Below are positions 1 to 64,000 of a stretch of 64,000 bases of DNA, piece after piece. Within the stretch, counting starts at the first letter, position 1. Each line of letters begins with the position of its first letter. A program made the translations under genes and the position numbers. The stretch is from Microlunatus soli (GTDB taxonomy: Bacteria > Actinomycetota > Actinomycetes > Propionibacteriales > Propionibacteriaceae). Where the stretch lies: assembly GCF_900105385.1 (NCBI RefSeq), contig NZ_LT629772.1:6200001-6264000 (forward strand), written 5' to 3'. Below the pieces are notes generated by a model. The model was given only the letters and a program-made list of their open reading frames with translations. It was not told where the DNA came from and did no database searches.

Positions 1-633
1 TGGGCCGAGTCCGGCGCGGAGTGGATCCATCTGGTCGACCTGGATGCCGCATTCGGTCGGGGCAGCAATGCCGAGGTGATCGCCGAGGTGATCAGCCGCA
101 CCGCCGAGGTCTCCTCGCTGCGGTTCGAGCTGTCCGGTGGCATCCGTGACGACGCTTCGCTGGAGCGTGCGCTGTCCACCGGATGTGCGCGCGTCAATAT
201 CGGCACCGCGGCGCTGGAGCAGCCGCAATGGTGTGAGGCGGTGATCAAGGAGCACCGCGACCGGATCGCGATCGGGCTGGACGTCCGCGGCGAGACTCTG
301 GCCGCGCGTGGCTGGACCACCGAGGGCGGCAACGTGTACGAGACGCTGCAGCGGCTGGACGCGGCCGGTTGCGCCCGCTACGTGGTGACCGATGTTGCCT
401 CCGACGGCATGCTCGCCGGACCCAACTACGACCTGCTGCGGTCGATCTGCGAACGAACCGACAAGCCGGTCGTCGCCAGCGGTGGCATCTCCACCTTGGA
501 CGATATCGCCCGGCTCCGCGAACTGGTCGGCATCGGCGTCGAGGGAGCGATCATCGGCACCGCACTGTACGTCGGCAACTTCACCCTCTCCGACGCGTTG
601 GACACCGCCGGCCGAGCCGAGGGGGACCGTTGA
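1..633 (+). CDS. priA: Phosphoribosyl isomerase A / HisA, 3' part
   Basis: The 5' end lies outside the window; reading is open from base 1 and 210 codons remain. The protein isomerises ProFAR in histidine synthesis. In actinomycetes lacking trpF the same (beta/alpha)8 enzyme (PriA) also isomerises phosphoribosyl anthranilate for tryptophan. Visible signatures are [13 protein letters not shown] near the N-terminal catalytic strand, LSGGIRD, GLDVRG, the second catalytic-Asp motif VTDVASDGM, and the phosphate-binding VASGGIS and GAIIGTAL. The stop overlaps the TTG start of the next gene. Whether it is the bifunctional form is inferred from the lineage. Confidence 0.93.
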
Positions 634-3074
634 GCACGGCTCCGGCGGAGTCGTTCGGTACGCCCCTGCAGGGTGCCACCCAGGCCGAGCATCCGGCTCC
701 CACGTTGGATGGCCGGTTGAAGGATCTGCTGGCCGGCAAGCGAATCCTGCTGACCGGCGTCACCGGGTTCATCGGTGAGCAGCTGCTCTGGAAGATCCTC
801 AACGACCTGCCGGACACGACCGCGGCGGTGCTGGTCCGCAAGAAGGGTTCGGCCACCGCGCGGTCGCGGACGATCGGCGTGGTCAAGAAAAAGATCTTCA
901 AACCGCTGACCGAACCGTACGGTGGCCCGGAGGGTCTGGTCGATGCCCGGATCGAGGTGATCGAGGGCGATCTGCCGAACGTCCCGGAACTGCCGACCGA
1001 CATCGACGTCCTGGTGCACTGCGCCGGCGACGTCTCCTTCGACCCGCCGATCGACCGGGCGTTCAACACCAATCTGATCGGCACCGGCGCCCTGATCGAC
1101 CGGTTCCTGGAGTCCTGCACCGGAGCCGACGGTGAACTGACCCGGATGCCGCACTACGTGCACGTCTCGACCGCCTACACCGCCGGTCGGCGACGCGGCG
1201 CGATCGGTGAGGCGCCGCACGCGCACGACATCGACTACCGGGCCGAGATGGAGGCCGGGCTGGCGATGTCGGCCGAGATCGAGAACGCCTCCCGGACCGC
1301 CGATCAACTGACCAAGTTCCGCAAGGAGGCCGAGCGGGAGCATCGTGCCGCCGGCCACCTGATCACCGCAGCCGACACCGAACGGCGCCGCAAGGAATGG
1401 GTGCAGAAGAAACTGGTCGAGGCCGGCACCGAACGGGCCCGGTCGCTGGGCTGGACCGACGCCTACACCTTCACCAAGGCGCTGGGGGAGAAGCTGGTTG
1501 CCGAGAAGTGCGCCCATATCCGCGCCTCGATCGTCCGGCCGGCGATCGTGGAGTCCTCGATCAAACATCCCTATCCGGGCTGGATCGAGGGCTTCAAGAT
1601 GGCCGAGCCGCTGATCCTGGCCTACGGCCGCGGCGAACTGCCGGAGTTCCCCGCTTCGCCGGAGGCGGTCTGTGACGTGGTGCCGTGCGACTACGTGGTG
1701 AATGCGACGCTGGCGGTCGCGGCCACCGAACCGCATGTCGGGGTCTGCGAGTACTACCACGTCTCCTCCGGCGCCCGGAACCCGTTGACCTTCCAGCGGT
1801 TCTACACCTTCGTCAACGGCTACTTCACCGAGCATCCGTTGATCACCGGCGTCCGCGGCGCACCGGCGCTGCCGCAGTGGCAGTTCCCGGGCGCCGCCTC
1901 GGTCGAGCGGCTACTGTCCCGATCCGAACGTGGGCATGCGATCGCCGACCGCTTGATCAAGTTCGCACCGCGTTCCGAACGCACCCGCAAGGTCGCCAAG
2001 GACCTTGATCGTTTCCGGTCCCGGATCGACTTCCTGCGGGAGTACCTCGGGCTCTACAACGAGTACGCCCAATCCGAGCTGCACTTCGTCGACGACAACA
2101 CCCTGCGGCTGACCAAGTCGCTGCACGACGAAGATCAGGACACATTCAGCTTCGACACCGCCGACTACGACTGGTTCACCTACATCCAGGAGATCCACAT
2201 CCCTGCGGTGGTCGCGCCGATCCGCCGATTGGAGGCGCTGCGACGCCGTCGCGGCTCCCGGCCGACGACGTTCACCGACCTGAGCAGGTCCAACGACGAA
2301 CCTGGTACGGTGCTGGCCGCTTTTGATCTTGACGGCACGGTGATGTCGACCAACGTGATCGAGCAGTACCTGTGGTCCAAGCTGCCCGACCTGTCGCCGC
2401 CCGGCCGACTCGCCGAGGCCGCATCGATCCTCGGCAAACTGCCCAGCTACCTGCGGGCCGAGCGGACCGACCGCGGGATGTTCCTGCGTTCGGTCTACCG
2501 CCGCTACGCCGGCGCCGATCTGGCCGCCCTGGAGGAATACGTCGACACCGTGATGGCCCGGGAGATCCTGTCCCGGCTGTCGCCGGACGCCGTCCGCCGG
2601 GCCCGGGAGCATCGTGCCGCCGGACACACCACGGTGTTGATCACCGGCGCGATCCGGCCGCTGACCCGGCCGCTGGAACCGTTGTTCGACGTGATCGTCG
2701 CCAGCGATCTGGCCACCGACGAGCAGGGCATCTGCACCGGCTTCCTGACCGGCCCGCCGATGGTCGGGGAGTCCCGGGCAGCCTGGCTGAATCACTATGC
2801 GGCGCTGCACGGGATCGATCTGAAGAAGAGCTACGCCTACGCCGACAGCCATCCCGACCTGGCGATGCTGTCGGTGGTCGGCCGGCCGGTCGTGGTCAGC
2901 CCGGACGTGCCGTTGATGCGGGCCGCCGCGGCCAACCAGTGGACGACGGTGGAATGGAAGATCAAACCGCAGGACCGGCGCTGGTCGCGGCCGTTCCTGC
3001 AACGCGGTCGGGACGTGCCGCCGCGGGAGGACGGCGTCGCAGCTGTGACGTCCGAACTGAGGGGAGACCGCTGA
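630..3074 (+). CDS. Fatty-acyl-CoA reductase / HAD-IB phosphatase fusion
   Basis: An 814-residue two-domain protein. The N-terminal half is an extended SDR of the alcohol-forming fatty-acyl-CoA/thioester reductase type: the Rossmann motif TGVTGFIGE is near residue 40 and the YTFTK catalytic Tyr/Lys near 278, followed by a helical sterile-like region. The C-terminal part from about residue 560 is a HAD-IB phosphatase, with FDLDGT (nucleophile Asp), ITGAIRP and ADSHPD. The TTG start at 630 overlaps the priA stop and has a GAGGGGGA ribosome site. The likely role is reducing an acyl thioester to an alcohol and removing a lipid-linked phosphate; substrate unknown. Similar domains occur in ElbD, the myxobacterial ether-lipid protein. 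Confidence 0.82.
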
Positions 3075-4556
3075 ATGGCGCGCCCAGGCTTCGTACTCGA
3101 AGTGGACGATCGGACGCCGCCGCTGGTGGTGAACGACGGACCTCGGGTGCGGTTGGAACGGTTCCCGCTCGGCACCGAGGTGGTCTACCCGGGCGAATCG
3201 CTGCCGCGGCTGGATGATCTGGCCGGCGGCATCGACGCCGCGCTGGCCGAACCGGTCGACGCCGCGCCGTTGGCCAGCAAGCTGCGCGCCGGGATGAAGC
3301 TGACGATCGCGTTCGACGATGTCTCGTCCACCGCGCCGCTGCACGCTCCCGATGTCCGCGGCCGGATCATCGAACGGGTGCTGATCCAGGCCGCCGCTGC
3401 CGGCGTCGACGACGTCGCGCTGATCTGCGCCAACGGCCTGAACCGGCGCAACACCGAAGCAGAGTTGCGTCGGATGCTCGGCGAGCGGGTGTTCCGCTCG
3501 TTCTACGCCGACGGTCGGCTGACCAACCACGACGCCGAGGCCGCCGGCAGCGACTCCGGCGAGCTCAACGCCCGCGTCGCCGATTCCGACCTGTTGGTGA
3601 TGGTGCACCTGGTGCACGGCATCGGCACGGACGTGCGCAGCAGCGGACGCGCCGGTGTCGTCGAGGGTCTGGGGTCGGTCGCCGCGATCCATACCGGCGC
3701 CACGTCGACCGCTCTGGACACGATGGACGTACTCAGCATCGAGGCCGTCCTGGACAACGACCGCTATCCGGCCGCCGTCGACTTCCTCGGTCGCCGCGAG
3801 TGGGAGTGGACGCTGAAGTCTCAAGCGAAACTTCTCGGACTGCGGCAGGCGACCCGGATTGCGCCGACCAGGTCCGCACAGCTGATCGGCAGCGGTCTGG
3901 GAGCCGGCTACGGCGTCACCCGGGTGACCGCCGGCGCGCCCGACGCGGTCGCCGAGGCGAGCCGGGCACGGATCCTGGAGCAGCAGCAGGTCGAGGTGTC
4001 CGGCCAGGCCGACGTCCTCGTCCTCGGTGTGCCGGGCGTCACCGCGCACAGCGTGGACTCGGTGACCAATCCGGTGCTCGCCGCCTGGCAGGCCCTCGGC
4101 GTCGGCTATCAGGCGGCGACCGCGGGGCCGTTGGTCCGTGACGGCGGCAGCGTGATCGTCTATCACCCGCTCAGCCCGGACTTCAGCAGCCTGCACCACC
4201 CGTCGACGGTGGACTTCTTCGCCGACGTGTTGCCGGTCAGCACCGATCCGGCGGAACTGTCCGACCGGTTCGAGACGAAATTCGCCGAGGACCCGTGGTA
4301 CCGCCAGCTGTACCGGACCTCGCAGGCCTTCCATGGGCTGCATCCGTTCCGGCTCTGGGCCCAGCTCAGCGAGGCCGTCGCGCAGGTCGGTGACGTCGTC
4401 TTCGTCGGAGCCGACCGGACCAGCGCAGCCCGGCTCGGGTTCCGGGCCGCCTCGACGTTGGCCGACGCCCTGGAGATCACGGCCGCGTCGGTCGGCCGGA
4501 CACCCAAGATCCGCTACCTGCACACGCCACCGAACGTGTTGGGCGCCGTCACGTGA
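3075..4556 (+). CDS. Divergent LarA-family (nickel-pincer racemase-like) protein
   Basis: 493 residues, longer than typical LarA (about 425). The lactate racemase N-domain pattern is visible: FDDVSSTAP (residues 80-88), the ANGLN...TEAEL helix start (119-131), NHDAEA (151-156), and the region equivalent to GFSGGRK followed by a histidine (183-206). By-eye alignment with Lactobacillus LarA gives Arg75->Ser, His108->Asn (N123) and the cofactor-anchoring Lys184->Ala (A193), with a His (H206) kept near the nickel ligand. It probably acts on an alpha-hydroxy substrate, or has another role if the cofactor is not bound. It lies in a coupled cluster between an acyl reductase and an acyltransferase, so a lipid or lipid-precursor substrate is inferred. 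Confidence 0.72.
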   Translation: MARPGFVLEVDDRTPPLVVNDGPRVRLERFPLGTEVVYPGESLPRLDDLAGGIDAALAEPVDAAPLASKLRAGMKLTIAFDDVSSTAPLHAPDVRGRIIERVLIQAAAAGVDDVALICANGLNRRNTEAELRRMLGERVFRSFYADGRLTNHDAEAAGSDSGELNARVADSDLLVMVHLVHGIGTDVRSSGRAGVVEGLGSVAAIHTGATSTALDTMDVLSIEAVLDNDRYPAAVDFLGRREWEWTLKSQAKLLGLRQATRIAPTRSAQLIGSGLGAGYGVTRVTAGAPDAVAEASRARILEQQQVEVSGQADVLVLGVPGVTAHSVDSVTNPVLAAWQALGVGYQAATAGPLVRDGGSVIVYHPLSPDFSSLHHPSTVDFFADVLPVSTDPAELSDRFETKFAEDPWYRQLYRTSQAFHGLHPFRLWAQLSEAVAQVGDVVFVGADRTSAARLGFRAASTLADALEITAASVGRTPKIRYLHTPPNVLGAVT

Positions 4557-5260
4557 GGACTCCGGCGCGGATCGCCGACCCGGTGCGACGGATCCTGCAG
4601 GCAATGTCCGGGCGACCGCTGCTGGCCGCTCGGATCCGGTTGGAGGTCGGCGACCGGAGCGCGATCACCGAACCGGATCGACCGATGGTGATCGTGGCCA
4701 ATCACGCCAGCGGACTGGACAGTCAGGTGTTGCGGGCGGCGCTGCCGCCGCGACTGCGTCGACGTACCACGGTCGCCGCCGGCAGTCAGAGCCCTGATGC
4801 CGCGCTCGCCGGCGGCCGGAGCGTGCTGATCTTTCCCGAGCAGGAACGCTCGACCGACGGTGTGATGGGCGCGTTCACCGAGACCGCCGCGGCGCTGGCG
4901 ATCCGGCACCGGGCGCCGGTGCTGCCGGTCGGGATCCGGGGGACCTACGCGGTGCTGCCGTCCGGCCGGACCTGGCCGCCGAAACTGCCGTTCGGCCACG
5001 TCCGACCCCGGGTCAGCGTACGGTTCGGTTCTGTGCTGCACGCCGACCCCGACGAGACCGCATCGTCGTTCACCGACCGGATCAGTGACGCGGTACGGAC
5101 CGCGATCGCCGAGGACCGGACCACCTGGTGGCAGAGCCTGCGACATGGCCACGACGCGGCCACCCTGCCGCCGGCGGGCAGTTGGCGGCGGATCTGGGAA
5201 CAGAGCCAGTCTCCTCGGCCGGGCGGGCAGCCGCGACGGCCCCGCATCTGGAAGGGCTGA
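4553..5260 (+). CDS. 1-acyl-glycerol-3-phosphate acyltransferase-like (PlsC family)
   Basis: 235 residues with the PlsC acyltransferase core. The catalytic NHxxxxD box is NHASGLD (residues 49-55 approx.). The acceptor motif usually written FPEGTRS reads FPEQERS here, followed by the VLPVGIRG block. The GTG start overlaps the upstream stop (GTGA), so translation is coupled to the LarA-like gene. It has no clear transmembrane segment and a basic Pro-rich tail. Expected to transfer an acyl chain to a lysolipid or glycerol-phosphate acceptor. The altered motif III suggests an unusual acceptor. Confidence 0.82.
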   Translation: MRTPARIADPVRRILQAMSGRPLLAARIRLEVGDRSAITEPDRPMVIVANHASGLDSQVLRAALPPRLRRRTTVAAGSQSPDAALAGGRSVLIFPEQERSTDGVMGAFTETAAALAIRHRAPVLPVGIRGTYAVLPSGRTWPPKLPFGHVRPRVSVRFGSVLHADPDETASSFTDRISDAVRTAIAEDRTTWWQSLRHGHDAATLPPAGSWRRIWEQSQSPRPGGQPRRPRIWKG

Positions 5261-5265
5261 ACGCG

Positions 5266-6261
5266 ATGCCGTCCGAGCCGATCTCCTGGTCGCCGGTCAG
5301 CGAAGCGGAGTTGCCCGAGCTGAGTGGGCTGCTGACCGCGATCGAGCACTTCGACGAACCGTCCGAGCGGCACACCATCGAGGAGTTGCAGGAGGCCTAC
5401 GCCGAGCACGGCGCCGATCCGGCCCGCAACGCCCGGCTCGGCCGCGACTCCGGGGGCACCCTGGTCGCCTACGGCTGGCTGCACCCGTTCCCTGCCGACA
5501 CCGATCCGCGTCGGGTCTTCCTGGCCGGCGGTGTGCATCCCGGTTGGCGGCGCCGCGGCATCGGCCACGAGCTGTTGGACTGGCAGATCGCCCGCGCCGG
5601 CGAGTGGTACAACGAGAACCGCCGTCCCGAGCACGGGCCGCTGGAACTGCGGATCGCGGTCGAGGACAAGCTGGCCGACCGAGCAGCCCTGATCGCTGAC
5701 CGCGGCTTCAGCGCGGTCCGCTGGTTCGCCGACATGACCTGCCGATTCGACGAGTTGCCCTCCGGGCTGCCCGCCGTGCCCGAGCTGCCCGGGATCCGGA
5801 TCGAGCCGTACTCCGCCGAGGTCAGTGAAGAGGTCCGAGAGGCACACAACGAGGCGTTCTCCGACCACTGGGGGAGCCAGCCGATCCCGCAGATCCGGTG
5901 GCAGGAGGATCTCAGCGCCGCCTCCACCCGGCCGGAATGGTCCTGGATCGCCGTCGACACCGATTCGGGCCGGATCGCCGGCTACGCGATGAGCTCGGCC
6001 TACCAGCAGGACTGGGAGTTCCAGGGCTTCCGGGAAGGCTGGACCGATCGGCTCGGTGTGCGCCGTGACTGGCGCAACCGCGGCATCGCCAAGGCGCTGC
6101 TGATCGCCTCCATGCACTCCTTCGCCGACGCCGGCCTGGACGCCGCCGGCCTCGGCGTCGACACCGACAATCCCAGCGGTGCGTTCGGTCTCTACGCCCG
6201 GCTCGGCTACGAGCGCGGCGAAACCCAGGTGATGTACGCCCGCACCGAGCACGGGTCCTGA
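5266..6261 (+). CDS. Tandem GNAT-domain acetyltransferase
   Basis: 331 residues with two GNAT folds. The first carries VHPGWRRRGIGHELL (acetyl-CoA pyrophosphate loop, about residues 86-100); the second carries RRDWRNRGIAKALL (about 266-280) and ends with an LYARLGYE strand. This layout resembles mycothiol synthase MshD, but the specific MshD pattern is not evident, so the substrate is left open. It starts at ATG 5266, five bases after the acyltransferase stop, and is probably the last gene of the same transcript. Confidence 0.8.
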   Translation: MPSEPISWSPVSEAELPELSGLLTAIEHFDEPSERHTIEELQEAYAEHGADPARNARLGRDSGGTLVAYGWLHPFPADTDPRRVFLAGGVHPGWRRRGIGHELLDWQIARAGEWYNENRRPEHGPLELRIAVEDKLADRAALIADRGFSAVRWFADMTCRFDELPSGLPAVPELPGIRIEPYSAEVSEEVREAHNEAFSDHWGSQPIPQIRWQEDLSAASTRPEWSWIAVDTDSGRIAGYAMSSAYQQDWEFQGFREGWTDRLGVRRDWRNRGIAKALLIASMHSFADAGLDAAGLGVDTDNPSGAFGLYARLGYERGETQVMYARTEHGS

Positions 6262-6403
6262 GTCCGGGCAGGTGTCTGCAGGTCGCTTGCGGGCAGGCCG
6301 GCGGTGGGCTAGCGTCCGGTGCGCGCACTGTTGCGTGTTTGCGAGTTGATGTCCCAGTCCGACCTGTCTGGCGACTCGCGGTGATGAACCGTCGAGGTGT
6401 CTG

Positions 6404-7651
6404 GTGGGTACAGGTCGTTTTGCTGTCGTTTCTGGTGTTGGCGCTCGCTATGGATCAGTGCTCCGTACCCCTGGTGCGTTGAGGTTCTTCCCGTGGGCGG
6501 CGATCGCGCGACTGGGTGTGGCGATGAGTCGACTGGCCGTGTTGTGGGCTGTTCAGGGAGGTACCGGATCCTTCGGCCAGGCGGGTGCGGCGACCGGTGC
6601 CTTTGCGGTTGCCGACGCGGCGGTCGGGCCGCAGGTCGGCCGCCTGGTTGATCGGTGGGGGCAACGCCGTGTCGTATCGGCCACGGTTGTGCTGTTCATC
6701 GCAGCCGCGATCGGTCTGGCGATCGGCAGTGCTCGAGGATGGCCCACCTGGGCTCTGATTGGTCTAGCAGGCGTGGCCGGTGCGACAGCTCCGCCGGTGG
6801 GCGCGTTGTCGGCAGCGCGGTGGCGCAAGGTGGTTGGGTCGTCCGACCGGCTTCGATCGGCGCTGTCGTTGGAGGGATCGCTGAATGATGTGACCTTCCT
6901 GGTCGGGCCGGTGCTGGTGACCACTCTGAGCGCCACGGTCGTTTCCTGGTGCGGGCTGATCGCGGCTGTGGGTCTGGTAGCAGTGGGGATGGCCGGATTG
7001 TTGACCGCTCGGTGGAGCGAGCCCGTGCCGGCTGGGTCATCCGCTGGTCTCCTCGTTGATCGCCGGCTGATGAGTTCGCGGTTCGGCGCGTTGTTTGTGG
7101 CAAATCTGGCGATGGGACTGTTCTTCGGGGGTGTGCCGGTGACGGTCACCGCCTTCGCCTTGGCGCACGGTGCCGGGGCCTTGGCCGGGCCGATCGCTGC
7201 CGGCAGCAGTGTGATCAGCCTGACCGCCGGTTTGGTCTACGGCGGCACCCAGCGGGGCAAGCCATTGACGGTGATGACGACTGTGAGCGTGATCATCACG
7301 ATCGGTGCGGCGATGCTGGCGCTGGTTCCGAACGTTCCGGTCATGTTCATCGGCTATGGCCTGGTCGGCGGGTGCGTAGCGTTGATCTTGATCCCGGCCG
7401 CCGTCTTGTTGCAGCAGGCCACCGCAAGTGAGGTTTACACGCAGGCGATGACCTGGATCAATTCGGCGAGCGCGATCGGAATCGCCATTGCCGCGCCGCT
7501 CGTCGGCTATCTCGTCCAATCCCACGGCTGGGCGGTCGGATTCCTGGCCACGGCCGCCCTGACGGCGATCCTGCCGCTGACACTCCTGCTGACCCGGCCG
7601 GTCCTGATCGTGTTGCAGCACGACGCGGTATCGACCGATGCCGGTAGCTGA
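6404..7651 (+). CDS. MFS transporter
   Basis: About 415 residues with roughly 12 hydrophobic segments and the MFS loop motif GRLVDRWGQRR between helices 2 and 3. The start is uncertain: GTG 6404 has a GAGG ribosome site, but GTG 6458 would begin directly at VLRTPGALRFF, the usual N-terminus of this type. Codon use is somewhat richer in TTG, CGT and GTT than its neighbours, a weak hint of separate origin. It is probably a drug or metabolite exporter; the substrate cannot be read. It has 142 bp of non-coding DNA upstream, so it should have its own promoter. Confidence 0.82.
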   Translation: MGTGRFAVVSGVGARYGSVLRTPGALRFFPWAAIARLGVAMSRLAVLWAVQGGTGSFGQAGAATGAFAVADAAVGPQVGRLVDRWGQRRVVSATVVLFIAAAIGLAIGSARGWPTWALIGLAGVAGATAPPVGALSAARWRKVVGSSDRLRSALSLEGSLNDVTFLVGPVLVTTLSATVVSWCGLIAAVGLVAVGMAGLLTARWSEPVPAGSSAGLLVDRRLMSSRFGALFVANLAMGLFFGGVPVTVTAFALAHGAGALAGPIAAGSSVISLTAGLVYGGTQRGKPLTVMTTVSVIITIGAAMLALVPNVPVMFIGYGLVGGCVALILIPAAVLLQQATASEVYTQAMTWINSASAIGIAIAAPLVGYLVQSHGWAVGFLATAALTAILPLTLLLTRPVLIVLQHDAVSTDAGS

Positions 7652-7765
7652 AAACGCTGGAACAGCGCCCTCAACCCGGTGTCCCGGTCCGACCTTCTCG
7701 CGGCACGTTGCCCGCCATTTGGTGTGATAGAGGTCGAAAGACAGTTCGACCTGACGAGGAGAGAT

Positions 7766-8236
7766 GTGTCCGCCACACCGACATCGATGGGGCTCGCCGT
7801 GCGTCCGGCCCGGCCCGAGGACTACGACAGCATCATTGCGGTGGTCGACGAGTGGTGGGGTCGCGCGGCATCGCGGGACCTGACCAGGCTGTTCCTTGAT
7901 CATTTCCACGACACGAGCCTGGTGGCGTCGACTCCCGACCAAGGGCTAGCGGGATTCGTCATCGGATTCTTCTCGCCGGCGCAGCCTGAGTGTGCCTACA
8001 TCCATTTCACCGGAGTGCATCCCGACCTTCGCCGTACCGGGCTGGCGCGCTCTCTCTACGAGACGTTCTTCGAGAATGCTCGCGCTGCGGGGTGTACGCG
8101 GGCGAAGGCGATCACGTCCCCGGTGAACTCGCGTTCGATCGCCTTCCACACCGCGATGGGCTTCACCGCCTCGGAACCGGTCGCCGACTATGACGGCCCG
8201 TCGCTGGACCGGGTTGTGTTCCAGTTGGCACTGTGA
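7766..8236 (+). CDS. GNAT family N-acetyltransferase
   Basis: 156 residues from GTG 7766, which follows a strong GAGGAGAG ribosome site; ATG 7787 is the alternative. A single GNAT domain: strand 4 and the acetyl-CoA loop are VHPDLRRTGLARSLYE, and the C-terminal half has SPVNSRSIAFHTAMGF, the usual N/S...F pattern. The soluble protein acetylates an amine of unknown identity. It sits 114 bp behind the MFS gene on the same strand, so the two could be co-transcribed. Confidence 0.82.
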   Translation: MSATPTSMGLAVRPARPEDYDSIIAVVDEWWGRAASRDLTRLFLDHFHDTSLVASTPDQGLAGFVIGFFSPAQPECAYIHFTGVHPDLRRTGLARSLYETFFENARAAGCTRAKAITSPVNSRSIAFHTAMGFTASEPVADYDGPSLDRVVFQLAL

Positions 8237-8384
8237 CGAGCAGGGTTGCCGCCTCGACGTGAGCCCTAGACGTGGTCCTCGGCGGGGCGGATCGCGCGCG
8301 ACGGACGACCGTGCAACCGACCGGTGGGCAGGGCACCCAGGGCACGGTCTGGCGCGCGGAGTCGCAGGCTGGGAGCGGGAGCAC

Positions 8385-8390
8385 TAAAAT
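8385..8390 (+). promoter_or_regulatory. Probable -10 of yebC (leaderless)
   Basis: TAAAAT lies 8 nt before the yebC ATG, and no ribosome site precedes the ATG. Transcription would start at or next to the start codon. Confidence 0.5.
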
Positions 8391-8398
8391 GGGTTGCT

Positions 8399-9184
8399 AT
8401 GTCAGGACACTCCAAGTGGGCGACCACCAAGCACAAGAAGGCCGTGATCGACGCCAAGCGCGGCAAGCTGTTTGCCAAGCTGATCAAGAACATCGAGGTG
8501 GCGGCTCGTGTTGGTGGCGGTGATCCTGCCGGGAACCCGACGCTGTACGACGCGATCCAGAAGGCCAAGAAGACCTCGGTCCCCAACGACAACATCGACC
8601 GCGCCGTCAAGCGCGGCTCCGGTGTCGAGGGCGGCGGCGCCGACTACGAGACCCTGATGTACGAGGCGTACGGTCCGGCCGGCATCGCGATGCTGATCGA
8701 GTGCTTGACCGACAACCGCAACCGGTCGGCCTCCGACGTCCGCGTTGCCGTCACCCGCAACGGCGGCACGATGGCCGACGCCGGCTCCACCGCCCGGATG
8801 TTCGACCGCAAGGGGGTCGTCGTGGTCAGCAAGGAGCAGACCTCCGGCGAGGGCCGCGAGCAGACCACCCGGACACTGACCGAGGACGACCTGCTGGAGG
8901 CGACCCTGGAGGCCGGGCCGGAGGACGTCAACGACCTGGGAGAGTCCTTCGAGATCATCTGTGATCCCAACGACGTGGTCGCCGTCCGGACCGCGGTCCA
9001 GGATGCCGGCTTCGACTACGACTCGGCCGAGGTCTCCTTCGTGCCGTCCTTCACCCAGGAGATCGACGCACCGACGGCGGAGAAGCTGTTCAAGATCATC
9101 GACGCGCTCGAGGATTCCGACGACGTGCAGAACGTGTACTCCAACTTCGACGCCTCCGACGAGGTCATGGCCGCGGCCGGCTGA
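8399..9184 (+). CDS. yebC: YebC/PmpR-family translation factor
   Basis: 261 residues with the hallmark N-terminus [14 protein letters not shown], a glycine-rich segment ([11 protein letters not shown]) and the acidic C-terminal domains of the family. Family members were long called transcriptional regulators; recent work on YebC/TACO1 proteins points to relief of ribosome stalling at proline runs. The start is set by the conserved N-terminus. In many actinomycetes yebC precedes ruvCAB; here it precedes a DUF3054 gene and the proteasome locus instead. Confidence 0.95.
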
Positions 9185-9225
9185 CCTCTCTGTATTCGGG
9201 GACTTGGGCTGCTTCCGGGCTGACG

Positions 9226-9231
9226 TATCGT
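9226..9231 (+). promoter_or_regulatory. Probable -10 for the DUF3054 gene (leaderless)
   Basis: TATCGT lies 7 nt before GTG 9239, which supports 9239 over GTG 9230 as the start because 9230 overlaps the hexamer. Confidence 0.45.
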
Positions 9232-9238
9232 GTGGGGC

Positions 9239-9616
9239 GTGAGGAGCTGGATCGCGGCGGGGATCGATGTCGTGATGGTGCTGCTGTTCGCGATGGTGGG
9301 GCGGCGCAGTCACAGTGAGACCGACACGGTGCTCGGTGTGTTGCAGACCGCGTGGCCGTTCCTGGTGGCCGCGGTCGTCGGATCGCTGATCGCACTGCTC
9401 TGGCACGACGCGTACGGGTGGCGCAGCGCGCTGACGGTCTGGCTGACCACGGTCGTCGGGGGGATGCTGCTGCGGCTGGCCAGCGGCGACACCGCGGCCT
9501 GGCCGTTCTGGATCGTCGCCTTCATCACACTGGGCATTCTGATCGTCGGATGGCGACTGATCGCCCGCTCAGTGCTGCGGGTACGAGCCTCCCGGCACCC
9601 CGATCCCGCCCGCTGA
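9239..9616 (+). CDS. DUF3054 family membrane protein
   Basis: 125 residues with four hydrophobic helices and the family's conserved opening (Asp in the first helix, then FAMVGRRSHSE). DUF3054 proteins are small actinobacterial integral membrane proteins of unknown function. GTG 9239 is preferred because a -10 hexamer sits 7 nt upstream; GTG 9230 would add three residues. The gene is followed by a short hypothetical gene in the same direction. Confidence 0.8.
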   Translation: MRSWIAAGIDVVMVLLFAMVGRRSHSETDTVLGVLQTAWPFLVAAVVGSLIALLWHDAYGWRSALTVWLTTVVGGMLLRLASGDTAAWPFWIVAFITLGILIVGWRLIARSVLRVRASRHPDPAR

Positions 9617-9658
9617 GCGGCGCAATCGAGTTGCGTGCCCGCCCAGGGACACGCAACG

Positions 9659-10075
9659 GTGGCGGTCGTGGATGACTGGATCGAATACCGTCGTGACGAC
9701 CGGGAACTGCTGGGCTGGATCCGGTTGGTGGGCGAGTCCTGCACGATCGTCGATCTGCTCGGCCGGGAGGACCCGACGCCGCGGGACTGGGTGCAGGCCG
9801 AGGAGGCCCTGGAGGAACGCGGGCTGCGCTGGCTGGCCGAGCCGTACGAGTTGGTCGGCTCCGCTGCTCCCGATGGCGTCCAGGCGGCCGGCACGGACGA
9901 ACCGCTGCCGGTCCGGATCGTCGGCGTCAGTCGCGCCGGGATCGAGGTCAAGGTCGAGGACTTCGGCGACATCACCGCCGCGGTGCCGACCATCCGGTTG
10001 CCGTTCCCGGCGCCGGCCGAGCTCCGGCCGCGGACGATGACCGCGGTGCCGCTGAGCGACCGATCCGACGGATGA
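9659..10075 (+). CDS. Hypothetical protein
   Basis: About 138 residues, acidic and soluble, with no recognised domain. Visible features are an N-terminal WIEYRRDDRELLGWI strand-like segment and a middle part rich in Trp, Glu and Leu (EEALEERGLRWLAEPYE). GTG 9659 follows AGGGAC; GTG 9635 and GTG 9668 are alternatives. It lies between the DUF3054 gene and dop, about 40 bp after the former. Function unknown. Confidence 0.6.
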   Translation: MAVVDDWIEYRRDDRELLGWIRLVGESCTIVDLLGREDPTPRDWVQAEEALEERGLRWLAEPYELVGSAAPDGVQAAGTDEPLPVRIVGVSRAGIEVKVEDFGDITAAVPTIRLPFPAPAELRPRTMTAVPLSDRSDG

Positions 10076-10122
10076 CGGCTCGGTCTTCGGTGGGCCGCGC
10101 CGAGCGGTGGTCTGCGAGCAAC

Positions 10123-10128
10123 TAATCT
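10123..10128 (+). promoter_or_regulatory. Probable -10 of dop (leaderless)
   Basis: TAATCT lies 6 nt before the dop ATG with no ribosome site between them. Confidence 0.5.
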
Positions 10129-10134
10129 CAACGC

Positions 10135-11670
10135 ATGGCAGAAGTCAGTAATCGCCGGGTGCTGGGGATCGAGACCGAGTACGGGATCTCCGCATTGGGC
10201 GAGCCGTCGGGTGAGGAACTGCACCCGATGCAGCTGTCCAACCACGTCGTCAAGGCCTACGGGTCGGTCACCGGTCGGGAGGCCGGCTGGGACTACGAAT
10301 CGGAGACGCCGCTGCGCGACATCCGCGGCTACGAGGTCAGCCGGGAGCAGGCCCATCCCGATCAGCTGACCGACTCCGACCTCGGGATGGCCAACGTCGT
10401 GCTCACCAACGGCGCCCGGCTGTACGTCGACCACGCCCACCCCGAATACTCCGGTCCGGAGGTGACCAGCGCCCGCGACGTCGTCGCCTTCGACAAGGCC
10501 GGCGACCTGATCATGGCGATCGCTGGTGCCGAGGCCAGCCGACGGCTGGGCCGGCCGATCCGGCTCTACAAGAACAACACCGACGGCAAGGGCGTCTCCT
10601 ACGGCACCCACGAGAACTACCTGCTGGACCGGCGGACACCGTTCGACCGGATCATCCGGCAGTTCAGCCCGTTCCTGGTCAGTCGCCAGGTGTTCACCGG
10701 TGCCGGCCGGGTCGGGATCGGACAGAACAGTGAGACCGCCGGCTTCCAGCTGGGGCAGCGCGCCGACTTCTTCGAGGCCGAGGTCGGGTTGGAGACCACG
10801 CTGAACCGTCCGATCATCAACACCCGTGACGAACCACACGCCGACGCCGCCCGCTACCGGCGACTGCATGTGATCACCGGCGACGCCAATCTCAGCGAGA
10901 TCTCCACCTACCTCAAGGTCGGCACCGCTGCGCTGGCCCTGCATGTGATCGAAGCCGGCCGGCTGGAAGATGATCTCCGGCTCCGGCATCCGGTGGCAGC
11001 GATGAAGCAGATCAGCCATGATCGACACTGCAGCACGACGCTGGAGCTCGCCGACGGGCGACAGCTGACCGCGATCGACATCCAGGAGGCCTATCTGCTG
11101 GCCTGCAGCAAGTGGGTCGCCGAGCAGGAGGACGGTCGGGACGGCACCACTGCCGCCATGATCACCGAATGGAACGACATCCTGGAACGCTGGCAGCAGA
11201 CCCTGGACACGTTGCGCGCCGATCCGATGCAACTGGCCGATCAACTGGACTGGGTCGCCAAACTCAAGCTGCTGCAGTCCTACCGGGATCGCGACGGTCT
11301 GGGCTGGGACTCGGCGAAGCTGTCGTTGATCGACCTGCAGTACGCCGACGTCGATCCGCACCGCAGCCTGTACTCCGCGCTGATCGCTCGCGGCAAGATG
11401 CGCCGACTGGTCGACGACGACCGGGTCGGCGCCGCCCGGCTCGAGCCGCCGACCGATACCCGGGCCTACTTCCGCGGCCGGATGATGGACAAGTTCGGCT
11501 CCTCGGTGGTTGCCGCCTCCTGGGATTCGGTGATCTTGGACGTGCCCGGATGGCCTGCTCTGCAACGGATCCCGCTGCTCGACCCGTTGCGCGGCAGCCA
11601 GGCCCAGGTCAAGGAACTGCTGGACTCCAGCAACACCGTGGCCGAACTGTTCACCGCCCTCGGACACTGA
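10135..11670 (+). CDS. dop: Deamidase/depupylase Dop
   Basis: 511 residues, the usual Dop length, with the carboxylate-amine/glutamine-synthetase-like fold of Dop and PafA. The N-terminus RRVLGIETEYGIS carries the ATP/Mg-binding Glu residues. YVDHAHPEYSGPE, NNTDGKGVSYGTHENYL and the Arg-rich NTRDEPHADAARYRRLHVITGD are also conserved. Dop converts the C-terminal Gln of Pup to Glu and also removes Pup from substrates. The Pup encoded downstream does end in Gln, so this activity is required here. The DGKGVSYGTHENY version and the linkage to pup fit Dop rather than PafA. Confidence 0.95.
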   Translation: MAEVSNRRVLGIETEYGISALGEPSGEELHPMQLSNHVVKAYGSVTGREAGWDYESETPLRDIRGYEVSREQAHPDQLTDSDLGMANVVLTNGARLYVDHAHPEYSGPEVTSARDVVAFDKAGDLIMAIAGAEASRRLGRPIRLYKNNTDGKGVSYGTHENYLLDRRTPFDRIIRQFSPFLVSRQVFTGAGRVGIGQNSETAGFQLGQRADFFEAEVGLETTLNRPIINTRDEPHADAARYRRLHVITGDANLSEISTYLKVGTAALALHVIEAGRLEDDLRLRHPVAAMKQISHDRHCSTTLELADGRQLTAIDIQEAYLLACSKWVAEQEDGRDGTTAAMITEWNDILERWQQTLDTLRADPMQLADQLDWVAKLKLLQSYRDRDGLGWDSAKLSLIDLQYADVDPHRSLYSALIARGKMRRLVDDDRVGAARLEPPTDTRAYFRGRMMDKFGSSVVAASWDSVILDVPGWPALQRIPLLDPLRGSQAQVKELLDSSNTVAELFTALGH

Positions 11671-12427
11671 TTCGGTGAGAAGATGATCATCGGGTTGGTG
11701 AAGATGATCATCTGCGATCAGGAAGCCGGCGTCGCCAGCGGCACCGCGCTGATCGGTTCGGCGTGCTCGCGGACGAAGCGTTCGGTGCTGTGGGTCGAAG
11801 AGTTGCTGGTCGAGCGCGGTGGCCTCCCGCAGCCGGAACATGTCTTTCTCGGGAGTCCCGGGTGCCGATGATCGTCTCCCGAGCTCCACGTTTGTCGAAC
11901 GCCGGCCGCAGCTGGGACATCGGGTCATGCAGCACCGTGAAGTGGCTGAGCTCGGGACCGGGCGGCCGCAACGGTGCGGATGCTGTTGGTGCACCAACAG
12001 CAGGCCGGCGAACGCTCGACCAGCCGGGCGTCGGCGGCGGCCACCGGATCGCCGGATCGGATGTGCACGAACTCCGGCTGCGGCTGCGGGAAGCGGCGTT
12101 CCAGGTCCAGCCCCTGCTTGTGCTCGTCGCCAATCGGGTGCTGCGTCGTCGCGACCTGGGGTGCTGTGTCGACATCGTTCGGGTCCCGTCGAGGACTGAC
12201 TTGCCGCAGCGGTGCATCGCGGGGAGGCAACCGGACAGTGACGAGACGGTGACGGCGCGGTGTGTGTCGGCGGTCACGAACGCGGCGTGTCGGGCAGACA
12301 TTTCCCGGCTCGCCGGGAGCCGGGTATCGGAATGTCGGTCGGGATGGCCGCCCGGTCCGTCTAGGCTTGAGGTATCCGGTCGACGGATGTCGGTCGGAGC
12401 AGTCTCAGCGGACTGAGAGGAGCGATC
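11671..12427 (+). other. 757-nt stretch without an intact gene; possible decayed gene on the minus strand
   Basis: No convincing intact ORF. Protein-like segments on the minus strand switch frame: roughly 12190-11990 (…PQPEFVHIRSGDP…), 11985-11870 (…ELSHFTVLHDPMSQL…) and 11860-11770 (…EKDMFRLREATALDQQ…). This is compatible with a gene broken by two frameshifts, but I cannot name a family. A palindromic GATGATCATC occurs twice just after dop, near 11682 and 11703. The right end holds the pup promoter region (TAGGCT at 12362). Confidence 0.35.
12403..12418 (+). promoter_or_regulatory. Hairpin overlapping the pup ribosome site
   Basis: TCTCAG-CGGA-CTGAGA forms a 6-bp stem with a 4-nt loop. Its 3' arm overlaps the Shine-Dalgarno GAGAGGAG that precedes the pup ATG, so it could reduce translation of pup. 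Confidence 0.4.
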
Positions 12428-12634
12428 ATGGCCGAGTCGGAGCAGAGCAGACGCCGCAGTGAGCGTCACGACGATGAAACCGAAGAGCTGGAGACCACCG
12501 AGGCGGCACCGGGTGGTGCGAAGAAGCCTGAGCTGGACACGGAGGTCGATTCGCTTCTCGACGAGATCGACGATGTCTTGGAGACCAACGCCGAGGAGTT
12601 CGTTCGGTCGTTCGTGCAGAAGGGTGGGCAGTGA
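12428..12634 (+). CDS. pup: Prokaryotic ubiquitin-like protein Pup
   Basis: 68 residues, very acidic and Gln/Glu rich, with the conserved C-terminus [13 protein letters not shown]. The helical segment [15 protein letters not shown] is the part known to bind Mpa/ARC. The final residue is Gln, so Dop must deamidate it before PafA can ligate it to lysines. The ATG follows GAGAGGAG. The stop overlaps the GTG of prcB, giving tight coupling with the proteasome beta subunit. Confidence 0.97.
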
Positions 12635-13497
12635 CCGACAAGACCGAGCTGACCGGGCTCTCCAGTACCTATCTGAGGGCGAGCACCTCGTCGTTCAGCG
12701 AATTCGTCTCGATGGTGGCGCCGCAGACCCTGCCGGGAGCCCGGTTGGACGGCTCTGCCGCGCCGGGCAACGGCGGCCACCAGGTGACCGCCGGCCAGTT
12801 GACGCCGCACGCCACCACCATCGTCGCGCTCTGTTATGACGGCGGCGTGTTGCTGGCCGGTGACCGGCGGGCGACGGCGGGCAGCATGATCGCCCAGAAC
12901 GACATTGAGAAGGTCTTCGCCGCCGACGAGTTCTCGCTGGTCGGGATGGCGGGCGCGGCCGGGCTGGGGATCGAACTGATCCGGCTGTTCCAGCTGGAGC
13001 TGGAGCACTACGAGAAGATCGAGGGCGCACCGCTGTCGCTGGTCGGCAAGGCCAACCGGCTGGCCACCATGCTGCGGCAGAATCTCGGGCTGGCGATGCA
13101 GGGACTCGCGGTGGTCCCGCTGTTCGCCGGCTGGGACGAGGGCGAGGGCCGAGGTCGGATCTTCTCCTACGACCCGACCGGCGGCCGTTACGAGGAGCGG
13201 TCCTATCACTCGATCGGGTCCGGTTCGGTCTTCGCCAAGGGATCGATCAAGAAGCTGTACGACCCGACGTTCACCGAGGACGAGGCGATCACCACCGCCA
13301 TCCAGTCGCTGTACGACGCCGCCGACGACGATTCCGCGACCGGCGGACCGGACCAGGCCCGCCGGATCTTCCCGGTGATCTGGACCGCCGACGACGACGG
13401 CGTCGAACGCGTCGATGAGGACCGGATCGGCCGTGTCGTCGACGAGGTCGTCAACCGCCGGCACGAACGCCCCGACGGCCCCCGCGCCAACCCCTGA
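12631..13497 (+). CDS. prcB: 20S proteasome beta subunit PrcB
   Basis: 288 residues. An N-terminal propeptide of 61 residues precedes the autocatalytic site in PHATTIVAL; Thr62 should become the N-terminal nucleophile. Cleavage is after Ala rather than the common Gly. The catalytic Lys/Asp neighbourhood ([11 protein letters not shown]) is present. PrcB and PrcA form the barrel that degrades pupylated proteins. The GTG start overlaps the pup stop (GTGA). Confidence 0.96.
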
Positions 13498-13540
13498 TCC
13501 GCCACCCGCTCCGACCCTCGGCACCCCGCCGCACCGTTTC

Positions 13541-13578
13541 CGTACCTTCGCACCGCGTGCACGGGGTGCGAAGGTACG
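13541..13578. repeat. Perfect 14-bp inverted repeat between prcB and prcA
   Basis: The left arm begins CGTACCTTCGCACC and pairs fully with 13565-13578 across a 10-nt loop. There is no U-tract. It may be a processing or attenuation hairpin, or a copy of a dispersed intergenic repeat. Confidence 0.6.
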
Positions 13579-13645
13579 CAACTGGTGCGGACGCGGTGGA
13601 TGGCGGCCGGTAACGTGTCGGTTCTCGACAAGGAGAGATGAACAC

Positions 13646-14470
13646 ATGAGCATGCCGTTCTACGTCGCGCCCGAGCAGCAGATGAAGGACCGCGCGGACT
13701 ATGCCCGCAAGGGCATCGCGCGTGGCCGGTCGGTGGTCGTGCTGCACTATGCCGACGGCATCCTCTTCCTGGCCGAGAACCGGTCCCAGGCGTTGCACAA
13801 GGTGAGCGAGATCTACGACCGGATCGGTTTCGCCGCGGTCGGCCGCTACAACGAGTTCGAGAATCTGCGGATCGCCGGCATCCGGCACGCGGACTTCCGG
13901 GGCTACAGCTACGACCGCAGTGACGTCACCGGCCGGGCGCTGGCGGGGGCGTACGCCCAGCTGCTCGGGACGATCTTCTCCTCGGGCGCGGAGAAGCCGT
14001 ACGAGGTGGAGCTGATCGTCGCCGAGCTCGGGGCGACGCCGGAAGCCGACCAGATCTACCGGCTGACCTATGACGGGTCGGTGCAGGACGAGGACAACTT
14101 CGCCGTGATGGGTGGCTCGGCCGAGGCGATCGCCGAGTTCGTCGGAAAGGAGTACCAGCCCGGGCTCGGGCTGGCCGACGCGATCCAACTGGCCGTCCGG
14201 GCGCTGGCCTCCGACGGCGCCGATCAGCCGCGCGAGCTCGGTGTGGAGGCCCTGGAGGCCGCGATCCTGGACCGGACCCGGGTGCAGCCGCGGAAGTTCC
14301 GCCGGTTGTCGGGTGGCCGGCTGGCTGCGCTGCTGACCCCGGCGGCCGACGCACCGACCCCTGAGGTCTCCGAGCCTGTCGAGGTCGCTGAGCCCGTCGA
14401 AGAGCACGCTGCTGGACAGCAGCAGACCGACGACGGCAGCGCGCCCGAGAACGAAAGCAGACCGGAGTGA
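13646..14470 (+). CDS. prcA: 20S proteasome alpha subunit PrcA
   Basis: 274 residues. The N-terminal [21 protein letters not shown] is the alpha-subunit gate and H0 helix, followed by the Ntn fold with [23 protein letters not shown]. The ATG follows AAGGAGAG. Unlike pup-prcB there is a 148-nt gap carrying a strong hairpin before this gene. The last ~40 residues are a low-complexity tail with [15 protein letters not shown], encoded by two copies of a dispersed GAGCC-GTCGA repeat. The stop overlaps the GTG of tyrA, where pafA often stands in other actinomycetes. Confidence 0.95.
14368..14402 (+). repeat. Two copies of a dispersed GAGCC(T/C)GTCGA repeat inside prcA
   Basis: CCGAGCCTGTCGAGG and GCTGAGCCCGTCGAAG lie in tandem and encode SEPVE and AEPVE. 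The same core occurs at 32.06-32.15 kb and 53.6 kb. Confidence 0.6.
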
Positions 14471-15576
14471 GCCTGTCGCCGGCTGTGGTGATCGGCACCG
14501 GACTGGTCGGCGCCTCGGTGGGCTGCGCACTGTCCGCTGCCGGGCATCGGGTCCATCTGGAGGACCGGATTTCCGCTCACGCCCAGGTCGCCGCCGGTGT
14601 CGGAGCGGGCAGCACCGACCCGGCGTCGGCCGATCAGGTCGCACTGGTCGTGGTCGCCGTGCCGCCGTCGGCGTTGGCGCCGGTGATCGTCGACGCGCTG
14701 GCCCGGTTCCCGCGGGCGACAGTGACCGACGTCGGCTCGGTGAAGGCCGGTGTGCTGCATGCGCTGTGGGACAGCGGCGGCGACGTCAGCCGCTACGTCG
14801 GCTCCCATCCGATGGCGGGGTCCCAGTTCAGTGGTCCGTTGACCGCCCGGGCCGATCTGTTCGTGGACCGGACCTGGGTGATCGCACCGCATCGCAAGTC
14901 CGCGCCGGCGGCGACCCAGGACGTTGCCGACCTGGTGGCGGCCTGTGGCGCGCAGCCGGTGACGATGGACGTCGAGGTGCACGACGCGGCCGTGGCACGG
15001 GTCTCGCACCTACCGCATCTGATGTCGGTGCTGATGGCCGGTCATCTCACGGCGGTGCCGTCGGAGCAGCTGCAACTGGCCGGTCAGGGCCTGCGCGACG
15101 TCACCCGGATCGCCGGCAGCGATCCCGGTCTGTGGCAACAGATCCTGGGTGCGAACTCGGCGGCGTTGCTGCCCGAACTGCGAGCGGTGCAAGATCAACT
15201 CGCGAAGTTGATCAACGACATCGCCGACGACCCCGAACGAGAAGGACAGGACGGCACTGGTGTCCGTGCTCATCTTGAACGGGGGCTGGCGGGTACCCGC
15301 CAGATCCCGGGCAAGCATGGGGCGGCACCGGTGCAATATCGGCAGCTCGTGGTGGAGATCCCGGACACCCCGGGTGCGCTGTCACGGTTGTTCGCCGACG
15401 TCGGCGAGGCCGGTGTGAACGTCGAGGACGTGGCGATCCAGCACGATCCGGATCGGCAGATCGGCTACCTGTCGCTGTCGGTGACTCCCGACGGTGCCGA
15501 TGCGCTGGCCAAGTCGATGGCCGACGCCGGCTGGTCGGTCGGCGAGCCGGACCCGACCCCGGATCGACCCGCTTGA
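14467..15576 (+). CDS. tyrA: Prephenate dehydrogenase with ACT domain
   Basis: 369 residues. The NAD(P)-binding motif is GTGLVGAS (residues 10-17) and the catalytic-domain signature is [14 protein letters not shown] (about 114-127). The helical dimer domain includes [17 protein letters not shown]-terminal ACT domain from about residue 290 ([19 protein letters not shown]) should provide tyrosine feedback. It oxidatively decarboxylates prephenate to 4-hydroxyphenylpyruvate. The GTG start overlaps the prcA stop. Confidence 0.92.
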
Positions 15577-15667
15577 GATCGCCCCGCTCGAGATCGGCTC
15601 GGTGGCCCCTTACGGGTCGAGCTGAATCCGGCAGACGGGCCGAGCGCGGCGTACTACCGTACGGCGG

Positions 15668-15912
15668 GTGAGTGGCGACGACTCCGGAGTCGATGGTCAC
15701 CGAATCCGGTTTCCCCGCCGCGGCGCGGTGATCATCGCCGTCGTCCTGCTGGTGGTCGGTGCGGCAGTTACCGTGCCGTGTGGCTCGGCGGTGCTGTCGG
15801 CGGAGTTCTCGGTGGCATCGGATCCACCCTCGGCGGAGTGGGGATCCTGGTGGCCGGCTTCATCTGCTACTGGTCGGTGACCATGGCGCGCGGCCGGCTC
15901 CGGCGGAGGTAA
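15668..15912 (+). pseudogene. Frameshifted small two-TM membrane protein gene
   Basis: GTG 15668 opens a reading frame with a first hydrophobic helix (AVIIAVVLLVVGAAVTV). Around 15770-15785 the sensible reading jumps frame and continues with a glycine-rich second helix (GGVGILVAGFICYWSVT) and a basic tail ending at TAA 15910-15912. In the starting frame the rest reads as low-quality sequence to a stop at 15880. A single indel near the repeated GTGCCGTGTG would restore an ~80-residue protein. It is a broken gene or a sequencing error. Function unknown. Confidence 0.6.
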
Positions 15913-16111
15913 GGACACCGGAGCAGGCGTCGGTAGGGGCATCGGGCCCGGCGCGGTTTCCGGACGGTGGCTCAGGGGTTGCGGGTCCGGCAGCAGCGGG
16001 TGAACGCGCACTGCCGGTTGGTCACCAACCGGCACCGTCGTTCACCGGATCGGCACCGACATCGGCTCAGCTGCCGGTCCGCGGTTCAGCTGGCCGCGCT
16101 GGGCTCCTGGC

Positions 16112-17263
16112 ATGCGCTCCACGATCAAGATCTTGATCAACGTGATGTTCGCCACGGTGCTGCTGGCCACGGCCGCGCCGATCGCATCGGCGACGGTGAT
16201 CGCCGCCCATCGCGGTGGGGGCGAGGTCTATCCGAGGCAGTCGATGGCGGCGTTCGAACGGGCCGCCGCCGACGGTTTCCAACTCGAGGCCGACGCCCAG
16301 CTGCTCACCGACGGGACGGCCGTCGTCCATCATGATCAACGACTGGCCGACGGCTGTTCCCCGTACGGCGGCCGGACCGTCACCGGCCTGTCCTGGAAAC
16401 AGGCGTCCCGGGTTCGGTGCAACGGTCGCCGGCTGGTGCAGGTGATCGACCTGCTCCGCTATGCCGAACGGCGTCGGGCCGGGCTGCAACTGGAAGTCAA
16501 GGAGTGGGGGAGCAGCACTGCCGCGGCCCGTCGACACGCCGCGGCGGTGGCCCGGCTGGTCGACCGCTACGGGAACAAGCGCTCGGTGATCATCCAGTCC
16601 TTCGGCTGGCGCGACGTCGCCCGCAGCATCCAGGCTGTTGATCATGATCTTCGGGTGGCCGCCCTGGAGACGTCGCCGTCGATCACCGGGGTCCGCCGGG
16701 CCGCCGATCTCGGACTGGACTACTACTCCTACCACTACAGCGGAAACTACGGCTGGCTGAACAGCTACATCCGTTCCAAGGGCCTGGTCCCCAGCGTGTG
16801 GACCGTCGACAAGGCCGCCGATGTCGCCCAGGCCGAGGCTCTGGGGGCCGAGGTGATCATCTCCAACAAGCCGCGGTCGGCGCGCCGCGCGGTGCAGGAT
16901 CGACAGTGTCGTCGGCACTGGGTCGATCGCCGCAATGCCGTTGTGTGGAAGGGAACCCTGCGGCCTCGTCAAGGGGTCTACCCGCAGGTGATCGGACGAT
17001 ACACCGGGCCGATCCGCGGCATCACCGCACTGACCTGGGCGGTCCGGGTCAGCGACTCCGACGGCCGCGGCGCCATCGATCTGGCCGGCAAGAACAGCTG
17101 GCTCGGCCACTCCGGGAGCCGGGTCGATCTCCGGCGCGGTGATCAACGGATCGCGATCCACAGCCAGCCCGGTGATGCCGGCGCGGTCCGACTGACCAAC
17201 GTCGGTCCGTCCCGGCAGCGGGTGCAGTTGATCTTGACCGGCTACTCCCGGATCGACTGCTGA
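16112..17263 (+). CDS. Secreted glycerophosphodiester phosphodiesterase
   Basis: 383 residues. A signal peptide (basic MRSTIK, hydrophobic core, ATAAPIASA) is followed at once by the GDPD core. AAHRGGGE carries the catalytic His, LEADAQLL the metal-binding acids and HHDQRL the second His. LQLEVKEWG and IISNKP complete the barrel to about residue 260. It hydrolyses glycerophosphodiesters or teichoic-acid-like polymers outside the membrane. About 120 further residues form a beta-rich C-terminal domain with no recognised family. It is convergent with the SDR gene, 6 bp apart. Confidence 0.86.
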   Translation: MRSTIKILINVMFATVLLATAAPIASATVIAAHRGGGEVYPRQSMAAFERAAADGFQLEADAQLLTDGTAVVHHDQRLADGCSPYGGRTVTGLSWKQASRVRCNGRRLVQVIDLLRYAERRRAGLQLEVKEWGSSTAAARRHAAAVARLVDRYGNKRSVIIQSFGWRDVARSIQAVDHDLRVAALETSPSITGVRRAADLGLDYYSYHYSGNYGWLNSYIRSKGLVPSVWTVDKAADVAQAEALGAEVIISNKPRSARRAVQDRQCRRHWVDRRNAVVWKGTLRPRQGVYPQVIGRYTGPIRGITALTWAVRVSDSDGRGAIDLAGKNSWLGHSGSRVDLRRGDQRIAIHSQPGDAGAVRLTNVGPSRQRVQLILTGYSRIDC

Positions 17264-17269
17264 GCAACC

Positions 17270-18019
17270 TCAGCGGGCCAGGAAGCCGCCGTCCACCGGA
17301 AGATCGACGCCGTTGATCATCAGCGAGTTGTCCGAGGCCAGGAAGAGGGCCGCGGCGGCGATCTCGTCGGGTTCGGCGAACCGGCCGGTCGGGATCAGCT
17401 GCTTGAATGCATCGCCCTTGGCGCCGGCCCAGCCGTAGCGGCCGAGTTCGGTCATCACCACGGTAGGGGAGATCGCGTTGCAGCGGACGCCGCGGCCACC
17501 CCACTCCAACGCGAGCACCCTGGTCAGGCCGAGGACGCCGGCCTTGCTCGCGCAGTAGGCGGCATGCTGATCCAGCGCCGCGCTGGCCGCCTGGGAGGCG
17601 AGATTGATGATGCTGCCGGCACCCTGCTCCAACATCTGCCGGCCGACCGCCTGGGCGACCAGGAACGTACCGCGCAGGTTGACCGCGATCGTCGGGTCCC
17701 AGACGTCGAGGCCGAGGTCCTCGGCCGGTGCCAGCGGACCGATGCCGGCCGAGTTGACCAGCACATCGATCCGGCCGTGGTCGGCGATCACCCGGTCGAC
17801 GGTCTGGGTCACCGACTCCGGAGCGGTGACGTCCAGCGCGTACCCCTGGGCCGGGCCCGGCAGAGCGGCAGCGCGCTCGGCGGCACCGGTCGAGTTCAGA
17901 TCGGCGATCGCGACCTGCGCGCCCTTCGCGCTGAACGTCTGGGCGATCGCCCAGCCGATGCCGGAGGCGCCGCCGGTGACGAGCGCCGTTCTGCCGTTGA
18001 GGGAGAAGTCAAGATCCAT
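17270..18019 (-). CDS. SDR family oxidoreductase (polyol/sugar dehydrogenase type)
   Basis: 249 residues of classical SDR. TGGASGIG is the NAD(P) loop (about 16-23), ADLNS follows beta-2, NSAG is at about 88, and YCASK holds the catalytic Tyr and Lys. The C-terminus PVDGGFLAR is typical. The Asp after beta-2 suggests NAD preference. Close patterns occur in gluconate-5-dehydrogenase and threitol dehydrogenase relatives; the exact substrate cannot be read. A TAGCGT hexamer 8 nt before the ATG suggests leaderless transcription, divergent from cmk. Confidence 0.85.
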   Translation of the reverse strand: MDLDFSLNGRTALVTGGASGIGWAIAQTFSAKGAQVAIADLNSTGAAERAAALPGPAQGYALDVTAPESVTQTVDRVIADHGRIDVLVNSAGIGPLAPAEDLGLDVWDPTIAVNLRGTFLVAQAVGRQMLEQGAGSIINLASQAASAALDQHAAYCASKAGVLGLTRVLALEWGGRGVRCNAISPTVVMTELGRYGWAGAKGDAFKQLIPTGRFAEPDEIAAAALFLASDNSLMINGVDLPVDGGFLAR

Positions 18020-18101
18020 GCCAGCGAACGCTATCGGCTGCCGCTCGGCTGGCAGCAGCGGCGGCGTTCGGTCGGCGGTCGGCGGGCACGGCTCCAGGCG
18101 G

Positions 18102-18107
18102 TAATCT
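18102..18107 (+). promoter_or_regulatory. Probable -10 of the cmk operon (leaderless)
   Basis: TAATCT lies 6 nt before GTG 18114, identical in sequence and spacing to the dop site. No ribosome site is visible. Confidence 0.5.
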
Positions 18108-18113
18108 TGCCCC

Positions 18114-18839
18114 GTGCCCGATACCGATGAATGCTTCGTAGTCGCCGTCGACGGACCCAGTGGTTCGGGTAAGTCCTCGACCTCACGAGGCGTGGCGCAA
18201 CGGAAGGGGTACGCCTACCTGGACACCGGCGCGATGTATCGCGCCGCCACCTGGTTGGTGCTGGACTCGGCGGTGGACAGCAGCGACCCGGCGGCGGTCG
18301 CCGCCCTGGTCGCTCGCACCGAACTGCGCGTCGGCACCGACCCGGCGGCTCCGACCGTGTCGGTCGCCGGCACCGATGTGACCGCGGCGATCCGGGAACC
18401 GCGGATCAGCGCCGCGGTCAGCACCGTCGCCACCAACCTGGAGGTCCGGCGGCTGCTGATCGACCAGCAGCGGCAGATCATCGCGGCGGCCCGCCCCGGG
18501 ATCGTGGTCGAGGGCCGGGACATCACCACCGTGGTCGCCCCCGACGCCCAGGTCCGGGTGCTGCTGGTCGCCGACCCGCAGGCCCGGGTCGCGCGCCGCA
18601 AGAACGAACTCGGCGAAACCGTCGCCGATCACGAGGTGCACGATCAGGTGATCCGCCGGGATCGGGACGACTCGACGGTCGCGGAGTTCCATGACGCCGC
18701 ACCCGGCGTTCGGGTGGTCGACTCGACCGAGCTGAGTCTGGACGAGGTGGTCGATCAGATCGTCGGCCTGATCGACGACCAAGCCGATCGGAGCGTCTCC
18801 GCCGGGCGCGCCGCTGGAGTAGGACAATCACGAACGTGA
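18114..18839 (+). CDS. cmk: (d)CMP kinase
   Basis: 241 residues. The P-loop GPSGSGKSS is at about 15-23. The CMP-binding segment has YLDTGAMYRA, and the ARPGIVVEGRDITTVVAPDA block is diagnostic of Cmk; RRDRDDS is the lid. It phosphorylates CMP and dCMP. It is the first gene of a coupled cmk-plsC-der operon, an arrangement known in many actinomycetes. Its stop overlaps the GTG of the acyltransferase. Confidence 0.95.
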   Translation: MPDTDECFVVAVDGPSGSGKSSTSRGVAQRKGYAYLDTGAMYRAATWLVLDSAVDSSDPAAVAALVARTELRVGTDPAAPTVSVAGTDVTAAIREPRISAAVSTVATNLEVRRLLIDQQRQIIAAARPGIVVEGRDITTVVAPDAQVRVLLVADPQARVARRKNELGETVADHEVHDQVIRRDRDDSTVAEFHDAAPGVRVVDSTELSLDEVVDQIVGLIDDQADRSVSAGRAAGVGQSRT

Positions 18840-19732
18840 CGTTGGACACGTTTGCCGATCTTCCGCATACCGAGCAACTGCCGCGGCGACGGGACTGGAT
18901 GTTCAAGTCGCTGCGCGGGCCGGCGCGCGCCCTGGTCAACCGGTTCTGGAGCATCAGCATCCATGGCCGGGAACAGTTGCCGCCGCGCGGACCGATGATC
19001 CTGGTCGCCAACCACCTCGGTGTGCTGGACGGACCGCTGCTGGTCATCGCCCACCCGCAGCCGACCTTCGCACTCGCCAAGGTCGAATTGTTCTCCGGGC
19101 CGCTCGGCACCTTGCTGCAATACGTCGGGCAGATCTCCATCGACCGGCGCCGGGCCGACCTGCGGGGTGTGACCCGGGCGATCCATCTGCTGCGGACCGG
19201 CGGAGTCCTGGCGGTCTTCCCCGAAGGCAAGCGGACCGGAGGCGACGTCGCGATGGCCGAGCGCGGTGCGGCGTATCTGGCGATGGTGACCGGCGCACCC
19301 GTGGTGCCGGTGGCGCTGCTCGGGACCCGCGGTCCGGGCAAGACCACCGGTCACGTGCCGGGCTATCGTTCGCCGCTGCACATCGCGTACGGCGCTCCGA
19401 TGCAGGTGCCGCTGGTGCCGTGGCCGCGGACCAAGCTCGCCGTTGCGGAGTGGACCGAGCGGATCCGCCGGCGGCTGGCCGACCACATCGTCGCCTCCGA
19501 GGAACTGACCGGGATGCGGCTGCCCGGACCGCCGATCCCGCGGATCCCGAAACCGGCGCGTAGACTTCTCGCTTTCCGCGCTCGTCGGCAGGCCGCCGCA
19601 TCAGGCAAGAATCGGCATGCCGCCGCATCAGGCACGAAGGGGCGCGCCGTACCGGGTGACGGTCGGCGCGCCGCGTCACGCCCTGAGCACGACGAGCCAC
19701 CGCAACCACTGTCAAGTACGGGTGAACAATGA
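18836..19732 (+). CDS. 1-acyl-sn-glycerol-3-phosphate acyltransferase (PlsC family)
   Basis: 298 residues. NHLGVLD is the catalytic NHx4D box (about 62-68), FPEGKRTGG the glycerol-phosphate motif, and PVVPVALLG the last conserved block. Expected to acylate lysophosphatidate in membrane lipid synthesis. The last ~60 residues are a basic disordered tail containing a short duplicated AAASG(K/T) segment, from a repeated GCCGCCGCATCAGGCA in the DNA. It overlaps cmk and der by 4 nt each. Confidence 0.9.
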
Positions 19733-21111
19733 CCGAATCAGTCGAGTCCGGCAGCATCGAATTCGGGCTCGGTGATGTCGACGGGACCACCGTCGCGCCA
19801 CCGCCGGTGGTCGCCGTGGTCGGCCGGCCGAACGTCGGCAAGTCGACCCTGGTGAACCGGCTGATCGGCCGCCGCGCCGCCGTCGTCCAGGACACGCCGG
19901 GCGTGACCCGGGACCGGGTCTCCTACGACGCGATCTGGAACGGCCGGCAGTTCGTCGTCGTCGACACCGGCGGCTGGGCACCGGACGCGCAGGGGATGGC
20001 AGCCCAGATCGCCGAACAGGCCGAGCTGGCGATCGGGGCCGCCGACGCGGTGGTCTTCGTCGTCGACACGAATGTCGGCATCCTCGACGACGACGAAGCC
20101 GTGGTCCGGGTGCTCCGCCGCAGCAAGAAGCCGGTGCTGCTGGTGGCGAACAAGGTGGACGACCAGCGGGCCGAGGCCGAGGCCGCCGCGATGTGGAATC
20201 TGGGACTCGGCGAGCCGCATCCGGTGTCGGCGCTGACCGGCCGGGGCAGCGGTGACCTGCTGGATGCCATCCTGGATATCCTGCCGGAGGCGCCGAAGGA
20301 GGCCGTCGCCGAGGGCGGGCCGCGTCGGGTCGCGATCGTCGGCAAGCCGAACGTCGGCAAGTCCAGCCTGCTGAACAAACTGGCCGGCGGCAACCGTTCG
20401 GTGGTGGACAACGCGTCCGGCACCACCGTGGACCCGGTCGACGAGCTGGTCGAGGTGGACGGGACGCTCTACAACTTCATCGACACCGCCGGCATCCGGC
20501 GGAAGGTGAAGGAGGCGCAGGGGCATGAGTACTACGCCAGCCTGCGCACCCAGGGTGCGATCGAACGGGCCGAGGTCTGCATCGCGGTGATCGACGCCAG
20601 CGAGCCGCTCACCGAACAAGACGTCAGGATCCTGACAAATGTGGAGGAGTCCGGGCGGGCGCTGCTGATCGCGTTCAACAAGTGGGACCTGACCGACGAG
20701 GAACGGCGGCGTTATCTGACCCGCGAGGTCGAACGGGATCTGGTGCAGTTCGGCTGGGCCGGTGCGGTGAACATGTCCGCGCTGACCGGCCGGCACGTCG
20801 ACCGACTCGGCGAGGCCATCGAGGATGCCTTGCAGGGTTGGGAAACCCGCGTCTCGACAGGGAAGCTGAACGCCTTCCTCGGCCGGCTGGTCGCCGCCCA
20901 CCCGCATCCGGTTCGTGGCGGCAAGCAGTCAAGGATCCTGTTCGGCACCCAGGCCGCGTCGGCGCCGCCGACCTTCATCCTGTTCACCACCGGCAAGCTG
21001 GATCCCAGCTACGTCCGGTTCGTCGAACGTCGGCTGCGTGAGGAGTTCGGCTTCCACGGCAGCCCGATCCATCTGTCGATCCGGCCGCGAGAGAAGCGCA
21101 AGAAGTCCTGA
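19729..21111 (+). CDS. der: Ribosome-associated GTPase Der (EngA)
   Basis: 460 residues with two tandem GTPase domains and a C-terminal KH-like domain. The first G1 is [10 protein letters not shown] (about 32-41), with DTPGVTRD and NKVD. The second is [14 protein letters not shown] (about 204-217), with DTAGIRRK and FNKWDL. The tail PREKRKKS is basic. Der acts in 50S ribosome maturation. The ATG overlaps the preceding stop (ATGA). The gene ends against the NUDIX gene, which runs the other way. Confidence 0.97.
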
Positions 21112-21537
21112 TCACCGAGCCCGTCGGTGACGCTGCACGAGGCCGACGTCAGGGGCGTCGGGTGACAGCACGGCGCGGGCCGACGGCGTCAGCGGCTCGG
21201 GTAGCCGGTCGGCCCGATACCAGCCGATCGAGGAGATCTCGTCGGGATGATCGATCGTCGGCTCACCCCAGATCTCGTCGGCTCGGAATGCGTGCGCTCG
21301 ATAGCGGGCACCCGACCGGGGATACAGCAGTTCGTAGCTGCCGATCGGTGTGACCGTCGCCGTGGTCAGGCCGGTCTCTTCGCGGAGTTCCCGGACCGCC
21401 GCGTCCGCAGGATCTTCGTCGCTCTCGATCTTCCCGCCGGGAAGTCCGAAGAACCGCAGGCCGTAGTTCTGTCCGACCAGCAGGACCTCGTCCTGATCGT
21501 TGCGGATCAGGACGACGCTGGTCTCCCACTGGTACAT
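21112..21537 (-). CDS. NUDIX hydrolase
   Basis: 141 residues from the ATG before MYQWETSVVLI. The full Nudix box is present: GK(I)ESDEDPADAAVRELREETGL fits Gx5Ex7REUxEExGU. The soluble enzyme hydrolyses a nucleoside diphosphate derivative; the substrate is not readable. A longer reading to 21684 exists, but its extra N-terminus is low quality. It runs towards der and abuts it. The ABM gene is upstream on the same strand, 55 bp away. Confidence 0.85.
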   Translation of the reverse strand: MYQWETSVVLIRNDQDEVLLVGQNYGLRFFGLPGGKIESDEDPADAAVRELREETGLTTATVTPIGSYELLYPRSGARYRAHAFRADEIWGEPTIDHPDEISSIGWYRADRLPEPLTPSARAVLSPDAPDVGLVQRHRRAR

Positions 21538-21592
21538 CGGCCGATGGTCCCAGCCGGCTCCGACAGTCCGGCCGGGAGGTTCGTCGTCCTGA

Positions 21593-21883
21593 TCACTGCG
21601 CGGCGGTCTCGAACCTCGTGAGCACCGGGTCACTGTCCAGCACGTCGCGCAGGTTCGTCGCCCCGTCGCCCTTTCGCCATGCACGGTAGGCGAGATCGTG
21701 CTCCTCGGACTCCCAGAGCTCGTAGGCGACGTAGTGCGCCGGATCGGCGATGTCGGCGAGCAGATCGGCGCGCAGGCAACCTGCGAAGCTCCGCGTGTCC
21801 TTGAGGATCTCGGTGAACAGCGCCGGCCCGTCGACCAGATGGTCGGCAGCGAAGTGCACGTCGAGCAGGGCGGTCATCGGCAT
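21593..21883 (-). CDS. Antibiotic biosynthesis monooxygenase (ABM) domain protein
   Basis: 96 residues with the small ferredoxin-like ABM fold: an opening strand TALLDVHFAA, a central segment CLRADLLADIADPAHYVAYELWESEEHDLAYRAW, and a final helix. Such dimeric proteins are heme-degrading or quinone-type monooxygenases, or simply stress proteins. Start 21883 follows a GGGAG ribosome site; a longer reading to 21922 lacks one. It is probably transcribed with the NUDIX gene. Confidence 0.75.
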   Translation of the reverse strand: MPMTALLDVHFAADHLVDGPALFTEILKDTRSFAGCLRADLLADIADPAHYVAYELWESEEHDLAYRAWRKGDGATNLRDVLDSDPVLTRFETAAQ

Positions 21884-22256
21884 GTCGTCTCCCGTGGTTG
21901 TCGGCTGCTCGGTGTGCAGCAACGAACTGCATGCAGCTACGTCAGGAGGATCAGGCTAGAGCAACCGACCGGGGCACCTGCTGCCGCCGTCCCGTGTAGC
22001 CGATCGACGCTCGGGGAATTCTGGACACAGGTGGCGATTTCGTACGGCGTGCCCCCAGTGCGTGCCGGAAAAGTGGACGAGTGTCCGAGTTTCGCGCGGG
22101 GTCCAGGGCGGATCGATCTTGCCCGGCGCAGGCTCGAACTGCCGGTCTGATGGCGTGAGTGTGGTGCCTGTCCTCGGACCCGGCCGGCGCGGCCGCCCGG
22201 TAGTGGATCAGCCGGTCGGCTGTAGTAGTGTTCCTCCTCGGGCCGAAGGGCCCGAT
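21884..22256. other. Intergenic region before tRNA-Pro
   Basis: No gene seen. A CTGCATGCAG palindrome near 21930 lies upstream of the ABM gene. A TAGTGT hexamer at 22226-22231 is a candidate -10 for the tRNA. Confidence 0.4.
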
Positions 22257-22329
22257 CGGGCTGTAGCGCAGTTGGTAGCGTACCGGTCTGGGGGACCGGG
22301 GGTCGCGGGTTCAAGTCCCGCCAGCCCGA
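22257..22329 (+). tRNA. tRNA-Pro (anticodon GGG)
   Basis: 73 nt. Acceptor arms CGGGCTG and CAGCCCG pair fully, with discriminator A at 22329. The D arm is GCGC-AGTTGGTA-GCGT. The anticodon arm CCGGT-CTGGGGG-ACCGG places GGG at positions 34-36. The T arm contains GGTTCAAGTCC. CCA is not encoded. It reads CCC and CCU proline codons. Confidence 0.95.
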
Positions 22330-22337
22330 CAGTGGTG

Positions 22338-22367
22338 ACGGGGTGTCGATCATGATCGACACCCCGT
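22338..22367 (+). terminator. Hairpin terminator after tRNA-Pro
   Basis: A perfect 30-bp palindrome with 15-bp arms (ACGGGGTGTCGATCA) begins 8 nt after the tRNA. There is only a weak T-tract (TTCGTGT), but the position fits termination. Confidence 0.6.
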
Positions 22368-22405
22368 TCGTGTCTCCCGATCCGGACCGTGGACGTTGCT
22401 CGCAC

Positions 22406-22822
22406 TCACCGGGCGAACGGGAAGATCGGCTCGGTCCAACCGAGCGGGGGATCCTGATCATCCACGGTCAGCAGCCCCACGACATCGGCCACCCCCGGAC
22501 CGATCACCCGGCCGTCACCCAGGCAGCATCGCACCAGGACGCCGCGCTCGCCGGCAAACCAGATCAGCGCACCGCGCGCTGCCACGCCGGTCCGGACAGA
22601 CCCGTTGTCGCAGAACCAGGCGAACGCTTCGTCGGCCGTGTTCCACCGGTCGTCGCGGACGAACCCGTACGCGAGCCGCTGGAACTTCCACGTCCATCCC
22701 TCCCAGGCGGCACTGCCGATCCGGCCCTTCTGCCAGTGCAGAGCTTCGTCGACCGAGCGCGGGGTCGGCCGCTGCGGAGGTGTGCCCTGCGAGGGTCTGC
22801 CCTGCCGATCCTGGACTGTCAT
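22406..22822 (-). CDS. Hypothetical protein, resembles a degenerate CHAP/NlpC-type cell-wall protein
   Basis: 138 residues. The pattern WEGWTWKFQRLAYGFV...TADEAFAWF...GALIWFAG...LGDGRVIGPG...LGWTEPIFPFAR resembles small secreted peptidoglycan-hydrolase-like proteins, whose usual forms have a catalytic Cys near the start and a GHVAISLG block. Here both the Cys and the His positions appear replaced (LVRCCLGDG), and no signal peptide is visible, so it is probably not catalytic. It follows the AfsR-like gene on the same strand by 55 bp. Family assignment is weak. Confidence 0.45.
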   Translation of the reverse strand: MTVQDRQGRPSQGTPPQRPTPRSVDEALHWQKGRIGSAAWEGWTWKFQRLAYGFVRDDRWNTADEAFAWFCDNGSVRTGVAARGALIWFAGERGVLVRCCLGDGRVIGPGVADVVGLLTVDDQDPPLGWTEPIFPFAR

Positions 22823-22877
22823 CGCATCAGCATCCCGGTCGGCCGCACACGACCTGCACATCAGCCCGCACATCCAG

Positions 22878-25796
22878 TCAGCCCGGAGCGAGCCCCGGTA
22901 CGACTTGGTGTCCCGATGCCCGCAGCTGCGCGAGCCGATCCGCAACCGCGGCCGCCTTCGCCTGCTGATCGGCGACCTGCCAGGCCCGGATGCTGCGTTG
23001 CAGGCAGCCCACCGCCTGAGCCTGCGAATCCGCCTGAACCGCCTCGGCCATCGCCGACCAGGCCTCGGCCTGAGCGGCCGGATCGGCCAACCGGCGACCG
23101 GCGGCCAACGCCTCCCGGAACTGTCGCCGGGCACCGGTGTCGTCGCCGCTGGCCAGCTTCAACCGTCCGAGCCGGGTACTGGCGTAGCCGGCGCAGCGGT
23201 GGTCGCCGAGGTCCAGGAAGATCCGCAACGCCGACTCGAGTTTGCGCTCACCGGCAGCGATCTCGCCGCGGCGGGCATGCACCTCGGCGTACCGTCGCAG
23301 CACCTGGGCCTGCCGGTGGCGGTCTCCGGACGCGGCCGCAGCGGCGGTGGCCCGCTCCAGCACCGGCATCGCCCGGTCGTACTCTCCGCGAGCCAGATGC
23401 ACCAGCGCCAAGGCGTTGTGCGCGGCGGCGATGCCGGCCGGATGGTCGGCGCGGGTGAACCAGTCCAGGGCCTCGCCGCAGCGCCGCCGGGTCCGATCGG
23501 TGACCGTACCGCGCATCTCGTCGGCGACCACCAGGCCGATCGAGGCGAAACCGGCGCCGACCCACTCCCGTACGGCGACGAACCGTTGCAGACTCTCCGC
23601 CAGCGCATCGGCCGCCTCATCGGGAGCATCGCGATACAACGCCACCTGGCCGATGTCGCGCAGGATGCAACCGAGGCCGAAGTCGTCGCCGGCGGCCCGG
23701 GTCGGGGCCAGCACCTGTTCGAGTCCGGAGATCCAGGCACTGGTGTGGCCGCGCAGATCGAAGTACGGAGACCAGGCCAGGATCAGCCGCGAGGCCAGAT
23801 CGGCGCAGTCGTGTCGAAGCGCCGAGGCGACCATCGCATCCAGCCGGCGGCGTTCACCGTCGTACCAGGCGTCCGGCGCGGCGCGGATCTCGGCCAGCGT
23901 CCCGGCGTCGACGTCGGGTGGCGGCAGGTCGGGCTGCGGCCCGAAGTAGCTGGATGGCAGGGCGGCGGCAGCCAGACCGCTGACCCCGAGCCAACTGGTC
24001 AGCATCGCCCGGACGTTGCCGCCGACGTCCTCACCGATCTCGTCGGCCCACCGGCGGGCGTGGAAACGCAACAGGTCATGCATCAGATAGCTGACCCGGC
24101 CGTCGGGCGATCGGTCGACCCGCAGCAGATTCTGTTCCAGCAACGCCTCCGCGCCGTCGTCACCGGCTGCGACATCGACAGTCAGCCCGCTGAACTCGCC
24201 GACCTCCAGGGTGCCCAGCGTCCGAAACCCGCGTGCCGCGGCAGCACCGAGGGTCGAACAGCTCAGCTGCGCGGTGGAGGAGAACGCGATCTCGCCGAGG
24301 GTGAGCTCGTTCAGCGCCCGACTCGGATCGGACAGCCGCCGCGCCAATGCCCGTACGCTCAGGTCGGGACGGCGGACCAGCCGGCCACCGGCGATCCGGA
24401 TCGCCAACGGATGGCAACCGCACGCATCCGCCAGCAGCAGCCGCTCGGACGGCTCGGCGATCCCGGCCACCCGACCGACCATCTCGGCTGCGTCGTCGAT
24501 GCTGAGCACGTCGAGGTCGAGCAGCTCGGCGCCGGTCACCTCGGTCAGCCGCCGGCGCGAACTGACCAGTACCGCGGAATCGCCGGTCCCGGGCAGCAGG
24601 GGTGTCAGTTGTTCGGCACTGCCGGCGTCGTCGACCACCACCAGCAGCCGCCGGTTCGCCAGTTCCGACCGCAGCAACGCCGCCGCCCGCCCCAACTCCG
24701 CCGACGGGTTACTGATGCCCAACGCCGCGAGCACCTCGGTCACCGCGAACGCCGGCGACAGCGGTGTACTGGTGCCACGCAGGTCGAGGTAGATCTGCCC
24801 GTCGGGATAGGCCTGGCGGAGCTGGTGCGCCGCGTGCGTCACGAACGCCGTCTTGCCGACTCCGGGTGGGCCGGTGACGATCAACACCGCCGGCCGGTCC
24901 TCGGGCCGACGGTTGAACAGCGCGACGGTCTCGGCCAGCTGGTCGTCGCGACCGCTGAAGTCGGCAACGTCCTGGGGCAGCTGAGCAGGCGAATCGGCCC
25001 GCCGCTCGTGCCCGCCGGTGAGCATCGGGACGACGGTCAGGCCGGATTCGGTGGGATCGTCGCGGACCTGGCGTTCCAGCTCCTGCAACTCGGGCCCGGG
25101 TTCGGTCCCCAGATCATCGGCCAGCAGCTGCCGGGCATCGGCCAGTGACTGGACGGCCTGGGAGACCATGCCGCCGGCCAGGCAGCAGCGCACCAACTGG
25201 CACCAGGCGGTCTCGTCATAGGGGTCGGTGTCCAGCCGACCGCGAACCAGCCCCGCAGCCTGCCACGGATCGCCGAATTCGAGGTTCAGCCGTACGGCCA
25301 GATCCAGGCATTCGGTGTGCAGCAGCTCCCAGCGCGCGATCTGTGGAGCCCAGGCCGAGCAGATCGGCAGATCCTCGAACGGCGATCCTCGCCACAGCGC
25401 CAATGCCTCGTTGATCAACGGCAAGGCGTCCTGTGGTTGCTGCACCGACACCAGATGGCGGGCTTCGGCCAGCAATTCGTCCACCCGGCTGGTGTCCAAC
25501 AACTGCGGACTGATCGCGATCTGATAGCCACCGTTGCGGGTCTCCACCCGGGATCGCAATCCGGTGGCGGCGATCGCCCGTCGCACCGCTCCGACGTGGT
25601 TACGCAGATTGGCCGCAGCCGATTTGGGTGGGCGTTCGTCCCAGAGGTTGTCGGCGATCGTGTCGAAGGCGACGTACCGGTTCGGATGCTGCAGCAGGGT
25701 GGCGAGCAGTTGCTGGGCGCGGGTCCCCGGCAGCACGCTTCGAGCGGGCTCGCCGTTGATCAACATCGTGCCGAGCAGCTGAAATTCGAGTACCAC
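22878..25796 (-). CDS. AfsR/SARP-type transcriptional regulator (BTAD, NB-ARC, TPR)
   Basis: 972 residues. Residues ~1-95 are an OmpR-like winged helix (LPGTRAQQLLATLLQHPNR), and ~100-245 a BTAD helical domain. An NB-ARC/STAND ATPase follows, with P-loop GPPGVGKT near 305 and Walker B LLVVVDDAG. The C-terminal third is TPR-like (AGIAAAHNALALVHLARGEYDRAM). AfsR proteins activate secondary metabolism or stress genes in response to ATP and phosphorylation. No biosynthetic cluster is adjacent, so the target is unknown. GTG start; TATTCT at 25823-25828 (minus strand) is a candidate -10. Confidence 0.92.
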   Translation of the reverse strand: MVLEFQLLGTMLINGEPARSVLPGTRAQQLLATLLQHPNRYVAFDTIADNLWDERPPKSAAANLRNHVGAVRRAIAATGLRSRVETRNGGYQIAISPQLLDTSRVDELLAEARHLVSVQQPQDALPLINEALALWRGSPFEDLPICSAWAPQIARWELLHTECLDLAVRLNLEFGDPWQAAGLVRGRLDTDPYDETAWCQLVRCCLAGGMVSQAVQSLADARQLLADDLGTEPGPELQELERQVRDDPTESGLTVVPMLTGGHERRADSPAQLPQDVADFSGRDDQLAETVALFNRRPEDRPAVLIVTGPPGVGKTAFVTHAAHQLRQAYPDGQIYLDLRGTSTPLSPAFAVTEVLAALGISNPSAELGRAAALLRSELANRRLLVVVDDAGSAEQLTPLLPGTGDSAVLVSSRRRLTEVTGAELLDLDVLSIDDAAEMVGRVAGIAEPSERLLLADACGCHPLAIRIAGGRLVRRPDLSVRALARRLSDPSRALNELTLGEIAFSSTAQLSCSTLGAAAARGFRTLGTLEVGEFSGLTVDVAAGDDGAEALLEQNLLRVDRSPDGRVSYLMHDLLRFHARRWADEIGEDVGGNVRAMLTSWLGVSGLAAAALPSSYFGPQPDLPPPDVDAGTLAEIRAAPDAWYDGERRRLDAMVASALRHDCADLASRLILAWSPYFDLRGHTSAWISGLEQVLAPTRAAGDDFGLGCILRDIGQVALYRDAPDEAADALAESLQRFVAVREWVGAGFASIGLVVADEMRGTVTDRTRRRCGEALDWFTRADHPAGIAAAHNALALVHLARGEYDRAMPVLERATAAAAASGDRHRQAQVLRRYAEVHARRGEIAAGERKLESALRIFLDLGDHRCAGYASTRLGRLKLASGDDTGARRQFREALAAGRRLADPAAQAEAWSAMAEAVQADSQAQAVGCLQRSIRAWQVADQQAKAAAVADRLAQLRASGHQVVPGLAPG

Positions 25797-25927
25797 TCCC
25801 GGACCCCCTCGACTTGCAACGGAGAATAGACGATCGCCAGGCCAGCTAGAACCGTCGCCAGGGGCCGTGGAAGTGAACTTCGGCGGTCACCCAGCTGCCT
25901 TGTACCGGGGCCCGGGAGTGGCCAGGG

Positions 25928-26992
25928 TCAGCGGTTCCGGGCGAGCAGCTCCCGTACCGACTGCACCGCGATCGGGCGCCTGGTGGTGCCGCCGGAACCG
26001 GTGATCGTGGTGGCCGCGAACAAGGAGTTGTAGATCGCCTCCTCGGTGGCGTCCAGAGTGGCCCGGAACAGCGGTGACGGATCGGAGCCTTGCTGTGCAG
26101 CTGTGCCTGGTCCTGCGGGGATCGGTCGGTCGGTGCGGTCACGACCGGTGGCAAAGGCGATCGCGATGTCGCCGCTGCCGTTGCTGTAGGACGATCCGGT
26201 GCGGGCCATCGCAAAGATCGCCCGGGCGCCGATCCGGTCCAAGGTCCGGGTGTCGACCGGTGCATCGGTGCCGACGATGATCATGCAGGAACCATCTCCG
26301 GACTCGGTCCGCCGATCGTCGTGCTCCGGGACCAGTTCGGGAGCGATCGGCACACCGTCGATCCGCAGCGAACCGCCGTAGTTGGTCTGCACCAGGACGC
26401 CGAGGGTGTGTCCGTCGACGATCCGGGACGAGGTGCCGATGCCGGCCTTCCAGCCGAACGCGACCGTCCCGGTGCCGGCGCCGACCGACCCCTCGGCGAC
26501 GGGTCCGCCGGTTGCCTCCCGGATAGCCCGGACGACGTGCTGGGCCGTGACGTGTCGGCCGCGGATGTCGTTCAGCGTGCTGTCGTTGGTCTCGCCGACG
26601 ATGGCGTTGATCGACACCGCTTCCTCGTTGCCCGGCTGGGCCAACGTCCAGTCCAGGATGCCGTCGATGCCCGCGGCGACGCTCAACGTATTGGTCAACA
26701 CGATCGGTGTCTCGATGCAGCCGAGTTCGTTGACCTGGATCGCGCCGGCGGTCTTGCCGAAACCGTTGCCGACATGGACGGCGCCGGCGACCTTGTCGGC
26801 GAACAGGTTGCCGCCGTGCGGAAGCACCGCCGTCACCCCGGTCCGGACGGCGGCGCCCTCGATCAGCGTGACCTGCCCGACGAGGACCCCGGGCACGTCG
26901 GTGATCGCGTTCAGCGGGCCGGGAGCAAGATCACCGGGGGCGACACCGAGATCACGGGCCCGATACATGGTTGGCCGGGATGAACTGATCAT
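25928..26992 (-). CDS. P1 family (S58) aminopeptidase, DmpA/BapA-like
   Basis: 354 residues. DmpA-type enzymes are Ntn hydrolases that cleave themselves before a nucleophilic Ser. Here SGDGSCMIIVGTDAP places it at Ser235, giving an alpha chain of ~234 and a beta chain of ~120 residues. Conserved N-terminal blocks ITDVPGVLVGQVTL, TAVLPHGGNLFADKVAGAVHVGNGFGK and NDIRGRHVT are all present. Substrates in the family include D-Ala amides and beta-peptides. No signal peptide, so cytoplasmic. The ATG follows GAGGATGG. Confidence 0.9.
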   Translation of the reverse strand: MISSSRPTMYRARDLGVAPGDLAPGPLNAITDVPGVLVGQVTLIEGAAVRTGVTAVLPHGGNLFADKVAGAVHVGNGFGKTAGAIQVNELGCIETPIVLTNTLSVAAGIDGILDWTLAQPGNEEAVSINAIVGETNDSTLNDIRGRHVTAQHVVRAIREATGGPVAEGSVGAGTGTVAFGWKAGIGTSSRIVDGHTLGVLVQTNYGGSLRIDGVPIAPELVPEHDDRRTESGDGSCMIIVGTDAPVDTRTLDRIGARAIFAMARTGSSYSNGSGDIAIAFATGRDRTDRPIPAGPGTAAQQGSDPSPLFRATLDATEEAIYNSLFAATTITGSGGTTRRPIAVQSVRELLARNR

Positions 26993-27072
26993 GGGTCCAT
27001 CCTCGCCTATTGTTGCGTCCGTCCGGTCGGATTCGACCGAAGACGACGGCCGTCCGGCGAAGGGAAACGATC

Positions 27073-27334
27073 ATGCTCGTGGCGGGTCTGGGGCGCGTTC
27101 AACCAGGGCTTCTACAACCTGTTCCTGGGGATCATCGCACTGATCGGCGTCGGGCTGGTGATCGGTGGCCAGCCGGAAGCCGGGGTGGCGCTCTGCCTGG
27201 CCGGCACCGGGTCGATGACCGCTGCCGCGCTCGTACTGTTCGTGTCCTCGCCGAGGCTGCGCAGCTCGGCGATCAAACAGGGCACGCTGCCGCTGCTGGC
27301 CGTGCTCGGGTTGATCATCGCGCTGCTGATCTGA
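27073..27334 (+). pseudogene. DUF1304 membrane protein gene with internal deletion
   Basis: A good ribosome site (GAAGGGAA) and ATG 27073 start MLVAG, the usual opening of DUF1304. The conserved body FNQGFYNLFLGIIALIG...GSMTAAALVLFVSSPRL...QGTLPLLAVLGLI is in another frame (codons in phase with TGC 27074) and ends at TGA 27332-27334. Typical members have ~50 residues between these parts, including the second helix, which are missing here. The gene therefore looks broken by a deletion. The family is a small inner-membrane protein of unknown function. Confidence 0.6.
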
Positions 27335-27352
27335 ACGGCGCACCGCTGTCGA

Positions 27353-27943
27353 TCAGAGCGGATGGTGGCCGGTCAACCAGCCGACGATCGTGCGCAGCTC
27401 GGAGGTGGTACGACGCCGGTTGCTCGACTCGGACAGATGAGCGGCGTCGATGACCGACTGGATCCAACGGGCCGTGGGGGCGGGACGGAACGGCAGTGAC
27501 CGCCCCGGCTTGCGGGCCGAACGCCGCAGCAGTGCGGTCAGCGCCCGTCGGATCAGGTCGTCGGTCTCGGTCAGTACGGCTGCCAATTGCGGGTCCCGGT
27601 TGACCTGGAGCAGGGCCGCCGATGTCAGACCGGGGGACAGCGGGTCGGCGACCTCGGCGATCAGGTGATCGGTGATCATCTGCACCCCGGCATCCGGATC
27701 GGCCTCGGCCGTGGCGGCCGCACTGAGCTCGGTGATCCGGGGCAGGTCGTCGGCGAAGATCGCCCGGAACAGTTCCTGCTTGGTGCCGAAGTAGTGGAAC
27801 AGTGTGCCGGATCCGATCCCTGCTCGACGGCAGACGGCAGCGGTGCTGGTGCCCTCAACGCCGTTGGCGGCGAACTCGATCGCGGCAGCGGCGACGATCT
27901 CCGCCCGCCGGGCGGCATGGACTTCCGGGTTGACGGTACGCAT
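27353..27943 (-). CDS. TetR family transcriptional regulator
   Basis: 196 residues from ATG 27943. The N-terminal HTH has AAAIEFAANGVEGTSTAAVCRRAGIGSGTLFHYFGTKQELFRAIF, the TetR signature, followed by an all-helical ligand domain. A longer reading would begin at 27964, but it crosses the -10 hexamer (TATTAT) and an operator-like palindrome, so 27943 is preferred. It is divergent from a membrane-protein gene whose -10 lies 20 bp away, so that gene is the likely target along with itself. Confidence 0.88.
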   Translation of the reverse strand: MRTVNPEVHAARRAEIVAAAAIEFAANGVEGTSTAAVCRRAGIGSGTLFHYFGTKQELFRAIFADDLPRITELSAAATAEADPDAGVQMITDHLIAEVADPLSPGLTSAALLQVNRDPQLAAVLTETDDLIRRALTALLRRSARKPGRSLPFRPAPTARWIQSVIDAAHLSESSNRRRTTSELRTIVGWLTGHHPL

Positions 27944-27945
27944 CG

Positions 27946-27962
27946 GGCTCAATAATAGAGCC
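27946..27962. promoter_or_regulatory. Putative TetR operator
   Basis: GGCTC-AATAATA-GAGCC, a perfect 5-bp-arm inverted repeat. Its centre (TATTAT on the minus strand, 27952-27957) is the likely -10 of the TetR gene, so binding would block that gene's own promoter. Confidence 0.5.
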
Positions 27963-27972
27963 ACTGCTCTGC

Positions 27973-27978
27973 TAATAT
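27973..27978 (+). promoter_or_regulatory. Probable -10 of the membrane-protein gene (leaderless)
   Basis: TAATAT lies 6 nt before ATG 27985 with no ribosome site. Confidence 0.5.
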
Positions 27979-27984
27979 CGAATC

Positions 27985-29034
27985 ATGATCAACACCGTCC
28001 GGCAGGCGTGGTGGCGGCGATGGATTCCGGTGGTGGGTCTGATGCTGCTGTCGCCGTTCTGCGCGGAGTATCTGGTCGGCTATCAGGGGGTGATCACCAA
28101 TCCCGTCGGGATGCTGGTCGCCGTGCTGATGGTGCTGCCGCTCTACGGGGCTCCGGCGGTGATCATCCGCGAGATCACCCGCCGGACCAGGCGCGGCTGG
28201 CCGACGATGCTGCTGTTGGCCACGGCCGCAGGACTGATCCAGGCGGGGCTGGTCGACCAGTCCTTGTTCAATCATGACGGCTTCGGGACCGGTGCGATGT
28301 CGACCCTGATCCCGGTGATCGACGTCGACGCCGGACAGCTGCTGACCTTCGTCGTCGGCCACATCATCTGGAGCTTCGGCGCACCGATCGCCGTCGTCGA
28401 GTCATTGGTTCCTCGCCGCGCAGCCCAACCATGGTTGGGATTCCCGGGCCTGGTGGTGATCTCGGTGAGCTACCTGGCAGGGGCACTCTTCTACTACAAC
28501 GAACTGGTCGTCAAGGCCGGATTCGTCGCGCACCCGATGCAACTGATCGGCGTTGCGATCGCGGTGCTGTTCGCGATCGTCGCCGCGTTCCGGATCCGCG
28601 GCCGCTCGGTCCGGCCCGGTCCGATTCTGGACCCGCTGCTGACCGGCGTAGCGGTGGCGATTCTGGCGACCGGATTCGTTCTGCTGGACGACGTCGCGGG
28701 CTGGTTCGGTTTCGTGGCCCGCTGCGCGATCCTGGTCGTCCTCGGTCTCGGGCTGGCCGAGATCGCGAGCAGGCAGGGCTGGGGTCGGGCCCAGGTGCTC
28801 GCCGTTGCAGCGGCGGTGCTGTTGGTCTATGCCGGGGTCGCGTTCCTGGTCAACCCCGAGGGCAGACCCGCGTCGGTGCTGTACACCGCCCGCGGAGTGG
28901 TCGCCGCCGGCATGGTGCTGCTGCTGGCGTTGGCAGGCCGGCGGGTGGCACGCGCCGACGGTCCGGACCCGCAGGCTGCCACTACGCTGGCGTCATGGCA
29001 GAGGCCGACCGACCGATCGAGTTCCGAGCGCTGA
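27985..29034 (+). CDS. Multi-pass membrane protein of unknown function
   Basis: 349 residues with about ten hydrophobic segments. Notable are an acidic loop after the first helix (SPFCAEYLVGYQG), a very basic cytoplasmic loop (REITRRTRRGW) and a polar segment LVDQSLFNHDGFGTGAM. I recognise no family. It is divergent from a TetR gene with an operator-like palindrome between them, so it may be an efflux or resistance protein under that repressor. The 3' end overlaps the serpin promoter and 40 nt of its coding region in another frame. Confidence 0.8.
   Translation: MINTVRQAWWRRWIPVVGLMLLSPFCAEYLVGYQGVITNPVGMLVAVLMVLPLYGAPAVIIREITRRTRRGWPTMLLLATAAGLIQAGLVDQSLFNHDGFGTGAMSTLIPVIDVDAGQLLTFVVGHIIWSFGAPIAVVESLVPRRAAQPWLGFPGLVVISVSYLAGALFYYNELVVKAGFVAHPMQLIGVAIAVLFAIVAAFRIRGRSVRPGPILDPLLTGVAVAILATGFVLLDDVAGWFGFVARCAILVVLGLGLAEIASRQGWGRAQVLAVAAAVLLVYAGVAFLVNPEGRPASVLYTARGVVAAGMVLLLALAGRRVARADGPDPQAATTLASWQRPTDRSSSER
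28983..28988 (+). promoter_or_regulatory. Probable -10 of the serpin gene (leaderless), inside the upstream CDS
   Basis: TACGCT lies 6 nt before ATG 28995, within the last codons of the membrane-protein gene. Confidence 0.4.
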
Positions 29035-30137
29035 CCGATTTCAGTGCCGCACTGCATCGCGCCGTCGGCGACTCCGCCGACAACGTGCTGACCTCGCCCT
29101 ATTCGGTCGCCGCCGCGCTGACGATGGCGCTGTGCGGTGCCCGGGGCCGTACGGCCGACGAACTGTGCACCCTGCTCGGCGTGCCCGACCCGGACGCCGC
29201 GGTAGCACTGCTGGGAGCGGCGGAGCGGCAACTCGCCCCGGCGGACTCGGCGCGCAATCCGATCGTCGCGCTGGCCAACGCCCTGTGGGTCCAGGACGGG
29301 TTCATGATCGACAAGGACTACCTGCGAACGCTGGCCGACGACATGAGTGCCGAGCCACGGCAGGCGGACTTCGGTGCCGATCCGACGGGGTCCGCGGCTG
29401 CGATCAACAGCTGGGTCGGCGAGCGGACCCGCGGCAAGATCACCGAACTGCTCGACGCCTCGATGCTGGACGAGCTGACCCGGCTGGTGTTGGTCAACGC
29501 CGCCTACTTCAAGGGCAACTGGCGGCAGCCGTTCCTCGGGCAGACCCGGCCGGAGCCGTTCACCCGGTCCGACGGCGTCGTCGTCGAGGCGCCGATGATG
29601 CATCAGCGATTCGACCCGGTCGGCTATCGCCGGACTGAAGACTGGCAGGCGATCCGACTGCCGTTCACCGGCGGGATGGCGATGGCGCTGCTGCTGCCCG
29701 AGCCGGACCGTACGCTGCCACGGCTCGTCAGATCGATGGACGGCGAGCTGCTGGCCGGATTGCTCGACGGATTCGACAACGAGCCGGTCGAACTCACCCT
29801 GCCCCGGTGGCGGTTCCGGACCCGACGAGAGCTGACCCCGACCTTGCAGGGACTCGGTGTGACGGCCGCCTTCGACCAGGGCGCGGCCGACTTCGGCGGC
29901 ATCGCCGACGGGCCACTGGTGATCAGCGACGTGATCCACGAGGCGTTCGTCGCGGTCGACGAACAAGGTGCGGAAGCGGCGGCGGCCACCGGCGTCGCCG
30001 TCGCGGCTCGGGCCGCCGTCATCCCCCGGGAGGCGCGGACGGTGATCTTCGACCGGCCGTTCCTGTTCGTGATCTTCGAGACGGCCCGCCGGATCCCGCT
30101 GTTCATCGGCCAGCTGCAGGACCCGACCGTGCAGTGA
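28995..30137 (+). CDS. Serpin (serine protease inhibitor)
   Basis: 380 residues, full serpin length. Core features include NVLTSPYSVAAALTMALCGARG, LVLVNAAYFKGNWRQPF and the C-terminal DRPFLFVIFETARRIPLFIGQL. The reactive loop has an inhibitory hinge (DEQGAEAAAATG). Counting 14 residues from the P15 Gly puts P1 at Arg339 and P1' at Ala340, which predicts a trypsin-like target. No signal peptide is seen, so it should act inside the cell, unlike many secreted serpins. Target protease unknown. Confidence 0.93.
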   Translation: MAEADRPIEFRALTDFSAALHRAVGDSADNVLTSPYSVAAALTMALCGARGRTADELCTLLGVPDPDAAVALLGAAERQLAPADSARNPIVALANALWVQDGFMIDKDYLRTLADDMSAEPRQADFGADPTGSAAAINSWVGERTRGKITELLDASMLDELTRLVLVNAAYFKGNWRQPFLGQTRPEPFTRSDGVVVEAPMMHQRFDPVGYRRTEDWQAIRLPFTGGMAMALLLPEPDRTLPRLVRSMDGELLAGLLDGFDNEPVELTLPRWRFRTRRELTPTLQGLGVTAAFDQGAADFGGIADGPLVISDVIHEAFVAVDEQGAEAAAATGVAVAARAAVIPREARTVIFDRPFLFVIFETARRIPLFIGQLQDPTVQ

Positions 30138-30145
30138 CCTGGCGG

Positions 30146-31414
30146 CTAGCCGGTCGCCGCCGGCCGGCGGCCACCACTGCGGGCATAGCTGCCGGCGCCG
30201 ACCGCGCCGACGATGAAGATCGCCGCACAGAGCGCGATCGCCGGCGGCGTGCCGATCAACGTACCCAGGCCGCTCAGGGTGATGCCGCCTGCGGTCCGCA
30301 ATCCACTGCCGAACATCCCGAAGACACCGAACACCCGGCCGCGATCGCCCGGCGGGGCCTCCAATTGGACGATGCTCTGACTGATCGACATCGACGCCAT
30401 GTTGGCCACTCCGCCGATCACCAACATGATCAACGCCAACGGGTAGAAGTGCGTGGTGGCGAACACCAGGGTGGTCGCACCGAAGGCGGCGCTGCCGATC
30501 ACCGCCCAGGTCAGGTTGGGCTTGATCGCGCCGGTCACCTCGAGCAGGAAGCCGCCGATCACCCCGCCGGCACCGTTGGCGAACAGCAGCACCCCGTACG
30601 CCGTCCCGGCCGTCCCGGCGCCGAGGATCCCGGCGAAGATCGGCATCGCAGCATTCAGTGAACCGCCGATCGTGATCGCCGCCAGTCCGGCCAGGATGAT
30701 CATGCTCACCAACAACCGGTTGGCACGCACATCACGCAGCACCCGGACCGAGTCCAGCAGGGTGATCTTGGGCCGATCGACGCCACCGTCCCGGGTATGA
30801 CCGGTGTACGGGATCCTGATCATCAACAGCGTCATCGGCAGGTAGAAGACGACGTTGGCCAGGATGCCCCAGGCCGGCCCGAGCCCGAGTAGCAACGCAG
30901 AGCCGACCGCCGGGCCGAAGAGCACGCCGAGGCTGCGGAAGGTCGCATTCAGCCGGACTGCGCTGGGCAGGTCCTTGCGTTCGACGAAGTCGTGCAACAT
31001 CAACTGCTCGGCCGGCCCCCACATGGCTCCGGCCATCCCGTGCAGCACCAACAGGATGCAGGCCTGCCACATCTGCAGCGAGTCTGTCAGGAACAGCACG
31101 CCCCACATGATCGAGACGAACATGAACAGACCCTGGGAGATCTGGATCAGCTTGCGACAGTCGTACTTCTCCGCCAGGGTGCCGAACCAGACCGAGAAGA
31201 GCAGGAACGGCAACCAGTGGCTGATCACCTGGAAGCCGACGAGAGCGGCCGAATGGAACTCCTGCCACAGCACCCAGTAGGTGATCACGTGTTCGTTGTT
31301 GTCGCCCATCATCGACAACCCGGCGGTGAAGAGATACGGCCGGGAATGCTTGTTCCGGAGGGCGACGAAGCGGCGCGGGCGGGCGCTGGCAGGTGCATCG
31401 GTCATGGCAGCCAT
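30146..31414 (-). CDS. MFS transporter
   Basis: About 422 residues, ~12 helices, with the MFS loop YDCRKLIQISQG after helix 2 and the helix 8-9 loop QLEAPPGDRGRVFGVFGMFG. It resembles multidrug or siderophore exporters of the EntS-like group. Start ATG 31414 keeps the start outside the operator; longer readings to 31438 run into it. It is divergent from a TetR gene across a 21-bp near-perfect palindrome, a classic repressor-exporter pair. It runs tail to tail with the serpin, 8 bp apart. Confidence 0.86.
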   Translation of the reverse strand: MAAMTDAPASARPRRFVALRNKHSRPYLFTAGLSMMGDNNEHVITYWVLWQEFHSAALVGFQVISHWLPFLLFSVWFGTLAEKYDCRKLIQISQGLFMFVSIMWGVLFLTDSLQMWQACILLVLHGMAGAMWGPAEQLMLHDFVERKDLPSAVRLNATFRSLGVLFGPAVGSALLLGLGPAWGILANVVFYLPMTLLMIRIPYTGHTRDGGVDRPKITLLDSVRVLRDVRANRLLVSMIILAGLAAITIGGSLNAAMPIFAGILGAGTAGTAYGVLLFANGAGGVIGGFLLEVTGAIKPNLTWAVIGSAAFGATTLVFATTHFYPLALIMLVIGGVANMASMSISQSIVQLEAPPGDRGRVFGVFGMFGSGLRTAGGITLSGLGTLIGTPPAIALCAAIFIVGAVGAGSYARSGGRRPAATG

Positions 31415-31428
31415 CAACCTAGCATTAA

Positions 31429-31449
31429 AACGAGACACTGTGACTCGTT
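31429..31449. promoter_or_regulatory. TetR operator between MFS and TetR genes
   Basis: Arms AACGAGACAC and GTGACTCGTT around a central T match at 9 of 10 positions. The site lies between the two divergent starts and touches the -10 (TATTAT, 31449-31454) of the TetR gene. Confidence 0.7.
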
Positions 31450-31461
31450 ATTATGTGTGAC

Positions 31462-32052
31462 ATGAGTGACGGCAGATCAGCCGAACGGATCGGCCGACCC
31501 CGCAGTGAGCGCGCCCGGGTCGCCGTCTTGCAGGCCGTCGACGACATGCTGGTCGAGCAGGGCTATGCGGCGCTGACCATGAAGGGCATCGCCGAACGCG
31601 CCGGGGTCGGCCGGCAGACCGTCTACCGGTGGTGGAACAACAAGGCGGAGATCCTGATGGAGGCCTCGCTGCATGACGCCGAGGACGAACTGATCGCACC
31701 GCCGCGGGGTAGTTCGGCGGCCGAGTTGGTCAGCTTCCTCGAGTTGGTCGAACGCTTCCTCACCGTTTCACCCGCCGGCCTGGCCTATCGGTCGTTGTTG
31801 GGCGAGGCGCAGAACGACCCCGAGGTGGCCCGACTGGTCGGCGAACGGGATCCGCTGGGGGAGAGTGCCGCCGTTGTCCTCGACCGCCTCCGGGACAGCC
31901 TGCCCGGCGTCCCGGACGGCCGAACGGCGGCCGCCGAGTTGGTCGGCCCGGTGCTCTACCGAGTGCTGGTCCAACCCGGCGCCCCGGCCACCGGGCTGAT
32001 CGCACGGCACGTCGAGCACCTGCTCGGCATCTGGTCCGGACCGGAATCGTGA
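31462..32052 (+). CDS. TetR family transcriptional regulator
   Basis: 196 residues. HTH region LVEQGYAALTMKGIAERAGVGRQTVYRWWNNKAEIL is a clear TetR signature; the C-terminal domain is TetR_C type. Start ATG 31462 is chosen because TATTAT ends 7 nt upstream, and the alternative ATG 31453 overlaps that hexamer. It presumably represses itself and the divergent MFS gene through the palindrome between them. Confidence 0.9.
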   Translation: MSDGRSAERIGRPRSERARVAVLQAVDDMLVEQGYAALTMKGIAERAGVGRQTVYRWWNNKAEILMEASLHDAEDELIAPPRGSSAAELVSFLELVERFLTVSPAGLAYRSLLGEAQNDPEVARLVGERDPLGESAAVVLDRLRDSLPGVPDGRTAAAELVGPVLYRVLVQPGAPATGLIARHVEHLLGIWSGPES

Positions 32053-32061
32053 GGCCAGCAA

Positions 32062-32147
32062 GGGCCCTGAGCTTGTCGAAGGACCGTGATCTTGCGTTGG
32101 CTGAGACAGATGCTTCGACAGGCTCAGGGTCCTCGACAGGCTCAGGG
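32062..32147. repeat. Cluster of three CCTGAGC-TGTCGA-AGG repeats
   Basis: One copy reads forward (GGGCCCTGAGCTTGTCGAAG, 32062-32081). Two read in reverse (GCTTCGACAGGCTCAGGG, 32112-32129, and CCTCGACAGGCTCAGGG, 32131-32147). Forward and reverse copies can pair as a long hairpin and may terminate the convergent TetR and AKR transcripts. Confidence 0.7.
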
Positions 32148-32153
32148 GGCTGA

Positions 32154-33080
32154 TCAGGGGAGGGTGTGACCGGCGGCGGTGAAGAGCCGGTACCACTCCT
32201 CGCGGGTCAGCGGGACCTCGGAGCCGGCGGCGGACTCGCGGACCCGTTCGGGCTTGGTGGTGCCGAGCACGACCTGGATGTCGGCCGGGTGCCGGGTGAT
32301 CCAGGCGACCGCGATCCCGGTCGGGGTGACGTCGTACTTGGTCGCCAGCTCGTCCAGGCAGGTGTTGAGCTCGGCGTAGTGCTCCCGGTCACCGAGGAAG
32401 ACGCCGTCGAAGAAGCCCTTCTGGAACGGCGACCAGGCCTGCAGCGTGATGTCGTTCAGCCGGCTGTAGTCCAGCAGTCCGTTGTCCCGGGAGACCGACT
32501 GCTCCAGGCCGGCCATGTTGGCCGCGATGCCGGCGGCGAACAGCGGCGCGTGGGTGATGCTGAGTTGCACCTGGTTGAACGCCAACGGCTGCCGGACCGA
32601 TCGCTTCAACAGTTCGATCTGACCCGGAGTGTGGTTGGAGACGCCGAAATGCCGGACCTTTCCATCATCGGCCAGCTTCTGGAACGCCGAGGCCACCTCG
32701 TCGGGTTCGACCAGGCTGTCCGGCCGGTGCAGCAGCAGGACATCGAGGTAGTCGGTCCGCAGCGCGGTCAGCGACTCTTCCACGGAGGACAGGATGTGCT
32801 CGGCGGAGAAGTCGAAGAAGCCCGATCGGATGCCGACCTTGGACTGGATGACGACCTGCCCGCGGTCGGCGGAGGAGAAGCTGATCGCCTCACCGAACCG
32901 ACGCTCGCAGGCATGATCGCCGCCGTAGATGTCGGCATGATCGAAGAAGTTGATGCCGGTGTCGCGGGCGGCCCCGACGAGCTCGCGGATCTCGTCGTCG
33001 GACATGGACGGGATTCGCATCAGGCCGAGGACGACGTTGGACGCATCAAGGGAGGTGTGTGCGGGATGGAGGATCTTCAC
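32154..33080 (-). CDS. Aldo/keto reductase (YdhF-like)
   Basis: 308 residues from GTG 33080. The AKR catalytic tetrad is visible: DHADIYGG (Asp, Tyr), VVIQSKVGI (Lys) and VLLLHRPD (His). The NADP-binding C-terminal part has VLGTTKPERVRESAAG. Similar to the YdhF/AKR11 type that acts on broad carbonyl substrates. A longer reading to 33452 exists, but its extra N-terminus is low-quality sequence. It is divergent from the IclR gene, which may control it. Confidence 0.88.
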   Translation of the reverse strand: MKILHPAHTSLDASNVVLGLMRIPSMSDDEIRELVGAARDTGINFFDHADIYGGDHACERRFGEAISFSSADRGQVVIQSKVGIRSGFFDFSAEHILSSVEESLTALRTDYLDVLLLHRPDSLVEPDEVASAFQKLADDGKVRHFGVSNHTPGQIELLKRSVRQPLAFNQVQLSITHAPLFAAGIAANMAGLEQSVSRDNGLLDYSRLNDITLQAWSPFQKGFFDGVFLGDREHYAELNTCLDELATKYDVTPTGIAVAWITRHPADIQVVLGTTKPERVRESAAGSEVPLTREEWYRLFTAAGHTLP

Positions 33081-33226
33081 GTGATCATCATCCACCCAGC
33101 GGTTGGCGTTCTGCACAGCGGATCCGGCGACAGCCGGACGCCGACGGCAGCCAGTAGGCTGCCCAGGCGACTCAGGAAACGACGACCCAAGAACGGGCCC
33201 GAACGAGGGCGAGGCAGGAGCACGGC

Positions 33227-34000
33227 ATGGCGGAAGCATCGGGGTCCGGGCAGCCGGAGGCCAAGAATGCCGTCGCCAAGGCGATTGTCGTCCTGCAGGC
33301 GTTGCGGCGGATCGCAGACGGGGCCAGCGCCCGGCAGCTGAGTACGCAGATCGGCCTGCCGCGAAGTACCGTCCAACGCTTGCTGAGTACGTTGGCCGAG
33401 TCCGGAATGGTGATCCAGGACGCTGCCACCCAGACCTATCGGATCGGGCCACAGGCGTTGTTGATCGGCCTGGGCTATCGACGCGGATTGGATCTGGTGT
33501 CGCTGGCTCGGCCGCAACTGCTGCGAGCTCGCGATCAGCTGGGGGAGACCGTCGGGCTGTCGGTCCGGGTCGGCGATTCCCGGGTGTTCATCGACGAGGC
33601 GCAGAGTCTGCAGCCGCTCCGGTTCGCCTCCGAACTCGGGCGGCAGTATCCGCTCTGGTCCGGGGCCAGCGGCCGGATCCTGCTGCTCGGGCTGACCTCC
33701 GACGAGCTGTCCGAGGTGCTCGCCGACGAGTCGTACCGGGCGGCCGTGTTCCGAGCGGTCGACGTCGATGATCGGTCGGAACTTCTGCAGGCCGCCCGCC
33801 GGGACGGCTACGCGGTCGCCCGGAACGAGACCATCGAGAACGTCAGCTCCGTCGCCGTACCGATCCTGGACCCGGCCGGCCGGGTCGCCGCAGCGCTGTC
33901 GGTGAGTGGGCCGACGCCGAGACTGGACGACGAGCGGATCGAACGGGCGCGCGCCGTACTCACGGCGGCAGCGACCGAGATCTCCCGGGGGTTGGGATGA
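33227..34000 (+). CDS. IclR family transcriptional regulator
   Basis: 257 residues. N-terminal winged HTH: KAIVVLQALRRIADGASARQLSTQIGLPRSTVQRLLSTLAESGMV. C-terminal IclR effector domain: YPLWSGASGRILLLGL...GYAVARNETIENVSSVAVPILD. The ATG follows GCAGGAG. IclR proteins usually control a neighbouring catabolic gene; the divergent aldo/keto reductase (146 bp away) is the obvious candidate. Confidence 0.9.
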   Translation: MAEASGSGQPEAKNAVAKAIVVLQALRRIADGASARQLSTQIGLPRSTVQRLLSTLAESGMVIQDAATQTYRIGPQALLIGLGYRRGLDLVSLARPQLLRARDQLGETVGLSVRVGDSRVFIDEAQSLQPLRFASELGRQYPLWSGASGRILLLGLTSDELSEVLADESYRAAVFRAVDVDDRSELLQAARRDGYAVARNETIENVSSVAVPILDPAGRVAAALSVSGPTPRLDDERIERARAVLTAAATEISRGLG

Positions 34001-34034
34001 GCCCCGGGCGGGCTCCGGTGTGCCGATCCGCCGG

Positions 34035-34607
34035 TCACAACCTGTCGAGTTGATGACGAACCGCGGCCGTGCTGCGGCTTGTGTCGCCGGTGGCCAACAG
34101 GTCGAGCAGTGCGCCACGCAGGACCGCCAACACGGCGCTGCGTTCGGCGGCTCCTGCGGTGCTGTGCCGGTGTTCCTCGCTCTGCCGGGCCGCCAGGATG
34201 TCCAACCAGTCGGTCACCGTCTCGGCCGCGAAGCCGCCCCAGGGGCCGTCCGGCTCGATCAGTGATCGTGCATAGGCCTCGGTCCACAGCCGCAGCAACG
34301 GACGATGGTCATCGTCGGCAAGCCAGTCCCAGATCGCTTCGGCGGTGGGGCCGATCCCGGCCGATCGGTCAGCGAGCCGGTCGATCCGCTCGAGCAACTC
34401 CCGTTCGTCGGCTCGCGCCCGGGCCAGTAACGCGCGGACCAACCCGTCCTTGTTGCCGAACAGGAACATCAGTACGCGTGGGCTCGATCCGATCGCCGTT
34501 GCCAGTGGACGCAGCGACAGATCCGCCAGTCCGTGCCGAAGCGTGTAGCGATAGGCGGCGTCGAGCAGCTCGCTCTGCCGGGCCGAGGGTGCAGGAGCCG
34601 AAGACAT
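34035..34607 (-). CDS. TetR family transcriptional regulator
   Basis: 190 residues from ATG 34607. N-terminal HTH ARQSELLDAAYRYTLRHGLADLSLRPLATAIGSSPRVLMFLFGNKDGLVRALL is TetR-like with an unusual recognition helix (SSPRVLMFLFG). TACTCT lies 6 nt before the ATG, indicating leaderless transcription and fixing the start. A 28-bp operator-like palindrome sits directly behind, shared with the divergent GNAT gene. Confidence 0.85.
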   Translation of the reverse strand: MSSAPAPSARQSELLDAAYRYTLRHGLADLSLRPLATAIGSSPRVLMFLFGNKDGLVRALLARARADERELLERIDRLADRSAGIGPTAEAIWDWLADDDHRPLLRLWTEAYARSLIEPDGPWGGFAAETVTDWLDILAARQSEEHRHSTAGAAERSAVLAVLRGALLDLLATGDTSRSTAAVRHQLDRL

Positions 34608-34619
34608 CCCGCCAGAGTA

Positions 34620-34647
34620 GGCTACTGAAACAGTTGTGTCAGTAGCC
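34620..34647. promoter_or_regulatory. TetR operator between TetR and GNAT genes
   Basis: Arms GGCTACTGAAACA and TGTGTCAGTAGCC, 13 bp each with one mismatch pair, around GT. It abuts the -10 of the TetR gene (34614-34619, minus strand). Confidence 0.7.
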
Positions 34648-34682
34648 CCGGCGTGGACGACGCCCGGAACGAGGGATGACTC

Positions 34683-35189
34683 ATGACGCTGCAAGATGCC
34701 GGACGCACGGTGCGGATCCGACCAGCCGATCAGCCGGGTGATCTCGGCTGGGTGGTGATGGCCCACGGCGAGGCCTACCACCGCCAGTTCGACTGGAACG
34801 CCGACTTCGAAGCCCTGGTGGCGCGGGTGGTTGCCGATTTCGCTGCCGATCATGATCCGGATCGAGAGGCCGGCTGGATCGCCGAACTCGACGGTCGGCG
34901 GGTCGGATCGATCTTCCTGGTCGGTTCGGACGATCCGATGGTGGCAAAGCTCCGGATTCTGCTGGTCACGCCGGACGCCCGCGGGCATCGGATCGGGACG
35001 CTCCTGGTCCGGACCTGCCTGCAGTTCGCCCGTCGGGCCGGCTACCGGTCGGTGACACTCTGGACCAACAGTGTGTTGACCGCGGCGCGACGGATCTACC
35101 AAGGATTCGGCTTCGAGCTCCGCCAGGAGGACCGCCATCACAGCTTCGGTCACGACCTGGTCGGACAACACTGGGACCTGGTGCTCTGA
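34683..35189 (+). CDS. GNAT family N-acetyltransferase
   Basis: 168 residues. GNAT core: AKLRILLVTPDARGHRIGTLLVRTCLQFAR is the acetyl-CoA site, and YRSVTLWTNSVLTAARRIYQGFGFEL the C-terminal half. The pattern resembles acetyltransferase domains found fused to MarR regulators. The ATG follows GAGGGATG. Probably repressed by the divergent TetR through the palindrome 36 bp upstream. Substrate unknown; an antibiotic or toxic amine is plausible given that control. Confidence 0.85.
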   Translation: MTLQDAGRTVRIRPADQPGDLGWVVMAHGEAYHRQFDWNADFEALVARVVADFAADHDPDREAGWIAELDGRRVGSIFLVGSDDPMVAKLRILLVTPDARGHRIGTLLVRTCLQFARRAGYRSVTLWTNSVLTAARRIYQGFGFELRQEDRHHSFGHDLVGQHWDLVL

Positions 35190-35241
35190 TTCCTCGCCGC
35201 GTCCTGCGACCGCTGCCCTGGGGCCGCCATCGCCGGCGTCG

Positions 35242-35865
35242 TCAGCCGGCCCGGCGACGGGTCAGTCCGGCGGACGGTAGTTCGCCATGGTCGGCCGATG
35301 CGCGGAAGGCGTCGATGGCGAGCGCGGCGAACCGTCGAGCCGTCGACTCCCGATCCTGCCGCGGCGTCGCCGACAGCGCCCGGCCGGTCAGCAGCACGAC
35401 CAGCAGATCCTCGATCACGAAGTCCCGGCGTAGCCCGCCGGAACGTTGCGCCCGCTCGGCCAACTCGGCTAGTTGCCCGAGCAGCAAGCGGCGGTGAGCG
35501 GCCAACCCGTCGACCTCGGGGTCGGCCGCCAGGAACGCGTCCACGAAGCCCTGATTACGGGCGTTCAGCACGGTGATGCGCTCGATGATGGAACAGAACC
35601 CGCGCCACGGATCGAGATCGTCGCAGCCCTCCTCGACGATTCCGCGGCAGGCCCGCATCTCGTCGGCGAAGGCCTCGTCGACCAGCTGCTGCTTGGCCGG
35701 GAACCGGCGATACAGCGTCGCGGGCCCGACCCCGGCGCGGCGGGCGATGGCGCGCATGGTCACGTCGATGCCGCGCTCGGCGAACAACTCCCGTGCCGCC
35801 TCGACCACGCGATCGCGGTTCTCCCGGGCATCGACGCGCAGCTTCTGAGTCACCTGGTCGGTCAT
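35242..35865 (-). CDS. TetR family transcriptional regulator
   Basis: 207 residues. HTH: VVEAARELFAERGIDVTMRAIARRAGVGPATLYRRFPAKQQLVDEAF; the C-terminal domain matches the SbtR-like TetR group (GFVDAFLAADPEV...LLLGQLAELAERAQRSGGLRRDF). The ATG follows a GAGAGACG ribosome site. Divergent from a quinone oxidoreductase gene across a perfect palindrome, so it very likely represses that gene and itself. Confidence 0.9.
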   Translation of the reverse strand: MTDQVTQKLRVDARENRDRVVEAARELFAERGIDVTMRAIARRAGVGPATLYRRFPAKQQLVDEAFADEMRACRGIVEEGCDDLDPWRGFCSIIERITVLNARNQGFVDAFLAADPEVDGLAAHRRLLLGQLAELAERAQRSGGLRRDFVIEDLLVVLLTGRALSATPRQDRESTARRFAALAIDAFRASADHGELPSAGLTRRRAG

Positions 35866-35883
35866 CGTCTCTCACTTCGCAGA

Positions 35884-35903
35884 AACGGACGGGGGCGTCC
35901 GTT
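35884..35903. promoter_or_regulatory. TetR operator upstream of the quinone oxidoreductase
   Basis: AACGGACG-GGGG-CGTCCGTT, a perfect 8-bp-arm palindrome with 4-bp spacer between the divergent starts. Confidence 0.75.
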
Positions 35904-35949
35904 ACGTTCACCAGCGTACCCGCCGATCGGCGGCGGGTCGGAGGACGAA

Positions 35950-36936
35950 ATGGGGACGATGGTGCGAGCAGTCGTGATCGAACGGTTCGGCGATCCGAAC
36001 GGGATGGTGCTCACCGAGGTGCCGACGCCGGTGCCGGCCGGCGGACAGGTGATCATCGAGGTCGAAGCGATCGGGGTCGGTGGTGTCGATGCGGTGATCC
36101 GTCGCGGGATCCTCTCCGGCTACGGCTTCACCGAAGGATTGGTGCCGGGCAGTGAGGTGGCCGGTCGGGTGACCGCCGTCGGTCCCGGTGTCGACCGAGG
36201 CTGGGTCGATCGACGGGTCTGGGCCTTCACCGGCACCGGCGGTGGCTACGTCGAGCAGGCGGTGGCTCGGATCGAGGACATCACGGTGCTCCCCGACGGG
36301 CTGTCCGCGATCGATGCGGTCACGCTCGGCAGTTCGGGTCCGGTCGCGCAGTTCGCGCTGGCCCATGGCCACTTCCGTGCCGGGGAGTCGGTCCTGGTCC
36401 GAGGGGCTGCCGGCAGCATCGGCGTGGCGACGGTGCAGCTGGCTGCTCGGGCCGGCGCCTCGGTGGTCGCGGTCACCACGTCGTCGCCGGAGCGCGGCGA
36501 CCGGTTGCGGAAACTCGGGGCGACACAGCTGCTGGATCGTAGCGGTGCTGCGGCGCGAGGTGCGGATGCGGCGACCGGATTCGACGTGATCATCGACATC
36601 GTCGGCGGACCGCAGGTGCCTGACTTTGTCGATCGGCTCGCCCCGAACGGCCGCTTGGTGATCGCGGGTGCCGTTGCCGGGCTGCCGCCGGCTGACTTCG
36701 GGACGAGGCTGGTCGGCGTCGGGGCGTTCCAGCAGTCCCGATCGGTGGCGACCTTCAGCCTGAACACGATCCCGGCCTCCGAGGTCGGCCGGGTCCGGGC
36801 CCAGCAGTTCGACGCTGCTGCGGTCGGCGAGCTGACCTCCGTCGTGCAGGATGTGCTGCCACTGGACCGAGCCGCCGACGCGCACCACAGGATGGACGGC
36901 GGCACGGTGTTCGGGCGGATCGTGCTGACTCCCTGA
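35950..36936 (+). CDS. Zinc-independent quinone oxidoreductase / medium-chain dehydrogenase
   Basis: 328 residues. N-terminal GroES-like fold (VIERFGDPNGMVLTEVPTPVPAGGQVIIEVEAIGVGGVD) and a Rossmann NADP site (VRGAAGSIGVATVQLA, about 150-165). No structural zinc cysteines, as in QOR-type MDRs. The ATG 35950 follows GGAGG with 7-nt spacing; ATG 35959 is second choice. Paired with a TetR repressor and operator, so probably induced by reactive quinones or other electrophiles. Confidence 0.9.
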   Translation: MGTMVRAVVIERFGDPNGMVLTEVPTPVPAGGQVIIEVEAIGVGGVDAVIRRGILSGYGFTEGLVPGSEVAGRVTAVGPGVDRGWVDRRVWAFTGTGGGYVEQAVARIEDITVLPDGLSAIDAVTLGSSGPVAQFALAHGHFRAGESVLVRGAAGSIGVATVQLAARAGASVVAVTTSSPERGDRLRKLGATQLLDRSGAAARGADAATGFDVIIDIVGGPQVPDFVDRLAPNGRLVIAGAVAGLPPADFGTRLVGVGAFQQSRSVATFSLNTIPASEVGRVRAQQFDAAAVGELTSVVQDVLPLDRAADAHHRMDGGTVFGRIVLTP

Positions 36937-36987
36937 CGGCGTCCCTCTTGATCATCCGTCGGAGTCGTGACAGCATCGGGCTCTGAA

Positions 36988-37004
36988 ACGGGACAGTGTC
37001 CCGT
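36988..37004. promoter_or_regulatory. Operator-like palindrome before the symporter-sulfatase operon
   Basis: ACGGGACA-G-TGTCCCGT is perfect. A third half-site, TGGGACA, follows at 37009-37015. The regulator is not identifiable in the window. Confidence 0.6.
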
Positions 37005-37047
37005 CAAATGGGACAGGCGACGTGGCCGGAACCCGGAGAAGGGTGCG

Positions 37048-38412
37048 ATGACCGAACAGCACGGACAAGAGCTGGAGCAACGCGGCCGAGAAGCGGGGCT
37101 GCGGTCGGCCGGCATGCGTGATCGGACGGCTCGCAATGCGGTGGTCGCGAGCGTGATCGGCTCGGTCATCGAGTGGTACGACTTCTTCCTGTACGCGACC
37201 ATGGCCGCGCTGGTGTTCAACAAGGAGTTCTTCCCCGAGTTCGATCCGCTGATCGGCAGCCTGATCGCCTTCGCCACGTTTGCCGCCGGATTCATCACCC
37301 GGCCGATCGGCGGTTTGATCTTCGGTCACTTCGGTGACCGGCTCGGGCGGAAGAAGATCTTGATCCTGACCATGTTGATCATGGGCGGATCGTCCTTCCT
37401 GATGGGTGTGCTGCCGACCTATGCCGCGATCGGCACTGCCGCGCCGGTGCTGTTGCTGATCCTGCGGATGCTGCAGGGGATCGGGCTCGGCGGCGAGTGG
37501 GGCGGAGCGGCGATTCTCACCTTCGAGCACGCACCAGCCGGCCGGCGCGGCCGGATGAGCAGCTGGCCGCAGACCGGTGTCCCGCTCGGTCTGTTACTGT
37601 CCACCGTCGCAGTCAACCTGGTCTCCCTCGGCGGGGACGGTGCACTGGTCGCCTGGACCTGGCGGATCCCGTTCCTGTTCAGCGCGGTGCTGGTGCTGCT
37701 CGGCCTGTTCCTGCGGCTCCGGGTCGCCGAACCGGCCAGCTTCAGCGCGCTGGTCGCCACCGATCAGCGGGCCCGAGTGCCGCTGCTGGACGTGCTGCGC
37801 TACTACCCGAAGCAGATCCTGATCGGTGCCGGCGCCCGATTCAGTGAGAGCATCACCTTCAACGTCTACAACGCATTCATCCTGACCTACACCACGACGA
37901 TCCTCGGACTACCGAAGTCGTACGCCCTGAACGGGCTGCTGATCGCTTCGGTGCTCGGCTTCGTGATCATCCCGGCGACCGGCCGGCTCTCGGACCGGAT
38001 CGGCCGACGGCCGGTCTTCGGTCTCGGCGCGCTGATCGCGTTGGTCACCGCCTTTCCGGTGTTCGCACTCTTCGACAGCAAGATGATGATCTTGATCTGG
38101 GTGGCGATCATCGTCGGCTGGGCGCTCGGCGCCTGCACGATGTTCGGTCCGGAGGCGGCGTTCTTCGCCGAGCTGTTCCCGGCCCGGGTGCGTTACACCG
38201 GCATGTCGGTGGTCTATCAACTCGGCGTGTTGCCGTCGGGTGCGATCGCGCCGGCGCTCTGCATCTGGCTGGTCGGTCGGTTCGGCGGATCCTGGCCGGT
38301 GGCGGTCTACGTGATGGTCGCCGCCGTGATCGCGCTCGTCGCTGTGCTGCTGGCCCGCGAGACGGCCCACGACGACGTCGACGCCGACCTGATCACGGCC
38401 GCCGAAGACTGA
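37048..38412 (+). CDS. MHS-family metabolite:H+ symporter (MFS)
   Basis: 454 residues, 12 helices. The N-terminal SVIGSVIEWYDFFLYATMAALVFNKEFFPEF and the loop GHFGDRLGRKKILI are hallmarks of the metabolite:H+ symporter family (ProP, KgtP, ShiA). Imports an organic acid or osmolyte; substrate unknown. The start at ATG 37048 follows GGAGAAGGG; the upstream palindrome excludes a longer reading from GTG 36967. The sulfatase follows after 41 bp, so the transporter may import the sulfate ester or its product. Confidence 0.9.
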   Translation: MTEQHGQELEQRGREAGLRSAGMRDRTARNAVVASVIGSVIEWYDFFLYATMAALVFNKEFFPEFDPLIGSLIAFATFAAGFITRPIGGLIFGHFGDRLGRKKILILTMLIMGGSSFLMGVLPTYAAIGTAAPVLLLILRMLQGIGLGGEWGGAAILTFEHAPAGRRGRMSSWPQTGVPLGLLLSTVAVNLVSLGGDGALVAWTWRIPFLFSAVLVLLGLFLRLRVAEPASFSALVATDQRARVPLLDVLRYYPKQILIGAGARFSESITFNVYNAFILTYTTTILGLPKSYALNGLLIASVLGFVIIPATGRLSDRIGRRPVFGLGALIALVTAFPVFALFDSKMMILIWVAIIVGWALGACTMFGPEAAFFAELFPARVRYTGMSVVYQLGVLPSGAIAPALCIWLVGRFGGSWPVAVYVMVAAVIALVAVLLARETAHDDVDADLITAAED

Positions 38413-38453
38413 CCCGACATCCGAACCGACAACCACCAGGAGCAAACGAACAG

Positions 38454-40133
38454 ATGACCGTCGCCGACCAAGATCACCGTCGGGCCCAGCAGGATCAGGC
38501 CCAGCAGCAGGGACAGGCCAGGAGGCAGGGACAGCACCGTCCGAATGTCGTGATCATCCTCGCCGACGACATGGGCTACTCCGACATCGGCTGCTACGGC
38601 GGAGAGATCGACACCCCACACCTGGACGCGCTGGCGGCCCGCGGCGCTCGACTCACCCAGTTCTACAACACCGCCCGGTGCAGCCCGAGCAGAGCGTCAC
38701 TGATGACCGGCCTGCATCCGCACCAGACCGGTATCGGGATCCTCAACTACGACGATGCCCCGGACGGCTATCCCGGGACCCTGAACGACTCCTGCGTGAC
38801 GATCGCCGAAGCACTGCGATCGGGCGGCTATCGCAGCTATCTGTCCGGCAAGTGGCACCTGGCCAGCGACATCCACCAGCCGTCGGACAGTTGGCCGACC
38901 CGCCGCGGGTTCGACGGCTTCTACGGCACCCTGGAGGGCGCCGGCAGCTTCTTCCAGCCGCGGACCCTGACCCGGGACGAGACCAATGTCGAGTCCGAGA
39001 CCGAAGACCCGGACTTCTACTACACCGACACGATCTCGACCGAGGCTGTCGACTTCCTGCGTCGGCACCATGATCAACACGCCGACGACCCGTTCTTCCT
39101 CTACGTCGGCTACACCGCCCCGCACTGGCCGCTGCATGCGCCCGCCGAGGACATCGAGCGGTATCGCGGTCGGTTCGCCGCCGGCTGGGACCGGCTGCGT
39201 GAGGAGCGTCTGCAGCGGATGATCGACGACGGCCTGATCTCGGCGGACTGGCCGCTGACCGACCGGGACCCGCGGGTGCCGGCCTGGGACGAGATCGATG
39301 ATCAGGAATGGCAGGCCCGCCGGATGGAGGTGTACGCCGCCCAGATCGACCGGATGGACTCCGGGGTCGGGGTGATCATGGCCGAGTTGGAGGCGCAGGG
39401 CGTGGTCGACGACACGATCGTGATCTTCCTGTCCGACAACGGCGGCTGTGCCGAGGAGATGCCGATCGAGACCGCGCAGGAGTTCGTCACCACCTACGTC
39501 ACCTTCGACGCCGAGACCCGGGACGGCCGGCCGGTCCGGCCGGGCAACGACCCGTCCATCGTCCCCGGCGGTGAGGACAGCTACGCGACCTATGGACGGT
39601 CCTGGGCCAACGTGTCCAACACCCCGTTCCGGGAATACAAGCATTGGATCCACGAAGGCGGGATCGCCGCGCCGTTCATCGTGCAGTGGCCGGCACGGGT
39701 GCAGCCCGGGGTGCTGCGCCGGCAGCCGCATCAACTCACCGACGTGCTGGCAACCCTGCTGGACGCCGCCGGCCTGCAGTATCCGGAGCGGTACGACAAC
39801 CGGCCGATCCTGCCGGCCGAGGGGGTCAGCATGCTGCCGACCTTGATCGACGACGCCACCGATCCCGAACGTGTCCTCTATTGGGAGCACGAAGGCAACT
39901 GCGGCGTCCGCCGGGGGGACTGGAAGTTGGTCCGCAAACACGGCCGGTCCTGGGAGTTGTACGACATGATCACCGATCGCACCGAATTGCACGACCGGGC
40001 GACCGAACGGCCCGAGCTGGTGACAGAGTTGGCCGCGAGCTATCAGGCCTGGGCGGAGCGTTGTGGGGTGATCCCACGCGAGCACGTGCTGGAGCTCTAC
40101 CGCCGCCGAGGATCCGGCCTGCCGTCGGAGTGA
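38454..40133 (+). CDS. Type I sulfatase (arylsulfatase-like)
   Basis: 559 residues. NVVIILADDMGYSDIGCYGG supplies metal-binding Asp residues, and ARCSPSRASLMTG holds Cys76, which must be converted to formylglycine. SGKWHL, FLYVGYTAPHWPLHAP and FLSDNGG complete the family pattern. No formylglycine-generating enzyme gene lies nearby. The N-terminus has a Gln-rich stretch (residues 6-28) and no signal peptide, so the enzyme is cytoplasmic, consistent with uptake of the substrate by the upstream symporter. The ATG follows AGGAG. Confidence 0.94.
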   Translation: MTVADQDHRRAQQDQAQQQGQARRQGQHRPNVVIILADDMGYSDIGCYGGEIDTPHLDALAARGARLTQFYNTARCSPSRASLMTGLHPHQTGIGILNYDDAPDGYPGTLNDSCVTIAEALRSGGYRSYLSGKWHLASDIHQPSDSWPTRRGFDGFYGTLEGAGSFFQPRTLTRDETNVESETEDPDFYYTDTISTEAVDFLRRHHDQHADDPFFLYVGYTAPHWPLHAPAEDIERYRGRFAAGWDRLREERLQRMIDDGLISADWPLTDRDPRVPAWDEIDDQEWQARRMEVYAAQIDRMDSGVGVIMAELEAQGVVDDTIVIFLSDNGGCAEEMPIETAQEFVTTYVTFDAETRDGRPVRPGNDPSIVPGGEDSYATYGRSWANVSNTPFREYKHWIHEGGIAAPFIVQWPARVQPGVLRRQPHQLTDVLATLLDAAGLQYPERYDNRPILPAEGVSMLPTLIDDATDPERVLYWEHEGNCGVRRGDWKLVRKHGRSWELYDMITDRTELHDRATERPELVTELAASYQAWAERCGVIPREHVLELYRRRGSGLPSE

Positions 40134-40609
40134 TCTGCTCCCGCCATCAGCACGGCGACCGCCGGCAGATCCGGTTTCGCCCAGTCCAGGTCGAGCAGGT
40201 CCGCGACCGGCTGCCAGCGCAATTGATCGTGATCGGTACTGGTTGACGGCGCGGGGTGATGATCACCGATCAGGTAGCAGGCGAGATCGATCGTGTGTGC
40301 ACCGACCCGCGTTGTCGATCGGTCGAGCAGCCGACCGATCCGTGCGGCGACGGCGAGTTCCTCGAAGAGCTCACGGCGCAACGCCTGCTCCGGGGTCTCG
40401 GAGTTGTCGATCTTGCCGCCGGGAAACTCCCAGTGCCCGGCCGCCGACCGTCCGGCGGCACGGCGACAGGCCAGCACCCGGTCGTCGCAGACGAAGACGC
40501 CGGCGACGACACGCAGTCGATCATGCTCGTCGGTCAGCGGATGTTCCTCCTGATCTTGCGGCAGTTCTCTGATCTTTCTGGTCGTTTCTTCTGTGCTGTC
40601 GATGATCAT
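40097..40609 (-). CDS. NUDIX hydrolase, MutT-like
   Basis: 170 residues. RVVAGVFVCDDRVLACRRA, GHWEFPGGKID and the Nudix box (GGKIDNSETPEQALRRELFEEL) match MutT/8-oxo-dGTPase-type proteins. The start is uncertain: ATG 40609 adds an acidic leader, and a GTG near codon 34 is another option. Its 3' end overlaps the sulfatase 3' end by 37 nt on the opposite strand. Likely sanitises oxidised nucleotides. Confidence 0.82.
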   Translation of the reverse strand: MIIDSTEETTRKIRELPQDQEEHPLTDEHDRLRVVAGVFVCDDRVLACRRAAGRSAAGHWEFPGGKIDNSETPEQALRRELFEELAVAARIGRLLDRSTTRVGAHTIDLACYLIGDHHPAPSTSTDHDQLRWQPVADLLDLDWAKPDLPAVAVLMAGADHSDGRPDPRRR

Positions 40610-40929
40610 TGATCCGACAATCAGTAACGGTGTTGCATATCAGTTGCATCCCAGTCGGTGGACACGCCGTCGACCGTGACCGTTTACAAGATCAGTTGTG
40701 ATCATGGCAACAATCTACGCCTGAGGTTGTTGTTTGGACCTGGTGATCATCTGGGCAGGTGGGTTGCAAGATCGTCAAGAAGTCAAGCGGCCTATGGCGC
40801 CATGACACCATGATCTGCTCTACTGCCCACAGGCAGTGCCTACACAAGTCGTTGTCCGGCGTGCTGGTTGCTTGATCGGGGCGAGTCTCGCGCCTGCCGG
40901 ACAACCAAGACGTAAGGAGACGGTCTCAC
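40610..40929 (+). other. 320-nt gene-free region with inverted repeats before the TM-helix protein
   Basis: No gene. It is less GC-rich than its surroundings. It holds a CAACAATC...GGTTGTTG pair (around 40709-40733), an ACTGCC-CACA-GGCAGT hairpin near 40822, and the GTTGTCCGGC/GCCGGACAAC pair listed separately. Probably promoters of both divergent genes and a structured leader. Confidence 0.45.
40851..40905 (+). promoter_or_regulatory. Inverted repeat in the leader of the TM-helix protein
   Basis: GTTGTCCGGC (40851-40860) and GCCGGACAAC (40896-40905) pair perfectly around 35 nt, ending just before the GTAAGGAG ribosome site. Confidence 0.45.
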
Positions 40930-41697
40930 ATGAACATCGGAAAGGCCCTGGTCAACGGGCTCTCGGATGGGCTATCGACCTTCGCGACCTTCATCCCGAA
41001 GTTGCTCGGTTTCCTGCTGATCCTGCTGATCGGCTATCTGATCGCCAAGGGGCTGACCAAGGCCCTGCAATTCCTGCTGTCCAAGATCGGCTTCGACAAC
41101 CTGCTGCAGAAGGCCGGTCTGGCGAATCTGACCAAGAAGATCAACTTCGATGTCGGCGGGCTGATCATCAAGCTCGTTTTCTACTTCATCATGTTGATCG
41201 TCCTGCAGTTCGCGTTCTCGGCCTTCGGCCCGAACCCGGTGGCCGATCTGCTGAATCAGATCGTGTCGTTCCTGCCCCGGATCATCGTCGCGATCATTCT
41301 GGTGATCATCGCGGCGACCATCGCCAAGGTCGTCAAGGACCTGGTGTTGTCGGTGCTCGCCGGGCGTGACTTCGCCAACGTGGTCGGCACGGCCTGCTAC
41401 GTGGTCATCCTCGCCCTCGGCATCATCGCCGCGACGAACCAGATCGGCATCGGCGCCATCATCACCGGCCCGATCCTGATCTTCGTTCTGGCCACTGTCG
41501 GCGGCATCCTGGTCGTCGGACTCGGCGGCGGTCTGATCAAGCCCGCGCAGAGCCGGTGGGAAGGTCGACTCGCCGACCTGGACGCCAAGCTCGCCGAACA
41601 GCCTGCCGGCCAGCAGGTCGGTGGCGAGGCTCAGCAGCCCCAGCATCAGGTCCCGCCGACCGACAACGGTCCCGGATTCCCGACCAGCCAGGCCTGA
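40930..41697 (+). CDS. TM-helix-repeat membrane protein, MscS-like channel relative
   Basis: 255 residues with about five hydrophobic segments. The repeated pattern (long helix then KGLTKALQFLLSKIGFDNLLQKAGL, and a second copy around ATIAKVVKDLVLSVLAGRDFANVVG) matches the conserved TM-helix repeat found in mechanosensitive-channel-like proteins. The C-terminus is a cytoplasmic tail rich in Gln and Pro. The ATG follows GTAAGGAG. Probably a small-conductance or osmotic channel; that role is inferred. Confidence 0.8.
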   Translation: MNIGKALVNGLSDGLSTFATFIPKLLGFLLILLIGYLIAKGLTKALQFLLSKIGFDNLLQKAGLANLTKKINFDVGGLIIKLVFYFIMLIVLQFAFSAFGPNPVADLLNQIVSFLPRIIVAIILVIIAATIAKVVKDLVLSVLAGRDFANVVGTACYVVILALGIIAATNQIGIGAIITGPILIFVLATVGGILVVGLGGGLIKPAQSRWEGRLADLDAKLAEQPAGQQVGGEAQQPQHQVPPTDNGPGFPTSQA

Positions 41698-41724
41698 CGC
41701 GACACCGCGGAGCACCCCACACAT

Positions 41725-41789
41725 CCGCTGACCCGTCAGTTTCTCCCCGACACGCCGGGCGTGTCGGGGAGAAACTGGCGGGTCAGCGG
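41725..41789. terminator. 65-bp palindrome between convergent genes
   Basis: Symmetric about G41757, with 32-bp arms (…CAGTTTCTCCCCGACACGCC…) and one G:T pair at 41736/41778. Likely a bidirectional terminator. It overlaps the last codons of the lacI-type gene. Confidence 0.7.
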
Positions 41790-42799
41790 GTTGGGGTCAG
41801 GGCTGGCGCGGAGTCGTCGCCGGAGACGATGGCGGGCTCGACGGTGTGCTGCAACACGACGGTGCGTTGCGGTTCGTCGTCGCCGTCGATCCGCTGGATC
41901 AGCAGCTTGGCCGCCGTTTCGCCCATCTCCCGGGCGGGCAGTCGGACAACGGTGACCGCTCGCGGCGACATCGTCGTGAACGGGAGGCTGCCGACGACCG
42001 CGACGCCGATCGCCGGTGGCGCCAGACGGCGTTCGTTCAACAACTGCAGGATCCCCACGCCCATCAGATTGTTCGCAGCCACGACGGCATCGGGCGGCTC
42101 CGGCAGTGTCAGCAATCGTTCCATGGCATCGCGGCCGCCGTCGACCCGGAAGGTCGAATGACACAGCAGCTGGGGGTCCGGATCCTTCCCCGTGGTGGAC
42201 CGGACCGCCTCGCGCCAGCCCTCGACCCGCTCGACGGCCGTCTCGACCGCTGCCGGACCGGTGACGCAGGCGATCCGTCGGAATCCCTGCTCCAGCAGGT
42301 GATCGGTGGCATTCCGACAGGCTTCGCGGTTGGCCATCGTGACGCCGTCGACGGCAAAGGTCGACGTCCGGTCGACCGCGACGATGGCCCGGCCCGCCTC
42401 CAGGACGGGGGAGAGATCGGTCCGTTCGGACGCCGGCGCGATGATCACACCGGCCATGTGCTCGGCCAGCGCGATCTGCAGGAATCCGGACTCATGATCG
42501 CCGCGCTCGTCGGTGTTACAGAGCACCACCGAATAACCCGATTCGCGGGCCACATCGCCGACGCCGCGGGCCATCTCGGTGTAGTAGGGATTGCCGATAT
42601 CGGGGATGATCAACGCGATCACCTCCGAGTTGCGACGGCGCAGCGTGCGGGCCGCGCGATTCGGCGTGAACGCCAGATCGGCGGCTGCCCGGCGTACTCG
42701 CTCGGTCTTGTCCGCCGACACCCGGGCTCCGTTGAAGACCCGGGACACGGTTGCCGGGGAGACACCTGCCCGCGCGGCGACCTCGTAGATCGTTGCCAT
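41783..42799 (-). CDS. LacI family transcriptional regulator
   Basis: 338 residues. N-terminal HTH: IYEVAARAGVSPATVSRVFNGARVS, with the hinge helix NRAARTLRR. The periplasmic-binding-like effector domain follows (VIALIIPDIGNPYYTEMARGVGDVA). The ATG is preceded by GGAGG, and TAAGGT at 42828-42833 (minus strand) is a candidate -10. No sugar-use genes are adjacent, so its targets are elsewhere or include itself. Confidence 0.93.
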   Translation of the reverse strand: MATIYEVAARAGVSPATVSRVFNGARVSADKTERVRRAAADLAFTPNRAARTLRRRNSEVIALIIPDIGNPYYTEMARGVGDVARESGYSVVLCNTDERGDHESGFLQIALAEHMAGVIIAPASERTDLSPVLEAGRAIVAVDRTSTFAVDGVTMANREACRNATDHLLEQGFRRIACVTGPAAVETAVERVEGWREAVRSTTGKDPDPQLLCHSTFRVDGGRDAMERLLTLPEPPDAVVAANNLMGVGILQLLNERRLAPPAIGVAVVGSLPFTTMSPRAVTVVRLPAREMGETAAKLLIQRIDGDDEPQRTVVLQHTVEPAIVSGDDSAPALTPTR

Positions 42800-42830
42800 C
42801 GGTGCACCTCCGAACGTGTGAGCATGAACC

Positions 42831-44312
42831 TTACTGCCGCCGACGCTCCGGCAGGCGCGCTGCCTGAGATCCGGAATCCGAACGACCGATCGTGGTCGGT
42901 CGGCGACCCGCCGCGGCCAGCCGGCCGACGGCGGTCCGAAGCCGTTGCGGCGACTGGTTGGCGTAGCTGATCACCAACCCTGGGCGCCCGGGGCGGATCC
43001 GGTGCGTGCTCAGCGGCTGGACCTGGACGCCGTGATCGGCGGCGCGCCGGGCGAACTCCTGATCGTCGACGTCGTCGTCGAACAGGACGACCAGGTAGAT
43101 GCCGGCAGCGATCCCGGTGACCCGGCAACCGGGGAACCGTTCGGTCAACGCCGCGACCAACGCGTCACGCCGGCCCCGATGTCTGGTCCGCATCGAACGG
43201 AGGTGGCGGGCCAAGGCGCCGCTGCGGAGCAGTTCGGTCAGCACCAGCTGAGGTAGTGCGGGGGCGCCGAGGTCGAGCGCCCAGCGGCGCTCGACGATCG
43301 GCCCGACGAGGCGCTCGGGGGCCGCCAGCCATCCCAGTCGGAGCGCCGGGGCCAGGGTCTTGGACAGGCTGGAGGCGTAGCCGATCCGCTCCGGCGCCAG
43401 CGGCTGCATCGCCCGCACCGGGGCCCGGTCGTAGCGGTATTCGGCGTCGTAGTCGTCCTCGATGATCAGTGCGTCGCGATCCGCTGCCCAGGAGACCAGC
43501 CGGCGACGACGGTCGGCCGACAACACCACTCCGGTCGGGTAGTGATGGGCTGGGGTGAGCACGACCGCGTCGGAATCGGTCCGTTCCAGCGCTTCGACGT
43601 CGAGTCCGTCGGCGTCGACCGGGACCGGAACCGTCCGACAGCCCCAGTGCTGGAGGATCCGACGATTGCCCTCGGCGCCGGGGTCCTCGATCGCGACGAC
43701 CGGACCGCCGTTCGAACCGAGCACCTGATACAGCAGGCTCAGCGCACCGGTCACGCCGCCGGTGATCACGATCCGATCCGGAGACGTCGTCACGCCTCGG
43801 GACCGGGCCAACCAACCCGCGAGTTCGGCCCGGAGCTCCGGTACGCCCTGCGCCGGGGCGTAGCCCAGTTGCCGGCTGTCGGCGCGCTCCAGCACCGCTT
43901 GTTCGGCACGCAGCCATGCCGTCCTGGGAAACGCAGACAGGTCCGGGACGCCGGAGATCAGGTCGATCACGTCGGGGTCGGAATCGGGGCCGGTTCCCCG
44001 GCCGGGTCCGGTGGCGCCGGCCGCTGTTGTCGCGTCGATCTCCGCGGCAGGTGCCGAGCGGGCAGCGACACTGGTCCCGCCGCCGCGGTTGGTGACCAGC
44101 AGCCCTTCCTCGATCAACCGTTGGTAGGCCTCTGTGACCGTGCCGCGGGCGAAGCCCAGCTCGGCGGCCAGCTCGCGGGTGGCCGGCAGTCGGGCGCCGA
44201 CCGGGAGCGCCTCGCCGGTCGCCGCCCGAAGCCGATCAGCGAGCCAGTCGGTGCGGCGACCGCGAGGGATACCGGCCGGATCCAGCTGCAGGAAGTCCGA
44301 GCCACCGGTCAT
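42831..44312 (-). CDS. MocR/PdxR-type regulator (GntR HTH + aminotransferase domain)
   Basis: 493 residues from ATG 44312. The N-terminal winged HTH (LPVGARLPATRELAAELGFARGTVTEAYQRLIEEGLL) is fused to a fold-type I aminotransferase domain with SSLSKTLAPALRLGW, where Lys would bind PLP, and IIEDDYDAEYRYDR. MocR proteins sense PLP or amino compounds and control vitamin B6, GABA or export genes. It is divergent from a DMT exporter with TTGGACC/GGTCCAA boxes between them. A longer reading to 44399 crosses those boxes. Confidence 0.92.
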   Translation of the reverse strand: MTGGSDFLQLDPAGIPRGRRTDWLADRLRAATGEALPVGARLPATRELAAELGFARGTVTEAYQRLIEEGLLVTNRGGGTSVAARSAPAAEIDATTAAGATGPGRGTGPDSDPDVIDLISGVPDLSAFPRTAWLRAEQAVLERADSRQLGYAPAQGVPELRAELAGWLARSRGVTTSPDRIVITGGVTGALSLLYQVLGSNGGPVVAIEDPGAEGNRRILQHWGCRTVPVPVDADGLDVEALERTDSDAVVLTPAHHYPTGVVLSADRRRRLVSWAADRDALIIEDDYDAEYRYDRAPVRAMQPLAPERIGYASSLSKTLAPALRLGWLAAPERLVGPIVERRWALDLGAPALPQLVLTELLRSGALARHLRSMRTRHRGRRDALVAALTERFPGCRVTGIAAGIYLVVLFDDDVDDQEFARRAADHGVQVQPLSTHRIRPGRPGLVISYANQSPQRLRTAVGRLAAAGRRPTTIGRSDSGSQAARLPERRRQ

Positions 44313-44353
44313 GCACGCCAGCCTGCCACGAACCGGCACCCGCAGCAGCGAGT

Positions 44354-44399
44354 TTGGACCGATTGAATGCGCCAGGTTTGGCTCTGTGCACTGGTCCAA
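44354..44399. promoter_or_regulatory. Candidate MocR operator boxes
   Basis: TTGGACC (44354-44360) and GGTCCAA (44393-44399) form an inverted pair spaced for a dimer. The second overlaps CAAGAT (44397-44402), a weak -10 that lies 6 nt before ATG 44409. Confidence 0.5.
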
Positions 44400-44408
44400 G
44401 ATCCGGTG

Positions 44409-45431
44409 ATGGTGGAGTCCATGAGTTCAGATACGTCGATCGGGTCGCCGTCCCGCGGCCGGCTGCTCGGGCCGGAGCGCCGAGCCGGCGACGCCTCCGA
44501 CCCGAGCCCCGTGGCCAGCCTGCTGCCCGGGATCGTGGCGATGGTGTTGCTGGGCAGCAGTGTTGCGGTGATCGGTGGCATCCACGGTCAGCCGACGTTC
44601 TGGGTGCAGGCCTGGCGCTATGCGGCCGCGGCGGCGACCATCGCGCTGATCAGTCGGCTGACCGGGCGACGGCTGGTGCTGCCGCGTCCGACCGAACTGC
44701 CGTTCGTGATCGCCGGTGCCGGCCTCGGGCTGGTGGGCTTCAACCTGGCGCTGATCGTCGGCAGCAGGCACGCCGAACCGGCCGTGCTCGGGGCCGCGGT
44801 GTCCTGCATCCCGATCGTGCTGGCAGTCGCCGGCCCGTTGACCCGAGGTGGTCGGCCGTCCGGGCGGCTGGTCGCCGGTGCCGTCGTCGTCGCGGCGGGT
44901 GCGGTGTTGGTCTCGGGGTGGGGCCGGACCGACGCGATCGGGCTGCTGGCAGCCGCCGTGCTGATCGCCCTGGAGGCGGGATTCACCCTGGTCGGCGCGC
45001 CGGTGCTGCCGCGGTTGGGTGCCTGGAGCTTCTCAGCGGGGACCTGCGCGGTGGCTGCGCTGAGCTTCGGGGCGATCGCCGCGGTCACCGAGCCGTCCCG
45101 ACTGATCGAACTCCGGCAGCCCGGTCCGATCCTGTCGATCGTCTATCTCGGCGTGATCGCCACCGCCATCTCGTTCGTGCTCTGGTTCGGCTGCGTGCAG
45201 CGGATCGGTGCCGGGTCGGCCGGGCTGGCGTCGGGTGTCGCAGCGCCGGCGTCGGCGCTGATCGGGATCGTCGTCGGTGGCCCGATTCCCGGCCCGGCAG
45301 CCTGGGCCGGGATGGTGTTGATCATGGTCGGGCTGCTGGTCGCTCACCGTACGGCCGGTCGCCGGCGGTCCGGACGGATGCCGGTCGGGCAGAAACCGAC
45401 CGGGCCGATGTCGGCGGGGCGGCAGCGGTGA
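44409..45431 (+). CDS. EamA/DMT-family exporter
   Basis: About 340 residues with ten helices arranged as two EamA repeats; the first opens LLPGIVAMVLLGSSVAVIGG and the second at DAIGLLAAAVLIALEAGFTLVG. Such permeases export amino acids or metabolites. ATG 44409 is taken because of its spacing to a weak -10; ATG 44421 is an alternative. Probably controlled by the divergent MocR-type regulator. The Gly/Pro/Arg-rich C-terminus overlaps the next ATG by one base. Confidence 0.85.
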   Translation: MVESMSSDTSIGSPSRGRLLGPERRAGDASDPSPVASLLPGIVAMVLLGSSVAVIGGIHGQPTFWVQAWRYAAAAATIALISRLTGRRLVLPRPTELPFVIAGAGLGLVGFNLALIVGSRHAEPAVLGAAVSCIPIVLAVAGPLTRGGRPSGRLVAGAVVVAAGAVLVSGWGRTDAIGLLAAAVLIALEAGFTLVGAPVLPRLGAWSFSAGTCAVAALSFGAIAAVTEPSRLIELRQPGPILSIVYLGVIATAISFVLWFGCVQRIGAGSAGLASGVAAPASALIGIVVGGPIPGPAAWAGMVLIMVGLLVAHRTAGRRRSGRMPVGQKPTGPMSAGRQR

Positions 45432-46180
45432 TGTCGACCTTCGGCCACGAGCCGGCCGTCTGGCAACGCTTCCCGGCCCTCGCGGTCGGTGTGCTGTGGG
45501 CCGCTGGCGTCAGCGGTCACCCGGGCACCGACTCCGATTTCGAGGCCGAGCTGGCGCGGATCGTCCGGGACGGCGAGGTGGCGGCCGCGGGTCGGTTGTC
45601 CCGCAGCGCCAACCACAGCGAGTCCGGTCTGACGTCGATCGCCGCCTGGCGACGGGTCTATGCCGACCTCGGCTACAAACCGACCCAGTACCGCTGTGCG
45701 GCGGAGTCGCTGTTGCGGCGAATCCGTCAGCAGGGGACGCTGCCTCGGGTGCACCCGCTGGTCGACGTCTGCAATGCCGCGTCCGCAGCCCATGCGATTC
45801 CGGTCGCGGTTCTCGACCGGGACCGGATCGTCGGTGACCTGAGGGTCGGGTTCGCGACCGGCGCCGAGCGGTACCGCACGTTCGACGGCACCGAGGAACG
45901 TCCACGCCCGGGGGAGGTCATCTACCGCGACAGCGCGGGCAGTGCGCACGCCCGACGGTGGGTCAACCGGCAGAGTGCGACCTCCGCGGTCGGCCCGGGA
46001 ACCGGTGCAGTGCTGATCGTCGCCGAGGCCGTGCATGCCTCGGCCGCGGCCGACGTCGGCAAACTGATCATGGAACTGAGGACGCAGCTCGAACTGCTCT
46101 GGGCGACGGACTGCGCCGTCGCCCTGCCGACCGCAAACGATCCGATTGTGCAGCTGAATGCTGGCGGATTTATACCCTAG
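45431..46180 (+). CDS. Stand-alone B3/B4 tRNA-binding-domain protein
   Basis: 249 residues matching the B3/B4 domain of phenylalanyl-tRNA synthetase beta as a free-standing protein: FPALAVGVLWAAGV, YADLGYKPTQYRCAAESLLRRI, PLVDVCNAASAAHAIPVAVLD and the closing LEL/LWATD region. Free B3/B4 proteins are thought to edit mischarged tRNA or act on amino-acid-like ligands. It overlaps the DMT stop by 1 nt. Its own stop codon lies inside the CsoR-type operator of the downstream ATPase. Confidence 0.85.
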   Translation: MSTFGHEPAVWQRFPALAVGVLWAAGVSGHPGTDSDFEAELARIVRDGEVAAAGRLSRSANHSESGLTSIAAWRRVYADLGYKPTQYRCAAESLLRRIRQQGTLPRVHPLVDVCNAASAAHAIPVAVLDRDRIVGDLRVGFATGAERYRTFDGTEERPRPGEVIYRDSAGSAHARRWVNRQSATSAVGPGTGAVLIVAEAVHASAAADVGKLIMELRTQLELLWATDCAVALPTANDPIVQLNAGGFIP

Positions 46181-46189
46181 GGGGGTATA
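46171..46189. promoter_or_regulatory. CsoR-type copper operator
   Basis: TATACCCTAGGGGGGTATA closely fits the CsoR pseudo-palindrome (TATACCCCnnnGGGGTATA type). It covers the stop codon of the upstream gene and overlaps the -10 TATAGT (46186-46191) of the copper ATPase. Confidence 0.85.
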
Positions 46190-46191
46190 GT
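46186..46191 (+). promoter_or_regulatory. Probable -10 of the copper ATPase (leaderless)
   Basis: TATAGT lies 7 nt before ATG 46199 and partly inside the CsoR-type operator. Confidence 0.6.
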
Positions 46192-46198
46192 TCCCGGC

Positions 46199-49100
46199 AT
46201 GACGACGACCTCGACCGAGCGATCGGACACCGACAGCCGGGTGCTGGACATCGGTGGGATGACCTGCGCCTCGTGCGTGACGCGGGTGGAGAAGGCGCTG
46301 CGCAGGGTCGACGGCGTCGACGACGCGTCGGTCAATCTGGCCAACGAGACAGCGACCGTACGCTTCGGGTCCGGCGCGGTCCGGGTCGAGGACCTGGTCG
46401 GCGCCGTGGCACGAGCCGGCTACACCTCGACGCCGCGCCCGCTGCCCGCCGTCGAAGCGGCCACGGCGGCGCCGTCCGAGCACGCAGACGACGAGGACCC
46501 GGCCGACGCCACGGACCCCGAACTGGCCCGGCTGAAGCGCCGCTGGGTCGTCGCGCTGGCCACCGCGCTGGTGATGATGGTCGCGATGTACGTGCCGATC
46601 TACCCCGACACCATGGACTGGCTGATGCCGGTGCTGCTGGTGGTCGCGACCGTCGTCCAGTTCTGGGCCGGCGCCGACATCTATCGGTCCGCACTGCTCG
46701 CGGCCCGGCACCGGAGCACGACGATGAACACGCTCGTCGCGCTGGGCACGTCGGTGGCCTACGGCTACAGCGCCTTCGTCACGCTCTGGCCGGCGGCGGC
46801 CGAGCGCTGGGGACTGCCGTTGCACGTCTACTTCGAGACAGCGCTGGCGATCGTCGGCTTCGTCCTGCTCGGCCGGTGGTTGGAGCGTCGCGCCCGACAC
46901 CGTACGGTCTCGGCGATCAGCGAACTGATGGGCCTGGCTCCGAAAACCGCCCGGGTGATCCGGGACGGGGGCGAGGTCGACATCGCGATCGATCAGGTCG
47001 TCACCGGCGACCGGATCCGGGTCCGGCCGGGAGAGAAGGTGCCGGTCGACGGCGTGGTCGCCGAGGGCGGCTCGACGGTCGAGGAGTCGATGATCACCGG
47101 CGAGAGCGCTCCGGTGACCAAGCGGGTCGGCGATCAGGTGATCGGCGCCACCCTGAACCGCACCGGGACGATGATCGTCACCGCCACCGCCGTAGGCACC
47201 GAAAGCACCCTGAGCAAGATCGTCCAGCTGGTGGAGCAGGCCCAGGGATCCAAACCACCGCTGCAAAAGCTGGCCGACCGGATCTCGGCGATCTTCGTAC
47301 CGGTGGTGTTGATCATCGCGGCGGCGACCTTCGCGGCCTGGATGATCTTCGGCCCGGCCGAGGACCGGCTGACGTTGGCGATCACCACCACGGTCGCCGT
47401 GTTGATCATCGCCTGCCCGTGCGCGCTCGGGTTGGCCACTCCGACCGCGGTGATGGTCGGCACCGGACGGGCCGCCGAACTGGGCATGTTGATCAGCAGC
47501 AGCGAGGCGCTGCAGACCGCGCACCGGGTGACGACGGTGGTGCTGGACAAGACCGGGACGATCACCCAGGGCCGGCCGGCGGTGACGGCGATCCGTGCCG
47601 TCGGCAACCGGTCCGTGGACGAGTTGTTGGCCCTGGTCGCTGCCGTCGAGACCGGTAGTGAGCATCCGCTGGCCGAGGCGGTGGTCGAGTCCGCTCGCAC
47701 CCGCGGGCTGTCGATCGGCACCGCGACCGACTTCTCCGCCGTTCCCGGGCAGGGCGCTCGGGCCACCGTCGGTGGTCACCTGGTCCAGGTCGGCAATCGG
47801 ACGATGATGGTCGCAGCCGGTATCGACAGCGCGGGATTCGGTGGTGCGGGCCCATCCGCCGACGAGCTGGCAGCCGACGGCCAGACGCCGATCTTCGTCG
47901 CGATCGACGGTGAACCGGCCGGACTGATCGGGGTCGCCGATCCGGTCAAGGAGGAATCGGTCGCAGCGATCAGCCAGCTGAAGGCCCTCGGGCTGGAGGT
48001 CTGGATGATCACCGGTGACACCACCCGGACCGCACGGGCGGTCGCCGACCGGGTCGGCATCGACAACGTGCTGGCCGAGGTGTTGCCGGCGGACAAGGCC
48101 GGTCGGGTCGCCGAGTTGCAGGCCGACGGCGCCGTCGTCGCCATGGTGGGCGACGGCATCAACGACGCACCGGCGTTGGCGACCGCCGACCTCGGGATCG
48201 CGATCGGGACCGGCACCGACGTCGCGATCGCCGCTTCCGACATCACCCTGCTCGGCGGCGACCTGCGCGGCATCGTCGCGGCGATCGGCCTGTCCCGCCG
48301 TACCGTGACCACCATCAAGCAGGGACTCGGCTGGGCCTTCGGCTACAACCTGCTGCTGATCCCGGTCGCCGCCGGTGCGCTGTTCTTCGCCGGTGGACTG
48401 TTGCTGGACCCGGTGCTGGCCTCGGCCGCGATGGCGATGAGTTCGGTGTCGGTGGTGACCAACGCGCTGCGGCTGCGCCGGTTCCGCCGTCCCCGCACCG
48501 CCGCCGAGGTCGCGCACCCACCGCTGCGGACCAGGATCGGCGGGTACGCCTATCTGGTCGTCGTCGCGCTGCTGGCGTTGGCGATCGGGACTGGTTTCAC
48601 CATCGCCAGCCGCAGCGAGCCCGCCCAACGGGGGATGAACGGGATCCTCGCCTGGAGTCAGGGGATGGGGATGCCGATGCGACCCGCCATGAGCGTGATG
48701 GAGGCCACCGACACACCACCGGTGTCCGCGCACGACGCGGGGGTCGACATCGCGATCAGCGGCGCCGAGACCGTGCGTGCGGGGGTGCCGACGACCTTGA
48801 CGATCCGGTTGACCGACGAAACGACCGGTGAGCCGATGACCGATCTGGTCCGCAGCCATCAGGTGTGGACCCACCTGATCGTCACCCGGACCGATCTCGG
48901 CAGCTTCGCCCACCTGCATCCCGAACCGACCGGCCGACCCGGCGAGCTCAGTGTCCGCGCCACCTTCCCGACCGGGGGCCGCTACGACCTCCGCACCGAA
49001 TTCCGCCGGCAGGGCCGGATGGCCGACGTCGCGGACCGTCAGGTGATCACCGTGGCCGGGGCCCCCGGCGCCGCCGCAGATCCGATCAACGGTGAGGTCC

Positions 49101-49465
49101 GGACGGCGACCGTTCATGGCGTCACCGTACGGCTCGACGGCGCAGCGAAGGCCGGCGAGACCAGTGACTTCAGCCTGCACTTCAGTGACAAGGACGGGCG
49201 ACCGGTCGACGGACTGAAGCCCTATCTCAGTGCGGCCGGTCACGTCGTGATGATCAAGTCCGACGACAGCTGGTTCGCCCATCAGCACGCCGAGACCACC
49301 GACGCCGACGGTCGGCCGAAGTTCGCCCTGCCGGGCAGCACCTTCGGACCCGACCTCGATCTGCACGCCGATTTCGCCACCGCCGGGAGCTATCGGCTGT
49401 GGGCGCAGTTCGCGCTGCCGGACGGCACCGAGATCACTGCGCCGTTCGTCGTCCACGCGTCCTGA
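46199..49465 (+). CDS. Copper-exporting P1B-ATPase with extra C-terminal extracytoplasmic region
   Basis: 1088 residues, against ~750-800 for usual CopA. HMA domain with GMTCASC (Cys23, Cys26); transmembrane CPC at 406-408 followed by ALGLATP; phosphorylation site DKTGT (Asp450); hinge GDGINDAPA. After the normal end (~770) come an extra helix (784-803), a Met-rich linker with [10 protein letters not shown] (~811-835), and two beta-rich units. These centre on [18 protein letters not shown] (~891-909) and [17 protein letters not shown] (~1016-1031), and resemble YtkA/FixH-like copper-associated domains. The extension should lie outside the membrane and may accept exported Cu(I). Controlled by the CsoR-type site. 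Confidence 0.9.
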
Positions 49466-49572
49466 ACCGGGGACCGGGGTAGCGGCAGCGGTGATGAGGC
49501 GGTAGCGTCGCGAGCGGTGTGCCGGGAAGTCTGGTCGGCGAAACGGATCGTCGACCGCTGGAGGCCACCCTG

Positions 49573-50025
49573 ATGCCCACCGCAACCTTTGCCCGCTCCC
49601 GCCGCCGGCTGTTCCTGCGCCACGCCCACCCGATCAGCGCCTGGACCCGGTGGGCGACGACGCCGGCCGTCCTGGTGCCCCTGTGGCGGCGACGGTGGTC
49701 TGCCGCGATACCGGTCGCCGCGTGGATGGCGATCAACCCGATCGTCACCCCGCCGGTCACCGATGATCATGCGTTCGCCACCCGGGCGATGCTCGGTGAG
49801 GAGGAGTGGACAACCGATCCGCGAGCGGACCGCGGATTGATCGCGCTGAACGTGGTGGGCTCGGCCTGCCTCGCGGCTGCCGGGCTGGCGGCCTGGCGTC
49901 GGCGACGGCTGCCGATGACCGTCGGTGTCGCCGGATCGATGATCATCACCCTGCTGAGTTGGCGCGGCTACGCGCAGTTGTACGACCGCGGTGACCGTTC
50001 AGCGTTGCCGCTACCGACCGAGTGA
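49573..50025 (+). CDS. Small membrane protein (DUF6653-like)
   Basis: 150 residues. The basic N-terminus RSRRRLFLRHAHPISAWTRW precedes about four short hydrophobic segments; the INPIVTPPV motif follows. It resembles the DUF6653 family of unknown function. ATG 49573 follows GGAGG with a suitable gap; the longer reading from 49519 has no ribosome site. It lies 108 bp after the copper ATPase and before the CBS gene on the same strand. Confidence 0.72.
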   Translation: MPTATFARSRRRLFLRHAHPISAWTRWATTPAVLVPLWRRRWSAAIPVAAWMAINPIVTPPVTDDHAFATRAMLGEEEWTTDPRADRGLIALNVVGSACLAAAGLAAWRRRRLPMTVGVAGSMIITLLSWRGYAQLYDRGDRSALPLPTE

Positions 50026-50056
50026 AGCCGCGCCGACCGAACGAGCAGGAGACAGC

Positions 50057-50593
50057 ATGCGAGCAACCGATATCAGGATCGCGATCCCGATGGTGGACCG
50101 GCAGCTCTCGGTAGCCGAAGCCAGCCGGGTGATCGCCGACAGTGGCAAGACCGGTGTCGTGGTCAGCGACGGGTCCGGTGAACCGATCGGAGTGATCACC
50201 GCGCTGGACGTGCTCCGGCTCGCCCTGCCCGACTACCTGGTCGACGACTCGTCACTGGCCGCAACACTGGACGAGGCGGCGATCGAAGAGATGATCGCCC
50301 CGTTGCGGGCGAAGTCGCTGGCCGAGGTGATCGGCGATCAAGCGGTCACCGTGCACGACGTGCCGACGGTCGATGCCGACGCCACCATGCTGGAGATCGC
50401 CGCGATCCTGGTGTCGGCCGGCTGCCCGGTCGCCGTGATCAGCGACAGCGTCAACGACGACCGGCGGTTCGTCACCCTGGCCGCAGTGCTGCAGTCGGTG
50501 TTGACGATCGGCCCGGAGAGCAGCGGCCCCGAGTCCACTGACCCCGAGACCACTGGACCGAATACCGTCGGACGGGACGGTGCCTCCGCGTGA
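50057..50593 (+). CDS. CBS-domain protein
   Basis: 178 residues with two CBS motifs: AIPMVDRQLSVAEASRVIADSGKTGVVVSDGSGEPIGVITALDVL and VTVHDVPTVDADATMLEIAAILVSAGCPVAVI. CBS pairs bind adenosine nucleotides or S-adenosylmethionine and often regulate transporters. A short Pro/Glu/Thr-rich tail follows. The ATG follows AGGAGA. Its stop overlaps the GTG of the ion transporter, so it is probably a regulatory subunit of that transporter. Confidence 0.85.
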   Translation: MRATDIRIAIPMVDRQLSVAEASRVIADSGKTGVVVSDGSGEPIGVITALDVLRLALPDYLVDDSSLAATLDEAAIEEMIAPLRAKSLAEVIGDQAVTVHDVPTVDADATMLEIAAILVSAGCPVAVISDSVNDDRRFVTLAAVLQSVLTIGPESSGPESTDPETTGPNTVGRDGASA

Positions 50594-51876
50594 CGGTCCA
50601 GATCGTCGTCGCGCTGCTGGTCTTCGTCGCGGTCTACGTCTTCATCGCCACCGAGAAGCTGCCCCGAGTGATGGTCACCTCGATCGGCGCCGCGGTGATG
50701 GTGATCATCGGCGCCACCGACAGCCGGCACGCCTTCTTCTCCGAGGAAACCGGCATCGACTGGAACGTTATCTTCCTGCTGCTCGGCATGATGATCATCG
50801 TCGGGATCCTGCGCCAGACCGGGATCTTCGAGTTCCTCGCGATCTGGGCGGCGAAGCGGGCCGGCGGCAGACCGTTCCTGATCATGGCGATGCTGATCGT
50901 GATCACGGCCGTGCTGTCGGCGTTCCTGGACAACGTCACCACCGTGTTGCTGGTGGTGCCGGTCACCATCCTGGTCTGCCATCGGCTCGGGGTGCCGCCG
51001 ATCCCGTACCTGATCGCCGAGGTGATGGCCAGCAACATCGGTGGTGCGGCGACGTTGATCGGCGACCCGCCGAACATCATCATCGCCAGCCGTGGAGGCC
51101 TGTCCTTCAACGACTTCCTGATCAACATGGCCCCGATCGTCGTCGTCCTGATCATCGTTCTGATCGTTCTCTGTCGGCTGATGTTCCGGTCCGCCTTCGC
51201 CTACAACAGCGAGCGTGCGGCCAAGGTGATGGCCTTGAACGAACGCGAGGCGCTGCGAGACCGGCCCCTGTTGATCAAGTCGCTGGTCGTCGTCGGTCTG
51301 GTGTTGACCGCTTTCGTGCTGCACTCGGTGATCGAGGTGGACGTCTCGGTGATCGCTCTGCTCGGCGCGGGCCTGCTGATGCTGCTCAGCCGGCTGGGCG
51401 CCGCCAAGACCTTCGGCGACGTGGAGTGGGAGACGCTGGTGTTCTTCGCCGGCCTCTTCGTGATGGTCGGATCGCTGGTCAACCTCGGCATCATCGAGGC
51501 CGTCGGCAAGGCTGCGACGCAGGCGCTGCACGGTCACTACCTGGCCGGTGGGTTGTCGCTGCTGGTCGGGTCGGCCGTGCTCTCCGGGATCATCGACAAC
51601 ATCCCGTACGTGACGACGATGGCGCCGCTGACCGTGGACCTGGTGAACAGCGGCGGTGACCCGGCCAAACCGTTGTGGTGGGCGCTCGCGCTGGGCGCCG
51701 ACCTCGGCGGCAACGCAACGGCGATCGGCGCCAGTGCCAATGTGGTGACGATCGGCATCGCCCGCCGCAACGACATCGACATCAGCTTCTGGACCTTCAC
51801 CAAATACGGCCTGATCGTCACCGGGGTCACCGTCGCGCTGTGTGTGCCGTACCTGTGGCTGCGGTACTTCCTGTGA
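50590..51876 (+). CDS. ArsB/NhaD/SLC13-type ion transporter
   Basis: 428 residues, about 11-12 helices. The conserved loops are FLDNVTTVLLVVPV, ATLIGDPPNIIIAS and the repeat-symmetric GADLGGNATAIGASANVV, typical of the ion transporter superfamily with ArsB, NhaD and SLC13 members. The cargo could be arsenite, Na+/H+ or a dicarboxylate and cannot be read. GTG start overlaps the CBS stop by 4 nt. It precedes larE by 144 bp. Confidence 0.87.
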   Translation: MTVQIVVALLVFVAVYVFIATEKLPRVMVTSIGAAVMVIIGATDSRHAFFSEETGIDWNVIFLLLGMMIIVGILRQTGIFEFLAIWAAKRAGGRPFLIMAMLIVITAVLSAFLDNVTTVLLVVPVTILVCHRLGVPPIPYLIAEVMASNIGGAATLIGDPPNIIIASRGGLSFNDFLINMAPIVVVLIIVLIVLCRLMFRSAFAYNSERAAKVMALNEREALRDRPLLIKSLVVVGLVLTAFVLHSVIEVDVSVIALLGAGLLMLLSRLGAAKTFGDVEWETLVFFAGLFVMVGSLVNLGIIEAVGKAATQALHGHYLAGGLSLLVGSAVLSGIIDNIPYVTTMAPLTVDLVNSGGDPAKPLWWALALGADLGGNATAIGASANVVTIGIARRNDIDISFWTFTKYGLIVTGVTVALCVPYLWLRYFL

Positions 51877-51952
51877 CCCGCGTGACAGGATGCCGCGGGG
51901 ACGAGGCAGACTGGTACCTGCAGGGTGCCCGGCCTGCTGACCAGTGAAGTGT

Positions 51953-51980
51953 CCACCACGACCGTCCCCGGCCGTGGTGG
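51953..51980 (+). terminator. Hairpin between the ion transporter and larE
   Basis: CCACCACG (51953-51960) pairs with CGTGGTGG (51973-51980) around 12 nt. No T-tract. It may end the transporter transcript or act in the larE leader. Confidence 0.45.
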
Positions 51981-52020
51981 AGTGAGCAGGATGCGCTGAG
52001 CGTCGCGAAAGGGGCATGCG

Positions 52021-52902
52021 ATGACGTCGGTACCACCGACCGTCGACCACACCGACACCGATGGCACCGGTGATGATCGTGATCGGATGGAACGCGATCT
52101 GGCCGCCGAATTGAACGGCGTCGGCCGATTGGGCGTTGCGTTCTCCGGCGGTGTCGACTCCTCGGTGTTGTTGGCCGCCGCGGTCCGTGCTCTCGGCCCG
52201 GACCGGGTGGTCGCGATCCTCGGCGTGTCACCCAGCCTGGCCACCGCCGAACGGGCCGCCGCCCACGAGGTCGCCCGGTTCATCGGCGCCCCGGTGGTCG
52301 AGGTGGACACCCACGAGGGTGACCGGCCGGAGTATCGCGCCAACGGGGCGGACCGCTGCTACTTCTGCAAGGACGAACTGTTCACCCGGATCGACGACGA
52401 ACTGGTCGCCGAACACCGCCTGGACGCCGTCGCCTACGGGGAGAACGCCGACGACGCCCGCCGACCGGACCGGCCCGGAGCCAACGCCGCCAGCCAGCAT
52501 CGGGTGCTGCGTCCGCTGGCCGCGGCCGGGCTGGACAAACGTGCCGTGCGGAGCTTGGCCCGCGCCTGGCAGTTGCCCTCGGCCGACAAACCCGCCGCTC
52601 CCTGCCTGGCGTCCCGGATCCCGCACCACCAGGAAGTCACCCCGGAGAAGCTGCAGCAGATCGACCAGGCCGAGGCCGCGTTGCGCGAGCTCGGCTTCGC
52701 CGACTTCCGGGTCCGTCATCACGGCGAGATCGCGCGGATCGAACTGCCTGCCGAGGAGTTGGTCCGGGCGGTCAGCCAGCCACTGGCCGGTGAGGTGCGC
52801 AGCGCCGTGCAACGCGCCGGCTTCCGATTCGCCACCGTCGACCTGGGCGGCATGCAGTCCGGTGCCTTCACCCTCACCGTGCTCGGCCAGCGCGATGCCT
52901 GA
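52021..52902 (+). CDS. larE: LarE, sulfur insertase for the nickel-pincer cofactor
   Basis: 293 residues. PP-loop SGGVDSS at 42-48 for substrate AMPylation. RCYFCK supplies Cys113 and Cys116, and PAAPCLASR supplies Cys195, equivalent to the sulfur-donating Cys of Lactobacillus LarE. All three cysteines suggest the [4Fe-4S] type that does not sacrifice its own Cys; this is an inference from the pattern. LarE adds two sulfurs to the pyridinium bis-carboxylate made by LarB. It is the first gene of the larEBC operon. The first 25 residues are a variable acidic leader. Confidence 0.93.
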   Translation: MTSVPPTVDHTDTDGTGDDRDRMERDLAAELNGVGRLGVAFSGGVDSSVLLAAAVRALGPDRVVAILGVSPSLATAERAAAHEVARFIGAPVVEVDTHEGDRPEYRANGADRCYFCKDELFTRIDDELVAEHRLDAVAYGENADDARRPDRPGANAASQHRVLRPLAAAGLDKRAVRSLARAWQLPSADKPAAPCLASRIPHHQEVTPEKLQQIDQAEAALRELGFADFRVRHHGEIARIELPAEELVRAVSQPLAGEVRSAVQRAGFRFATVDLGGMQSGAFTLTVLGQRDA

Positions 52903-53701
52903 ACCGCAGCATCCCGAGCCAGCAGGACCGCAGCTGGAGGGCATCGCCGACCTCGACTTCGCCCGCGCCGACCGCCGCGGCTACCCCGAAGCCGTCCTCT
53001 GCGAGCCGAAGTCGGTGGATCAGGTGGCCGCGATCGCCGGGGCGGTCGCGGACCGCGCCGCCGGCCGGGAGCCCGACCAGGTGACGCTGTTCACCCGGGT
53101 GTCGGAGGAGCAGGCCAAGGCCGTCCTCGGCGTGCTGCCGGACGCGCACTGGGACCGGACCGCTCGGCTGGTGGCCTGGCCGCCGGCGGTCCCCGAGCCG
53201 TCCGGCGGGCCGGTGCTGGTGCTGTCGGCCGGCACATCTGACGTTCCGGTCGCCCGTGAGGCGTTGCTGACCGCCCGGTATCTGGGCCGGTCCGCCGAAC
53301 TGGTGGTCGACGTCGGCGTCGCCGGACTGCACCGGGTGCTCGGCAAGCTCGACCGGCTGCGTACGGCGCGGGTGATCGTGGTCGCGGCCGGGATGGACGG
53401 GGCGCTGCCCAGCGTCGTCGCCGGACTGGTCCGTTGCCCGGTGATCGCGCTGCCCACCTCGGTCGGCTACGGCGCCGCCTTCGGCGGACTGGCGCCGTTG
53501 CTGACCATGCTCAACTCCTGCGCTCCCGGTGTCGCCGTGGTCAACATCGACAACGGCTACGGTGCGGGTCATCTCGCCGCCCAGATCGCCCAGGGCCCCG
53601 AGCCGAACAAGGGCCCCGAGCCCGTCGAAGGCCCCGGACCGCACACGACGACCGGCCCCTCGGCAAGCTCCGGGGCCGGCAATCCGGAGGACCAATCGTG
53701 A
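52895..53701 (+). CDS. larB: LarB, pyridinium-3,5-biscarboxylate synthase
   Basis: 268 residues. The C-terminal PurE/AIR-carboxylase-like domain has VLSAGTSDVPVAREA, VVAAGMDGALPSVVAGLVRCPVIALPTSVGYGAAFGG and a Cys at about 181, the position expected for the catalytic Cys. LarB carboxylates nicotinic acid adenine dinucleotide and releases AMP, the first step of cofactor synthesis. ATG 52895 overlaps larE by 8 nt. The last ~35 residues (GPEPNKGPEPVEG… and on) are low complexity, derived from a dispersed repeat, and probably disordered. Confidence 0.92.
   Translation: MPEPQHPEPAGPQLEGIADLDFARADRRGYPEAVLCEPKSVDQVAAIAGAVADRAAGREPDQVTLFTRVSEEQAKAVLGVLPDAHWDRTARLVAWPPAVPEPSGGPVLVLSAGTSDVPVAREALLTARYLGRSAELVVDVGVAGLHRVLGKLDRLRTARVIVVAAGMDGALPSVVAGLVRCPVIALPTSVGYGAAFGGLAPLLTMLNSCAPGVAVVNIDNGYGAGHLAAQIAQGPEPNKGPEPVEGPGPHTTTGPSASSGAGNPEDQS
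53593..53676 (+). repeat. Dispersed repeat absorbed into the 3' end of larB
   Basis: GGGCCCCGAGCC occurs at 53593-53604 and 53611-53622; the second copy continues CGTCGAAGG. CGGCCCC...CGGGGCCG at about 53653-53678 can form a hairpin. Same family as at 14.37 and 32.06 kb. Confidence 0.6.
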
Positions 53702-54951
53702 CCGAGCGCCATGCCTGGATCGACGCGTCGGCCGGGATCGCCGGCGACATGCTGCTCGGGGCGTTGATCGACGCCGGAGCCGACCTGCAGTTCATCCAGA
53801 CCTGCATCGACGCGGTGCTGCCGGATTCGATCCGGCTGCGGACCGAGCCGGTGACCAGGGCCGGGATCGCCGCCACCAAGGTCCATGTCGACGTCCTCGT
53901 CGACGACCCGCCGCATCGGACCTGGAAGTCGATCTCCACGATGCTGGCCACGGCCGAGGTGCCCGAGCCGGTCCGTCGCAACGCCACCGCGGTCTTCGCC
54001 CGACTCGCCGAGGCCGAGGGGCAGGTGCATGGCGTGCCGGCCGACGACATCCACTTCCACGAGGTCGGCGCGCTGGACTCCATCGCCGACATGGTCGGGG
54101 CCAGCGCCGCCCTGCACGATCTCGGCATCGTGTCGCTCAGCGGCAGCCGGGTCGCCGTCGGCTCCGGCACCGTACGCGCCGCGCACGGCAGGATGCCGGT
54201 CCCGGTGCCGGCCGTCACCCGGCTGGCCGACGGCTGGGAGATCCTGGCCGGCGGCGAGGGGGAGCTGACCACGCCCACCGGGATGGCCGTGCTCGCCGCG
54301 CTCTGCCAGGAGTGCACCGACCTGCCGGCGATGCGGATCAGCATGGTCGGACTCGGCGCCGGCAGCAAGGACTTCACCGGGCGGGCCAACGTCACCCGGG
54401 TGCTGATCGGGCAGCGACAGCAGACGACCAGCGACGAGGACAGCGATCCGGCGGTGTTGCTGGAGGCCAACGTCGACGATTTCGATCCGCGACTCTGGCC
54501 CGGCGCCCTGACCGCGCTGCTGTCCGCCGGCGCGTCCGACGCATGGCTGGTGCCGATCCTGATGAAGAAGGGACGGCCGGCGCACACGCTCTGTGTGTTG
54601 GCTCATCCGTCGGCCGCAGCCGGGTTGCGTGACGTGATCCTGGAACAGACCAGCACCATCGGCGTCCGACAGACCGACTACCGCAAGTTCGCCTCGCCAC
54701 GGGCCTGGACCAAGATCGACATCTCCGGCGGAGCAGTGCTGATCAAGCTCGCCCATCGCGACGGTGTGATCCGGCAGGCCACCCCCGAATTCGACGATGT
54801 GTCAGCGGTCGCAGCATCCCTCGGACTGCCGGTCCGTACGGTGCTCGCCGAGACGATCGCCGCAGCACATACCGCCGGACTCCGGCCGGGCGAACCGCTT
54901 CCGGCCGAGGCCAGTACCCATCGTTTCTCTTGCAGGGAAGGACAATCATGA
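53698..54951 (+). CDS. larC: LarC, CTP-dependent nickel insertase
   Basis: 417 residues in one uninterrupted frame. The N-terminal WIDASAGIAGDMLLGALIDAG and HFHEVGALDSIADMVGA, the central GEGELTTPTGMAVLAAL, and the C-terminal EANVDDFDPRLW with LMKKGRPAHTL are conserved in the family. LarC inserts Ni(II) into the bis-thiocarboxylate using CTP to form the pincer cofactor. In Lactobacillus full LarC needs a ribosomal frameshift (larC1/larC2); none is needed here. The GTG overlaps larB after GGAGG; the stop overlaps the next ATG. Confidence 0.94.
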   Translation: MTERHAWIDASAGIAGDMLLGALIDAGADLQFIQTCIDAVLPDSIRLRTEPVTRAGIAATKVHVDVLVDDPPHRTWKSISTMLATAEVPEPVRRNATAVFARLAEAEGQVHGVPADDIHFHEVGALDSIADMVGASAALHDLGIVSLSGSRVAVGSGTVRAAHGRMPVPVPAVTRLADGWEILAGGEGELTTPTGMAVLAALCQECTDLPAMRISMVGLGAGSKDFTGRANVTRVLIGQRQQTTSDEDSDPAVLLEANVDDFDPRLWPGALTALLSAGASDAWLVPILMKKGRPAHTLCVLAHPSAAAGLRDVILEQTSTIGVRQTDYRKFASPRAWTKIDISGGAVLIKLAHRDGVIRQATPEFDDVSAVAASLGLPVRTVLAETIAAAHTAGLRPGEPLPAEASTHRFSCREGQS

Positions 54952-55808
54952 TCCCGACACTGGACTTCGGTCGGACCGGGCACACCTCGACCCGGATCAT
55001 CTTCGGAGCCGCTGCGCTCAGCGACGTCACCCAGGAGGAGGCCGATCGGACCCTGGAACTGGTCCGCCGGCACGGCATCACGCATATCGACACGGCCGCC
55101 AGCTACGGCGCTGCGGAAGAACGGCTCGGCCCGTTCATCGAGCAGCACCGGGACGACTACTTCCTGGCCTCCAAGACCGGCGACCGGACCCGCGAGGACG
55201 CCTACGCCTCGATCCGGCGTTCACTGGAACGGATGCGCACCGATCACCTCGACCTGATCCAACTGCACAACCTGGTGGACGAGGACGAACGGCAGACCGC
55301 ACTCGGCGCCGGCGGTGCGCTGGAGGCCTGCGTGCAGGCCCGCGACGAGGGCCTGGTCAAGCACATCGGCATCACCGGTCACGGTGTGACGGTGGCGGCC
55401 CAGCACCTGAAGTCGCTGCAGGTGTTCGACTTCGACTCGGTGCTGCTGCCGTACAACTTCCCGATGACCCGCAACCAGGCCTACATCGACGACTGGGAAG
55501 CGTTGTACGACTACTGCCAGCAGCACCGGATCGCGGTCCAGACCATCAAGGCGATCACCAAGGCACCCTGGCAGGACGACAAAGATCATTTCGCCGCCAC
55601 CTGGTACGAGCCGCTGCAAGATCAACAGGCGATCGACACCGCCGTCAGCTGGGTGCTCGGCCGACCCGGGATCTTCCTGAACACCGTCGGCGACATCCAC
55701 ATCCTGCCCAAGGTCCTGGACGCCGCCGAACGCTTCACCGCCCGCCCCGACGACGACGCGATGAGCGATCTCGAACGCGTTTGGGGGATGGAGCCGCTCT
55801 TTGTCTGA
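54948..55808 (+). CDS. Aldo/keto reductase coupled to larC
   Basis: 286 residues. AKR tetrad: HIDTAASYG (Asp, Tyr), YFLASKTG (Lys) and LIQLHNL (His). The central LPYNFPMTRNQ and late ITKAPWQ blocks match the AKR group related to ferredoxin-like AKRs without the iron-sulfur tail. ATG 54948 overlaps the larC stop (ATGA) after GGAAGGA. Co-translation with larEBC suggests a hydroxy-acid or carbonyl step linked to the racemase, which is inference. Confidence 0.87.
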   Translation: MIPTLDFGRTGHTSTRIIFGAAALSDVTQEEADRTLELVRRHGITHIDTAASYGAAEERLGPFIEQHRDDYFLASKTGDRTREDAYASIRRSLERMRTDHLDLIQLHNLVDEDERQTALGAGGALEACVQARDEGLVKHIGITGHGVTVAAQHLKSLQVFDFDSVLLPYNFPMTRNQAYIDDWEALYDYCQQHRIAVQTIKAITKAPWQDDKDHFAATWYEPLQDQQAIDTAVSWVLGRPGIFLNTVGDIHILPKVLDAAERFTARPDDDAMSDLERVWGMEPLFV

Positions 55809-56289
55809 GGGCTACGAGCGGACCTACCGCTGGGATGATCCACAGCAGCTGGCCGAGCAGGCGCCGACGACGTCCGGGCTGGAGTTCCTGCAGCGGATGA
55901 TCAAGGGCGACCTCCCGCAGTCGGCGCTGAGCAGCACCCTGGACTTCGACCTGGTGGACGCCGAGCAGGGGACGGTGACGATCGAGGCACGCCCGGCGGC
56001 CTACCAGGCCAACGCGATCGGCACCGTACACGGCGGGGTGATCGCCAGTTGGCTGGACACCGCAATGGGCTATGCGATCCAGAGCCGGCTGCCGGCCGGT
56101 GTCAGCCTGACCACTTTGGACATCCAGGTCCGCTATACCCGGGCGGTGCGCACCGACGACAAGCCGCTGCGGATCATCGGTGTCGCCGACCATGTCGGCC
56201 GCCGGACCGGGACGGCTCGGGCCGAGGTGCTGGGCTCCGACGGTCGTCGGCACGCCACGGCGACCACCAGTTGCCTGATCCTGAGTTGA
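55801..56289 (+). CDS. PaaI-type hotdog thioesterase
   Basis: 162 residues. A hotdog fold with the PaaI motif GTVHGGVIASWLDTAMGYA (His-Gly-Gly and catalytic Asp), followed by LDIQVRYTRAV. Hydrolyses acyl-CoA thioesters, often aromatic or short-chain. TTG start at 55801 overlaps the AKR stop by 8 nt, so it belongs to the larEBC transcript. Confidence 0.85.
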   Translation: MSEGYERTYRWDDPQQLAEQAPTTSGLEFLQRMIKGDLPQSALSSTLDFDLVDAEQGTVTIEARPAAYQANAIGTVHGGVIASWLDTAMGYAIQSRLPAGVSLTTLDIQVRYTRAVRTDDKPLRIIGVADHVGRRTGTARAEVLGSDGRRHATATTSCLILS

Positions 56290-56355
56290 TCATGGTGACT
56301 GCAGGGTGTCGAGCACCGAAGGAATAGCGAGCGCATCGGAGAGGTTGTCGGGAGC

Positions 56356-57429
56356 GTGCGTGGTGAGTACAAGGTTCCGGGCGGCAAACTGGTGGCCGCC
56401 GAGGTCGAGGTCGATGGCGGTACGTTCGGCTCGGTGCACGTGTCGGGGGATTTCTTCCTCGAACCGGACGAGGCACTCGGCAGGATCGACCAGGCGCTGA
56501 CCGGGCTGCCGGAGGATTCGTCGGTCGACACCATGAGTGCTGTGGTGCGCGCAGCCGTCGGACCGCAGGCACAGCTGATCGGCTTCGACGCCGACGCGGT
56601 GGCGATCGCGGTCCGTCGAGCCGTCGGCCGGGCGACCAGCTGGTCGGACCACACCTTCGAGATCGTGCACGGCGCGGCCGAAGAGCCGACGATGCAGATG
56701 GCACTGGACCAGGCGCTGACCGAGTCGGTCGCGGCCGGTCTCCGGGCGCCCACTCTGCGGATCTGGGAATGGGAACGCAATGCGGTGGTGATCGGCTCCT
56801 TCCAGTCCTACCGCAACGAGATCGACGAGGAAGCAGCCAGGGCGCACGACGTCACCGTGGTCCGCCGGATCTCCGGCGGCGGCGCGATGTTCATCCAGCC
56901 GGGCAACACGATCACCTACTCGCTGTACGTCCCGGGCTCGCTGGTCGAGGGGCTCAGCTTCGAGCGGTCGTACGCCTTCCTCGACGATTGGGTGCTCGGC
57001 GCGTTGGCCGACGTCGGCGTCGACGCGCATTACGCACCGCTGAACGACATCACTTCACCGGTAGGCAAGATCGGGGGTGCGGCGCAGAAGCGGATGGTGG
57101 CGACCAACGGTGCTCCGAAGCTGAATGGCGCCGTACTGCATCACGTGACGATGGCCTACGACATCGACGCGAACGCGATGCTGCAGGTGCTGCGGATCGG
57201 CCGCGAGAAGCTGTCCGACAAGGGCACCACCAGCGCCAACAAGCGGGTCGATCCGGTGCGCAGTCAGACCGGGATGTCGCGCGCAGATGTGATCGAGGCG
57301 TTCAAGAAGCACTTCGCCGGGCGCTATCGCACCGTCGCCGGTCAGATCACCGCAGCCGAACGGGAACGCGCGACCGCCCTGGCCGCCGAGAAGTTCGGCA
57401 CCGACGACTGGCTGCACCGGGTTCCGTGA
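56356..57429 (+). CDS. lplA: Lipoate-protein ligase with N-terminal accessory domain
   Basis: 357 residues. Residues ~1-80 (GEYKVPGGKLVAAEVEVDGGTF…DEALGRID) are the small lipoate-ligase accessory domain (LplB/C-domain type). The catalytic BPL_LplA domain follows: RRISGGGAMF carries the RRxxGGG motif, and PVGKIGGAAQKR supplies the catalytic Lys. Thus the domain order is accessory first, unlike E. coli LplA. It attaches lipoate to 2-oxoacid dehydrogenases. GTG 56356 follows GGGAG. It lies 66 bp behind the thioesterase. Confidence 0.87.
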   Translation: MRGEYKVPGGKLVAAEVEVDGGTFGSVHVSGDFFLEPDEALGRIDQALTGLPEDSSVDTMSAVVRAAVGPQAQLIGFDADAVAIAVRRAVGRATSWSDHTFEIVHGAAEEPTMQMALDQALTESVAAGLRAPTLRIWEWERNAVVIGSFQSYRNEIDEEAARAHDVTVVRRISGGGAMFIQPGNTITYSLYVPGSLVEGLSFERSYAFLDDWVLGALADVGVDAHYAPLNDITSPVGKIGGAAQKRMVATNGAPKLNGAVLHHVTMAYDIDANAMLQVLRIGREKLSDKGTTSANKRVDPVRSQTGMSRADVIEAFKKHFAGRYRTVAGQITAAERERATALAAEKFGTDDWLHRVP

Positions 57430-57460
57430 TCACCGGACCACTCTGGAAGGATGAGTGATC

Positions 57461-58066
57461 ATGGACCAGCCGGAGCAGATCATCGCCCTCGTCCGTCACG
57501 GTGAGACCGAGTGGAACCGTCAGCATCGTTGGCAGGGACGTGCGGGTGCCCCGTTGAACGATCTCGGGCGTCGGCAGGCCGAAGCCGCTGCGGAGCCGCT
57601 GCGTCGGATCCTGCCCGACGGACGGGAATGGTCCTGGATGATCACCTCGCCGCTGGAGCGCGCCGTGCAGACCGGTGAGCAGATCACCCGATCGCTGCCG
57701 GTCATGCCGGTGGGCACCGACACCGACCTGGTCGAGCGGGACTACGGTGTCGCCGACGGAATGCTCGCCACCGAGGCCGCGCAACGGTGGCCGGACGGCA
57801 ACTTCCCCGAGATGGAAACCGATCAACAGATCCGCGCCCGCGGCGCCCGGGCGATTCGCCGGATCGCGGCCGCCCACGAAGGCGACGGCATCGTGGTCGC
57901 GCACGGGTCGCTGATCAGGATGTTGATCAGCGAACTGTGCCGGACCGAGGCACCGAGGATCCTCAACGGAGCAGTCAATCTGATCGGCTCCGACGGTCGG
58001 GACTGGGAACTGCTGGAACACAATCTGGTGGGGGAGCTACCGGTGGACGAGGTGGAGATCGCCTGA
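57461..58066 (+). CDS. Histidine phosphatase (phosphoglycerate mutase-like)
   Basis: 201 residues. LVRHGETEWN supplies the phospho-acceptor His, ITSPLERAVQTGE the second Arg, and VVAHGSLIRML the distal catalytic His. Acts on a small phosphate ester; acid phosphatase or phosphoglycerate mutase-like. ATG 57461 follows GGAAGGA; GTG 57455 is too close to it. The stop overlaps the next ATG by one base. Confidence 0.88.
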   Translation: MDQPEQIIALVRHGETEWNRQHRWQGRAGAPLNDLGRRQAEAAAEPLRRILPDGREWSWMITSPLERAVQTGEQITRSLPVMPVGTDTDLVERDYGVADGMLATEAAQRWPDGNFPEMETDQQIRARGARAIRRIAAAHEGDGIVVAHGSLIRMLISELCRTEAPRILNGAVNLIGSDGRDWELLEHNLVGELPVDEVEIA

Positions 58067-58899
58067 TGAACACCTACGACTTCTCGCAGATCGACGTCTT
58101 CGGGGCCACTCCCTACCGGGGCAACCCGCTGGCCGTGGTGCAGGACGCCGACGGTGTCGACGATGATCAACTGCAGGCCTTCGCCCGCTGGACCAACCTG
58201 AGCGAGACCACCTTCCTGGTGCCGCCGACCGATCCCGGCGCCGACTACCGGGTCCGGATCTTCACCGGCAGCGAAGAGCTGCCGTTCGCAGGGCATCCGA
58301 CGCTGGGCACCGCACATGCCTGGCTGCAGGCACATCCCGAGCACGAGGGTGATCGGGTGGTCCAGGAATGCGGGGTCGGACTGGTCACGGTGCGTCGTAC
58401 CGGGTCCGGGCTGGCCTTCGCGGCGCCGCCGCTGATCACCGACGAGCCGGTCGACGATCAGCTGCTCGCCGAGATCCGGGGAGTCCTCGGCCTCACCGCC
58501 GACCAGTTGCTGGCCTCCCGGGTGATCGACAACGGACCAGGTTGGGTCGGGGTGCTGGTGACCGACGACGTCGACATCATGGCGCTGCCGACCAGGGAGC
58601 TGCCCGGCGCGGTCGGCGTGATCAGCAGGAGCGCCGCGGCCGGCACCGGTCACGCCATCGAGGTGCGGGGCTTCTTCGCCTCCGGCGGCATCGCCTTCGA
58701 GGACCCGGTGACCGGCAGTCTGAATGCCGCGGTCGCCCAATGGCTGCTCGGACAGGGGATCCTGACCGCTCCGTACTCGGCCCATCAGGGGACCGCGGTC
58801 GGCGCCGACGGTGCGATCGAGATCGACCAGGACGCCGACGGCACGGTGTGGGTCGGTGGCCGGACGACGACCATGATCAGCGGCACCGTCACCATCTGA
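58066..58899 (+). CDS. PhzF family isomerase
   Basis: 277 residues. IDVFGATPYRGNPLAVV and TNLSETTFLV (with the catalytic Glu) open the first half. FTGSEELPFAGHPTLGTAHAW is the diagnostic block, and the second half repeats the fold with ASGGIAFEDPVTGSLNAA. PhzF isomerases move a double bond in dihydro-hydroxyanthranilate; most homologues act on unknown substrates. Overlaps the phosphatase stop by 1 nt. Confidence 0.9.
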   Translation: MNTYDFSQIDVFGATPYRGNPLAVVQDADGVDDDQLQAFARWTNLSETTFLVPPTDPGADYRVRIFTGSEELPFAGHPTLGTAHAWLQAHPEHEGDRVVQECGVGLVTVRRTGSGLAFAAPPLITDEPVDDQLLAEIRGVLGLTADQLLASRVIDNGPGWVGVLVTDDVDIMALPTRELPGAVGVISRSAAAGTGHAIEVRGFFASGGIAFEDPVTGSLNAAVAQWLLGQGILTAPYSAHQGTAVGADGAIEIDQDADGTVWVGGRTTTMISGTVTI

Positions 58900-58947
58900 C
58901 CAACCTCTGGCACGATCTGACCAAGCTCTGGCGAAAGGCTCTCCCCG

Positions 58948-60015
58948 GTGACGAACGGTTTGCACGATCCGCAGACCCGAGGCTTCGCCTCGGACAACTA
59001 CGCCGGCGCCCATCCGGAGGTGTTGGAGGCGCTGGGCCGGGCCAACGGCGGCCATCAACCGTCCTACGGCGCCGACGTCTACACCGCACGGCTCGCCGAG
59101 TTGCTGGTTGATCATTTCGGCGCCGGGGTGCAGGGCTTCGGCGTCTTCAACGGGACCGGCGCCAACGTCGTCGGACTGCAGGCGATGACGCCCCGCTGGG
59201 GATCGGTGATCACTGCCGCGTCGGCCCACATCCACACCGACGAAGCGGGCGCCCCGGAACGGGTCGCCGGCCTCAAGCTGCTGACCGTCCCGACCGGCGA
59301 CGGCAAGCTGCGACCCGACGATCTGGAGCGGTTCCCGGTCGATCCGACCGACGTCCACCACCCGCTGCCTGCGGTCGTCTCGATCACCCAGTCCACCGAA
59401 TACGGGACGCTCTACACCCCCGACGAGCTCGCCGCACTGACCGAACGCGCCCACCGGTTGGGACTGACCGTCCATGTCGACGGCGCCCGGATCGCCAACG
59501 CCGCGGCGAGCCTCGGGGTGCCGCTGCGCGCGATCAGCACCGACGTCGGCGTCGACGTGCTATCGCTGGGCGGGACCAAGAACGGCGTGTTGTTCGGTGA
59601 GATCGTCCTGGTGATCAATCCTGACGCTGTCGACGGCATCGACTACCTGCGCAAGCTGAACATGCAACTGGCATCCAAGATGCGTTTCCTGTCCGCGCAG
59701 TTCGTCGCACTGCTGGACGACGATCTGTGGCTGCGCTCGGCCGCCCGAGCGAACGCGATGGCGACCAGTCTGCGTAACGGCCTCCAACAGCGGCTGGATG
59801 CCGGAACGATCAGCGGTGTCGGCTTCAGCCAGCCGACCCAGGCGAACACGATCTTGGCCACGTTGCCCGACGGCGCAGCAGATCGGCTGCGGCAGCATTT
59901 CGCCTTCTACGACTGGGATCGGGCAGCGCGAGAGGTCCGATGGGTGTGTTCCTTCGACACCACCGAGTCCGACGTCGACCAGTTCTTGGCTGCGATCACA
60001 ACCGAGCTGGGATGA
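58948..60015 (+). CDS. Low-specificity L-threonine aldolase
   Basis: 355 residues. PLP fold-type I enzyme with FASDNYAGAHPEV at the start, VHVDGARIANA (Asp to the PLP nitrogen) and LSLGGTKNGVL (Schiff-base Lys). Splits threonine or allo-threonine to glycine and acetaldehyde. GTG start. Just upstream, TGACCAA(C/G)CTCTGGC is repeated in tandem across the end of phzF. Confidence 0.9.
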   Translation: MTNGLHDPQTRGFASDNYAGAHPEVLEALGRANGGHQPSYGADVYTARLAELLVDHFGAGVQGFGVFNGTGANVVGLQAMTPRWGSVITAASAHIHTDEAGAPERVAGLKLLTVPTGDGKLRPDDLERFPVDPTDVHHPLPAVVSITQSTEYGTLYTPDELAALTERAHRLGLTVHVDGARIANAAASLGVPLRAISTDVGVDVLSLGGTKNGVLFGEIVLVINPDAVDGIDYLRKLNMQLASKMRFLSAQFVALLDDDLWLRSAARANAMATSLRNGLQQRLDAGTISGVGFSQPTQANTILATLPDGAADRLRQHFAFYDWDRAAREVRWVCSFDTTESDVDQFLAAITTELG

Positions 60016-60155
60016 ACAGACCGAACACTCCGGGAGAACAACGGGTGCTTGTCTGTCCGTGGCGACCTCGTTAGTCTGCTGAGGACGGGACGGTCCCTCG
60101 GGAGCGAGGGGATTATCGGCGGCGACGATGCCACCGATGGGAGGGGTTCCTCACG

Positions 60156-61211
60156 ATGTCACAGCCGAAGACCGCACGGGCCACATTGCCACAGGCCACG
60201 ATCTCACGGGCCAAGGACTCACTGGCCAAAGTGCCACTACCCAAGGCGATCCAGAATCGTCAGGACCGCTGGGAGCTCTACAGCCGGTTGGCCCGGCGCG
60301 TCGGCTCGACCGTGGGCGGCCCGGTGGAACGACGGATCGAACGGCATCTGCTGCAGCGATCCTGGGTGAACGCCAAACCGGCGATGCTGAAGAACTACCT
60401 GGTCACGAGCTACCAGGATCCGGTGATCAACGTGCAGAGCATTTTGGCGCGGCACCACTTCATCGGCGAGGTCACCGGCGACGAACACAGAGCGTTGATG
60501 GCCGAGGAACTGGACTGGGCCGTGGAGAAGAACCGGGCACTGCGCAAACGCCAGCAGGAGTTGCCCGAGGAGTACGGCATGAGTTTCGCCGAACTCAAGC
60601 GGAAGGGCAAGTGGCGCGAGGCGTTCGCCCAGATCGTCGACGACCACGACGTGTACGCCACGAAGTGGACCGAGGCGCTGCACGGTGCCGACGGCCCACG
60701 GGTCTCGATCATCGAGGCCGCCTGCGGGTCGGCCAACGATTACCGGGCCTTCGACGGCTACGGGATCGCGCCGCTGGTGGACTACACCGGCATCGATCTG
60801 ACCGAGGCCAACATCGCCAACGCACGCTCGATGTTTCCCGAAGCAGACTTCCGGGTCGGCGACGTCCAGGACATCGACGCCGAGGACGGTTCCTATGACT
60901 GGGCCGTCGCCCACGATCTGCTGGAGCATCTCTCGCCGAGCGCGTTCAACCGGGCGATCGACGAGCTGTCCCGGGTGTCGCGTCGCGGCGTGCTGATCTC
61001 GTTCTTCCTGATGCGGGACGAGCCCGAGCACCGGATCCAGCCACGTCGCTACTACCACGTGAACGATCTGAGCAAGGACCGGATCGAGGAACGATTCGCA
61101 CGCTACTGCTCCGACATCCAGTGGACCCAGATCCGGCCGTGGCTGAAGGAGACCCACGACTTCGGCGACTATTACAACTGGCGCGCCTGGACCATGATCG
61201 CCAAGCACTGA
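60156..61211 (+). CDS. Class I SAM-dependent methyltransferase
   Basis: 351 residues. The first ~150 are a basic, helical region (KEELDWAVEKNRALRKRQQELPEEYG-like). The SAM fold begins at IIEAACGSANDYRAF (motif I), then YTGIDLTEANIANA, FRVGDVQDID and DWAVAHDLLEHLSPSAFNRAIDEL. Small-molecule or glycan methylation is plausible but not shown. The ATG follows GGGAGG; TAGTCT near 60073 is a candidate -10. Confidence 0.85.
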   Translation: MSQPKTARATLPQATISRAKDSLAKVPLPKAIQNRQDRWELYSRLARRVGSTVGGPVERRIERHLLQRSWVNAKPAMLKNYLVTSYQDPVINVQSILARHHFIGEVTGDEHRALMAEELDWAVEKNRALRKRQQELPEEYGMSFAELKRKGKWREAFAQIVDDHDVYATKWTEALHGADGPRVSIIEAACGSANDYRAFDGYGIAPLVDYTGIDLTEANIANARSMFPEADFRVGDVQDIDAEDGSYDWAVAHDLLEHLSPSAFNRAIDELSRVSRRGVLISFFLMRDEPEHRIQPRRYYHVNDLSKDRIEERFARYCSDIQWTQIRPWLKETHDFGDYYNWRAWTMIAKH

Positions 61212-61525
61212 TCTTGCGCGCCGAACGCGCCGGGATCTCGGAGGGGCGACCAGAATCACGCCGGCTTGATCTGACCTCGCCGATTTCTCGTCTCGGGAGC
61301 GAGCCGGGCGTGAAAGTGGTCGTTGCGGCCCTCAACCACGTCTCCCGAGGAAGGCGCGCGCTCGCGGTGCCAAGAACGCACCAGTGGGCCCACCTCCCCT
61401 CGTGTGGGCCATGTTGCCCCCGGTGGTGTTGCGTTTTCGCACCTGAGCCCTGCCGGCATCCCGGCCGTCCGGGAATGCGGGCCGGTGCTCACCCGCGGGT
61501 GGCACGACGTCCTAGGATCGATCGG
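61212..61525. other. 314-nt gene-free region
   Basis: No supported gene. CTCGGGAG (about 61293) and CTCCCGAG (about 61351) form an inverted pair, and GGCCCAC...GTGGGCC near 61387 forms a hairpin. The right end carries the -10 for the small ORF at 61526. Confidence 0.4.
61513..61518 (+). promoter_or_regulatory. Probable -10 of the small ORF (leaderless)
   Basis: TAGGAT lies 7 nt before ATG 61526. Confidence 0.45.
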
Positions 61526-61756
61526 ATGACGACGGAGTCGCAGGTGGTGGGGCAGCTGACAGCAGAGGACCGGGCTTGGCTTGAGTCGGTCACCGTTGCC
61601 GCGCTGCCTCCTGTGCCTGACGGGACGGAGCTCCTGGTACGGCGGCGTCGGATGGCTTCGGCAATAGGCGGACCGTCCGGCGGACGATGCTGGACGGGCG
61701 GTGAACTCGGCGGTCCCGGCGCTCCCGCGGGAACGCCTCCGAGGGGGACCGGATGA
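61526..61756 (+). CDS. Small hypothetical protein
   Basis: 76 residues. The N-terminal half (QVVGQLTAEDRAWLESVTVAALPPVPDGTELLVRRRR) looks like a genuine coding segment. The second half is Gly/Pro-rich low complexity, as if the original 3' part were lost. The stop overlaps the ATG of the Gfo/Idh gene (ATGA), so the ORF would deliver ribosomes to it. No family recognised. Confidence 0.5.
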   Translation: MTTESQVVGQLTAEDRAWLESVTVAALPPVPDGTELLVRRRRMASAIGGPSGGRCWTGGELGGPGAPAGTPPRGTG

Positions 61757-62703
61757 TCAGGGTCGGGTTGATCGGGGCCGTCGACCAACGGCACCGATGG
61801 TTCCTTGCGGCGGCGCAGCGACGACGTGCCGGCGTCCGGATCGTCGGACTCAGCGAGCCCGACCCGGCAGCACGGAGACGGACCGCAGAGCTGTACGACC
61901 TGCCGTCCTGGTCCGATCATCGCGACCTGTTGGACGCGGCCGCTCCGTCGTTGGTGGCGATCGCCGGGCCTGGATCCGGTCCGATCGTGATCGATGCGCT
62001 GCAGCACAACGTTGATGTCCTGGTCGCGCCGCCGCTCTGCGACAGCCTCGAGGAGCTGGACACGATCGCCCGACTTGCCGCCGATCTGGGACACCGGGTA
62101 TCCACGTCCTACACCTATCGGGGGCACCCGGCGGCCGGAACCGCCGTCGAGCTGCTCGGTCGGATCGGCCGCCCGCAACTGGTGTCACTGCTGCTCGGCG
62201 GCGAACACGACGGCACGGCGTCCCGACTGTCGATCATGGAAGCGTTCGACCTGTTCGGGCGGCTGACCGGAGGTAGGCCGGCCGGCCTCACCACGGTCAC
62301 CGATGGGCATCCGGCTGCGGTCGACGATCCCGCCGAGATCCGTGCCGCGTACGGCGAGTTGATCTTGGTCGGCAGTGCCACGAACGATCGCGACGGCTCA
62401 CCGTCCGATGCTGTCGGTGCAGAAGCGGTAGCCGACGAAGCGACCTTCGAGGTACGCCGCCGACCGGGCGCCGTGCCGAGCGAGGTGATCGAGATCAGTG
62501 GCCCGGCCGGAATGATCGAGTGGGAGGTCGGCAGCGGCCGGCTGCGCTCGATCCTCGACGGTCAGGATCCGGTGACACTCAGCTGCGGGCCCGCGACCGA
62601 GGCCGAATGGGTGCTGAACAACCTGATCCGCCGACGCGAGCCGATGATCGACACCGAGCATTCACTGGCGCTGAGCCGGCTGCTGCTGGCCGCCGGTCTG
62701 TGA
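61753..62703 (+). CDS. Gfo/Idh/MocA-family oxidoreductase-like protein
   Basis: 316 residues. The N-terminal Rossmann fold is MIRVGLIGAVDQRH, less standard than GxGxxG, with GLSEPDPA after beta-2. The usual EKP catalytic-Lys motif reads VAPPLCDS here, so the Lys is lost. The C-terminal beta-sheet domain is present (EVIEISGPAGMIEWEVGSGRL). It may be non-catalytic or use other residues. Coupled to the upstream 76-residue ORF, and convergent with a LacI gene 5 bp away. Confidence 0.78.
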   Translation: MIRVGLIGAVDQRHRWFLAAAQRRRAGVRIVGLSEPDPAARRRTAELYDLPSWSDHRDLLDAAAPSLVAIAGPGSGPIVIDALQHNVDVLVAPPLCDSLEELDTIARLAADLGHRVSTSYTYRGHPAAGTAVELLGRIGRPQLVSLLLGGEHDGTASRLSIMEAFDLFGRLTGGRPAGLTTVTDGHPAAVDDPAEIRAAYGELILVGSATNDRDGSPSDAVGAEAVADEATFEVRRRPGAVPSEVIEISGPAGMIEWEVGSGRLRSILDGQDPVTLSCGPATEAEWVLNNLIRRREPMIDTEHSLALSRLLLAAGL

Positions 62704-62708
62704 CGGGG

Positions 62709-63779
62709 TCAGCCCTTGCGGGTGCTGGGTTTGCGGGGCCCGGTTTTGCGGGTGCCCGTCTTGCGGGGCCCGGTCTTGCGGGTGCTGCGCTGACGGGTGC
62801 TGGCCCGGCGCATGATCCGATGCGGAATGGTGACGCTCATGATCGGCCGGTTCGGATCGGCGATCCGGGCGGCGAGCACGTCGATCGCGGTCTCGGCGAA
62901 CTTCTGTTTGTCGAAGTCGATGGTGGTCAGCGCCGGCACCATGGTCGCCGAATCGGTGATGTTGTCATAGCCGACGACCGACACGTCCCCGGGCACCGAC
63001 AGACCGTGGTCATGCAGCGCGCTGATCACGCCCATCGCCAGGGTGTCGGTCATGCAGACGACGGCCTCGGGGACGTCGTGGGTGTCGAGGAACTCGCCGA
63101 ACCAGCGCGCGGCGTCGGTGGAATGCCAGTCCGGGCTGGGGATCTCCAGGGCTGCCTCGGCGGATATCCCGGCCGCCTCGAGGGCCTGATGGAACCCGAT
63201 CAATCGGACCTGGGCGGTGGCGGTGTTGTCCGCACCGACGATCGCGATCCGTCGATGACCTTCGTCGATCAGCAGCTGGGTGATCTCGCGGACGGCCGCG
63301 GTGTTGTCGATCCAGACGTGATCGACGATGGGTTGGTCGACCTCGCCGATCAGTACCACCGGCGGCATCGCGACAGCACGCTGCACGGCGGTGGTCTCCA
63401 GCCGTACCGGATTGAGGATCAGCCCGTCGATCAGTTGTGCTCGTGCCCGCGACATCAGCTCGACCTCGCGGTCGACGCCGCCAGCAGTCTCCTCGATCTG
63501 GACATGCAGACCACGCTTGCCCGCAGCCACCACGAAGTGATGGCACATCTCCGCCGAATACGACATCCGCAGATCGGGGAGTGCGACCGCGATCATCCCG
63601 GTCCGTCCGTTGCGCAGACCGCGGGCCGACAGATTCGGCACATAGTCCAGTGCGGCGACGGCTTCCTCGACCTTCTGCCGGGTCGCCGGGCTGACCCGGA
63701 AGGTGCCGTTCAAGACGTTGGAAACCGTCTTCGGTGAGACGCCTGCCCGGGCCGCTACATCTCGAACGGTCGCGCGCAT
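62709..63779 (-). CDS. LacI family regulator with basic repeat tail
   Basis: 356 residues. HTH TVRDVAARAGVSPKTVSNVLNGTFRVS and hinge NLSARGLRNGR; effector domain with IAVALPDLRMSYSAEMCHHF and VVGYDNITDSATMVP. The last ~30 residues are five basic pentapeptides ending in RK (STRK, TGPRK, TGTRK, TGPRK, PSTRK), encoded by a 15-bp tandem repeat. This may add nonspecific DNA affinity. TATGTT lies 6 nt before the ATG (63786-63791, minus strand), suggesting leaderless transcription. Confidence 0.92.
   Translation of the reverse strand: MRATVRDVAARAGVSPKTVSNVLNGTFRVSPATRQKVEEAVAALDYVPNLSARGLRNGRTGMIAVALPDLRMSYSAEMCHHFVVAAGKRGLHVQIEETAGGVDREVELMSRARAQLIDGLILNPVRLETTAVQRAVAMPPVVLIGEVDQPIVDHVWIDNTAAVREITQLLIDEGHRRIAIVGADNTATAQVRLIGFHQALEAAGISAEAALEIPSPDWHSTDAARWFGEFLDTHDVPEAVVCMTDTLAMGVISALHDHGLSVPGDVSVVGYDNITDSATMVPALTTIDFDKQKFAETAIDVLAARIADPNRPIMSVTIPHRIMRRASTRQRSTRKTGPRKTGTRKTGPRKPSTRKG
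62716..62790. repeat. 15-bp tandem repeat (five units) in the LacI 3' end
   Basis: Units alternate TTGCGGGTGCTGGGT-like and TTGCGGGGCCCGGTT-like, so the 30-bp pair 62731-62760 is repeated at 62761-62790. Confidence 0.85.
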
Positions 63780-63816
63780 GGCCTAAACATATCCGGCCGA
63801 TGGACGGCGGCGGTGC

Positions 63817-64000
63817 TCAGCCGTTCTGGACGGCCGCCGGGCCGTCTTCGCGGCGGATGTCGATCACGTGTCCGGTCTGCCCGGCCAGCATCACGTCCAG
63901 CGACTGGCGGGCGACGTCGGTCGAGGCCAGCAGCGTCCCTGCCGGCTCGGACCCGAACGCCTTGGTCCGCATCGGTGTCGCAGTCCGTTCCGGGTTGACG
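63817..64000 (-). CDS. SDR family oxidoreductase, C-terminal part
   Basis: The last 61 codons are inside the window; the 5' part lies beyond it. VNPERTATPMRTKAFGSEP is the post-catalytic segment of an SDR, ending TGHVIDIRRED. This ending resembles SDR domains of bifunctional cytidylyltransferase/SDR proteins of the ribitol-phosphate (TarJ-like) type, but the fragment is too short to be sure. Confidence 0.65.
   Translation of the reverse strand, partial: VNPERTATPMRTKAFGSEPAGTLLASTDVARQSLDVMLAGQTGHVIDIRREDGPAAVQNG

Follow-up and report, generated by a model that had tools for sequence, protein, structure and literature searches.

A LarA homologue without the nickel-pincer cofactor residues in a lipid-type gene set of Actinomycetota

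The window analysed here, a stretch of 64,000 nucleotides from Microlunatus soli, encodes a homologue of the lactate racemase LarA in which fold and gene position are kept and the residues that hold and use the nickel-pincer (NPN) cofactor are missing. The best explanation, to which we give a probability of roughly 0.6, is that the protein descends from the NPN enzymes of the LarAH14/15/16 clade, has become free of the cofactor, and now serves the neighbouring PlsC-type acyltransferase and/or the upstream FAR-HAD protein (a fatty acyl-CoA reductase fused to a HAD domain) as a partner, structural or regulatory. Independence of the cofactor is well supported for the window protein; the structural or regulatory role is what we infer from a fold and a gene position that remain under selection, which make a protein–protein job the most likely one.

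A LarA fold without the cofactor residues

By descent the protein belongs to the LarA/Lar_N superfamily: the reading frame has an ATG start and 493 residues, its product matches the Pfam domain Lar_N at 59.5 bits (cut-off 23.3), and its predicted structure has the two domains of LarA. The best match among the NCBIfam models is LarAH14/15/16 (NF052592, labelled “NPN-dependent hydroxyacid isomerase”), yet at 480 bits the protein falls under the 740-bit cut-off and is not a member by that model, which elsewhere gives 337 bits for another example from the same family, 625 for an example from a Frankia-like genus, and 912–929 for three relatives of NPN type. The AF2 model (pLDDT 93.8) has 9q3k as its top PDB match (TM 0.75), and the closest solved folds are those of LarABw and LarASp (9q3j and 9q3k, TM 0.71–0.75); an NPN-type control reached TM 0.78. 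Eighteen of the 19 PDB matches with E <0.001 are named as LarA-type enzymes or as lactate or malate racemases, the nineteenth, 4nar, being titled merely as a Thermotoga maritima protein. The Lactobacillus plantarum enzyme (5huq) has the two-domain fold (TM 0.58–0.63) and Asp72 in common with the window protein, which lacks equivalents of its Arg75, His108, Lys184, and His200. The window genome encodes four Lar_N proteins in all.

In NPN chemistry the pincer is held at a lysine and a histidine, and a catalytic histidine acts in addition (PMC12611868, PMC7583248); the tethering lysine has been called universally conserved in a 2025 paper (PMC11851776). LarABw and LarASp are LarA enzymes with a single catalytic histidine (PMC12611868), and the NPN-type relatives of the window protein have the same Asn at position 174. 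LarASp carries NPN on Lys195 and has a nickel-ligand histidine (PMC12611868), whereas the window protein has neither.

To assign residues (Table 1), the protein was aligned with relatives and with a typical LarA paralogue from the same genome, which served as anchors. A preliminary description, made by eye, had read Lys184 as replaced by Ala193, His108 by Asn123, and Arg75 by a serine (Ser85), and the anchored alignments bear out all three. The third change says little when taken alone, since NPN-type members of the subfamily have Leu or Ile in place of Arg at position 75, besides their Asn at 174. No alignment brought a lysine and both catalytic histidines into place: the Lys184 column holds Ala193, and at the two histidine positions stand Asn123 (108) and His178 (174), the placement of the latter being uncertain. 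The column of the nickel ligand His200 is a gap, and a loop (165–262 in the numbering of relative L010) is shortened in the window protein. A nearby His206 was considered as a residual nickel ligand and rejected, the two nearest relatives of the protein having Arg or Ala there. The signature of the single-histidine subfamily (His108, Asn174, Lys184) is thus matched at 0/3 positions, against all three in 99/99 NPN-type relatives. The divergence is concentrated in the cofactor loop, where the protein matches 9 of the 40 columns that are ≥95% conserved in NPN-type relatives, in comparison with 123 of 154 elsewhere; several positions that align in sequence with the substrate site of LarASp have drifted too. 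Compared with LarAH14/15/16 proteins at large, which occupy the same gene position, the window protein lacks the tethering lysine, the nickel-ligand histidine, and His108, and with none of these in place NPN catalysis appears very unlikely.

Table 1. Features of the window that bear on the LarA homologue.
Feature	Positions	Strand	Basis
hisA/priA; 5' end beyond the window; left border of the synteny in the family	1..633	+	Pfam His_biosynth
FAR-HAD, fatty acyl-CoA reductase type (NAD_binding_4 + Sterile) fused to HAD-IB; start approximate	634..3074	+	Pfam, NCBIfam
NPN-less LarA homologue, LarAH14/15/16 clade, 493 aa	3075..4556	+	ORF, Lar_N, NF052592, AF2 model
Asp82, equivalent of LarA Asp72, kept	3318..3320	+	Alignment
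Ser85, aligned to LarA Arg75; NPN-type relatives have Leu/Ile	3327..3329	+	Alignment
Asn123, at the position of LarA His108 (general acid/base)	3441..3443	+	Alignment
His178, at the LarA His174 position; placement uncertain, loop remodelled	3606..3608	+	Alignment
Ala193, at the position of LarA Lys184 (cofactor-tethering lysine)	3651..3653	+	Alignment
Site lacking the Ni-ligand-histidine segment (RHHHN in relatives)	3690..3698	+	Alignment
PlsC-type acyltransferase; HX4D kept, FPEGTRS reads FPEQERS	4553..5260	+	Pfam 40 bits, motif alignment
larE, NPN cofactor sulfur transferase	52021..52902	+	TIGR00268 281 bits
Probable larB; start approximate	52900..53701	+	ORF between larE and larC; named by position only
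larC, nickel insertion; start approximate	53695..54951	+	PF01969 417 bits

The loss is shared by the window's family and by a Frankia-like genus

We aligned 182 sequences: 99 of NPN type, 74 from the window's family (the window protein included), 8 from the Frankia-like genus, and one outgroup, the groups being defined by source and not by residue. The family is taken to be Propionibacteriaceae, because a metagenome-assembled genome named as such (L009, the same locus as L150) falls inside the group in the LarA tree and shares its contig with a family genome; 76 of the family's 198 genomes have a copy at E 1e-50 or better, and these strong copies are spread over 12 genera. Short copies (L116, L117, L196, L227, L228, and L229) and identical duplicates were left out before counting, and of 497 loci detected the named ones are the 80 most similar to the query.

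Asp72, His108, Asn174, Lys184, and His200 are invariant in the NPN-type group (99/99). Lys184 is found in 0/74 sequences of the family and 0/8 of the Frankia-like genus; in the family, furthermore, His108 is present in 3/74, a histidine in the nickel-ligand column in 5/74, and Asp72 in 52/74. The loss in the Frankia-like genus is less complete, with Asn174 in 0/8 but Asp72 in 8/8, a histidine at the nickel-ligand column in 6/8, and His108 in 3/8. Within the family, 30 of the 40 NPN-conserved columns of the cofactor loop are lost and one is kept, as against 37 of 154 lost outside it; over the whole protein, 39 of 194 conserved columns are still kept at ≥95%. A sequencing error or pseudogene confined to one strain is ruled out by the 74 full-length NPN-less sequences of the family, the window's included, and misalignment of the loop was rejected as the sole cause of the missing lysine given the counts at its column in the three groups.

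Some copies stand apart from this pattern. In three genomes (G304, G307, and G308) LarA and FAR are both in pieces, and since FAR is split as well as LarA, these are probably assembly errors. One draft genome (G396, contigs 140 and 431) carries the LarA gene twice, accompanied by a FAR-HAD each time. A distant LarA-like pair (L269 in G652 and L270 in G783) is also without the NPN residues and has no FAR, HAD, ADH, or PlsC match nearby. Outside the clade, L274 (G500, contig 54) has Ser in place of Lys184 and keeps His108 and the nickel-ligand histidine motif; to judge from its sequence, it is the sole one seen that could bind NPN without the lysine.

LarC follows the other LarA proteins

Both larE and larC are present in the window genome, about 49 kb from the NPN-less LarA and in the same window, so the cofactor is probably available in the cell. 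Among relatives the cofactor genes were surveyed as LarC matches. Of the 76 family genomes that have a copy, 30 give such a match (25/64 of the good-quality ones), as do 34 of 35 genomes of the class sample with an NPN-type copy, 27 of these copies having been read over their whole length; the one genome of the 35 without a match, G152, is a draft assembly in about 850 contigs. For the Frankia-like genus the class sample gives LarC in 0/9 genomes, a figure that is no independent test, as the group was noticed for lacking LarC and its residues were read later. Across that genus as a whole, 10 of 13 genomes have a copy and 0/13 an intact LarC, with one LarC fragment of 46 positions.

Lar_N matches were counted within the family as well: a second LarA is present in 29 of the 30 genomes that have LarC, and in 39 of the 46 that lack it the single Lar_N match is this LarA-type protein. 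LarC thus tracks the other LarA proteins and not the NPN-less one. Three genomes of the family (G371, G373, and G375) have a strong match to a typical Lar_N protein (E about 1e-54) and no LarC match, which may reflect draft gaps or cofactor salvage.

The preliminary description had allowed for a LarA branch in which the nickel-pincer cofactor is bound with no lysine link. Non-covalent NPN has been described in the LarA of T. thermosaccharolyticum (PMC11796402), larE and larC are at hand in the window genome, and L274 indicates that such a binder may exist elsewhere. In the window protein, however, the loss reaches well beyond the tether, to the nickel-ligand histidine, His108, and most of the cofactor loop, and LarC goes unmatched in 46 of the 76 family genomes that have a copy; we have accordingly dropped this reading as very improbable.

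A conserved gene neighbourhood

The genes FAR-HAD, LarA, and PlsC lie in this order on one strand of the window, and the tight packing noted in the preliminary description is confirmed: LarA starts at 3075, directly after the end of FAR-HAD at 3074, and the LarA stop at 4556 and the PlsC start at 4553 overlap by four bases (GTGA). FAR-HAD is an acyl reductase of the male-sterility type, and the window copy has both YxxxK and the HAD nucleophile. We take YxxxK as the motif of FAR, the nucleophile as that of HAD, and HX4D and FPEGTRS as those of PlsC.

In loci with enough flank (those with short flanks were left out of the NPN-type counts), FAR is found upstream in 73/74 NPN-type, 41/41 family, and 7/7 Frankia-like loci, and PlsC downstream in 77/78, 37/41 (31/41 with the window query alone), and 7/7, respectively. 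The 41 family loci come from 40 of the 76 genomes with strong copies, plus L009, which repeats one of them. HAD is listed in all 41, the figure of 35/41 in one count being due to the gene-start coordinates used. Many loci also have a zinc alcohol dehydrogenase upstream of LarA: at least 46 of 74 NPN-type ones and 7/7 Frankia-like ones, against two of the 41 family loci, both of which are one locus. The gene sits between HAD and LarA (for example at 6702–7889 in L010) and has a weak likeness to scyllo-inosose 3-dehydrogenase.

Beyond these groups the arrangement thins out. In 20 more distant loci, picked from 115 matching genomes of the phylum sample, HAD and ADH are upstream in nine, FAR is present in seven, and PlsC in three, with none of these in 11; the lysine is kept in 17 of the 20. 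The proposed triad of FAR-HAD, LarA, and PlsC therefore exists and recurs in many loci, without extending to the whole clade: the distant loci have it only in part. PlsC was not found in any of 11 fetched HisA–FAR-HAD loci that lack LarA (from 11 of the 12 genomes with a strong FAR-HAD and no LarA), FAR-HAD being present in all of them. Four diverged FAR-HAD loci gave neither LarA nor PlsC, and in four loci of one genus LarA is kept and PlsC was not found.

Selection on LarA and its partners

LarA is under purifying selection. Its dN/dS is 0.09–0.18 in eight pairs from the family, 0.13–0.44 in a second set of eight, and 0.31 for the window protein paired with its closest relative, in comparison with 0.15–0.41 for Frankia-like and 0.02–0.18 for NPN-type pairs. 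The loop is looser in most pairs, reaching 0.67 in the window pair. FAR-HAD is more conserved: identity to genome G385 over the best segments is 92% for FAR and 88% for HAD against 70% for LarA, and the motif residues of FAR and HAD are present in 41–42 of 42 family rows.

PlsC is changing as well. The histidine of HX4D is present in 18/38 family loci, in contrast to 7/7 Frankia-like and 78/78 readable NPN-type ones, and dN/dS in eight family pairs is 0.19–0.98 (0.57 for the window pair), the PlsC and FAR-HAD values having been taken from stop-to-stop frames and so being inflated. This range suggests that selection on PlsC is weaker.

The main rival to a cofactor-free partner begins from these observations: LarA and PlsC could be a pathway branch that the family is slowly abandoning, both proteins still being produced and their folds put up with, function being nearly gone and FAR-HAD carrying on alone. 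Catalytic residues have been lost from both proteins, PlsC is missing along with LarA wherever the latter was absent from a fetched syntenic locus (11/11), the sequence of LarA changes faster than that of FAR-HAD, and the dN/dS of PlsC comes close to 1 in one pair, albeit in inflated frames. The data on PlsC, indeed, fit decay as well as they fit a partner role, and at least 11 loci with FAR-HAD do without LarA and PlsC, which counts against our preferred reading. We nevertheless regard slow decay as unlikely, because the frames are full-length in 74 family sequences, LarA dN/dS is well below 1, strong copies persist in 12 genera with 39 of 194 conserved columns held at ≥95%, and the broken copies in three genomes, in which FAR is split too, suggest assembly errors.

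Another reading keeps the protein catalytic, with a new, cofactor-free activity of the C-terminal domain on a lipid intermediate. His364, Asp380, Asp406, Trp408, Arg414, and His420 are kept in 91–100% of the family, and the operon neighbours are lipid-type enzymes. The same six residues, however, are just as invariant in the NPN-type relatives, and so could be there for structural reasons. The position corresponding to LarASp His401 has its histidine in 41% of the family, and no more than three columns are newly fixed there, which do not have the look of an active site. We judge a new activity of this kind improbable. The other possibility raised in the preliminary description, a cofactor-free enzyme of lipid metabolism, consequently survives in part: freedom from the cofactor is well supported and the lipid-type neighbourhood is conserved, but the drift at the substrate site and the absence of the PlsC histidine from 20 of 38 family loci speak against the enzymatic half. 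Between a non-catalytic role and a new catalytic activity, the former agrees better with these data.

Number of losses

Whether the site was lost once or more often was addressed with a LarA tree, made from 12 of the 74 family, 6 of the 8 Frankia-like, and 31 of the 99 NPN-type sequences, and with a FAR-HAD tree of 13 family, 6 Frankia-like, and 27 NPN-type rows. In the LarA tree both NPN-less groups are clades (100/100) and are placed apart, the Frankia-like one with Frankiaceae rows of NPN type at weak support (64/79); a single origin is not rejected (p-AU 0.20). An earlier LarA tree, rooted on a very distant paralogue, brought long branches together and needed one change of state; it did not serve for rooting. 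The FAR-HAD tree rejects the two groups as one clade (p-AU 3e-46), with the Frankia-like genus beside named Pseudofrankia and the family with Nocardioides and a genome labelled Streptomyces. Provided that the genes are inherited together, the FAR-HAD tree implies at least two losses, and we conclude that a repeated loss of the site, on two occasions or more, is probable. Horizontal transfer of LarA by itself could link the two groups; the FAR-HAD tree argues against a shared origin only insofar as LarA travels with FAR-HAD, and the LarA tree leaves the matter undecided.

Discussion

The course of events that we favour would begin with a single-histidine NPN enzyme of the LarAH14/15/16 clade, encoded in many Actinomycetota in the order FAR-HAD, often a zinc alcohol dehydrogenase, LarA, and PlsC. 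The cofactor site would then have dissolved in the window's family and, separately, in the Frankia-like genus, fold and gene position being kept, and NPN chemistry may have been given up for a protein–protein job with PlsC and/or FAR-HAD. In the window's family PlsC, too, is losing catalytic residues. Counting against this course are the presence of larE and larC in the window genome, the retention of Asp82, and the less complete loss in the Frankia-like genus. A bolder form of the proposal, which is possible though we hold it only tentatively, has LarA and PlsC as a pair of pseudoenzymes, both of which lost catalysis in one family and were kept as non-catalytic subunits of the fatty acyl reductase, with an independent switch of LarA in the Frankia-like bacteria.

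That LarA-like proteins without the NPN residues exist is already in print: Desguin et al. (2020) reported LarAH groups 12, 13, and 16 with non-conserved catalytic and NPN-binding residues, and set them aside as maybe not LarA homologues (PMC7583248). In distinction to the treatment of those groups there, descent, gene order, probable repeated loss, and the correlation with LarC are examined here, and these, together with the parallel loss in PlsC, are new within the literature searched, as far as our searches reach. The paper on LarABw and LarASp suggests carbohydrate metabolism for those enzymes (PMC12611868), whereas the context in the window is lipid-type. Our search of the open-licence PMC literature found no paper on the FAR-HAD/ADH/LarA/PlsC gene set or on a LarA pseudoenzyme.

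A large and clearly homologous clade has thus shed an organometallic cofactor site, probably twice and in the same gene context, in many genomes without larC, and a blanket annotation of Lar_N proteins as NPN-dependent racemases is risky. The finding also brings FAR-HAD/ADH/LarA/PlsC to attention as a lipid-type gene set in Actinomycetota. NPN-type and NPN-less proteins paired in one setting amount to a natural experiment on what the cofactor contributes, and on how a metalloenzyme becomes a non-metalloprotein. If the bolder form of the proposal is correct, LarA would always have had a second, structural job in the operon, and dependence on NPN would be something that these proteins can shed.
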